This document shows positions 1 to 34,805 of a stretch of DNA of 34,805 nucleotides, piece after piece; the stretch's first letter is position 1, and every line of letters starts with the position of its first letter. The stretch is from Akkermansiaceae bacterium (lineage in GTDB: Bacteria > Verrucomicrobiota > Verrucomicrobiia > Verrucomicrobiales > Akkermansiaceae), in contig JAPKCM010000046.1 in NCBI GenBank assembly GCA_028822935.1, positions 1-34,805 of the forward strand. Direction: 5' to 3'. Below the pieces are notes generated by a model. The model saw only the letters and a program-made list of their open reading frames with translations, searched no databases and was not told the origin of the DNA. The position numbers and the translations under genes were made by a program.

Positions 1-1236
1 AAGGAAGGCGACGAGCTTTCCCTCAACGGATTCGTTGGAAACGTTTACAAAGGCGGCATCAAGTCTTCTCCTTCGCAGGTCATCCAGGGCCTCATCGAGA
101 ACAAGCCTGCTGCTAAGCGCTCCGCGACTTACAAGAAGTTCATGGAACTCATGAGCTGGACTGACAAGCTTCGTAGGCTTGGCATCCGCACCAACTCCGA
201 TACTCCGGAGCAGGTTCGCCAAGCGATCAAGTTCGGTGCTGAAGGTATCGGCCTCACCCGAGCAGAGCACATGTTCTTCGAAGGCAACCGCATCGACGCC
301 GTCCGTGAGATGATCCTCGCTGACGACGACGCAGGTCGCGCCAAAGCACTTAAGAAAATCAAGGTTTTCATGAAGAAAGACTTCATCGGTATCTTCGCAG
401 CACTCGACGGTCGCCCCGCGACCATCCGTCTCCTTGATCCACCTCTTCACGAGTTCATCGGCACCATGGATGCCTCTCAGAAGAAGGATCTCTCCAAGAA
501 GATCGGCATGAGCGCAGCAGCAATCACCAAGCGTATTCACTCTCTTCACGAAGAGAATCCCATGCTTGGTCACCGTGGTTGCCGTCTCGGTATCAGCTAC
601 CCAGCCGTCACCGCAACCCAGGTCGAAGCGATCCTCGAAGCTGCCGCAGAGGTTCAGGCCAAGGGCACCAAGGTTCTCCCAGAGATCATGGTCCCACTCG
701 TGGCCTACGCTCGTGAGCTTGAGCTCCAAAAGCAGGTGATCGACGATACCGCCGCTGAAGTCCGTAAGAAGCTTGGTCTCAAGAAGAACCAACTTAAGTA
801 TACCGTTGGAACCATGATGGAGATCCCGCGCGCCTGCCTCACCGCTGCTGAAGTGGCGAAGCACGCTGAGTTCTTCTCCTTCGGAACCAACGACCTCACG
901 CAGACAGGCCTCGGTCTCTCCCGTGATGACTCGTCCAGCTTCCTCCCAACCTACCAGGATGCGGAAGTTCTCAACAACAACCCGTTCTCTGCTCTCGACC
1001 AAGAGGGTGTCGGCCAACTTGTTGAAATGGGTGTCAAAGGTGGTCGCGAGACCAAGCCCAAGCTCAAAATCGGTATCTGCGGCGAGCATGGCGGAGATCC
1101 TGATTCGGTGAAATTCTTCCACCGCGCCGGACTCAACTACGTGTCCTGTTCACCATTCCGTATCCCGGTTGCCCGTCTTGCCGCTGCGCAAGCCGCTCTC
1201 GAGGAAAAGGGAATGGCCCGCAGTGAGATGAGCTAA
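1..1236 (+). CDS. ppdK: Pyruvate, phosphate dikinase, C-terminal part (5' end outside window)
   Basis: The frame is open from base 1, so the gene starts upstream; 411 C-terminal residues are present of a family that is usually about 870-910 long. PPDK interconverts pyruvate, ATP and phosphate with PEP, AMP and PPi in the cytoplasm. What is visible is the end of the swivelling phosphohistidine domain and the whole PEP/pyruvate TIM barrel: GIGLTRAEHMFF near base 250, MMEIPRACL near 815, the FFSFGTNDLTQ segment near 870 and the active-site loop GICGEHGGDP, whose catalytic Cys codon is at 1078-1080. The PPDK-type GTNDLTQTGLG block and this Cys loop separate it from PEP synthase and enzyme I of the PTS. 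It ends at TAA 1234-1236, just before a strong terminator. The family call is secure; whether it acts in glycolysis or gluconeogenesis cannot be told from this window. Confidence 0.97.
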   Translation, partial: KEGDELSLNGFVGNVYKGGIKSSPSQVIQGLIENKPAAKRSATYKKFMELMSWTDKLRRLGIRTNSDTPEQVRQAIKFGAEGIGLTRAEHMFFEGNRIDAVREMILADDDAGRAKALKKIKVFMKKDFIGIFAALDGRPATIRLLDPPLHEFIGTMDASQKKDLSKKIGMSAAAITKRIHSLHEENPMLGHRGCRLGISYPAVTATQVEAILEAAAEVQAKGTKVLPEIMVPLVAYARELELQKQVIDDTAAEVRKKLGLKKNQLKYTVGTMMEIPRACLTAAEVAKHAEFFSFGTNDLTQTGLGLSRDDSSSFLPTYQDAEVLNNNPFSALDQEGVGQLVEMGVKGGRETKPKLKIGICGEHGGDPDSVKFFHRAGLNYVSCSPFRIPVARLAAAQAALEEKGMARSEMS

Positions 1237-1259
1237 AGCTCCGCTAACAAAACTTCAAA

Positions 1260-1293
1260 GCCCCGTTCGCGAAAGCGAGCGGGGCTTTTTTTT
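1260..1293 (+). terminator. Rho-independent terminator of ppdK
   Basis: An 11-bp GC-rich stem (1260-1270 with 1275-1285, one G-U pair) closes a GAAA tetraloop at 1271-1274 and is followed by eight T residues at 1286-1293. It lies 24 bases after the ppdK stop. The opposite strand has only broken T runs after the stem, so it may also weakly stop the convergent gene that ends at 1347. Confidence 0.93.
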
Positions 1294-1346
1294 GTTGTCG
1301 AAAGCTTTGCCGGCTGACGTTTTTGGACAGCCTCCAAAGCCTTCGG

Positions 1347-2507
1347 CTACTGGCTTTCCTCTAGTAAGGTTTTTTGTTTGGCCTCTTCGAGTTGCTGTTT
1401 TATGAGCGCTGCTCCTTGGCGCTCTTGTTCCTTGATGGTAACAATTCCTGCTCTACGTGATGCCGAGATGTCGCGATACATGAGGGTCAATCTGACTTCA
1501 TTCTTGAAGACGCGGTTAATGGTGATCTCTCTGACTTCGATGGCGTATTCGTCGGAGAGTTGTTTCCTCAAGTAGTCGTGATCGAGCATCTTCTCTTTTT
1601 CCGAGATGCGGTAATCGACTTCGATTTTCTGGAAATTATCCCGCCAGACCGAAGGTTTGTCGGCGAGGTAGGCGGTGAGAAGGATGAGGATGGCCGAAGG
1701 GATGTCGACGTAGGTCGGCAACATGGTGTTGACGAAGGTGAGTGAAATGGCACCGAGGAGATAGGCGATCTCTGCTTTGTCGAAAGCCTCACTTCGCAGT
1801 CGAACGAGTGCAAGGAGGGCGAAGATGGTGAAACCAAAGCCAGCAGTCACCAATGAGCTGGAAAGGAAGATGGGGAATAGGAAGAGGTTGAAGGCAAGAA
1901 GGAGGAACAGCATCTTGTGATCATGATGCCTGCGGTAGTAGATCACGTAGGCATAGATGAAGATCGAGAGAAGGTTGAAGATCGTCTTGTAAACGAGAGT
2001 CCAGCCCGTCTCTGTGAGCTTGGTATCCCTCTTGGTTTGATTGACCCAATGATGGAAGAAGCCTTTTTCGGTAGGAGGCCTTACCGGATCGAGAACTTTG
2101 CCTCGGGAATCGAACATGATGTCCTGTTTTTTGGCACCTTTCTGGAACTCGACGTCGTAAAATATGCCATGAGTGTGGCTATCGACGCCCTCGATGCCCT
2201 GGATGTCGTTGACATTGTATTTGAGAACGATTGCGGAGCGGACTTCGCTGGGAAGTTGTTCAAAGGTGGTGTTGTGCTCAGTTTCGACCCAATTTCCTTC
2301 GGCATCGAAGTCGGCGCGGTATTTGATACCTCCTGTTTCAAAGCGAGCCTCCCATGAGCCTCCGGACTCAGCCTCCCATTTTGGGGGTTCGATGTTGGGG
2401 TATTTTTCAGAGAACGCCTTTGCGATAATCTCGGGTGCTGCGGGTGCTGCAGATGCGAAAGCGCAGCAGAAAAAAAGAAGGGCTAATTGGGAAAAGATGA
2501 ACCTCAT
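1347..2507 (-). CDS. PepSY-like plus DUF4956 membrane protein
   Basis: A 386-residue protein of unknown function. Residues 1-20 form a Sec signal peptide ending ASA-A. Residues about 23-140 look like two PepSY-like (DUF2874-type) units rich in W, Y and charged residues, for example PPKWEAESGGSWEARF and GIFYDVEF, and should be periplasmic. Residues about 170-283 hold four or so hydrophobic segments that match the DUF4956 pattern (GFGFTIFALLALVRLRSEAF, then AEIAYLLGAISLTFVNTML). The last 100 residues are charged and probably cytoplasmic, ending in a Lys/Glu/Gln-rich helix. In other bacteria DUF4956 proteins often sit beside VTC-type polyphosphate polymerase domains; none is in this window. A signal peptide ahead of the periplasmic part fits an N-out topology. 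It is transcribed alone, convergent to ppdK, and has no clear Shine-Dalgarno. The DUF4956 call is by recognition of the motif, not by search. Confidence 0.8.
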   Translation of the reverse strand: MRFIFSQLALLFFCCAFASAAPAAPEIIAKAFSEKYPNIEPPKWEAESGGSWEARFETGGIKYRADFDAEGNWVETEHNTTFEQLPSEVRSAIVLKYNVNDIQGIEGVDSHTHGIFYDVEFQKGAKKQDIMFDSRGKVLDPVRPPTEKGFFHHWVNQTKRDTKLTETGWTLVYKTIFNLLSIFIYAYVIYYRRHHDHKMLFLLLAFNLFLFPIFLSSSLVTAGFGFTIFALLALVRLRSEAFDKAEIAYLLGAISLTFVNTMLPTYVDIPSAILILLTAYLADKPSVWRDNFQKIEVDYRISEKEKMLDHDYLRKQLSDEYAIEVREITINRVFKNEVRLTLMYRDISASRRAGIVTIKEQERQGAALIKQQLEEAKQKTLLEESQ

Positions 2508-2622
2508 GAACTTGTTTTTTACGATCGGACCTAGAATGAAAGAGCTGGGCTTAGGAGTTTATGACATGGGGATTTCGTTCTGAGAAGGTCGAACGTCGGC
2601 AAATTGACGAATGAAGGCCCTG

Positions 2623-3327
2623 TTAAAAAACGAGTTCCGATTCTTCCCGGTAGGAGTAGTAAGGCTGCGCGCCATTCACTGGCTTGCCGATGATGAGGTG
2701 GTCGATGAAGCGGATTTGAAAGAGGTCGGCAGCTTTGATGAGGGAATTGGTAAAGCGATCATCGGATCTGCTGGGGAGAGGTTGGCCCGAGGGATGGTTG
2801 TGGGCGACGATGAAAGCATCGGCGCTATCAATGATGACAGGCTGAAGAATGTCGCGAGGGTGGGCGAGGGTCTGATTGGTGGTGCCTCGGGAGATTTCGA
2901 CCATGCGTTTAAGTTGCAGTCGGTTGTCGAGGGTGAGGACGTAGAGGGTTTCGGTTCTCTGAGTTCCGAGGATGGGGGCGAGATGTTGGTAGATTTCCTG
3001 GGGGCTGCTCAGGGCGACTTTGTAAATCGTTTCGCGAACGGCGCGGGCGCCGAGTTCGAAAGCGGCCATGAGTTGGCAGGATTTCGCGAGTCCGAGGCCG
3101 TGTTCCTTGCTGAGTTGTTCGACATCGAGTGATCCCAGGGCCGCGAGGTTTCCGTATTTTTGAATGAGTTGACGGCCAATTTCGATGGCGCTGGCTCCTT
3201 TGGTTCCGGTGCGTAAGAAGATGGCGAGAAGTTCATCTCCAGAAAGCGCGGCGGGTCCATGCCGTAGCATTTTTTCCCGGGGCCGTTCGTCGGTGGGGAG
3301 ATCATTGATGCGGATGTTGGTGCTCAT
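2623..3327 (-). CDS. radC: RadC family JAB/MPN domain protein
   Basis: A 234-residue RadC-type protein (usual length about 220-230). The N-terminal part (MSTNIRINDLPTDERPREKM, then a helix-hairpin-helix-like stretch to about residue 95) is typical. The C-terminal half is the JAB domain with an intact JAMM metal motif: H176-x-H178, S186, D189 in HNHPSG..S..D. The family was historically linked to DNA repair, but its biochemical role is unsettled. The frame extends a further 47 codons upstream to 3468, but that stretch lies inside the opposite-strand gene at 3376-3741 and does not resemble RadC. I therefore start at the ATG at 3327, which leaves 48 bases between the two divergent starts. No good ribosome site is seen. 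Confidence 0.95.
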   Translation of the reverse strand: MSTNIRINDLPTDERPREKMLRHGPAALSGDELLAIFLRTGTKGASAIEIGRQLIQKYGNLAALGSLDVEQLSKEHGLGLAKSCQLMAAFELGARAVRETIYKVALSSPQEIYQHLAPILGTQRTETLYVLTLDNRLQLKRMVEISRGTTNQTLAHPRDILQPVIIDSADAFIVAHNHPSGQPLPSRSDDRFTNSLIKAADLFQIRFIDHLIIGKPVNGAQPYYSYREESELVF

Positions 3328-3375
3328 CGGAGGGTTACTCTCGATTTTTGAGAGATCTGTGGCAAGGTGGGAATC

Positions 3376-3741
3376 GTGAAGAAGCAAAATGAGACCTTGG
3401 TATTTTTCGATGGAGACTGTGGTCTCTGTGACAGATCGATGCATTTCGTTCGGCGTTTCGATACCCATGATCGGCTCACTTTTCGAACTCTGGCGAGTGA
3501 GGAGGCTCAGCCCTACGACTTCGAAGAGGGGACGGTTGCGGTGGTGCGGAATGGAGAGGTTTATCTTCGAAGTGAAGCAGCGCGCGTCATGCTGCAGGAT
3601 GCGGGAGGAATCGCCTTGCTTGGAGCGCTCTTTCTAAAAGTCACTCCGTGGTGCATTCGCGACCGCGTTTACCGCTGGGTCGCGAAGAATCGCTACCGCT
3701 GGTTTGGAAAAGCCAGCGGGGTGAAGGAGGAGGATACCTGA
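3376..3741 (+). CDS. DCC family thiol-disulfide oxidoreductase-like protein (DUF393)
   Basis: A protein of 121 residues with the family signature FFDGDCGLC near the N terminus: C15 and C18 form a CxxC redox pair. Length and the RxGEVYLRSEAA and WCIRDRVYRWVAKNRYRWFG segments fit DUF393/DCC proteins, which are predicted thioredoxin-like oxidoreductases without a settled substrate. I chose GTG at 3376 because AAGGTGG (3364-3370) lies five bases ahead of it; an in-frame GTG at 3367 would overlap that ribosome site and add three residues. The gene is divergent from radC and its stop is only five bases from the stop of the convergent oppC. No signal peptide is present, so it is cytoplasmic. Confidence 0.88.
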   Translation: MKKQNETLVFFDGDCGLCDRSMHFVRRFDTHDRLTFRTLASEEAQPYDFEEGTVAVVRNGEVYLRSEAARVMLQDAGGIALLGALFLKVTPWCIRDRVYRWVAKNRYRWFGKASGVKEEDT

Positions 3742-3746
3742 GGGTG

Positions 3747-4727
3747 TTAATCTTTTGATGCCTTCGGGTCGAGGGCATCGCGTAGACCGTCTCCAAGGAA
3801 GTTGAAGGCGAAGAGGGTGAGCGAGAAGAGGACGGCTGGAATGAGAAGAACGGTAGTCTCGGTTTCGAGGTAGTTGGCGCCTTCTTTGATGAGAGTTCCC
3901 CAAGATGAGTTCGGTGGTTCGATCCCGAGTCCGATGAATGAAAGGGTGGCTTCGTAGAGGATGAAGCTGGGAATGGTGAGGGTGGCGTAGATGATGACGG
4001 GTCCGAGCATGTTCGGCAGGATGTGCCGGAAGAGGATGCGGGCATGGCTGAGGCCGAGGGAGCGGGCGGCTTCGACAAATTCCTGTTTTGTGAGAGAAGC
4101 GGCGGCGGTGCGGACGATGCGTCCCATTGTGAGCCAACCGAATCCGGCGATGGCGAAGGTCAGGGGAACGAGGTTTGAGTAGCGAAGGACGAGGTCGGTG
4201 CTCCAGCCCCAGGAGTCGATGAGGAAGCGTGCCATTTCATCGACATGTCCTGAGATGAGTTCACGGAAGAGAATGACGATGATGAGGAAGGGCATGGCGA
4301 GGAGTCCATCGACAATCCGCATCATGACGTTTCCAAGTCGGCCGCCGACGTAGCCGGCAATACCGCCGTAGATGATCCCGATCGTGACGGTCATGACGGT
4401 GGCCATGATGGCGACGAGGAGGGAGATTTGTCCGCCCTCGAGAACGCGCATGAGGAGGTCGCGGCCAAGTTGGTCTGTACCGAAGAGGCCATTGCCAGAG
4501 AGGGGGTCAGCAAAGCGATTGGTGAGATCCTGTTCGGTGGCGCTGAAGCCGAGCCAGCCGAGGACGGGGCCGAGGATGAAGCAGGCGAAGAGGATGGTGA
4601 TGACGATGATCCCGCCGAGCATGGAGAGCCTGTTCTTTTTGAGTCGGACGAAGGCATCAGCCCAGAGGCTGGTTCCTTTTTCGATAACCTTTTCCCCGTT
4701 TTGCGGCGATTGCACTGAAGTGTTCAT
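3747..4727 (-). CDS. oppC: Oligopeptide ABC transporter permease, OppC type
   Basis: A 326-residue inner-membrane permease. A cytoplasmic N-terminal tail leads into the OppC_N-type first membrane span (residues about 33-60). The DPLSGNGLFGTDQLGRDLLMR segment (about 74-94) is a hallmark of OppC/DppC proteins. Further membrane segments lie at about 103-125, 140-155, 188-200, 243-262 and 292-312. The EAA loop that docks the ATPase reads EFVEAARSLGLSHARILFRH at about 216-235. It is the last gene of oppA-oppB-oppC: six bases separate it from oppB. The genes for the OppD and OppF ATPases do not follow; the next gene is convergent. Confidence 0.95.
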   Translation of the reverse strand: MNTSVQSPQNGEKVIEKGTSLWADAFVRLKKNRLSMLGGIIVITILFACFILGPVLGWLGFSATEQDLTNRFADPLSGNGLFGTDQLGRDLLMRVLEGGQISLLVAIMATVMTVTIGIIYGGIAGYVGGRLGNVMMRIVDGLLAMPFLIIVILFRELISGHVDEMARFLIDSWGWSTDLVLRYSNLVPLTFAIAGFGWLTMGRIVRTAAASLTKQEFVEAARSLGLSHARILFRHILPNMLGPVIIYATLTIPSFILYEATLSFIGLGIEPPNSSWGTLIKEGANYLETETTVLLIPAVLFSLTLFAFNFLGDGLRDALDPKASKD

Positions 4728-4733
4728 GGAGAA

Positions 4734-5654
4734 TTAGGAGGTGCGAAGTTTGGGGTCCATAAAGATTAGAACGAGGTCCGAGAGGAGATTGGCGATGCCC
4801 ATGAGGATTCCGTAGAAGAGGACGAGGCCGAGGACGAGATTGTAGTCCTTCGAGGTGACCCCGAGGACGAAGTGCTGGCCCATTCCGGGAACGAGAAAGA
4901 TATTCTCAACAACGAAAGAACCGGTGATAATGGCAGCAAAGGCGGGTCCGAGGAAGGTGACGGCGGGCATGAGCGCGGGACGTAAGGCGTGCCGAGTAAT
5001 GATTTTCAAGGGCGGGACGCCTTTGGCGCGAGCTGAGCGGATGTAGTCTTGGGAGAGGACATCGAGCATGCCTCCACGAGTAAGGCGGGCGAGGTAGGCG
5101 GCGACTCCAAAGCAGAGGGTGATGGCGGGAAGGATGATGTCCGCCGGGCGGTCCCAACCGGCGACATTGAGCGAGGTCAGGGGTTTGGCGATATTGATCT
5201 GGAAGATGGGGCCGAGAACGAAGGCGACGACACAGATGCCGGCCATTGCGATGATCATGGCGAGGTAGTCGAGCATCTGATTGTGGTAGAGCGCAGCTAT
5301 AATTCCTAAGGGGATGCCAAGGCTTATGCCCATGACGAGGGAGAGCAGACCGAGCTTGAGAGAAACGGGGAAGGACTCGGAGATGAGGGTGGAAACCTTT
5401 CGGCCTTTCATGGCAATGGAATCGCCAAAATCGTTGTTAGTGATCACGTTTTTCCACCAATTGAAATATTGGACGGGCAGTGGTTTATCGAGGCCGTAGT
5501 ATGCTTCAAGGGCTGCTTTTTCCTCTGGAGAGGTGGCTTTTGCATCCGCGAAGGGATCTCCGGGCATGGCGTGAATTGCGAAGAAGGTGAAGGTGACGAG
5601 GAGGAAAACCACTACGACAGTTTGGAGAAGGCGGGAGAGGATGGTGCGAAGCAT
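4734..5654 (-). CDS. oppB: Oligopeptide ABC transporter permease, OppB type
   Basis: A 306-residue inner-membrane permease. The N-terminal span (MLRTILSRLLQTVVVVFLLV, residues 1-28) and the following FAIHAMPGDPF are typical of OppB/DppB. Later spans sit at about 98-122, 128-152, 172-190, 230-250 and 275-298. The EAA loop DYIRSARAKGVPPLKIITRH at 203-222 is intact. It pairs with OppC to form the channel and starts 12 bases after the oppA stop, so the three genes are almost certainly one transcript. Length is normal for the family. Confidence 0.95.
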   Translation of the reverse strand: MLRTILSRLLQTVVVVFLLVTFTFFAIHAMPGDPFADAKATSPEEKAALEAYYGLDKPLPVQYFNWWKNVITNNDFGDSIAMKGRKVSTLISESFPVSLKLGLLSLVMGISLGIPLGIIAALYHNQMLDYLAMIIAMAGICVVAFVLGPIFQINIAKPLTSLNVAGWDRPADIILPAITLCFGVAAYLARLTRGGMLDVLSQDYIRSARAKGVPPLKIITRHALRPALMPAVTFLGPAFAAIITGSFVVENIFLVPGMGQHFVLGVTSKDYNLVLGLVLFYGILMGIANLLSDLVLIFMDPKLRTS

Positions 5655-5666
5655 CAGATATGAGAG

Positions 5667-7301
5667 TTAGTCCTTTTCGATTTTAACGAACTTGAAGGGG
5701 TGGTTGTTCAAAAGGAGCGGGTGCCAATTTTTGACCTCGGGGCGGATGAGGTAGGTGGTGGTGTACCAGTAAATCGGGAGGACGGGAGTGTCGTTGAGGA
5801 TGGTCTCTTCGGCTTTTGCAAGAGTGGCCATGCGCTGGGGGACATCGGCGGTGTTCTCTGCTTCATGGAGATATTTCTCGAAGGTTTCCGACCCCCATCC
5901 AGTGTTGTTATTTCCGCCATCGGTAATCCACATTTCCAAGAAAGTAGTGGGGTCCAAATAGTCGCCAATCCAGCCGCCGGCGCAGAGGTCGTAGTCGGCG
6001 TCATATTGTTTCTGAAGATAAGTGGTCCACTCGCGCTGGATGATGCGCACATTGATGCCGAGATGCTCTTTCCACATCGCCTGGAGGGCTTCGGCCTCGC
6101 GGCGTCCGGTTTCGGAATCGGTGGTCAGGATGGTGATGTCAGGGAATGCAGAGGTGGATTCGTAGCCTGACTCGGCGAGGAGTTCTTTGGCTTTGACGGG
6201 ATCGAACTGGATGATCGCGGGTGGTTTATACTCGCCGAAGGGTGGAACGATTCCGGAAGCTGGCTTTTGGCCGCCTTGGAGAATTTTGTCACAAATGGCC
6301 TGTTGATCGATGGCGAGGGCGAAGGCGCGGCGGACCTTAGGGTTGGTGAAGGGCTCGCGGAGGGTGTTGACACGGAGGAAGCGGACGCCGACGTAGTTTT
6401 CTTGGCGGAGTTGACTGCCGTAGTTTTCTTTGGCGAAGGGGATGAGCTCGGAGGGGACGGTGTAGGTGAGGTGGAGCTGCTCGTCACCATACATACGGGT
6501 CTCGGTGTAGTAGTTTTTTACAGGAAGGTAACGGATGCCGTTGAGTGAGACGGTTTCGGCATCCCAGTAGTGGGGGTTCCGTTCGACTTCGATCTTGTGG
6601 TTGGTGGTCCAGGTTTTGAGTTGGAAGGGGCCATTAGAAACAAGATTGCCGGGGCGGGTCCACTGGGAGGAAAAGGCGGTATTGATTTTACCGTGCTTCA
6701 GAACGATGTGCTCGGGGACAGGATACCAGGTGTAATGTTTGGTGAGCTCCGGGAGGTAGGGGATGGGGCCCCGGAGGGTGAGAAGGAGGGTGTGTTTATC
6801 CACTGCTTTAGCGCCGACTTGGGCGAAGTCGGTAATTTTGCCCTTGTTATATTCCTGTGCGTTTTTGAGGAAGTAGAGCATTTCGCTGTATTGAGCCGGC
6901 CAGTTGGGGTCGGGAGAAAGCATGCGCTTGTAAGAGAAAACGAAATCGTGAGCTGTGACGTCTTTGCCGTCGGACCACTTTGCGTCGGGGTTGAGGTCGA
7001 AGGTCCATTCGGTGAACTCCTTGTTGGGCGTCCATTTCATAGCAACGCCCGGGAGTGCCTTGCCGTCGATGGCTGGATCCTCAACGCAGAGTCCTTCAAA
7101 GAGGGCGCGGATGATATTGGATTCGAGGACGCCTGAGACGAGATGAGGGTCGAGGCCTTTTGGTTCGTTGCTATTTCCGATGATGAGGATGCCTGCGTCA
7201 TTGGCCTCCTCGATATTGGATTGGCGACGACAAGAGGTCAGCAGGAAGCTGAGGCCGAGGACGATGAAACCAATAATACGCACGACCGAAATGTGGCCCA
7301 T
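5667..7301 (-). CDS. oppA: Peptide ABC transporter substrate-binding lipoprotein, OppA type
   Basis: A 544-residue member of the SBP_bac_5 family. The N terminus is a lipoprotein signal with lipobox L21-T22-S23-C24, so the mature protein is lipid-anchored at Cys24 in the periplasm. Family features include NEPKGLDPHLVSGVLESNII, the DLNPDAKWSDGKDVTAHDFV segment near residue 110, and VRRAFALAIDQQAICDKIL in the second lobe. It should capture oligopeptides and hand them to OppBC. It is the first gene of the operon. The 359-base gap upstream must hold the promoter; no clear -35/-10 pair or ribosome site is visible. Substrate range cannot be read from the sequence, and dipeptide, nickel or murein-peptide binding are alternatives within the family. 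Confidence 0.95.
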   Translation of the reverse strand: MGHISVVRIIGFIVLGLSFLLTSCRRQSNIEEANDAGILIIGNSNEPKGLDPHLVSGVLESNIIRALFEGLCVEDPAIDGKALPGVAMKWTPNKEFTEWTFDLNPDAKWSDGKDVTAHDFVFSYKRMLSPDPNWPAQYSEMLYFLKNAQEYNKGKITDFAQVGAKAVDKHTLLLTLRGPIPYLPELTKHYTWYPVPEHIVLKHGKINTAFSSQWTRPGNLVSNGPFQLKTWTTNHKIEVERNPHYWDAETVSLNGIRYLPVKNYYTETRMYGDEQLHLTYTVPSELIPFAKENYGSQLRQENYVGVRFLRVNTLREPFTNPKVRRAFALAIDQQAICDKILQGGQKPASGIVPPFGEYKPPAIIQFDPVKAKELLAESGYESTSAFPDITILTTDSETGRREAEALQAMWKEHLGINVRIIQREWTTYLQKQYDADYDLCAGGWIGDYLDPTTFLEMWITDGGNNNTGWGSETFEKYLHEAENTADVPQRMATLAKAEETILNDTPVLPIYWYTTTYLIRPEVKNWHPLLLNNHPFKFVKIEKD

Positions 7302-7660
7302 CTTTTACGAGAGGGGAATGAGTTTTTTTAGCGAGATCACTGATATTGAATGAGCCACTCGCGAAGGAAGAGGGTTACTGAATTTGTAGGAGCTCCCTTC
7401 TTTACGGAGGCTTCCCCGTTTTACGTGCGCATTGAGGGTTTTTAGCACGGTGGAAGTGCGGTGTGGCGGATCTCTTGGAGGAAACTCATAGAGGTGGGGC
7501 TTCCTCCGCCGTGATGGTCAACTCGTAGGCAGCAGCGCTTCAGGAGAGAGGTGCGATTTTCCGAAATAAGCTGACAAGTGGCTAATTTTCAGGTGGTGAG
7601 TTGTGGATTTAGAGAGCTTTCGCTTTTGCCAAGCACGGGGTCATTCGTTATCTCCCGCTC
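7302..7660. other. 359-base intergenic region between divergent oppA and purD
   Basis: No credible gene is present on either strand. It should contain the promoters for the opp operon (minus) and for purD-pyrRBC (plus), but I cannot pick convincing boxes. One imperfect inverted repeat stands out: GGAGGAA at 7477-7483 pairs with TTCCTCC at 7501-7507, with a further GGC/GCC pairing outside it across a bulge. It has no T tract, so it is not an obvious terminator. I recognise no known riboswitch class here. Confidence 0.6.
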
Positions 7661-8914
7661 GTGAAGATTTGTGTCGTTGGAAAAGGTGGTCGTGAACATG
7701 CGCTGATTCGTTCTCTTAAGGAGTCTCCGGGTTCCCCTGAGGTTTCTTGTTTCCCTGGAAGTGAAGCGATTCATGAGATCGAGGGAGCGGGAAAGGTTGA
7801 TGCCCATGATTTGGATACTCTGATCGCGTGGATGACTGCCCATGCTATCGATCTCTGTATCGCTGGCGAGGAAAGCTATCTTGTGACGGGTGAAGGATTG
7901 GCAAACCGTTGCGCTGAGATCGGGATTCCCTGCTGGGGACCTCCCTTTGCTGCTGCGCAAATGGAAGCTTCCAAGGAGTTCGCTAAAGAATTCATGCAGC
8001 GTCATGAGATCCCAACTGGAGCTGCGGCAGGTTGTGCGACTGCCGATGAAGCTCGCGCGGCGATCGATGGGAAGTATCCCACGGTTCTGAAATTCGATGG
8101 ACTTGCCGCAGGAAAAGGAGTGGCGGTTTGCCTTGATGAAGCGTCCGCCGAAGAATTTCTTAAGGAAGTGATGGAGGAACGTCGTTTTGGTGCAGGTCGA
8201 CTTTTGGTAGAGGAATGCCTCGTGGGGCCTGAAATTTCTATCTTTGCTGCAGTCAGTGGGCCCGATTACTTCATTTTAACTCCTGCCCGTGACTACAAGC
8301 GGATCGGGGAAGGGGACGAAGGCCCGAACACCGGAGGGATGGGTGCTGTTGCGAGCCGTCAGTTGGCAGATCCTGAGTTGATGAAACGAATCGAAGACGA
8401 GATCGTTGCTCCCACCGTCGCGGGCTTGGAAAAAGACGGACTCAACTACAGAGGCTTCCTCTACTTTGGTCTCATGCTCACGGCTGAGGGACCGAAGATC
8501 ATCGAATACAACTGCCGCTTCGGTGATCCGGAGTGCCAGGCTGTGATGCCTCTGCTTTCAGGTGATCTAGCCACTTTCTGTCTCGAAGGAGCGAAGGGGA
8601 ATCTCCAACCCGACCTCATCAGCTTCGATGAAGGCTGGAGTGTCTGCTGCATTCTTGCTTCGGCGGGCTATCCGGAATCCTCGCGCTCCGGGGATGTCCT
8701 AAGCGGTCTTGATGAGGTCTCGGATGCGCGTCTCTATCACGCAGGGACCAAAAAGGTCGGTGATTCCTGGGCAACCAATGGCGGGCGTGTTCTTGCTGTC
8801 GTCGCCGGTGGGGCCACTCGCGAAGAAGCAGTAGAAAAGGCTCACGCTGAAGCAGCAAAGGTCACCTTTGATGGCGCACAGCGCCGTGCCGATATTGGGC
8901 GCTTGCATTTTTGA
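7661..8914 (+). CDS. purD: Phosphoribosylamine-glycine ligase (GAR synthetase)
   Basis: A 417-residue ATP-grasp enzyme for the second step of purine synthesis: 5-phosphoribosylamine + glycine + ATP to GAR. The N-terminal domain carries VGKGGREHAL (residues 6-15). The ATP-grasp part has KFDGLAAGKGV (144-154), the family signature GPNTGGMGAV at 221-230 and the metal/ATP site EYNCRFGDPE at 282-291. Length is normal. It starts with GTG at 7661, giving MKICVVG, the usual PurD N terminus; no Shine-Dalgarno is obvious. It heads a run of four plus-strand nucleotide genes, 33 bases ahead of pyrR, so purine and pyrimidine synthesis may share a transcript here. Confidence 0.97.
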   Translation: MKICVVGKGGREHALIRSLKESPGSPEVSCFPGSEAIHEIEGAGKVDAHDLDTLIAWMTAHAIDLCIAGEESYLVTGEGLANRCAEIGIPCWGPPFAAAQMEASKEFAKEFMQRHEIPTGAAAGCATADEARAAIDGKYPTVLKFDGLAAGKGVAVCLDEASAEEFLKEVMEERRFGAGRLLVEECLVGPEISIFAAVSGPDYFILTPARDYKRIGEGDEGPNTGGMGAVASRQLADPELMKRIEDEIVAPTVAGLEKDGLNYRGFLYFGLMLTAEGPKIIEYNCRFGDPECQAVMPLLSGDLATFCLEGAKGNLQPDLISFDEGWSVCCILASAGYPESSRSGDVLSGLDEVSDARLYHAGTKKVGDSWATNGGRVLAVVAGGATREEAVEKAHAEAAKVTFDGAQRRADIGRLHF

Positions 8915-8947
8915 GCTAATCGAAACAGGCTATGACTACCGAAGCGA

Positions 8948-9469
8948 ATGAGTATTGCCCTAGACCAATCGGCGATCTCGACGGCCCTCAGCCGTCTTGC
9001 GGATCAGCTATTTCTTGACGCTGGCACTGACACCATTGATTTGGTGGGAATCCGCAGTCGTGGTGACGAAGTCTCCGAACGGGTCGCTGCGCTTCTGAAG
9101 GAAAAAGGCGCGAATGTTCGCCTCGGCGTTCTTGATATTTCGCTCTACCGCGATGACTTCGAGCACCTGCATGAAAACCCGCTACTCCAGGGCAGCGAGA
9201 TCGATTTTCCGATCGATGGATCACGCGTGATTCTTGTCGATGACGTGATCTTCACCGGGCGCACTATCCGAGCGGCGCTCGATGCTATTTTCGACTACGG
9301 CCGCCCGGCGGCTGTCGAACTCGCGGTCCTCATCGACCGTGGCCACCGAGAACTTCCTATCGAGCCACGCTATGTTGGTGTGACTCTTGAGACCGACCGA
9401 CTTGACCACGTCCGGGTCGGTTTAATGAAAACCGATGGTGAGGACGTGGTCGAACTTACACAGAAATAA
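8948..9469 (+). CDS. pyrR: Bifunctional pyrimidine regulator / uracil phosphoribosyltransferase PyrR
   Basis: A 173-residue type I phosphoribosyltransferase. The PRPP-binding motif VILVDDVIFTGRT is at 94-106. The LVGIRSRG stretch at 32-39 and LDISLYRDD at 62-70 are PyrR hallmarks. In Bacillus the family binds pyr mRNA to cause attenuation and also has UPRTase activity. The gene is directly upstream of pyrB and pyrC (8 bases to pyrB), the classic arrangement for autoregulation. I searched the leader by eye for the Bacillus-type PyrR binding loop and found only a partial match (see rejected items), so the RNA-binding role is inferred from family and context only. It starts at ATG 8948. Confidence 0.95.
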   Translation: MSIALDQSAISTALSRLADQLFLDAGTDTIDLVGIRSRGDEVSERVAALLKEKGANVRLGVLDISLYRDDFEHLHENPLLQGSEIDFPIDGSRVILVDDVIFTGRTIRAALDAIFDYGRPAAVELAVLIDRGHRELPIEPRYVGVTLETDRLDHVRVGLMKTDGEDVVELTQK

Positions 9470-9477
9470 GCAAGCAA

Positions 9478-10401
9478 ATGGCCCGTAAAGATTTCCTCGA
9501 TATTGTCTCGCTCGACCGTGAGGAAATCATTCAGCTCCTCGATCAAGCGGAGCCCTTTAAAGACCTCTTCACCCGCTCGGTGAAAAAGGTCCCTGCGCTG
9601 AAGGGAAAGACGGTCCTCATGCTTTTCTACGAGCCCTCCACCCGGACGCTCTCTTCTTTTGAGGTGGCAGCGAAGCGTCTCTCGGCCGATGTCACAACGT
9701 TCGATGTTCCTTCTTCTTCAGTCACGAAAGGGGAGTCCGTTCGTGACACCATCGATACTCTCCAGGCAATGCGGGCGGATTACATCGTGGTGCGGCATGG
9801 CCTTTCCGGGCAACCCGCGGCGATCGCACGACAGACCGGAGCGTCGGTGATCAATGCCGGTGACGGTGCTCATGCGCATCCAACCCAAGCCTTACTCGAT
9901 GCCTTTACCCTTCGTGAAAAATTTCCAGAGATGGAGGGAAAGCGTGTCCTCATCACCGGTGATATTCTCCATAGTCGGGTCGCACGATCCACGAGCACTA
10001 TTTTGAGAAAACTCGGCGTGAAAGTTGCCTTCCTCGGACCGGGGAGTCTCGTTCCGAAAACCGCCTCGCCTGAGATCCCGCGCTTTACGAACTACGATCA
10101 AGCGATTCGCGAATTTGGTCCGGACGCAGTTTATCTTCTTCGGATTCAAAAAGAGCGCATGGCCGCGCCCTTCTTCCCGAGCGATCGCGAGTATCATAAT
10201 CTCTATGGCATCACCGATGAACGCCTCCGGCAGCTTGCGGGCCAGGGGACTTATATCATGCATCCCGGGCCGATCAACCGCGGGGTCGAACTCTGCGATG
10301 CGGTGCTCGACTACGACCGCTGCCTCATTTCCCAACAAGTCGAGAACGGCATTGCCGCTCGCATGTCCGTCCTCTACGGACTCAAGCCTCAAACATCATG
10401 A
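9478..10401 (+). CDS. pyrB: Aspartate carbamoyltransferase catalytic subunit
   Basis: A 307-residue enzyme making N-carbamoyl-aspartate from carbamoyl phosphate and aspartate, the first committed step of pyrimidine synthesis. The carbamoyl-phosphate loop is YEPSTRT (51-57), the mobile loop lysine is in SVTKGES (81-87), VVRHG is at 104-108, HPTQALLD at 134-141, and MHPGPINRGVE is near the C terminus. All are intact. No pyrI regulatory subunit is nearby. The gene sits 8 bases after pyrR, and its last four bases overlap the pyrC start (ATGA), so the two should be translationally coupled. Confidence 0.97.
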   Translation: MARKDFLDIVSLDREEIIQLLDQAEPFKDLFTRSVKKVPALKGKTVLMLFYEPSTRTLSSFEVAAKRLSADVTTFDVPSSSVTKGESVRDTIDTLQAMRADYIVVRHGLSGQPAAIARQTGASVINAGDGAHAHPTQALLDAFTLREKFPEMEGKRVLITGDILHSRVARSTSTILRKLGVKVAFLGPGSLVPKTASPEIPRFTNYDQAIREFGPDAVYLLRIQKERMAAPFFPSDREYHNLYGITDERLRQLAGQGTYIMHPGPINRGVELCDAVLDYDRCLISQQVENGIAARMSVLYGLKPQTS

Positions 10402-11672
10402 ATCTCTTTCTCAAAGGTGGTGAAGTCGCCAGTGAAAATACCGCTCCCGCGCGTGCCGACGTCTGGATCGAAAATGGCAGAATCAAAGCCGTCGGAGCGG
10501 ACCTTGCTGAGCCCGAAGGCGCGCGCGTGGTCGACGTTTCCGGAAAAATTGTGATGCCGGGGATGTTCGACGCCCACGTTCATTTTCGTGAGCCCGGTGG
10601 GGAACATAAAGAAACGATTCTCGATGGCAGCGAAGCGGCAATCAATGGTGGTATCACCGGCGTCGTTATGATGCCGAACACTTCTCCCTCGATTGATTCG
10701 GCGACGGTGGTGAAACGTGTTCTCGACGCGGCGAAAGAGTGTCGCATTCCCGTGCTCACTTCGGGCTGCATTACAGTAGGTCGCAAAGGTCATGAAATGG
10801 CGGGGATCGATGGGATGAAAAAAGCAGGCGTGCTCATGCTCACTGACGATGGCGATGCTGTGCCTGATGCCGCTTTGTTAAAACGCGCCATGGAATACGG
10901 TAGCGAGTTTGGCATGTTTTTCGCGAGCCATTGCGAAGAGCCACAACTCGCTGGACCTCGTGCACTCAACGAAGGCGCCGTGAGCTATCGCCTCGGTATC
11001 GAAGGAACCCCTGCCTTGGCTGAGGAGATTTCCATGTCCCGTGATCTCGCGCTCGCGCACGCCACTGGTGCGACTTTACACATTCAACACGTGAGCACCG
11101 CGATCGGCATGGAGCAGATCAAATGGTGGCGCGATGAGCGCGGTGCAAAGGTCTCTGGCGAAGTTTCTCCACATCACCTCATGTTCACCGATGAGGACAT
11201 CGGCGACTACGATACGCACTACAAAATGAATCCTCCGCTGCGGACAGCCGAGGCCAATGTCGCACTTCTTGAGGGGCTCAAAAATGGTGCGTTTAGAATT
11301 ATCGCGACCGACCATGCTCCGCACACCGAGTTTGAAAAATCACGAGCCTTCGAAGATGCGCCCAATGGGATCAGCGGACTCGATACCGCCTTGGTGTCAC
11401 TCTTCGACCGCTTTATTGATAAAGGGGAATTCGGCTGGGATCTCATCGTTAAACGCTACTCTGCCGAGCCACGTCGCATGATGGAGCTCGAAGTTGCGGA
11501 AGTCGCCGAAGGAAAAATCGTCGACCTGATCGTCTTTGATCCCAATGGAGAAACGACCTTCACGAAAGAGTTCATGAAATCCAAGAGCTCCAACACGCCA
11601 TTCCTAAACAAGACACTCAAAGGTTCTGTCGAGATGGTCGTGCTCGGCGATGAGGTTCTGCTTGAGCGCTAA
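10398..11672 (+). CDS. pyrC: Dihydroorotase, class I
   Basis: A 424-residue amidohydrolase that cyclises carbamoyl-aspartate to dihydroorotate. Metal and catalytic residues of the class I enzyme are visible: H60-x-H62 in FDAHVHFREPG, D150/D151 in MLTDDGDAV, H178 in FFASHCEE, H231 in HIQHVST and D305 in IATDHAPH. The complete set argues that this is an active enzyme and not the inactive PyrC' partner that some bacteria pair with PyrB. Its start overlaps the pyrB stop by four bases. No terminator is seen after the stop; a small membrane-protein frame begins 11 bases later. Confidence 0.96.
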   Translation: MNLFLKGGEVASENTAPARADVWIENGRIKAVGADLAEPEGARVVDVSGKIVMPGMFDAHVHFREPGGEHKETILDGSEAAINGGITGVVMMPNTSPSIDSATVVKRVLDAAKECRIPVLTSGCITVGRKGHEMAGIDGMKKAGVLMLTDDGDAVPDAALLKRAMEYGSEFGMFFASHCEEPQLAGPRALNEGAVSYRLGIEGTPALAEEISMSRDLALAHATGATLHIQHVSTAIGMEQIKWWRDERGAKVSGEVSPHHLMFTDEDIGDYDTHYKMNPPLRTAEANVALLEGLKNGAFRIIATDHAPHTEFEKSRAFEDAPNGISGLDTALVSLFDRFIDKGEFGWDLIVKRYSAEPRRMMELEVAEVAEGKIVDLIVFDPNGETTFTKEFMKSKSSNTPFLNKTLKGSVEMVVLGDEVLLER

Positions 11673-11683
11673 CTTGTGGAGAT

Positions 11684-11830
11684 ATGAATGCGAAGATGAG
11701 TCCCGTTGTTTTACGGAAGTTGCTTGGCATTCTCGCGACTAGTCTGGGAGTGTGGTTTCTAAGCTTCATGGTTCCGGTGGCCTTTTCTCTGGGTTGGCCC
11801 GTAGATAGCTGGTTGGAAGTCCTGGGCTGA
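11684..11830 (+). CDS. Possible 48-residue membrane protein
   Basis: ATG at 11684 opens a 48-codon frame ending at TGA 11828-11830. The product is basic at the start (MNAKMSPVVLRK) and then strongly hydrophobic (residues 13-38), as expected for one membrane span. GGAG at 11678-11681 is only two bases from this ATG, so translation could instead begin at the in-frame ATG at 11696. The frame is the same as that of the next open reading frame, which continues straight after the TGA. The two could therefore be halves of one broken gene of about 158 codons. I do not recognise a family. Confidence 0.4.
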   Translation: MNAKMSPVVLRKLLGILATSLGVWFLSFMVPVAFSLGWPVDSWLEVLG

Positions 11831-11863
11831 TCGTTCTGGTGTGGGGTTCAGCTGATCCGATCA

Positions 11864-12160
11864 TTGAATCTTTCTTCGCTCAAATGGTTGGTTGGGATGC
11901 TTGCGGTTTTCGGATGGTCCGCAATTGGGAGGGCGCTTTTGGAGCTCTACTCTGGTGAATTGATGGACTCGCTTGTTAATTTGGGGCTGCTACTGGTGAT
12001 GATCATTTTTTATGCAAAGGGTCTTTCGGTGCTTCTTCCTTGGCTGGGATTTGAGAGAGTTTCAGCGGCAGGTCTTATCAGCAAGGTGGCAATTACGGTG
12101 CTCTCCTTTCAGCTGTGGATGGTCCTATCTGAATTTTTTAGAGAGTATAGCCCCATGTAG
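11864..12160 (+). CDS. Hypothetical small membrane protein
   Basis: The open frame runs from just after TGA 11828 to TAG 12158-12160. Possible starts are TTG at 11864 (98 residues) and ATG at 11897 (87 residues); neither has a strong ribosome site. The product has about three hydrophobic segments (residues 6-22, 37-61 and 71-88 counted from 11864). It contains several aromatic and charged loop residues such as ELYSGELMD and LPWLGFERV, which makes chance hydrophobicity less likely. No family is recognised. It may be the second part of a gene interrupted by the upstream in-frame TGA, or an independent gene in a run of small membrane proteins downstream of pyrC. Confidence 0.55.
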   Translation: MNLSSLKWLVGMLAVFGWSAIGRALLELYSGELMDSLVNLGLLLVMIIFYAKGLSVLLPWLGFERVSAAGLISKVAITVLSFQLWMVLSEFFREYSPM

Positions 12161-12175
12161 GAGGGATACAGCCAC

Positions 12176-12313
12176 GTGCCTGAATTCCCGTGGGTCATCA
12201 TGGGCCTGTTAATTCCCATATTGGTTGCTGGGATATTCCATTCCATCGCGTCATCGAAATTGGCGCTGAGAAATGAACCGGAGCCTGGAGATTTAGAGGT
12301 CCACGCCAAATAG
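12176..12313 (+). CDS. Small single-span membrane protein (45 residues)
   Basis: GTG at 12176 opens a 45-codon frame ending at TAG 12311-12313. It has one of the best ribosome sites in the window: AGGAGGG at 12159-12165, ten bases upstream and overlapping the end of the previous frame's stop codon. The product starts MPEFPWVIMG, has a hydrophobic span at about residues 6-22, and ends in a polar, acidic tail (NEPEPGDLEVHAK). Its last 21 bases overlap the 3' end of the convergent VIT-family gene. No homologue is recognised; the strong Shine-Dalgarno and sensible membrane layout are the only support. Confidence 0.5.
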   Translation: MPEFPWVIMGLLIPILVAGIFHSIASSKLALRNEPEPGDLEVHAK

Positions 12314-12982
12314 ACTTCCGACGGCGGCCGTGACGACCATCGCGAGCGTGCCCCAGAGGCACACTCGGGTCGCGCCTCGAATGACGGAGGCGCCTCCGGC
12401 TTTGGCGGCTGCTCCTCCGAGGAGGCCGAGAAGCACGATGGCTACGATCGGGATGAGCCAGAGAAGGGTAGAGAGAGGGGCGAAGACCGAAATAAGGACT
12501 GGAATGGCAGCACCAAACGCGAACATGCCGGCGGATGCGAAGGCGGCTTGGAGGGGCTGGGCGCTGAGTGCAGTGGAGATTCCGATTTCATCACGGGCGT
12601 GCGCTTCCAGAGCATTGTGTTCGGTCATTTGGCGGGCCACTTCTTGTGCTAGTGTTTCGTTTAGACCGCGGTCTTGGTAAATTTGGGTGAGCTCGGCGAG
12701 TTCTTCAGCGGGATGGTTTTTTAATTCGCGAGCCTCCATTGCGAGGTCTGCTTCTTCGGTGTCGGATTGCGATTTGACCGAAACGTATTCTCCTGCTGCC
12801 ATCGACAGGGCACCGGCCGTGAGTCCAGCGACTCCGGCGAGGACGATATTTTCTCGACTCGCCTCAGCCGCGGCCACCCCGACGATGAGACTGGCGGTTG
12901 AGACGATGCCATCGTTTGCCCCGAGAACCGCAGCACGGAGCCAGCCGGAGCGATTGATGCGATGAGCTTCTTTATGATGCAT
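12293..12982 (-). CDS. VIT1/CCC1 family iron/manganese transporter
   Basis: A 229-residue membrane protein of the VIT family, which moves Fe2+ or Mn2+ out of the cytosol. The first membrane helix carries the family signature GANDGIVSTASLIVGVA (21-37). A second span (about 47-70) holds GALSMAAGEYVSVKSQ. Residues about 71-130 form the acidic, Glu-rich cytoplasmic helices that bind metal in VIT proteins, and three more spans follow (about 142-166, 171-192, 208-228). A start at TTG 13021 would add 13 residues; ATG 12982, giving MHHKEAHRINRSGWLRAAVLG, is the usual VIT start. Its 3' end overlaps a small plus-strand frame by 21 bases. Metal specificity cannot be read from sequence. Confidence 0.92.
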   Translation of the reverse strand: MHHKEAHRINRSGWLRAAVLGANDGIVSTASLIVGVAAAEASRENIVLAGVAGLTAGALSMAAGEYVSVKSQSDTEEADLAMEARELKNHPAEELAELTQIYQDRGLNETLAQEVARQMTEHNALEAHARDEIGISTALSAQPLQAAFASAGMFAFGAAIPVLISVFAPLSTLLWLIPIVAIVLLGLLGGAAAKAGGASVIRGATRVCLWGTLAMVVTAAVGSLFGVDL

Positions 12983-13145
12983 TGATTGGCTGGAGGATAT
13001 CGAGAGAGCTTCAGATCTCAAGAATTCTAAACCGTAAGGGTTGCAGTGGCTTCAGGTATCTCTTGCAAAAAGTCCGATCAGCTGCCTAAGGCCGCACCTC
13101 TCCGGTTTGTAAGACAGCTGGATTTTTTCAGCTCCTCATAAAACG

Positions 13146-14768
13146 ATGATCTTCAATTTATTTAAAAAGCAGAACGGTAATTGGAAGGATGACACTCTTT
13201 CCGGACTCACAGTGGCGCTGGCCTTGGTTCCTGAGGCGATCGCGTTTTCCTTTATTGCCGGAGTTGGGCCACTGGTCGGTCTCTGGGCCGCTGTCTTCAT
13301 GGGCTTGATTACCTCCGCCTTTGGTGGCCGCCCCGGGATGATTTCCGGATCGACAGGTGCGATTGCAATCGTAGTCGCAATTGTTGTCCGGGTTGGAAAC
13401 GAGCATGGTAAAGAAATAGGAGTCACTGATCTGGGGATTCAGTATCTCTTCGCAGTCATTATGATTGCCGGAATTATTCAGATTCTCTTTGGCTTGGCTC
13501 GTCTAGGACGTTTCATCCGCTTGGTCCCCCATCCGGTGATGATGGGATTCGTAAATGGTCTCGCGATCGTTATTTTGATTGGTCAGTTCGGTTTCTTTAA
13601 AGAGCCCTTGATGGAGGGTGGCGTCGCAGTTCTTGAGAATGGCCAGAAAGTGATGACTTGGATGGGCACCAACGATATGATAAAAATGGGTGGATTGGCA
13701 TTGATCACGATGACGATCATCCATTTTCTTCCGAAGCTCACCAATGCAGTACCTTCGATTTTGGTCGCGATTCTAGTGGTGGGCGGGATCAGTTATTCCG
13801 GCCTGATCGATACAAAAACAATCTCTGATGTCCTTTTCGAAGGTTGGGGCTCTCGCGAACTCTCAGCCAGCTTGCCTGAACTCTCTTTACCCACTGATAT
13901 TCCGTGGAAAAGGGAAGGGGTGGCTCTCTTGATCATTGGAACGGCCTTTTCCGCGGCAATGGTGGGAATCATTGAGTCGCTCATGACTCTTCAGCTGATC
14001 GATGATTTGACCGAGACTCGTGGCTCCGGAAATCGTGAATCTCTCGCACAAGGTGCCGCAAATTTCCTCTCGGGCCTCTTCGGTGGCATGGGTGGTTGCG
14101 CCATGATCGGGCAGTCTTTGATTAATATTAAGTCCGGTGGTCGCGGCCGTTGGTCTGGTATTGTCGCAGCGCTAACTTTGGCCGTTTTCATTCTGATTGG
14201 TGGTCCACTTATCGTTAATATCCCCGTTGCCGCTTTAGTTGGAGTGATGTTCATGGTGGTGATCGGAACCTTTGAGTGGTCGACATTGAAGACCTTCGGG
14301 CGAGTTCCACTTTCTGAAATTTTTGTGATCGTGGCTGTTACTCTAATTACGGTATTCATGCACAATCTCGCTCTAGCCGTTCTGACCGGAGTGATTCTCT
14401 CGGCATTGGTCTTCGCTTGGGAAAGCGCAAAGCATGTCCGCCTACGTCGCGATGACAGCCAGGAGGGAGTTCGAATCTACAATCTCCAGGGCGTCCTCTA
14501 CTTTGGGTCTGTTCGTGAATTTGGAGAACGTCTGAATCCTGCCGCCGACCCGGATGAAGTCATTATTGATTTTAAGGAAGCCCGCGTGGCCGACTTCTCA
14601 AGCCTTGAGGCGCTCAATGCTATCACCGAACGTTATAAGACCGCGGGTAAGAGAATTCGCCTGCGTCATCTTAGCCATGCTTGTGCGAAGATGATTAACA
14701 GTGCGGATGAGTTGGTGACCGTGGAGGTGGCCGATGATGATCCGCATTACGAGCCAGCGAACATCTAG
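13146..14768 (+). CDS. SulP family anion transporter with STAS domain
   Basis: A 540-residue SLC26/SulP transporter. The N-terminal membrane domain opens with DDTLSGLTVALALVPEAIAF and contains GGRPGMISGSTGAIA (about 58-72), the conserved half-helix region that forms the anion site. About 12-14 hydrophobic segments run to residue 430. A cytoplasmic STAS domain follows at about 442-535 (VRIYNLQGVLYFGSV ... ARVADFSSLEALNAI). It may take up sulfate or bicarbonate; the family is too broad to say which. The gene is alone, divergent from the VIT transporter and convergent to cstA. No carbonic anhydrase gene is beside it. Confidence 0.94.
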   Translation: MIFNLFKKQNGNWKDDTLSGLTVALALVPEAIAFSFIAGVGPLVGLWAAVFMGLITSAFGGRPGMISGSTGAIAIVVAIVVRVGNEHGKEIGVTDLGIQYLFAVIMIAGIIQILFGLARLGRFIRLVPHPVMMGFVNGLAIVILIGQFGFFKEPLMEGGVAVLENGQKVMTWMGTNDMIKMGGLALITMTIIHFLPKLTNAVPSILVAILVVGGISYSGLIDTKTISDVLFEGWGSRELSASLPELSLPTDIPWKREGVALLIIGTAFSAAMVGIIESLMTLQLIDDLTETRGSGNRESLAQGAANFLSGLFGGMGGCAMIGQSLINIKSGGRGRWSGIVAALTLAVFILIGGPLIVNIPVAALVGVMFMVVIGTFEWSTLKTFGRVPLSEIFVIVAVTLITVFMHNLALAVLTGVILSALVFAWESAKHVRLRRDDSQEGVRIYNLQGVLYFGSVREFGERLNPAADPDEVIIDFKEARVADFSSLEALNAITERYKTAGKRIRLRHLSHACAKMINSADELVTVEVADDDPHYEPANI

Positions 14769-14778
14769 TTCGGAGGAA

Positions 14779-14954
14779 CTAGTGGGTGAGAGCCGCTCTT
14801 GCTTCTGCAAGCTCAGGGCGGTTCCAGTGGCTTTTGACCACGCGTCAACTTGATTAAGAGCGCAGCCGCGACAGGGGGCGACTGGTGGGATTTCTTGTGC
14901 CATGGCTGAAACCGAGACAAGAGCTAGGAACAGAAAATGGCGGAGATGTTTTAT
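14779..14954 (-). other. Possible signal-peptide frame with non-AUG start, or gene remnant
   Basis: Directly after the cstA stop (TAA at 14957-14955) the same minus frame continues with ATA and then KHLRHFLFLALVSVSAMAQ, which looks like a complete Sec signal peptide with an AMA-Q cleavage site, followed by EIPPVAPCRGCALNQVDAW with a CxxC. There is no ATG, GTG or TTG before the signal core. GGAAGG lies nine bases ahead of the ATA. Another minus frame in the same stretch ends in a plausible C terminus (HWNRPELAEARAALTH, stop at 14781-14779). Together these suggest a frameshifted remnant of a small exported protein, or a rare AUA start. If the first frame is read on, it runs antisense into the SulP gene, which is unlikely to be real. 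Confidence 0.3.
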
Positions 14955-16790
14955 TTAACAGGACCTTCCCGCCTCGGTGTCGGCTGCTGGACCTTGAGCT
15001 TCAGCTTCGATCACTCCTTTGATTTTCTTCCAAACGGCGGTGGCCTCCACGATCATCCAGATTTCCAGTAGCAGGGTGGCGAAGCCGATTCCGAAAAGGA
15101 GCCAGTTATTCTCACCAGCGTAGCTGCGGAGATTGAGCGACATCGCGATCGCAGGAAGGGCCAGCATGAGGATTGCAGGAATGAGGGTGATGATGATCGG
15201 GAGACCACGTCTGCGCAGCCAGAAGGTGATGACAAGGAAGGAGAGTCCTGCGAGAAGCTGATTGATAGCGCCGAAGAGAGGCCAGAGGATGGTGCCGCCT
15301 TTTCCAGGGGTGCCATCAGCTCCAGGGAGCTGCGCGATGAAGTAGGCCACCGTGATCGCAAAAAGGGTCGCGGCATAGCGATTGGTGAGCCATTTGAGTG
15401 GATTCCAAGCACCGGTATTCTCGCGATTGGCCAAGGTGCCAGCGAGTTCTTGCACTACGTAGCGCTGGAGGCGGCAGGCTGTATCGAGAGTGGTGGCGGC
15501 AAAGGAAGCGACGAAGACGCCCATCAGCGCGACGGCGAAAGCGGCAGGGATACCGAGCGCTTTGAGGAAGTTCGCACTGCCTTCAACAAAGGCTCCAATT
15601 TTTTGCACGAGTCCTTTAGCGTCTGACCAAGACGAGTAGCGGGATTGAAAAGCTTCCTCTCCAAAAAGGATGCCATCAGCGGAGTTCGTGCCCAGTCCCA
15701 GTCCCGCGACGCAGGCCAAAATAACAAGCACCGCCAGGAAGCCTTCGGTGAGCATCGCGCCGTAGCCGATGAATTGCGCATCGGTCTCACACTTCAGCTG
15801 TTTGGAAGAAGTTCCAGAGGAAACTAGGCAGTGAAAGCCCGATATCGCTCCGCAAGCAATGGTGATGAAAAGAAATGGAAACATTGAGGGTGCTCCTTTG
15901 GGTGAGGCGACGAAGGCGGGAGCGACGATCTCCAGAGCGACGCGTGGATCCTCAGGCGAGGGCGCTGCTCCGCCGATCACGGCAGCGACGATCAGGCCGA
16001 TGACCACGAGGCCCAGAGCGAAGAGGAGCTGCAGGCTGTTGATATAATCACGTGGCTGCAAGAGCGTCCATACGGGTAGGACCGAGGCGAAGAAGCAGTA
16101 GACCAGAAGAATGGCGCACCAATTCAGGATCGAGATCCCAGCCATGTAGGTGTTGAACTCAGCAAGGAGGCCGACGTTTCCGAAGGCCACCGAGAGCATC
16201 ATGAGAGTGAGTGCGACGAGTGAGGGGATCAAAATATTTGAGCCCTTACGATGCAGCGTCAGACCGATCAGTACCGCGAGAGGGATCTGAACGAGACAGG
16301 GGAAGATGGACTGGGGATACTGCTTAAAGACGGCCGCGATCACGAGGCCGAAGATCGCGAGCACGATGGTGAGCGCGAGGAAGAGGATGGTGAGGAAAAG
16401 AACCCGCGTCCGCTTGGTGATGACTCGACCGGCAATGTCTCCGATGGTTTGTCCTTTGTTACGGAGAGAGATAACAAGTGCGCCCATGTCGTGAACGGCA
16501 CCAATGAGGATGGAGCCGAAAACAACCCAGATGAGGGCCGGAACCCAGCCCCAGATGACAGCGAGCGCGGGGCCAACGATGGGTCCTGTGCCGGCGATGG
16601 AGGTGAAGTGGTGCCCGAAGATGATCTTTCGCTCGCTCGGGACGAAGTCGACACCGTCTTCAAGTTCAATGGATGGAACGACGGCGGCGGGGTCTAGTTT
16701 GAAGAGCTTGCGAGCGAGCCACTTGCCGTAAGTATGGTAAGCCACGAGGTAGAGCACAAAAGCTCCAGTAGCGATGAGGAGAGTGCTCAT
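14955..16790 (-). CDS. cstA: Carbon starvation protein CstA family transporter
   Basis: A 611-residue, highly hydrophobic protein with about 15-17 membrane segments. The family signature [20 protein letters not shown] is at 59-78, followed by [15 protein letters not shown] and later segments with [14 protein letters not shown] and the conserved [16 protein letters not shown]. coli CstA and its paralogue BtsT take up peptides or pyruvate; the substrate here is unknown. I start it at ATG 16790, which overlaps the coaD stop as ATGA, giving MSTLLIATG; the frame is open to 16865 but that stretch lies inside coaD. It is the last gene of mfd-surA-coaD-cstA. No YbdD-type partner gene follows. Confidence 0.95.
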
Positions 16791-17284
16791 TGGGTGTGAA
16801 TATTGCGTTTTTCCAGGGCCGTAAAGACCGGCGGGGGGACATAGCGTCTCACTGTCTTTTTCCATCCATCGGGGCCGGTGAGTCCTTTAATCATGCTTGA
16901 TGAAAGCTCTGCAATATCCCTAGGGGGCATGAGAAAGATGGTCTGAATCTCCGGAGCCATATCGGCATTGATATGGCGCATCATCCGCTCGTATTCGTAA
17001 TCCTGAGGAGATCGGATCCCTCGCAGGATAAACTGTGCATCGACCTCATTGGCATAATCGACGAGGTAACGGTTATCGAATTTTGTGATGGTCAGTCGCT
17101 CGCAGGACGGGATGGACTGACGAAGGAGTTCCAGCCGTTCATCGGTGGAAAAGGTATAGTTTTTCCCTGGATTACTGCCGATCGCGACAACCAGCCTGTC
17201 GAAAAGCTCCAGTCCTTTCCTGATCATCCAGAGATGACCGTTCGTTGGTGGGTCGAAGCTCCCGGCATAGACGGCTGTTTGCAT
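16787..17284 (-). CDS. coaD: Pantetheine-phosphate adenylyltransferase
   Basis: A 165-residue nucleotidyltransferase for the fourth step of coenzyme A synthesis: 4'-phosphopantetheine + ATP to dephospho-CoA. The N terminus [12 protein letters not shown] carries the T14-x-G-H17 nucleotide motif. Other family landmarks are the lysine at about 41, [21 protein letters not shown] (86-106) and the SSSMIKG loop (128-134), which replaces the more common ISSSxVRE-type sequence. Length is normal. It starts four bases after the upstream SurA-like gene and shares ATGA with cstA, so it is embedded in an operon. A CoaD-like transferase of another specificity is possible but less likely. Confidence 0.92.
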
Positions 17285-17288
17285 GAAT

Positions 17289-18272
17289 CTATTTGATGAA
17301 TTTTTTTACCGGAACACGGTCGCGAAGCTTCTTCATCCATGCTTTGAATTTTGCATTCTTCTTCTTGTTATTGACACGGATTTTCATCTTGTTCATTGCC
17401 TCACTGAAAGACTCCGCAGGACCCAGTTTCCGGTTGATGACCTCGAAAATAGTGAAGCCGCGTTGGTCTTCGAAAGGTCCCATCACTTCGCTTCCCTTGG
17501 TTTCAAAAACAAGAAACCCAAACTCTCGGTTCAAGTCGGTCCGAGGGACATTCTCCCAAAGGCCACCTTCTTCACTTTTCGAATCCTTCGAATATTCCTT
17601 CGCGGTAGCAGAGAAATCTGACCCAGCCTTGAGCTTCTCGACGAGGCCTTCAGCCAAGGCGAGTTGATTCTCTGGAGTTACGCTGATGTCGTTAGGATCG
17701 CCCTTAGAAATGTAGATTTTACGATAGGTGCCGACATCTTTTGTGCGGTCTCGATTCGCAATGGCCCAGTCGCTATATTCGGAACGGAGTTCGGTATTCG
17801 TTGGTGGAGCGGGATCTCCAAACTGCTGGCCTTTGATGACGCTCACGAGGATCTCTTTCCGTTGCTGCTCTTTATACTGCTCGTAGGTGAGAGTAGCCGC
17901 CTTTAGGTAATCGCGGAATTCCTTGCGGTTTCCGGTGTAAACGTTGCGGATGATTTTCTCAATCTCCTCCTCTACAACATGGTCAGGAATCGCTTTGATA
18001 CGATCCTTGTATTCGGAAAAAATGATGGCTCGGTCGATGAGTTCGTCGAGGATCTGATTTCGAAGCTTACCGAGGGTTTGCTCGTAAGCGGGTCCACGCC
18101 GAGGGGATTCTGCCATGAGGACGGATTGCATGGGAGCCAGTTTGATCATGACCTCATTCATCGTGACGAGTTCGCCATTGGCAGTGGCGGCAATGCCATT
18201 GACCTTGGTGGTAGCGGAGGAGAAGCCCGTGACTGCTGCCGCGACGAGAGAAAGGGTTGCTATAAATCGCAT
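17289..18272 (-). CDS. SurA-like periplasmic chaperone / parvulin peptidyl-prolyl isomerase
   Basis: A 327-residue exported protein. Residues 1-20 are a Sec signal peptide ([18 protein letters not shown]). The mature part begins with the SurA-type [18 protein letters not shown], followed by a long helical region with [21 protein letters not shown] single parvulin-like domain occupies about residues 181-283 ([10 protein letters not shown] ... [24 protein letters not shown] ... [28 protein letters not shown]). The last 40 residues are Lys-rich and pack as the C-terminal helix. E. coli SurA has two parvulin domains; one is common elsewhere. It should help fold outer-membrane proteins. It lies nine bases after mfd and four before coaD. 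Confidence 0.9.
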
Positions 18273-18281
18273 TTTTTTGAG

Positions 18282-21200
18282 TTAGAGAGTTTTTATGAGG
18301 TGAACAGCTTCGTTGAGCTTAGCCGTCAATTTAGCGGAACTCAAGCGGGGAAACTTGCCGTCTGCGGGGAGTAAATAGTCCCCATTCCGAATCAACATGA
18401 GACGGTCATTTTTGATTTCGACCGATTGCACGCCCTTGGAGGAAGCGACGATGCGGATGCGATTGACCTCTAAAATCGCCTGAACCGGTGCGGGGGAGCG
18501 GCCAAAGCGGTCGCGCCAGTCTTTGGCGAGCTGATCGAGCTCTTTTTCGGTCTGAGTAGAAGCGAGTTGGCGATAGGCCGCTACACGCATTTCGGGGTCG
18601 GGCCCGTAGGTTCTCGGGAAAAAGGCGGGGAGTCTGGTTCCTTTCTCAAGGTGAGCTGTTTCGGAAAATTCGAGGAAATCGATTTTGACCACTGCATCGG
18701 CCCGCAAATTCTTCGTTTTCCCCTGAAGCTGATCAATCGATTGATGGAGGAGCTGGCAATAGAGTTCGAAGCCCACCGCGGTGATGTGTCCGGATTGTTT
18801 CGTGCCGAGGAGGCTTCCCGCGCCACGGATTTCGAGGTCGCGCATCGCGATTTTGAAGCCCGAACCAAGCTCGGTGTATTGCTTGATCGCGCTGAGCCGT
18901 TTTTTAGCATCTCCGCCAGCGATAAGATCGCTGGGCAAAAGGAGAAGGGCATAGGCGCGCCGACCTGCTCGGCCTACTCGACCGCGAAGCTGATAGAGGT
19001 CGGCGAGGCCGAAGCGGTCGGCCCGGTCGATGAGAATGGTGTTGGCATTCGGGATGTCGATGCCGCTTTCGATAATCGTGGTCGCGAGGAGAACATCGGC
19101 ATTACCCGCGACAAAGGTGTGCATCACTTGTTCGAGGTTCTCTTTGTCCATCTGGCCGTGGCCAATGACAACCCTGGCTTCGGGGACGAGGTCCTCGATC
19201 TTTTCCTTCATATACTCGATTGTGCCGACACGGTTGTGGAGGAAAAAGACCTGACCGCCGCGCGTGAGCTCTCGGCGGATGGCATTTCGAATCAGGCGCT
19301 CGTCGTAGGCAACGATCGAGGTTTGTACGGGGAGGCGATTGGGTGGAGGAGTGTCGATGGTGGACATGTCGCGCGCGCCCATTAGGGAAAGATAAAGCGT
19401 GCGGGGAATGGGGGTCGCCGAAAGAGTGAGGACGTCGATGAGGCGGAAGCGTTCTTTGAGCAGTTCCTTGTGACGGACGCCGAAGCGCTGCTCTTCATCG
19501 ACCACGAGCAGGCCGATTTTTTTGTAGGTGATGCCGCTTGAGAGCAGTCGGTGCGTGCCGATGACAATGTCGACTTTTCCATTTTCCAGTCCTTCCAGGG
19601 TCTCGCGAATCTCGGCTGGTGATTGGAGTCGACTCATTACGTCGATGCGGACCGGGTAGTCGCTCATACGCTCGCGGAAGGTGCGGGCGTGCTGCTCTGC
19701 CAGAACGGTAGTCGGCACTAAGATAGCAACCTGTGAACCCCCGGTGACGGCTTTGAAGGCGGCCCGGATGGCGACTTCGGTTTTGCCAAAGCCAACATCG
19801 CCACAGATTAAGCGATCCATCGGGCGAGAAGATTCCATGTCGATCTTTGCGGCTTGGATCGCTTTGTCTTGATCAGGTGTTTCGATGTAGGGGAAGGCGC
19901 TTTCGAACTCCTGCATCCATTGGCCATCGGCTGGGTGGGCGCGTCCCGTTTTTGAGTCCCGTTCCGCCTGAAGGCGGAGGAGTTGAGCGGCGTAGTCGAG
20001 CACGGCAGCCTCTGCTACTTTGCGCGCCTTTTTCCACCTCTTGTCCCCGAGTTTGTTGAGCTTCGGTGTTCCTCCGCCGATGCCGACGTAACGAGAGACG
20101 AGGTGGCTTTGGTCGATTGGGACATGCAGCGTTGCGCCATTGTGATACTCGATTCCGAGTTCTTCGCGGCCGCCTTCTCCATCGATGAGGCCGATGAATT
20201 CGCCGATGCCATAGTCGGCGTGGACGACAAGAGTGCCTTCGTCGAGTTCATGGACTCCAGCAAGAGCGGCCGAGTTGCGTTGCTGGGCTAGCTTTTCTTT
20301 TTGGCGCGCGCCGGGGAGGTGCTGTCGCCCAAAGATCTCAAGAGTTGAGAGAAGAACGAGCTTGAGATGAGGAGCGACGAAGCCTTTCGCAAGACGGCCT
20401 TCGATACAGACGAATTCACTTTTTTTCCGGTCGATGACTTCTAAGAAGCGATGTTGCTCGGCCTTACTGGGAGCGATCAGTCCGATGGTCCACTGGTCGC
20501 TTTTCCAGTCGTTAAGTTGTGAGAGGAAAAGGTTCCGGCTTGAATCTGCGAGGACGAAATCTCCCGCCTCAAAGCCCGCTGCGGGTGAGGGAAAGAGGTC
20601 GGCGTTCCAGGTGTCGTCTGGCGCCTCCGTGACCAAGACGTGCGCGACCGCGTTATCGTCCTCGTCGACAGAGATGATGAGGTCATTGGGTTGAGCCCAG
20701 GATGAAAGTGGCTCATCCAAGATGGGAGCCTTCGAGCCCACGTCAACACGCTCGAGTTTTCGTGTGGTGGTCTGGGTTTCGACACTGAATTCGCGGATGG
20801 ATTCGATTTCATCGCCAAAGAACTCGATCCGAAGAGGACGCGTCTTTTGGGGAGGATAAAAGTCGAGAATGCCGCCTCGTTTTGCGAATTGGAGGCGCTG
20901 GAAAATTTGTGGCTCTTCTTCGAAGTCTCGTTCTTCAAGCCAAGCGACCAGCTCTTCGGGAGAAATTTCCTGACCCACCTCCAAAGTGAGCTCACTTTTC
21001 GCCAAATCATCGCGAATGGGAGCTGGGGCTTGCCAAGATGCCCGAGAAAGTAGAACCGGCGCGAGAGGAGATGCGGCGATGCGATGAAAAGTTGAAGTGC
21101 GCTCGGCTTCACGGTCGGGATCGACGATCTCATTTTCCACCACCACGGTGGGATCGGCAAGGCTGAGGGCAGGGCTTTTCCAGAAGGAGAATTCATCCGC

Positions 21201-21416
21201 AAGTTGGTCGCGTCGGCGTGCGTGGGGACAAAGAATCCAGATCCGACCTTTGGGTTTACTGCCCAACAAAGAGGCGATGAGGTATCCCTGACTTGCCGGG
21301 TCGCAGGTCCCCAACACAAGGGGCAACTCGCCGGATTTCTTGATTCGTGGGCACAGTCCTTCCCACGTGGGTAAGCTCAACCCACGCCAAAGGTCCTTAG
21401 GAGAACCGCCGCTCAT
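18282..21416 (-). CDS. mfd: Transcription-repair coupling factor Mfd
   Basis: A 1044-residue DNA translocase that removes stalled RNA polymerase and recruits UvrA. The N-terminal UvrB-like region spans about 1-380. The RNA-polymerase-interacting CarD-like domain is at about 390-470 (GTLVVHADYGIGEFIGL). The RecG-like motor follows: Walker A G539-DVGFGK-T546, D640-EEQ motif II, SATPIPRTLYLSL, and the motif VI stretch QLRGRVGRAGRR. A C-terminal D7-type regulatory domain holds FGRSPAPVQAILEVNRIRI. It is about 100 residues shorter than the E. coli protein, mostly in the N-terminal half. It is the first gene of the operon with the SurA-like gene, coaD and cstA. Confidence 0.97.
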   Translation of the reverse strand: MSGGSPKDLWRGLSLPTWEGLCPRIKKSGELPLVLGTCDPASQGYLIASLLGSKPKGRIWILCPHARRRDQLADEFSFWKSPALSLADPTVVVENEIVDPDREAERTSTFHRIAASPLAPVLLSRASWQAPAPIRDDLAKSELTLEVGQEISPEELVAWLEERDFEEEPQIFQRLQFAKRGGILDFYPPQKTRPLRIEFFGDEIESIREFSVETQTTTRKLERVDVGSKAPILDEPLSSWAQPNDLIISVDEDDNAVAHVLVTEAPDDTWNADLFPSPAAGFEAGDFVLADSSRNLFLSQLNDWKSDQWTIGLIAPSKAEQHRFLEVIDRKKSEFVCIEGRLAKGFVAPHLKLVLLSTLEIFGRQHLPGARQKEKLAQQRNSAALAGVHELDEGTLVVHADYGIGEFIGLIDGEGGREELGIEYHNGATLHVPIDQSHLVSRYVGIGGGTPKLNKLGDKRWKKARKVAEAAVLDYAAQLLRLQAERDSKTGRAHPADGQWMQEFESAFPYIETPDQDKAIQAAKIDMESSRPMDRLICGDVGFGKTEVAIRAAFKAVTGGSQVAILVPTTVLAEQHARTFRERMSDYPVRIDVMSRLQSPAEIRETLEGLENGKVDIVIGTHRLLSSGITYKKIGLLVVDEEQRFGVRHKELLKERFRLIDVLTLSATPIPRTLYLSLMGARDMSTIDTPPPNRLPVQTSIVAYDERLIRNAIRRELTRGGQVFFLHNRVGTIEYMKEKIEDLVPEARVVIGHGQMDKENLEQVMHTFVAGNADVLLATTIIESGIDIPNANTILIDRADRFGLADLYQLRGRVGRAGRRAYALLLLPSDLIAGGDAKKRLSAIKQYTELGSGFKIAMRDLEIRGAGSLLGTKQSGHITAVGFELYCQLLHQSIDQLQGKTKNLRADAVVKIDFLEFSETAHLEKGTRLPAFFPRTYGPDPEMRVAAYRQLASTQTEKELDQLAKDWRDRFGRSPAPVQAILEVNRIRIVASSKGVQSVEIKNDRLMLIRNGDYLLPADGKFPRLSSAKLTAKLNEAVHLIKTL

Positions 21417-21424
21417 CGGGAAGA

Positions 21425-21452
21425 TTTATAGCATCTCGGAGTCCCGACGCAA
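21425..21452 (-). promoter_or_regulatory. Candidate promoter for the mfd operon
   Basis: On the minus strand TTGCGT (21452-21447) and TATAAA (21430-21425) are separated by 16 bases. The predicted RNA start lies within a few bases of the mfd ATG at 21416, so the message would be nearly leaderless, in keeping with the lack of a Shine-Dalgarno. The -10 box is good and the -35 box is poor. Confidence 0.3.
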
Positions 21453-21517
21453 GCTGGGTAGCAAGAGATTGAGACTTATCTTTTCTAGAGTATTCCGTCA
21501 TTGGAGAGCATATTCAG

Positions 21518-21559
21518 GGCGGCGTATTTTTAATGAGTCGACAAATACATGCTGCCGCC
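21518..21559 (+). repeat. Bulged inverted repeat in the leader of the FG-GAP/sialidase gene
   Basis: GGCGGC (21518-21523) pairs perfectly with GCCGCC (21554-21559), and the adjoining GTATTT (21524-21529) pairs perfectly with AAATAC (21543-21548). A five-base bulge (ATGCT, 21549-21553) sits on the 3' side, and the 13-base loop contains the palindrome GTCGAC. It ends 36 bases before the start codon at 21596. There is no T tract, so it is not an intrinsic terminator. It may be an RNA structure in the leader or a protein-binding site. Confidence 0.55.
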
Positions 21560-21595
21560 ATCGTAGGTGAATCAGCTTTCGACTGCTTTTTTTAG

Positions 21596-24505
21596 ATGAA
21601 ACGAATCCTTTTTACCTGCTTTGGACTGTCCTTGTTAAGCCACGCTGCGGAGTGGGGACTTCAGCCTTTGAAATACAACCAGGAAGGACTCATCGTCGAT
21701 CTGGGAGTGGGGTTGTGGGCTTGGCCAATGCCGATGGACTACGATGGGGACGGTGATTTTGATTTGGTGGTGTCGTGTCCCGATAAGCCGACCAATGGAT
21801 TCTATTATTTCGAGAATACCACTCAAGATGCGAAGGTGAAGATGCCGGTGTTTCGAGCAGGAGTGCATCTTGGGAAGACCGGGCACAACGTCCAGGTGAG
21901 CTATGTCGATGGAGCACCGAGAGTGCTTCGTGAGAACTACGAATATCTCGATTTTTTGAAGAAAGGTTTTACGCAGCGAGAAAAGATCTATCCCGAGCGC
22001 AATTTCCACGAGAGCCGGGGGGCGACGCGGGCGCACATGTGGCGCTATCTCGATTGGGAGGGGGACGGGGATCAGGACTTGATCGTCGGGCTGGGAGATT
22101 GGTCCGACTACGAATGGGATCACGCTTATGACGCGCAGGGGCGGTGGCGGAATGGAGATCTTCATGGCTGGGTCTACCTCATTGAGAATGAGAATGGGAC
22201 CTACTCGGATCATCCCGTGAAGGTGGAAGCAGGGGGAGCTCCGGTCGATGTCTATGGCTGGCCGAGTCCGAATTTTGGCGACTTCGATGACGATGGTGAT
22301 CTCGATCTTCTCTGTGGTGAGTTCCTCGATGGTTTCACCTATTTTGAAAATATCGGAACGCGTGGTGAACCGAAATATTCGGCGGGTGTTCGTCTGCTCG
22401 ATGGGAAAGGTGAACGTCTCGCGATGCACGTTCAGATGATTACGCCGACGGCCTTTGATTGGGATCGCGATGGCGATTTGGATCTCATCGTAGGTGACGA
22501 AGATGGACGGGTTGCTTTTATGGAAAACGTGTCAGTTGAGGGAACGGAAGTCCCTCAATTTCTCCAGCCGGTTTATTTTCAGCAGGAAGCGGATGAGTTG
22601 AAATTTGGAGCGCTGGCGACGCCTTTCGCACACGATTGGGACGGCGATGGCGATGAGGATATTCTGTCCGGGAACACGGCTGGAAATATCGGCTTCTTCG
22701 AAAATGTGGATGGCAAAGGCACGAAGTGGGCCGCTCCAAAGTTGCTGGAGGTTGATGGTGGGGAGTTTCGGATCATGGCGGGTGAGAATGGCTCGATCCA
22801 AGGGCCGGCTGAGGCGAAGTGGGGTTACACCACTCTGGCGATCGCTGACTGGGACGACGATGGTCGGGATGATATTTTAGTGAATTCGATTTGGTCCAAG
22901 CTGCAACTCTTGCGTCGGACGAAAGAGGGTGGCTTAAGTGAAGGTGCTTTGCCATTTTGGTCGCGGGAGGCGCCTCCGTCTTTTTATTGGTGGCAAGGGC
23001 TTGCTGAGAATTTGCAGACGCAGTGGCGGACCACGCCGATCGCGACAGACTTTGATGATGATGGTCTGCTGGATTTGGTGATTCTGGATCAGGAAGGATA
23101 TCTTACTTGTCAGAGCCGAAAGTGGGAGGAGACGCGCGTCTTTCTTGATGAAAATTTGCGCCCGATTCGACTGAATCAACGGAGTGGAGGAGCGTCAGGA
23201 CGGGTGAAGCTCGCTGTGGTTGATTGGGATGGAGACGGCCGGCTCGATATTCTGATGAACTCAGAAAACGCAACGTGGTGGCGGAATTGTCGTGATGCCG
23301 GAGAAGGCAAGGTAGTCTTGAAAAAAATAGGGAACTTGGCGAAGCGCAACGTGGCGGGACACACGAGTAGTCCGGCAGTTTGTGATTTCGATGGGAATGG
23401 GAAACCTGATCTTTTGGTGGGGTCGGAAAATGGGAAAATCTATTTTATCCGGCATGAGGATTGCGTGACCTTTGATTCTTCTGATCTTGAAGCGCGCGCG
23501 CCGGTGAATGTCAAAAATAGATTTTCTGGTCTCGTGCAGGAGGGCTTCATTTTCACCAAGGCGACGCATAAAAGTTGTCATGCTTCCACGATTGTGGAGA
23601 CCAGTCGGGGCTTAGTGGCGGCTTGGTTTGGAGGAAGTGAGGAAGGGGCGAAGGATGTTGGGATTTGGTCGAGCTATCACGATGGATTGAGCTGGTCGAA
23701 GCCGCGACTGTGGGCCGACGGAGTTCAGCATGAGGCACTCAGATATCCGTGTTGGAATCCGGTGCTTTTTCAAGAGTCTGAAGATGCCCCGATAAGGTTG
23801 TTTTTTAAAGTGGGCCCAAATCCACGGGAGTGGTGGGGGGAGGTGATGGAAAGCGTTGATCGGGGGCGCTCATTTCAACTTTCAAGGCGTTTGCCTGAGG
23901 GGATTCTGGGGCCTGTTCGGTCCAAGCCGCTATTGCAGAATGATGGGTCGCTGTTGTGCCCGACGTCGACAGAAGTCGGAGGCGATTGGAGATTTCACTT
24001 CGAGATCCTCGATAATGGGCGGTGGAATCGAGTGGAGCCTAAAGAGCAAGATCGTCAGGTGATTCAACCGACGTTATTGAAACATCCGAGTGGAAAAGTT
24101 CAGGCGCTTTATCGCTCCAAGCACGGTCTCATTTTTCAAAACGAATCGGGCGATGGGGGAATTTCTTGGAGTCCACTCGAGACGGCAGGGCTCCCAAACA
24201 ACAACGCAGGAATCGAGGCGCTCACGCTGTTCGATGGGCGGCACCTTCTACTCTACAGTCATCTTAAAAAAGGCCGGCATGCGCTGCATTTGGCAGTGAG
24301 TCAGGATGGCAAGCAGTGGCGTGCTGCGGCGGTGATAGAACAATCAAAAAATAGCGAGTTCTCCTATCCTGCGATGATCCAACGGAAGGACGGTCGTGTG
24401 GAGCTGACTTATACCTGGAATCGAACTCGCATTCGGCATCTCACGATTGATCCTGATCGGCTCCAATTAGGAGCGATTTTGACTGAAGAGGACTGGCCTG
24501 ACTGA
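21596..24505 (+). CDS. Secreted FG-GAP/VCBS repeat protein fused to a sialidase-like domain
   Basis: A 969-residue exported protein. Residues 1-18 are a Sec signal peptide. Residues about 45-620 contain nine calcium-loop motifs of FG-GAP/VCBS type (DxDGDGDxD), at about 48, 153, 229, 288, 347, 418, 485, 543 and 597, which should form a beta-propeller. Residues about 645-960 match the predicted-neuraminidase (BNR_2) family: CHASTIVETSRGLVAAWFGG, VGPNPREWWGEV, LPEGILGPVRSKPLL, LLCPTSTE and YPAMIQRKDGRVELTYTW. Asp-box-like motifs are at 693-700, 851-858 and 902-908. It probably binds and cuts or senses extracellular glycans, but true sialidase activity is not shown by sequence. It is divergent from mfd, with a 179-base shared upstream region and no Shine-Dalgarno. 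Confidence 0.88.
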   Translation: MKRILFTCFGLSLLSHAAEWGLQPLKYNQEGLIVDLGVGLWAWPMPMDYDGDGDFDLVVSCPDKPTNGFYYFENTTQDAKVKMPVFRAGVHLGKTGHNVQVSYVDGAPRVLRENYEYLDFLKKGFTQREKIYPERNFHESRGATRAHMWRYLDWEGDGDQDLIVGLGDWSDYEWDHAYDAQGRWRNGDLHGWVYLIENENGTYSDHPVKVEAGGAPVDVYGWPSPNFGDFDDDGDLDLLCGEFLDGFTYFENIGTRGEPKYSAGVRLLDGKGERLAMHVQMITPTAFDWDRDGDLDLIVGDEDGRVAFMENVSVEGTEVPQFLQPVYFQQEADELKFGALATPFAHDWDGDGDEDILSGNTAGNIGFFENVDGKGTKWAAPKLLEVDGGEFRIMAGENGSIQGPAEAKWGYTTLAIADWDDDGRDDILVNSIWSKLQLLRRTKEGGLSEGALPFWSREAPPSFYWWQGLAENLQTQWRTTPIATDFDDDGLLDLVILDQEGYLTCQSRKWEETRVFLDENLRPIRLNQRSGGASGRVKLAVVDWDGDGRLDILMNSENATWWRNCRDAGEGKVVLKKIGNLAKRNVAGHTSSPAVCDFDGNGKPDLLVGSENGKIYFIRHEDCVTFDSSDLEARAPVNVKNRFSGLVQEGFIFTKATHKSCHASTIVETSRGLVAAWFGGSEEGAKDVGIWSSYHDGLSWSKPRLWADGVQHEALRYPCWNPVLFQESEDAPIRLFFKVGPNPREWWGEVMESVDRGRSFQLSRRLPEGILGPVRSKPLLQNDGSLLCPTSTEVGGDWRFHFEILDNGRWNRVEPKEQDRQVIQPTLLKHPSGKVQALYRSKHGLIFQNESGDGGISWSPLETAGLPNNNAGIEALTLFDGRHLLLYSHLKKGRHALHLAVSQDGKQWRAAAVIEQSKNSEFSYPAMIQRKDGRVELTYTWNRTRIRHLTIDPDRLQLGAILTEEDWPD

Positions 24506-24530
24506 AGATCTTCAATGAAGATGGATACTT

Positions 24531-24557
24531 TTGACGTCATTAAGGATGTTTTATGAT
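24531..24557 (+). promoter_or_regulatory. Candidate promoter for the amidase gene
   Basis: TTGACG (24531-24536) and TATGAT (24552-24557) each match five of six consensus bases, but the spacer is only 15 bases, which is short. It would give a leader of about 95 bases before the ATG at 24659. Confidence 0.4.
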
Positions 24558-24658
24558 CTGAGCAGGCTAAACTGTCGGATTTCTGGTGAAATAGGGCGTG
24601 AAATTAGGTATTCTGGGGCCTTTCTTCGGTGCCCTAGATATGCTATTTTCTCCGCCTA

Positions 24659-25474
24659 ATGAGAAATCGTTCTCTAATTTTTCCCTGTGCTGCACTGATC
24701 GCGGTGGGTATTTTTGCCGCTTGTGCTCCAGATCCACCCTTGGTGAGTTCCGCGGATGCCTACGTTCCTTATGGGGCTACGCGAGTGCCCAATCTCGCAG
24801 CGAAGGGATCCGGGCAGACTGCAGCGGCCGCCTTTTATTCACAGTTTTCTGGGCCTTCGACGGCTTCCTTGTCGAAGAATAACTATCCGTCTCCTCCTTC
24901 GGTGGTCACAAAGCCGAGCAAGAGTCCTTCATCGCTTTACCGTGAGGTGGGAGTCAAAAAGAATTACCTTTCCTACCGAGCACGTGGTCGGTCTCGCAAG
25001 GCAATGGATCCAAAATACATCACGATTCACAGCACTCAGAATTGGAGTCGTGGAGCAGATGCCAATCGGCATGCGCTGGCGTTGAAACGCGGTGCTCTCG
25101 GACATCTCTCTTGGCACTACACCACGGATGAAGATCGGGCCGTGCAACATCTCCCTACTAATGAGCAAGGGAATCATGCGGACTACGATGGTCCGGGGAA
25201 CCGCTACAGCATCGGGATTGAGATGTGCGAGAATCTCGGGAACAACCGGGCTGAGACGCTTGATCGGACCGCGAAGTTGGCTGCGTGGCTCATGTATCGT
25301 TACAATCTGCCGGTATCTCGCGTGGTGCCACATTACAAGTGGCCCCGGAAAGGGAAGTCTCCCGAGAACAAGAATTGTCCGCATTTCCTCCTAGATAACG
25401 GACGACCTGGTGCCAAGTGGCGGGCGTTCCAAGCGAAAGTCGAAGGGTATCATCGAACGATCAGCTCGCGCTAG
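24659..25474 (+). CDS. N-acetylmuramoyl-L-alanine amidase lipoprotein (Amidase_2 type)
   Basis: A 271-residue envelope protein. The signal sequence ends in lipobox F19-A20-A21-C22, so it should be lipid-anchored. A Ser/Pro-rich linker (about 23-95) precedes an Amidase_2/PGRP-type domain at about 115-262. Likely zinc ligands are H124 (ITIHST), H225 (VVPHYKW) and C240 or H242 (NKNCPHFL), with GIEMCEN at 186-192 as the conserved strand. It should cut the amide bond between muramic acid and the stem peptide, in wall turnover or recycling. The YkgJ-like gene starts seven bases after its stop, so the two are probably co-transcribed. Anhydro-muropeptide (AmpD-like) specificity is possible. Confidence 0.9.
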   Translation: MRNRSLIFPCAALIAVGIFAACAPDPPLVSSADAYVPYGATRVPNLAAKGSGQTAAAAFYSQFSGPSTASLSKNNYPSPPSVVTKPSKSPSSLYREVGVKKNYLSYRARGRSRKAMDPKYITIHSTQNWSRGADANRHALALKRGALGHLSWHYTTDEDRAVQHLPTNEQGNHADYDGPGNRYSIGIEMCENLGNNRAETLDRTAKLAAWLMYRYNLPVSRVVPHYKWPRKGKSPENKNCPHFLLDNGRPGAKWRAFQAKVEGYHRTISSR

Positions 25475-25481
25475 GGGAGTA

Positions 25482-25829
25482 ATGTCAGAGAAAACGGATG
25501 TCTGGTATCAGTGCCAGCGGTGTACAAACTGCTGCAAGTGGGAAGGGGATGTCGTCATCACCGATGATGAAACCAACCAGATTGCCGAATTCCTCGGGAT
25601 GGAGGTCTACGACTTTGTTTGTGACTATACCCGACTGCGAGCGAACCGACTGGGACTATCGCTCATCGACAAGGAGGGGACCACGGAGTGCATCATGCTC
25701 GATGGCGCGAATTGTCGCCTGCAGGACGTGAAGCCTGATCAATGCAAGGGTTTCCCGAATCGCTGGAACTTCCCCAACTGGAGGGAAGCCTGTGAAGCCA
25801 TTCCTGGCCCGAGACCAGAAGGAGAGTAG
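25482..25829 (+). CDS. YkgJ family cysteine-cluster protein
   Basis: A 115-residue protein with nine cysteines. The N-terminal cluster is C11-x2-C14-x2-C17-C18 (CQRCTNCCKW), followed by C47, C70, C78, C88 (KPDQCKGFP) and C104. This spacing is that of the YkgJ/UPF0153 family, thought to bind zinc or an iron-sulfur centre; its function is unknown. I start at ATG 25482, which has GGGGAG at 25474-25479 just ahead of it. The frame is open further upstream but lies inside the amidase gene. The stop is three bases from the stop of the convergent msrA. Confidence 0.88.
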   Translation: MSEKTDVWYQCQRCTNCCKWEGDVVITDDETNQIAEFLGMEVYDFVCDYTRLRANRLGLSLIDKEGTTECIMLDGANCRLQDVKPDQCKGFPNRWNFPNWREACEAIPGPRPEGE

Positions 25830-25832
25830 AAC

Positions 25833-26447
25833 CTATTTTTCAAGGTTTAGCTTATCCAGCTTGGGATTGATGACTGCGCGGCAGTAGGGGTTCGACTTAT
25901 TTTGGAAGTAGAAGTTTTGGTGATCTTCCTGAGCTTTGTAGAATTCCTCTTTCTTCCTGATCACGGTTGCGATGGGCTTGTCGAAAGCTTCCTGGGCGAT
26001 TTTTTTGGAACCCTCGGAGATTTCCTTTTGCTCGTCAGAGTGATAGAAGATGGCGGTGGCATACTGGGGACCACGGTCAGCACCCTGGCCACCCGCGTCG
26101 GTAGGGTCGTGTGCTTTCCAGAACCATTTCAAGATGGTTTTGGTAGAGACGACGTCAGGATTGTAGACCACTTGAATCACTTCGACATGCCCGGAGGTCT
26201 TACTGCAGACTTGTTCGTAGGTCGGATTGGGAATGTGGCCTCCCATGAATCCCGAGGTGACAGAGGCGACTCCCTCGAGCTGTTGGAAAACGGCTTCGGT
26301 GCACCAGTAGCAGCCTCCGCCGAGAGTGATGGTTTCGCTTTTTTTAGGCATGATTTCTTGGTCGGCTTTGATTTGACCTTCCTTCGGGCCGCTATCGCAG
26401 GAGGTCAAGGCGAGGGTGGCGAGGATGAGTGAGGAAAACATTTTCAT
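25833..26447 (-). CDS. msrA: Peptide methionine sulfoxide reductase MsrA, lipoprotein form
   Basis: A 204-residue protein. The N terminus is a lipoprotein signal with lipobox L14-T15-S16-C17, so this MsrA works on the outside of the inner membrane or in the outer membrane. The catalytic motif GGGCYWCTEAVF has the nucleophile at C46. YATAIFYHSDEQ and DHQNFYFQ are conserved, and the PYC near the C terminus carries a likely resolving cysteine. It repairs oxidised methionine (S-form) in exported proteins. Starts at ATG 26447 or 26441 give nearly the same signal. It begins 13 bases after the repeat-protein gene that ends at 26461, so the two form an operon. No msrB is in the window. Confidence 0.95.
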   Translation of the reverse strand: MKMFSSLILATLALTSCDSGPKEGQIKADQEIMPKKSETITLGGGCYWCTEAVFQQLEGVASVTSGFMGGHIPNPTYEQVCSKTSGHVEVIQVVYNPDVVSTKTILKWFWKAHDPTDAGGQGADRGPQYATAIFYHSDEQKEISEGSKKIAQEAFDKPIATVIRKKEEFYKAQEDHQNFYFQNKSNPYCRAVINPKLDKLNLEK

Positions 26448-26460
26448 GGATTTAAATAGC

Positions 26461-27732
26461 TTAGCGATTTTGTTCTTCAAGTTGGCGTTTCGCACGACGC
26501 ACGACGCTTTCTGGGACATCGTTGTTTTCGATGTAGTTCATTGCTCCAGCGGTGTCTTCGCGCATCCAAGTGCTGAGGACCCGATGGAAAATCCCCTCTT
26601 TTTTACGGGTGTCGGTTACTTTCATAATCCAACTTGCGGCGAGTTCGGGCTCTCTTTTAATGGCGTTGAAAGCAAAGGATTGGATGGTGTCATCAAAGGC
26701 GGGATTTCCTTCGTGCTGCGTGAGCCATGTCGCCGCCTCGCTTGGAGCGAGGGCATTGATGAGGCCGCGTCCCGCTGCCGCTTGGATCGCATCGGGCTGA
26801 CTGTTGACCCAAGCTTGCGCCAGTTTGGGAGAATCGGATGCCCAACCATCGATGATATCAGAAGAGGCTCTGAGGAGAGACGCCTCGCTCACCGAGCCGG
26901 CCCACGAAAGTGCAGCGGCGGGGTCATCTTTGGCCAATCTCGATGCAAGTCTCGCTGCGGCGCCATCACGCAATTGCTCATCGCTGAGTCCATTGATCCA
27001 ATTTTTCGCGGTATCGGGTCCTTGGGCGATGAGTTCATTCAAAACACTCCTGAGTGCTTCTCCGCGACCTTCTGAGTAGGGGAGTTCTTCGAGGAGTTGG
27101 CTTGCCCTGGAGAGATCCTGTGAGGCCATTCCCTTGATGATGCCGACGAGCCATGGATTGGCGTTGCGATAATTCTTGATGTCGTCGAAATTTTCCTTGG
27201 CCCAGACGATGGCGGCTTCTGGTTGCGTCTCTACCCAACTCGCAAGAATGGTTTCTCGCGCGAAAGAGGTGCCGGTGTTTGCCTTGGCGTAGTCGAGAGC
27301 AGAGACCGGGTCGACTTTGGCCCAAGCGGTGAGCAGGATGGCGTACTCGCCCATACGTTCCCTTGTCATTCCCAAGGCGCGAAAGGCGGCGACAACATCT
27401 TTATATTCTCCCGGCTCAAGGTTTTCGACCAGCGCGAGCATTCCTTGGGCTCGGGCGATAGGATCGGTGAGCTTAGCCAATTCAACGACTTCAGCGATCA
27501 CATCAGAACCGATATTTCGGGAGGTAGACGATGGACGAGCGCTATTTTTACGCTCTCCGGGATTCGAGGCATTGGCACTATCGGCTCGAGAGCTAACGCG
27601 GCTCGTTTTTTCCTGGTCCAGTTGCTGAGCGAGATCTTCCTCCGTAGATCCAGAAAATGAGCTTCCTAGATAGAATGCGGCAGCAAAGGAGGCGGCCCAG
27701 CCGGCTGAGAGGAGTCCAAGGCGCTTGGTCAT
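26461..27732 (-). CDS. Membrane-anchored periplasmic repeat protein (copy A)
   Basis: A 423-residue protein without a named family that I can recognise. Residues 4-25 form an N-terminal membrane anchor or uncleaved signal. A polar Ser/Asn/Arg-rich linker (26-75) leads to nine helical units with the pattern W/L-x-x-x-D/E-P-x-x-A-x-x-W, at about 137, 166, 202, 234, 266, 297, 328, 358 and 389. For example, LAKDDPAAALSWAGSV is one unit. Spacing is 29-36 residues, as in a TPR- or Sel1-like solenoid but with a different consensus. It aligns along its whole length with the protein encoded at 28315-29601. I start at ATG 27732, which gives the anchor; upstream codons run into the divergent YlbF-like gene. 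It is co-directional with msrA, 13 bases apart. Confidence 0.85.
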   Translation of the reverse strand: MTKRLGLLSAGWAASFAAAFYLGSSFSGSTEEDLAQQLDQEKTSRVSSRADSANASNPGERKNSARPSSTSRNIGSDVIAEVVELAKLTDPIARAQGMLALVENLEPGEYKDVVAAFRALGMTRERMGEYAILLTAWAKVDPVSALDYAKANTGTSFARETILASWVETQPEAAIVWAKENFDDIKNYRNANPWLVGIIKGMASQDLSRASQLLEELPYSEGRGEALRSVLNELIAQGPDTAKNWINGLSDEQLRDGAAARLASRLAKDDPAAALSWAGSVSEASLLRASSDIIDGWASDSPKLAQAWVNSQPDAIQAAAGRGLINALAPSEAATWLTQHEGNPAFDDTIQSFAFNAIKREPELAASWIMKVTDTRKKEGIFHRVLSTWMREDTAGAMNYIENNDVPESVVRRAKRQLEEQNR

Positions 27733-27826
27733 GTATAAGGAACGTAGCAGAAAATATATTTTGTGCATTCGCGATTTTCTTGATTCGGCGATTGCGCAGT
27801 TTGAAGGGCGAGAGTAAGTGAAGTCC

Positions 27827-28270
27827 ATGCAAATGCTTGAAGATGATTCGGCCGTAATGGCCAAGACCCGTGAACTCTGTGCTGCCATCGTGGAAGACTC
27901 CGAATATCAGGAGCTTCTTGGGAAGGTGGAGACCTTTCTAGGTAATGACGAAGCTCGCTTGAGCTACCAGTCAGTGCACGAGCGCGGACAAGAACTGAAT
28001 CAGAAACAAAGCTCTGGTCTCGAGCTTTCCGAAGGTGAAATTGGAGAATTTGAAACCGCGCGTGAATCGCTTCTCGCAAACCCAGTGGCGTCCGAGTTCT
28101 TAGAGGCGCAACAGACGCTCGAAACTCTCAATAGCGCGGTGAACAAGCACGTGGGAATGACTTTGGAACTCGGTCGGGTTCCTACTGCCGAAGATTTTGC
28201 CCAAAGCGAGGGTGGTGGCTGCTGCGGTGGCGGTGGCGGTGAAAAAAGTGGTGATGGTGGCGGTGGATGA
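27827..28270 (+). CDS. YlbF/YmcA-like protein with glycine-rich Cys-Cys tail
   Basis: A 147-residue, mostly helical, acidic protein. Residues about 8-112 resemble the YlbF family (AVMAKTRELCAAIVEDSEYQ, then NPVASEFLEAQQTLETLNSAVN). In Bacillus the RicA/RicF/RicT (YmcA/YlbF/YaaT) complex affects RNA processing and is reported to carry iron-sulfur clusters. Here the C terminus is a low-complexity tail GGGCCGGGGGEKSGDGGGG with adjacent cysteines C132 and C133, which could bind metal. Starts at GTG 27818, ATG 27827 or ATG 27833 are all possible. No RicT homologue is nearby. It is divergent from repeat protein A (94-base gap) and convergent to repeat protein B. Confidence 0.75.
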   Translation: MQMLEDDSAVMAKTRELCAAIVEDSEYQELLGKVETFLGNDEARLSYQSVHERGQELNQKQSSGLELSEGEIGEFETARESLLANPVASEFLEAQQTLETLNSAVNKHVGMTLELGRVPTAEDFAQSEGGGCCGGGGGEKSGDGGGG

Positions 28271-28285
28271 GGTTGTTAGAACCTT

Positions 28286-28302
28286 GTGAGCAGTCTGCTC
28301 AC
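28286..28302. terminator. Hairpin between convergent genes, possible weak terminator
   Basis: A perfect 7-bp stem, GTGAGCA (28286-28292) with TGCTCAC (28296-28302), closes a three-base loop. It sits in the 44-base gap between the stops of the YlbF-like gene and repeat protein B. Neither side has a T tract, so termination would be weak or factor-assisted. Confidence 0.4.
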
Positions 28303-28314
28303 TCACTAAATTCA

Positions 28315-29601
28315 CTACATGTCGCGCTGTTTCTTCGGCACGATCGAATTGTAGACTTTCTCTGAGATCGATTCTGAGTTTTCCTGTGCCCAGGAAATGG
28401 CGGCTTCTTGGTTGCTCTTTTTCCAAGTGCCTAAGACGTGTCGATAATACTTATCTTGGTCGGCGGGTCGGGAAAGCGTGTGGATGTTTTCTAGAGTTAC
28501 TTCCGGGGAGTCATTCATCGATTCACGGATGAATTGGATGCGTGCGCCATCGAGATCGGGATCGTTTCCGAGTTGTTGGAGCCAGCGTGCGGCTTCTGTG
28601 GGATCACGTCGTGCCAAATACTTCGCCACTCCTTCTGCTGCCTCCGTTAAGGTATCTTGTGGGAGGGTCTGCGTCCAAGTCATTGCGGCGTCGAGATCTT
28701 GAGAGGCATAGATTTCTGAAACGACCTCGGAGGCATCGCGGCGGGAATCCACCGTTTTGATCTGGCTGACCCAGTCTGATGCGGCTTCGGGATCACGTTT
28801 GGCAAGTGCTCCACCGAGGCGTCGGGCGGTATCGCTTTGAAGTTTCGGGTCGTCGATCATCTCGATCCATTCTCCCGCGAATTCGGTGCCTCTGGAAACC
28901 ACTTCTGGAAGCATCTCGCGAATGGCGGTCTTCTGTGTGTCATCCTTGGGCATTTGTTGGACCGCAAGGAGAGCTGCTTGGGGGTCAGAGCGGGCCATGC
29001 CTTGGATGAGGCCAACGATCCAGTCGTTCACTTTTCCGCCGTCCTCGAGTCCCTTGATGGCATTGGCGGCCGCTTCGGGGTTTTCAGCGGCCCACGCGGA
29101 GATGGCAACCTTGCGCGACCAGCCGTCTTGCTCGTTCTGCTTGAGGTATTCGATTGCCACAAGTGGATCTTGGGACATCCAGCTTGAGAGGAGAAAGGAG
29201 AATTCACCTCGGTTGAAGTCGACCCAGCCAGCCTCTGAGAAGCCCGAAATGACGCTTTCGAAGTCGGAGGGGGAGAGTTGATCGATAAATGCGAGGAGCT
29301 GTCGGGTGCGCTCGACCCGATCGCTTACGTTCAGGATATCCGCCAATTGGGAGCACGCCTGTTCTCGGCGTTTTTCGGCGCTACCGTGTAGCGTGAAGGT
29401 GTTTGATCCACGATAAGTCCTTTCTGTTGAGTTCTTTCTGGTTAGGATTGACGCCGATCGGTGACTGGCAGCCACTGCTAAGGAAGAGGGAGCAGGAAGC
29501 GATGCTTGCTTATCGGTAGTCTGGTTCCCGATAAAAACCCCAATTCCAAGTGGGAGTAGCCAGAGAGCCCCAAGTAGCACTTTGCGAGGGAAGGTATTCA
29601 T
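28315..29601 (-). CDS. Membrane-anchored periplasmic repeat protein (copy B)
   Basis: A 428-residue paralogue of the protein at 26461-27732. An N-terminal hydrophobic anchor (residues 8-25, VLLGALWLLPLGIGVFIG) is followed by a Ser/Arg-rich linker and the same series of helical units: WMSQDPLVAIEYLKQN at 141, then units near 170, 202, 234, 266 (LAKRDPEAASDWVSQI), 298, 329 (LARRDPTEAARWLQQL), 361 and 393. Unit positions match copy A almost residue for residue, for example NDWIVGLIQGMARSDP against NPWLVGIIKGMASQDL, so the two arose by duplication and have diverged widely. No catalytic motif is visible; a scaffold or partner-binding role is inference. It is transcribed alone, ends in an Arg/Lys-rich stretch, and is divergent from the SNF2 gene. 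Confidence 0.85.
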   Translation of the reverse strand: MNTFPRKVLLGALWLLPLGIGVFIGNQTTDKQASLPAPSSLAVAASHRSASILTRKNSTERTYRGSNTFTLHGSAEKRREQACSQLADILNVSDRVERTRQLLAFIDQLSPSDFESVISGFSEAGWVDFNRGEFSFLLSSWMSQDPLVAIEYLKQNEQDGWSRKVAISAWAAENPEAAANAIKGLEDGGKVNDWIVGLIQGMARSDPQAALLAVQQMPKDDTQKTAIREMLPEVVSRGTEFAGEWIEMIDDPKLQSDTARRLGGALAKRDPEAASDWVSQIKTVDSRRDASEVVSEIYASQDLDAAMTWTQTLPQDTLTEAAEGVAKYLARRDPTEAARWLQQLGNDPDLDGARIQFIRESMNDSPEVTLENIHTLSRPADQDKYYRHVLGTWKKSNQEAAISWAQENSESISEKVYNSIVPKKQRDM

Positions 29602-29797
29602 GACACGTAAAACCTAGAGAACGGGGCGTGATATTTAGTTCTTTCACCGATCTTAAGGACTGGGATGTTAGAGAAGACAAATTCATTGAGGCTTTTCGTT
29701 GCGCGAAATCAATAACGTGTATTAGAATGAAGCCCGCGACGTTGCCCCTCTTGATATCGAGAGGTTCGTCGTTATTTATTCTACGATTTATCAAATC

Positions 29798-32700
29798 ATG
29801 GCGAATAGCATGTCAGCACTGAACCCGGACCGGGCCACCCTCAATTTTTTAAATAGTTTCCCTGAGCCAGTGCGTAAGCGTGGTGAGGAGTTACAAGAGG
29901 AGGGGGCAGTCACCCAGATCTTTGGTAATCACCTGTTTATTCAGGGACGCGTCGAGGACAAGAGCGGTATTCACCGGACAACTTTACGCCTTCAGGGGAA
30001 CCGTTGGTTTGGAGGTTGTTCTACTGAAGCCGAAGATATTGCCGGCGCAGTGATGTTTGCTGCGATGCTGGAGCGCCTTCACAGAGGTGAAGATCTTCCT
30101 GAGTCGCCCAACGAATTTGATGACACGCCAGTTGTCGATCTGATTGAGGAAAAACTCGATCGCGAGCTTGATGACAAAGAAGCCGAATTTGTGACCAAGG
30201 TGGAGAAACGTTACCGCCGTTACGTGATTGAAGGAGAGATCCACGATCACGATATGGTCCGTTTAAATCCTCGTTGGGAGATTGCGAGCTACGAGCCACT
30301 TGAGCTTTGGCCAGTTCCTCCAGGGGACATTCTCGAGTTCTGGAACTACATTGCCTACGCCCTCTACAAGAAGAAGCTTCCATACGCTGAGTTCATGGAT
30401 GCCGTGACCGATCTTGAGGCTGTACAGCGTCGGATGCATGACTGGGAGCAAGAGCGTGATGTCGCTGCTTGGTATGATCGCATTGAGAGTGTCAACGAAC
30501 GGCCTCCTCAAGAGATTCCTCACAAGATCGAATTCCGGCTGGTTTCGACGATTAACGAGGCTCGAGTGGAAGCCCGGGAAGAGTTTCAGGATTGGGTTTC
30601 GCTTCGAGAAAAAGGTGAGATCGAGCGTATTGTGAAGCTTTTTGATGCCTCTGCTCTACGCATGGATGCCGCTTCCCAAATTCTCTTTGAGCACTTTCTG
30701 CGCTACGCCGAGAAAACTGGGGAAGCTTATCTTGATTTGGAAAATGAGGATGCTTGCCGCTTCATGAACCTTCTTTTCCATCAGAAGGAATTGAAAGGTT
30801 ACATGGTGAATCTCGACGAAAATGCCTTCCGGGTCGTTGATGAACCTTTAAAATGGCTTTGTGAGGATGACCCTGCAGATCCAAACTCTTTTGGTCTTCA
30901 ATTGGTGACAATTTCAGGTGAAAACGTCTCTCACTCGGTTCGACTTCTTCCTGGTCGCACCGAACTTTACCAGTCAGATGAGACGGTATTCCCTGGGCCG
31001 TCGCGTTGGCTTGAAGATACCGAGATCATGCCTCGGTATAGCATTCCCAAGTCGGTAATCGATTCTTTGGAAGGGGTTGAATTCCTTCGCAAGATTGGTT
31101 CCAGCCTTCCGCTCTCGATGAAGAGGCGGGTTACAGATCTCGATCTCTTCCCGAACTTCAAGATGTGGGTTGAACAAGGACTCACCGCAGCAGAGACAGA
31201 GCACTTGGTGATCGATGTGAAAGCCTTCGAAGCGAAAGGACGTCGGGTCGAAAAACTGATCAAAGCAGGGTGGGATCTCGTCGAACAACAACCTGTGAAA
31301 GGCAAAGCGTTGCTCCGCTTTGCTCGTGAAAAGCTGTATCCTGTTCCTGAGATTCTTCTCGAAATGGGCCTGACCTACGACGAAAAATTGGAGGCCTTTA
31401 AGACACGGATTACAAAGCAATTTCCGGAGAAGTTCGCCGAGTGGATTGGCAAAATGCCTAAGTCACTGGAACTCGATATTGAAGAAAAGCTCAAAACGAT
31501 TCTTGCAGACCCTGTTTCGGCAGCGATTCGATTTGAGGTCGTTAATCAGGAGATTGACTGGTTCGACCTTCGGGTGGTGATCGATGTGGATGGTGTGAAT
31601 CTTTCCAAAATTCAGATTCGCCAGTTGGTGGCAGCCCGTGGTGGCTATGTCCGGATGGACGATGGTTCCTGGATGCGTCTTGAGATCAAGTTGGATCCTG
31701 ATCAGCGCGATGCGGTGACTCGGCTGGGTCTTGATCCATTCGATCTCTCCGGAGAAACCCACCGGATGCACGCGATGCAGCTTGCTGATCCCAAGGCGGC
31801 TGAAGTCTTCGATCCCAAAGCGTGGAAGCGCATTAAGGATCGCGCACGCGACATCAAGATCGATGTGACGCCCCCTGTCCCGGAAGAGTTGAACGCGATT
31901 CTTCGGCCTTATCAGGTTGAAGGATACCAGTTTCTAGCCTACCTCGCGACCAATGGTTTCGGCGGCATTCTTGCCGATGACATGGGTCTTGGTAAGACGA
32001 TTCAGAGTATTACTTATCTTCTCTGGTTGCGTGAATACGCTCCCAAGAATACCAAGAGAAAACTGGGGCCAGCGCTCGTGGTCTGTCCGAAATCTGTTTT
32101 GGATGTTTGGGCGACGGAAGTAGGTAAATTTGCACCTCAACTAAAATTAAAGGTTCTCCGCACGCGCGATGATCTGGACATTGACGAGGTAAATAACGTG
32201 CTTGATATTCTTGTATTGAACTACGCTCAGCTTCGAGTTTGTGGTGATGAATTGAATAAAATTCGCTGGTTGACGGTGATCCTCGACGAGGGACAGCAGA
32301 TTAAGAACCCTGACTCTAAAGCAGCAAAATGCGCTCGTGAATTGGATGCCGAGAATCGATTGGTCCTTACCGGAACACCGATTGAGAACCGACTGATGGA
32401 CATGTGGTCTCTCATGGCCTTTGCCATGCCGGGGGTTCTCGGAACTCGCGCTTATTTCAAGCGACGTTTTGATAAGAGAAAGGATCCTTCAAGCCAGGCC
32501 CGCCTTGCCGCACGTCTGCGCCCATTCCTTCTCCGTCGGACCAAGCTGCAGGTTGCCAAGGATCTCCCGCCAAGAACGGAAGAAGAAGTATTCGCCGGAA
32601 TGGAGGGAATCCAAGAGGAACTCTACAAGGCCGAGCTCAAGAGAATTCAGAAGGCACTTCTGGGTCTCGATTCCGACGAGGCAGTAAAGAAGAATTCCTT

Positions 32701-33433
32701 TGCGATTCTTCAAGGTCTCATGCGCTTGCGTCAGATCTGTTGTCATCCAGGTCTCATCGATCCGAAATGGCTTAAGGAAGAGAGTGCGAAGATGAGTGCG
32801 CTCTTTTATCTCCTCGATCAGCTGCGTGAGGAAAACCACAAGGTCCTCGTGTTTTCCCAGTTCGTTTCGATGCTTGATATCATCAAGACGCGTCTGGAGG
32901 TTGAGAGTCGTCCGTTCAACTACCTCACTGGTCAGACCAAGGACCGGAAAGGGGAGATTGAGAAGTTCCAGACCACGAAGGATCCTTCGGTGTTCCTGCT
33001 TTCCCTGAAAGCGGGTGGAGCGGGTCTGAACTTGACTTCGGCATCTTACGTCATCCTTTACGATCCATGGTGGAACCCTGCTGTGGAGAACCAGGCGATC
33101 GACCGGACGCACCGGATTGGTCAGAAGAACAAGGTCATTGCCTACCGACTTCTTACCCGCGATACCGTGGAAGAGAAAATTCGGATCTTGCAGCATCAGA
33201 AGACCGCTCTGGTTACCAATATCTTGGGAGATGAGGGCTTTGCCTCGAATCTCGGAATGGAGGATCTCCAGTTTATCCTCAGTCATGGAGGAAGTGAAGA
33301 AGATGACATGGGGACTCCGCCACCACCACCGATGAAGGAGGCTAAGGTGTTGGAAGAACCGATGACCAAGAAGAGGGTCGCGGCCGCTACTAAAATTGCC
33401 CGAAAGGCAGCCAAGAAGGAGCCGAAGAAATAA
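29798..33433 (+). CDS. SNF2 family ATPase/helicase-like protein with degenerate SWIM-type N terminus
   Basis: A 1211-residue protein. Residues about 23-75 look like the region that carries a SWIM zinc finger in bacterial SNF2 proteins, but only one Cys (in WFGGCST) remains. Residues about 80-690 are a long charged region I cannot assign. The SNF2 motor begins at about 695 (LRPYQVEGYQFLAYLATNG). Walker A is D728-MGLGK-T734, motif II is D830-EGQ, then GTPIENRLMDMWSL. The second lobe has VLVFSQFVSMLDII, LLSLKAGGAGLNLTSA, DPWWNPAVENQAIDRTHRIG (about 1089-1108). The tail is Lys/Ala-rich with a PPPPP run. It should translocate on double-stranded DNA or remodel a DNA-bound protein such as RNA polymerase. 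It is a single gene; no methyltransferase or nuclease partner is beside it. Confidence 0.93.
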   Translation: MANSMSALNPDRATLNFLNSFPEPVRKRGEELQEEGAVTQIFGNHLFIQGRVEDKSGIHRTTLRLQGNRWFGGCSTEAEDIAGAVMFAAMLERLHRGEDLPESPNEFDDTPVVDLIEEKLDRELDDKEAEFVTKVEKRYRRYVIEGEIHDHDMVRLNPRWEIASYEPLELWPVPPGDILEFWNYIAYALYKKKLPYAEFMDAVTDLEAVQRRMHDWEQERDVAAWYDRIESVNERPPQEIPHKIEFRLVSTINEARVEAREEFQDWVSLREKGEIERIVKLFDASALRMDAASQILFEHFLRYAEKTGEAYLDLENEDACRFMNLLFHQKELKGYMVNLDENAFRVVDEPLKWLCEDDPADPNSFGLQLVTISGENVSHSVRLLPGRTELYQSDETVFPGPSRWLEDTEIMPRYSIPKSVIDSLEGVEFLRKIGSSLPLSMKRRVTDLDLFPNFKMWVEQGLTAAETEHLVIDVKAFEAKGRRVEKLIKAGWDLVEQQPVKGKALLRFAREKLYPVPEILLEMGLTYDEKLEAFKTRITKQFPEKFAEWIGKMPKSLELDIEEKLKTILADPVSAAIRFEVVNQEIDWFDLRVVIDVDGVNLSKIQIRQLVAARGGYVRMDDGSWMRLEIKLDPDQRDAVTRLGLDPFDLSGETHRMHAMQLADPKAAEVFDPKAWKRIKDRARDIKIDVTPPVPEELNAILRPYQVEGYQFLAYLATNGFGGILADDMGLGKTIQSITYLLWLREYAPKNTKRKLGPALVVCPKSVLDVWATEVGKFAPQLKLKVLRTRDDLDIDEVNNVLDILVLNYAQLRVCGDELNKIRWLTVILDEGQQIKNPDSKAAKCARELDAENRLVLTGTPIENRLMDMWSLMAFAMPGVLGTRAYFKRRFDKRKDPSSQARLAARLRPFLLRRTKLQVAKDLPPRTEEEVFAGMEGIQEELYKAELKRIQKALLGLDSDEAVKKNSFAILQGLMRLRQICCHPGLIDPKWLKEESAKMSALFYLLDQLREENHKVLVFSQFVSMLDIIKTRLEVESRPFNYLTGQTKDRKGEIEKFQTTKDPSVFLLSLKAGGAGLNLTSASYVILYDPWWNPAVENQAIDRTHRIGQKNKVIAYRLLTRDTVEEKIRILQHQKTALVTNILGDEGFASNLGMEDLQFILSHGGSEEDDMGTPPPPPMKEAKVLEEPMTKKRVAAATKIARKAAKKEPKK

Positions 33434-33454
33434 CGCCTTGATACCCTTTCAGAC

Positions 33455-33487
33455 CCTCACTTCGAATAGGAAGTGGGGATCTTTTTT
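33455..33487 (+). terminator. Rho-independent terminator of the SNF2 gene
   Basis: A 9-bp stem, 33455-33463 with 33470-33478 (one G-T pair), closes a six-base loop (GAATAG) and is followed by TC and then T6 at 33482-33487. It sits 21 bases after the SNF2 stop and ends just before the stop of the convergent dprA. Confidence 0.85.
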
Positions 33488-33498
33488 ATCGGAGAATC

Positions 33499-34608
33499 TC
33501 AGCCAGAGAATTTCGTCTTCCGTCGGTATCGTTGCCCGGGAAGTTGGATGAGGAGTGCATTGAGTTCCATTTTCATCACAGCGATGGAAATAGTGGAAGC
33601 GGGAAGTCTGGTTTGAGCTACAAGCTCATCGACAGTTTTTTCATCGGAGCCAATCGCTTCGATGATGACAGCCTCTTCTGAAGAGAGATTTTTTGAGAGG
33701 GCAGGAGAAGATTCCGTTTCAGTGGGATCAAAGGAGAGAAACTGGAAGTCCTCCAAAATCTGCGATCCATCGGTGATAAGAGTCGCTCCGTCGCGGATGA
33801 GGTCGTGGCATCCGGCTGAGGTCGGTCGATCAATAGGCCCGGGGACGGCGTAAACTTGTCGGCCTGCTTCATTTGCAAGATTTGCGGTGATGAGGGAACC
33901 AGATCGGGAAGGACATTCTACGACGAGGGTGCCTTCTGTCCAGTAAGCGACGATTCGATTTCGTTGAGGGAAGGTTTTCTTGTCGGGAGGCATTCGGAGC
34001 GGGAATTCCGAGACGACTGCGCCATGGCCTGAGGCGATTTTTTCGGCCAAGCCGAGATTTTCGGGAGGGTAGAGCTGCATTAAGCCTGAGCCGATGACAG
34101 CGATCGTCCGTCCTTTTGCAGCGAGGGCACCTTCGTGCGCGCAGGTGTCGATTCCCCGAGCGAGTCCTGAGGTGATGGTGATTCCCGCTTGAGCGAGCTG
34201 GAAGGAGAGTTTTCGAGCTGATTCCTTACCGTAGTGGGTGGCACGGCGCGAGCCTACGATCGCGATTCCATGGTCGTCCCGGCTTTGCAGGTCGCCCCAA
34301 ACGTAAAGAATGACGGGGGCATCGTGGGATTCCAGCAGCTTTCGAGGGTAGCGATCATCCTCTCGGGTGAGAATGGCAATTTCCCGTTCCTTCGCGAGGC
34401 GGATTTCTTCCGAGGGATCGGAATGAGATTCCCAGTCAATGATGATTCCCGCTGACTCGGGGCCGATGCCATTGACTTGTTCCAGCTGTTGCAGGGGGCT
34501 GGTGAGTGCCTTCGTTGCTGAGCCGAAGGCGGTGACCAAGCGGTTTGTTTTCACCGGTCCGATTCGAGGGAGCTGATTGAGGGCGATGAGTGCTTCGGCT
34601 TCAGTCAT
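33499..34608 (-). CDS. dprA: DNA-processing protein DprA
   Basis: A 369-residue protein that loads RecA on incoming single-stranded DNA during natural transformation. Residues 1-60 form a helix-hairpin-helix/SAM-like domain (LNQLPRIGPVKTNRL, VNGIGPESAG). The Rossmann-like core at about 115-290 has GSRRAT (119-124), SGLARGID (147-154), VIGSGLMQLYPPEN, FPQRNRI (213-219), SGSLITANLANEAGR and VYAVPGPIDRP. A C-terminal winged-helix domain covers about 305-362. All usual parts are present and length is normal. It is often next to topA; here the plus-strand neighbour is a tRNA-Asn, divergent. The start at ATG 34608 gives the conserved N terminus. Confidence 0.97.
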   Translation of the reverse strand: MTEAEALIALNQLPRIGPVKTNRLVTAFGSATKALTSPLQQLEQVNGIGPESAGIIIDWESHSDPSEEIRLAKEREIAILTREDDRYPRKLLESHDAPVILYVWGDLQSRDDHGIAIVGSRRATHYGKESARKLSFQLAQAGITITSGLARGIDTCAHEGALAAKGRTIAVIGSGLMQLYPPENLGLAEKIASGHGAVVSEFPLRMPPDKKTFPQRNRIVAYWTEGTLVVECPSRSGSLITANLANEAGRQVYAVPGPIDRPTSAGCHDLIRDGATLITDGSQILEDFQFLSFDPTETESSPALSKNLSSEEAVIIEAIGSDEKTVDELVAQTRLPASTISIAVMKMELNALLIQLPGQRYRRKTKFSG

Positions 34609-34746
34609 TGATTAAAGAAATACTAGAGAGATGGGATTGTGGGAAGCTTGAGAAAAAATCTCTCGTTTTAGGTTCTTTTTCCCTTGTCATCTGGTGAGTA
34701 ACGATTCATTTTCCCGCCGCCTCACTAGAGGCGATATTTGAGAAAT

Positions 34747-34805
34747 TCCTGCGTAGCTCAGCGGTAGAGCGGGTGACTGTTAATCACTAGGTCCTTGGTT
34801 CGACC
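34747..34805 (+). tRNA. tRNA-Asn (anticodon GTT), 3' end outside window
   Basis: The 5' acceptor strand TCCTGCG is at 34747-34753, the D stem GCTC/GAGC at 34756-34759 and 34667+100 (34767-34770), and the anticodon arm at 34772-34788 with loop CTGTTAA, so the anticodon GTT is at 34779-34781. The T-loop GGTTCGA follows at 34797-34803. The last 15 or so bases lie beyond the window. Confidence 0.96.

Follow-up and report, generated by a model that had tools for sequence, protein, structure and literature searches.

Among the closest described counterparts of the proteins reported here are sigma factors with additional domains. In the actinobacterial groups ECF48, ECF52 and ECF53, of which SCO4117 is an example, the sigma part is accompanied by a zinc finger, a membrane helix and an outer domain, and proteolytic release has been proposed, according to the available parts of two sources (PMC8999054, PMC5826349). 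Members of ECF42 carry a C-terminal TPR extension of ~200 residues that is thought to bind a partner, as set out in the accessible sections of PMC8999054. The locus analysed here lies in a 34,805-nucleotide stretch of Akkermansiaceae DNA (the window) and encodes two repeat proteins, termed RepA and RepB, which have no sigma domain match up to E 10 in Pfam or NCBIfam. Their repeat, W-A-x-x-D-P-x-x-A-x-x-W (W-DP), recurs outside the window, where it forms the C-terminal portion of sigma factors of the ECF type that have one predicted membrane helix. A limited literature search, thin on subscription journals, found no work on the W-DP repeat or on such sigma fusions in Verrucomicrobia; we do not claim that they are unpublished.

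Two paralogous genes flank a YlbF-like gene

The locus comprises the following features.

25833..26447, minus strand: MsrA with a lipoprotein signal (Pfam PMSR, E 1.7e-58)
26461..27732, minus strand: RepA, a 423-aa membrane-anchored alpha-solenoid, predicted periplasmic (ORF, BLASTP, hhalign, AlphaFold)
26524..27354, minus strand: predicted nine-hairpin solenoid of RepA, residues 127-403 (AlphaFold and unit similarity)
27667..27720, minus strand: putative membrane anchor of RepA, residues ~5-22 (hydropathy; K3 and R4 ahead and acidic residues behind, read from the sequence)
27733..27817, no strand: 85-bp gap from which RepA and the YlbF-like gene read outward in opposite directions (sequence)
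27818..28270, plus strand: YlbF-like gene between RepA and RepB (Pfam Com_YlbF; Cys-Cys Gly-rich tail)
28315..29601, minus strand: RepB, a 428-aa membrane-anchored alpha-solenoid, predicted periplasmic, sister of RepA (ORF, BLASTP, hhalign, AlphaFold)
28381..29211, minus strand: predicted nine-hairpin solenoid of RepB, residues 131-407 (AlphaFold and unit similarity)
29527..29580, minus strand: putative membrane anchor of RepB, residues ~8-25 (hydropathy; R6 and K7 ahead, read from the sequence)
29798..33433, plus strand: SNF2-family helicase, divergent from RepB and a syntenic marker (Pfam SNF2-rel_dom and Helicase_C)

The 423- and 428-residue products of the preliminary description are thus both encoded on the minus strand, RepA from the ATG at 27732 within a longest ORF of 475 aa that begins at 27888. 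The gene between them, recognized there as YlbF-like, belongs to the YlbF/YmcA family, its product scoring 58.1 bits against a Com_YlbF cut-off of 23.9 in Pfam. This product is 150 aa long from a GTG at 27818, ATG codons at 27827 or 27833 being other possible starts, and its CC tail is present in 39/41 rows among the matches listed, many of these rows being one genome twice. The gene is divergent from RepA and convergent with RepB, and because it sits between them on the opposite strand RepA and RepB do not form one simple operon. No sigma-70-like promoter was found in the 85-bp gap, and the outcome of a promoter and terminator scan was no better than that of shuffled sequences. The likely ATG of MsrA lies 13 bp past the end of RepA in the same direction, and these two genes are likely to share an operon. 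The MsrA lipobox, a Cys behind a hydrophobic start, is seen in the window copy and, as judged by eye, in relatives, where the SNF2-family helicase is 85-94% identical and occupies the same position.

A BLASTP alignment of RepA and RepB extends over 350 aa at 27% (E 1e-42), and as profiles the two match in hhalign with a probability of 100 and an E of 5.5e-67 over 426 columns that include the anchor. In a tree of 41 chosen rows, long branches included, RepA groups with RepB with a bootstrap of 95 and an SH-aLRT of 94; support for RepA as one clade is only 77/96. The alignments and the tree identify the two proteins as diverged sister paralogues, as the preliminary description had proposed. An earlier tree, which left out any row that was below 380 aa in length, contained over 20 unknown residues or ended in a repeated C-terminus, as well as two distant genes of L043/L083, took its RepA and RepB labels from profile scores, and its grouping is therefore partly circular. 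Own-genome paralogues are matched by the RepA/RepB profile with a best E of 4e-49. At E 1e-6 the repeat profile hits at least 56 genomes in a sample of 288 from the phylum, one genome alone containing 107 matched stretches; collections of plasmids and phages gave no RepA match at E 1e-3.

A predicted nine-hairpin solenoid

From the letters alone, each copy had been described as an N-terminal membrane anchor followed by nine helical units of ~29-36 residues at matching positions in a periplasmic protein, and the models bear out the number, length and positions of the units. AlphaFold predicts nine A/B hairpins in each protein with unit steps of 28-36 residues, the second helices starting at 142, 171, 207, 239, 271, 302, 330, 362 and 394 in RepA and at 146, 175, 207, 239, 271, 303, 334, 366 and 398 in RepB, so that 207, 239 and 271, for example, are common to both. 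Per-block confidence is 85-98 throughout the RepB solenoid and mostly above 85 in that of RepA, which is weak at residues 121-130 (66) and 181-190 (58). When units are cut at the second-helix starts, their mean pairwise BLOSUM62 score is 11.0 in RepB and 6.0 in RepA, compared with about -24.6 +/- 2.0 (maximum -17) when the sequence is shuffled and -24.1 +/- 2.5 (maximum -14) when the anchors are displaced, each in 2000 trials. The motif is degenerate: the P is in place in 13/18 units and the preceding D in 9/18, with A at +3 in 17/18 and W at +6 in 11/18. The turn from helix to helix is a single residue in 11/18 predicted units, often at D-P.

The mean hydropathy of the anchor over its best 17 residues is a modest 1.36 in RepA and 2.42 in RepB. 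A value of at least 1.3 for an N-terminal helix ahead of the repeats is found in 76/79 collected members, RepA barely among them, and past residue 130 neither window protein has a further stretch with a mean above 1.0. Ser and Thr make up 30-33% of the linker (residues 27-72), Arg and Lys 13-15%. K/R residues average 1.85 ahead of the helix and 1.28 behind it, a weak positive-inside signal, and the predicted orientation is that in which the solenoids face the periplasm. This leaves a tiny cytoplasmic part of 4-7 residues, and thus RepA and RepB cannot by themselves bind a cytoplasmic sigma factor.

Searches of Pfam, NCBIfam and PDB sequences, with single proteins and with profiles, placed RepA and RepB in no family above chance, and hence yielded no known repeat family matching over the whole length. 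The view that the repeat is not TPR, Sel1 or HEAT was upheld, none of 21 RepB-type and 24 RepA-type proteins, the window copies among them, matching any of these at E 1 or better. Some weak matches were judged to be chance: VID27_PH (E 0.0023), DUF6779 in 4/24 RepA-type proteins (best E 0.00044) and, from a profile of distant members, PDB 3zpj (E 0.0038) and antibody chains. Foldseek returned 0 matches at E 0.001 or better for the RepB model against the PDB. In structure comparison by VIA, which for RepA was the only one, PPR, ARM, HEAT and other solenoids score alike, with Z values of 7-12; the top rows are PPR, spliceosomal and importin-type solenoids, which we do not take as kinship. As modelled, the solenoid fold of RepA and RepB is generic.

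It could be argued that the two proteins fall within the TPR/Sel1 superfamily, their loop having become shorter, and share no particular function. They are predicted to consist of helical hairpins, and the Sel1 repeat has the same D-x-x-x-A-x-x-W spacing as the W-DP repeat. Furthermore, 23 other, mostly more distant members gave weak matches to TPR_30 (2/23, best E 0.019) and Sel1 (1/23, best E 0.051), and the highest Z values, 11-12, are with PPR-type chains. It should be emphasized, however, that these values are within the tool's stated range for helical repeats lacking true kinship, and that the window proteins have no TPR or Sel1 match in Pfam up to E 10; such membership appears improbable. 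Kinship with the PVC 'membrane coat-like' proteins, in which stacked alpha-helix pairs shape membranes, would fit a membrane-associated alpha-solenoid from the same group of phyla. The architecture given in the available part of PMC2799638, on which we judge this reading, nevertheless includes an N-terminal beta-propeller, and RepA and RepB have no match to a beta-propeller family in Pfam and no predicted strands, their N-terminus being anchor plus disordered linker, which makes such kinship very improbable.

W-DP solenoids fused to sigma factors

Sigma factors fused to the W-DP solenoid were matched 18 times in 4 genomes, two of the fusions being in one genome of the window's genus. These are 18 of 24 long sigma ORFs, a hand-picked set, partly among the matches listed, that does not comprise all sigma genes; calculated for this 24-protein file, E-values against the family profile range from 1e-11 to 1e-63 for the 18 and exceed 0.04 for the remaining six. 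The RepA-type profile alone matches 17/18 fusions at E 3e-5 or better, the exception being L177 (0.04). In four complete examples Pfam identifies Sigma70 region 2 and region 4 ahead of the repeats in a single ORF, region 4 falling below the cut-off in one. Aligned by hhalign to a profile of 17 fusions, the RepA/RepB profile gives a probability of 99.9 and an E of 9.2e-34 over 337 columns, RepB 81-423 corresponding to fusion residues 291-629; the fusion profile in turn matches own-genome RepA through its positions 256-650 (E 1.7e-35). RepA and RepB group with three fusions and the three partners of these (bootstrap 100, SH-aLRT 98), and in the tree they are the sister group of this one set of sigma fusions and partners.

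Between the sigma part and the repeats, all 18 fusions have a hydrophobic helix (1.56-2.51). A helix at the same place is shared by 3/6 non-family long sigma ORFs, and tethering is therefore not special to the W-DP family. A second, sigma-less solenoid gene lies directly downstream of 13/18 fusions, overlapping by 4 bp in seven cases, and each of the 13 partners has a hydrophobic N-terminal helix. One genome encodes at least 11 fusions; another, G013, which contributes two, is 85% complete with 5% contamination, and its L059 fusion is cut at the contig end. In a 145-genome sample most of the best fusion-profile matches are limited to the sigma and membrane part, so that sigma-W-DP-solenoid fusions are shown in four genomes only.

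The own-genome L069 sigma gene was considered as a split fusion and rejected on comparison with the syntenic L162 fusion, the genes next to the two being 76% identical over 561 aa. L069 retains only the first ~120 sigma residues and an out-of-frame stretch resembling the last 45 residues of the solenoid, and thus has the appearance of a fusion gene that has decayed or been mis-assembled, next to a solenoid gene that is intact.

Gene order within the genus

Within the genus, the cluster MsrA-RepA-YlbF-RepB-SNF2 occurs commonly. The analysis of gaps in it draws on draft-genome ORFs, several of the 27 genomes being incomplete. By profile and BLAST scores 18 genomes have both genes, four RepA only (one interrupted), two RepB only and three neither; RepA is thus present in 22/27 by profile score, the interrupted copy included, and RepB is a strong match in 20/27. 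The gene order that had been put forward for survey recurs, but co-occurrence of the two copies is not constant.

These data bear on the earlier suggestion of a hetero-oligomeric scaffold in the periplasm, here taken in its obligate form. RepA and RepB are sister paralogues that, with YlbF between them, lie on a single contig in 15/18 genomes of the genus that have both, and the recurrence of two-solenoid pairing in the sigma-fusion modules upholds the idea of paired solenoids. The obligate complex fares less well. Besides the genomes with a single copy, otherwise contiguous clusters lack RepB in three genomes and RepA in one (L061, L062, L063 and L052), and in one genome of another genus the two genes are on different contigs (L055, L056). 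Because either copy can be missing, the obligate scaffold seems distinctly unlikely.

MsrA comes after RepA in 18/20 other genus loci having DNA beyond RepA. Together with the lipobox of MsrA and its proximity to RepA in the window, this could indicate that RepA is a periplasmic adaptor which places MsrA or its oxidized clients for the repair of methionine in the envelope, the sigma link and RepB being incidental. In conflict with this proposal, MsrA still adjoins YlbF in L052, where RepA is absent, whereas it is missing after RepA in L062 and beside the extra RepA-type gene L059, both in the genus, and was not found in 10 RepA-type loci of other genera. RepB, moreover, has no such partner. 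We regard a role confined to methionine repair as unlikely.

Discussion

Homology, pairing and gene order, as obtained by sequence analysis, together with the modelled topology and fold, lead us to favour, at a probability of about 0.5, a reading in which a paired sensor module gave rise to RepA and RepB, both being solenoids that lack a sigma part, are anchored in the membrane and bind proteins in the periplasm. The functions in sensing and binding and the connection with MsrA are what we infer. The two proteins belong to a large Verrucomicrobiota family with a predicted periplasmic solenoid of W-DP hairpins that a flexible linker joins to a single membrane helix. In other members this solenoid makes up the predicted outer half of an ECF-type sigma factor tethered to the membrane, and a partner solenoid is often encoded along with it; the solenoid may act as a protein-binding receptor that keeps the sigma factor membrane-bound until it is released by an event in the periplasm. 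RepA and RepB would retain the paired receptor or adaptor part and have dispensed with the sigma part, RepA possibly acting with the downstream-encoded lipoprotein MsrA in envelope stress or repair, and RepB being a second receptor that is separately dispensable.

No sigma factor is encoded in the window block, an observation that counts against the sensor-module reading, as do the very short cytoplasmic part of RepA and RepB, the RepA-type loci without MsrA, the weak positive-inside signal, the demonstration of fusions in four genomes only, the presence of a tethering helix in sigma ORFs outside the family and the generic fold.

More broadly, and at somewhat less than even odds, Verrucomicrobiota may possess a large family of two-subunit periplasmic sensors in which a membrane-tethered ECF-type sigma-solenoid protein is joined by a partner from the next, often overlapping gene, RepA and RepB being a conserved sigma-less offshoot whose function in the envelope is a separate one. 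In the proteins scanned, the W-DP repeat is fitted by no model of Pfam or NCBIfam, and the sigma-factor link gives this family of hypothetical proteins a testable role in periplasmic sensing and transcription control. It also raises the question of what a sigma-less receptor pair does beside a methionine-sulfoxide reductase.

Similar to Sel1, TPR and PPR proteins, RepA and RepB are built of predicted antiparallel helical hairpins of ~28-36 residues, but they differ in lacking a profile match and in their frequently one-residue inter-helix turn. With the PVC membrane coat-like proteins, as far as the available part of PMC2799638 describes them, they have in common an alpha-helix-pair solenoid in Verrucomicrobia, and are set apart by a single membrane anchor and the absence of a beta-propeller. 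An own-genome paralogue, L071, comes after sigma and FecR genes, as in FecR-type sigma operons; RepA and RepB, in contrast, have no FecR match in Pfam and almost no cytoplasmic part. Like ECF42, the W-DP fusions consist of a sigma factor followed by helical repeats; the repeat is a different one, and the fusions possess a membrane helix, which the accessible sections of PMC8999054 do not mention for ECF42. In comparison with ECF48, ECF52 and ECF53, as these are described in the available parts of their sources, the outer domain of the fusions is a W-DP solenoid and not a carbohydrate-binding domain, no zinc finger was matched in Pfam in the five sigma-bearing proteins scanned, a second solenoid gene often comes next, and RepA and RepB themselves are without the sigma domain. 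The W-DP sigma fusions nevertheless share with these actinobacterial proteins their overall plan, namely a sigma domain, one membrane helix and a large outer domain.

Architecture of RepA and RepB

RepA and RepB flank a YlbF-like gene in the following arrangement.

25833-26447, minus strand: MsrA (likely start 26447), with a lipoprotein signal at its N-terminus
26461-27732, minus strand: RepA, 423 aa
27818-28270, plus strand: YlbF-family gene, between RepA and RepB
28315-29601, minus strand: RepB, 428 aa
Divergent from RepB: SNF2-family helicase

A gap of 85 bp separates RepA and YlbF, which are transcribed outward in opposite directions, while YlbF and RepB are convergent. MsrA lies downstream of RepA, with 13 bp between the end of RepA and the likely MsrA start. 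The YlbF-like protein carries a glycine-rich C-terminal tail with a Cys-Cys pair, a feature of 39/41 proteins among the matches listed, many of which are the same genome twice; the NCBIfam ‘halo-CC-star' model HcsL matches it weakly, below the HcsL cut-off. In Bacillus RicF, C-terminal cysteines bind an Fe-S cluster (PMC6751060). Elsewhere in the window, 21596-24505 (plus strand) encodes a protein of 969 aa that has FG-GAP repeats and, after them, a BNR (sialidase-like) domain.

Homology between RepA and RepB spans the length of both proteins (BLASTP 27% over 350 aa, E 1e-42). The preliminary description had regarded them as diverged copies of one another, and this is borne out by the alignment of their profiles (hhalign probability 100, E 5.5e-67, 426 columns, anchor included) and by the tree, in which they are sister clades. 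Both proteins comprise, in order, 4-7 residues, one hydrophobic helix, a Ser/Thr-rich linker predicted to be disordered, three N-terminal helices and nine helical hairpins. The AlphaFold models (mean pLDDT 84.6 for RepB and 80.0 for RepA) are mostly above 90 in the ordered part of RepB and above 85 in that of RepA, where confidence falls at residues 121-130 and 181-190. The nine predicted hairpins per protein, with unit-to-unit steps of 28-36 residues, agree with the nine units of about 29-36 residues described earlier, and in 11 of the 18 units a single residue lies between both helices. When units were delimited at the predicted second-helix starts, their mutual similarity was far above that of shuffled-sequence and displaced-anchor controls. 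The pooled consensus of the 18 units, A-x-x-x-(L/V)-(L/I)-x-x-(W/L)-A-x-x-D-P-x-x-A-x-x-W, is degenerate everywhere (P in 13, D in 9, the last A in 17 and the last W in 11). Charges flanking the anchor suggest an N-in, C-out topology, which agrees with the lipoprotein signal of the neighbouring MsrA; over 79 family members the charge bias around the helix is weak.

The proposal that the repeat lies outside the TPR, Sel1 and HEAT consensus held, as Pfam and NCBIfam returned nothing beyond chance up to E 10 for RepA and RepB of the window. Across 45 RepA/RepB-type proteins Pfam gave scattered weak matches only, PDB sequences searched with RepA-type and RepB-type profiles yielded nothing better than E 0.15, and structure comparison found generic solenoids only.

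Conservation and separability in the genus

The 27 genomes of the window's genus (own included, several incomplete) were scored by match strength. Strong RepB is present in 20 and strong RepA in 21, plus one interrupted copy; 18 genomes contain both, four RepA only (the interrupted copy counted), two RepB only and three neither. RepA, YlbF and RepB share one contig in 15 of the 18 genomes with both (the window and L038-L051, with RepA truncated by the contig end at one of them); of the other three, G020 and G022 have contig breaks within the cluster and G011 has RepB on a separate contig. At L061, L062 and L063 an interval of 294-462 bp that contains no RepB lies between YlbF and SNF2; at L052 the distance from YlbF to MsrA is 96 bp, and RepA is absent. 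Searching these four gaps for the missing gene by tblastn gave only 9- and 18-residue matches (E 0.35 and 1.8). Outside the genus, YlbF is the neighbour of RepB (L055, L098, L099, L122) or of RepA (L060, L126), and thus the RepA-YlbF-RepB arrangement may be ancestral. Presence and absence in the genus, gene order and the sister clades indicate an old pair that is frequently retained, with neither protein seeming to need the other. The latter argues against an obligate form of the hetero-oligomer that had been envisaged.

MsrA comes after RepA in the window and, among the 20 other genus loci whose sequence continues past RepA, in 18; the exceptions are L062, where it is missing, and L059, an extra RepA-type gene that has no MsrA beside it. 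Ten RepA-type loci from other genera showed no MsrA. Locus L043:9473-12738 (G009) adds a tandem pair of distant family genes (A3 scores 46 and 29 bits), located directly downstream of the MsrA of the RepA-RepB cluster.

Sigma-solenoid fusions and paired solenoids

In the expanded genomes, Pfam placed Sigma70 regions 2 and 4 at the N-terminus of several family proteins: four complete fusions, with region 4 below cut-off in one, and a fifth with region 4 only at a contig end. Among 24 long sigma ORFs picked for testing (a selection of sigma genes), 18 contain the repeats, with family E-values of 1e-11 to 1e-63, and the other six score at E >0.04. All 18 have a hydrophobic helix between sigma part and repeats, with a mean hydropathy of 1.56 to 2.51. 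Tethering extends to other outer domains, since three of the six non-repeat ORFs have a comparable helix. The fusions derive from G013 (two; window's genus), G050 (11), G300 (four) and G303 (one). The RepA/RepB profile aligns with the fusion profile over 337 columns (E 9.2e-34), and the fusion profile recovers RepA in its own genome (E 1.7e-35, profile positions 256-650). With at most eight candidates scored per genome, it matched at least 20 of 145 genomes at E 1e-30, the best matches being mostly sigma and membrane part only. In the own genome, L069:4785-6472 (contig C90) holds what look like the remains of a fusion gene: the sigma part is reduced to its first ~120 residues, and a stretch in another frame resembles the end of the solenoid. 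An intact solenoid gene comes next; at the syntenic G013 locus L162 the fusion is in one piece.

A second solenoid gene directly follows 13 of the 18 fusions, seven with a 4-bp overlap, and all 13 partners have a hydrophobic N-terminal helix. In a careful 41-row tree (bootstrap/SH-aLRT) RepA and RepB cluster together (95/94) and group with three G300 fusions and their three partners (100/98), fusions and partners being two sister clades (98/93); a quick 70-row tree agrees. Paired solenoids would have arisen at least twice, once sigma-attached and once not.

The wider family

The combined RepA/RepB profile finds about 10 family genes in the own genome, RepA and RepB included, and no match in 20 listed genomes of g3, another genus in the window's taxonomic family. 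In the phylum sample, where no more than six candidates per genome were scored, the combined profile matches at least 56 of 288 genomes at E 1e-6; a broader profile finds 107 matching stretches (stretches, not genes) in one genome of the order and 58 in one of the family. At L148:732-14931 (G300) 12 consecutive ORFs were called family members, the weakest at 21-26 bits, which suggests tandem expansion; L147 has a smaller set. Family genes also occur near DUF1501, PSD1/PSCyt or DUF1552/PSD4-type genes (L070, L150, L161) and, at L069 and L071, next to large proteins of the ankyrin/beta-propeller kind, one of which has a sulfatase domain. The L071 member, which belongs to the own genome, lies downstream of sigma and FecR genes.

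Discussion

Homology, pairing, gene order and the pattern of presence and absence are direct results of the analysis; fold and topology are predictions. We infer that RepA and RepB act in the manner of the outer half of a membrane-tethered sigma factor, without the sigma domain. The solenoid would bind a protein in the periplasm and, in the fusions, would keep the sigma factor membrane-bound. The analogy is with ECF52 and IutY, for which release by proteolysis has been proposed or reported (PMC8999054, PMC5826349). RepA and RepB would keep the receptor part; they cannot hold a sigma factor themselves, as only 4-7 residues precede the anchor. Within the genus only, having MsrA as a neighbour suggests that RepA operates in the context of envelope repair.

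With respect to known systems, RepA and RepB share the TPR-like hairpin plan but match neither TPR nor Sel1. Unlike the PVC membrane coats, as defined in PMC2799638, they have no beta-propeller. They resemble the outer half of tethered sigma factors, but lack the sigma domain that defines that group.
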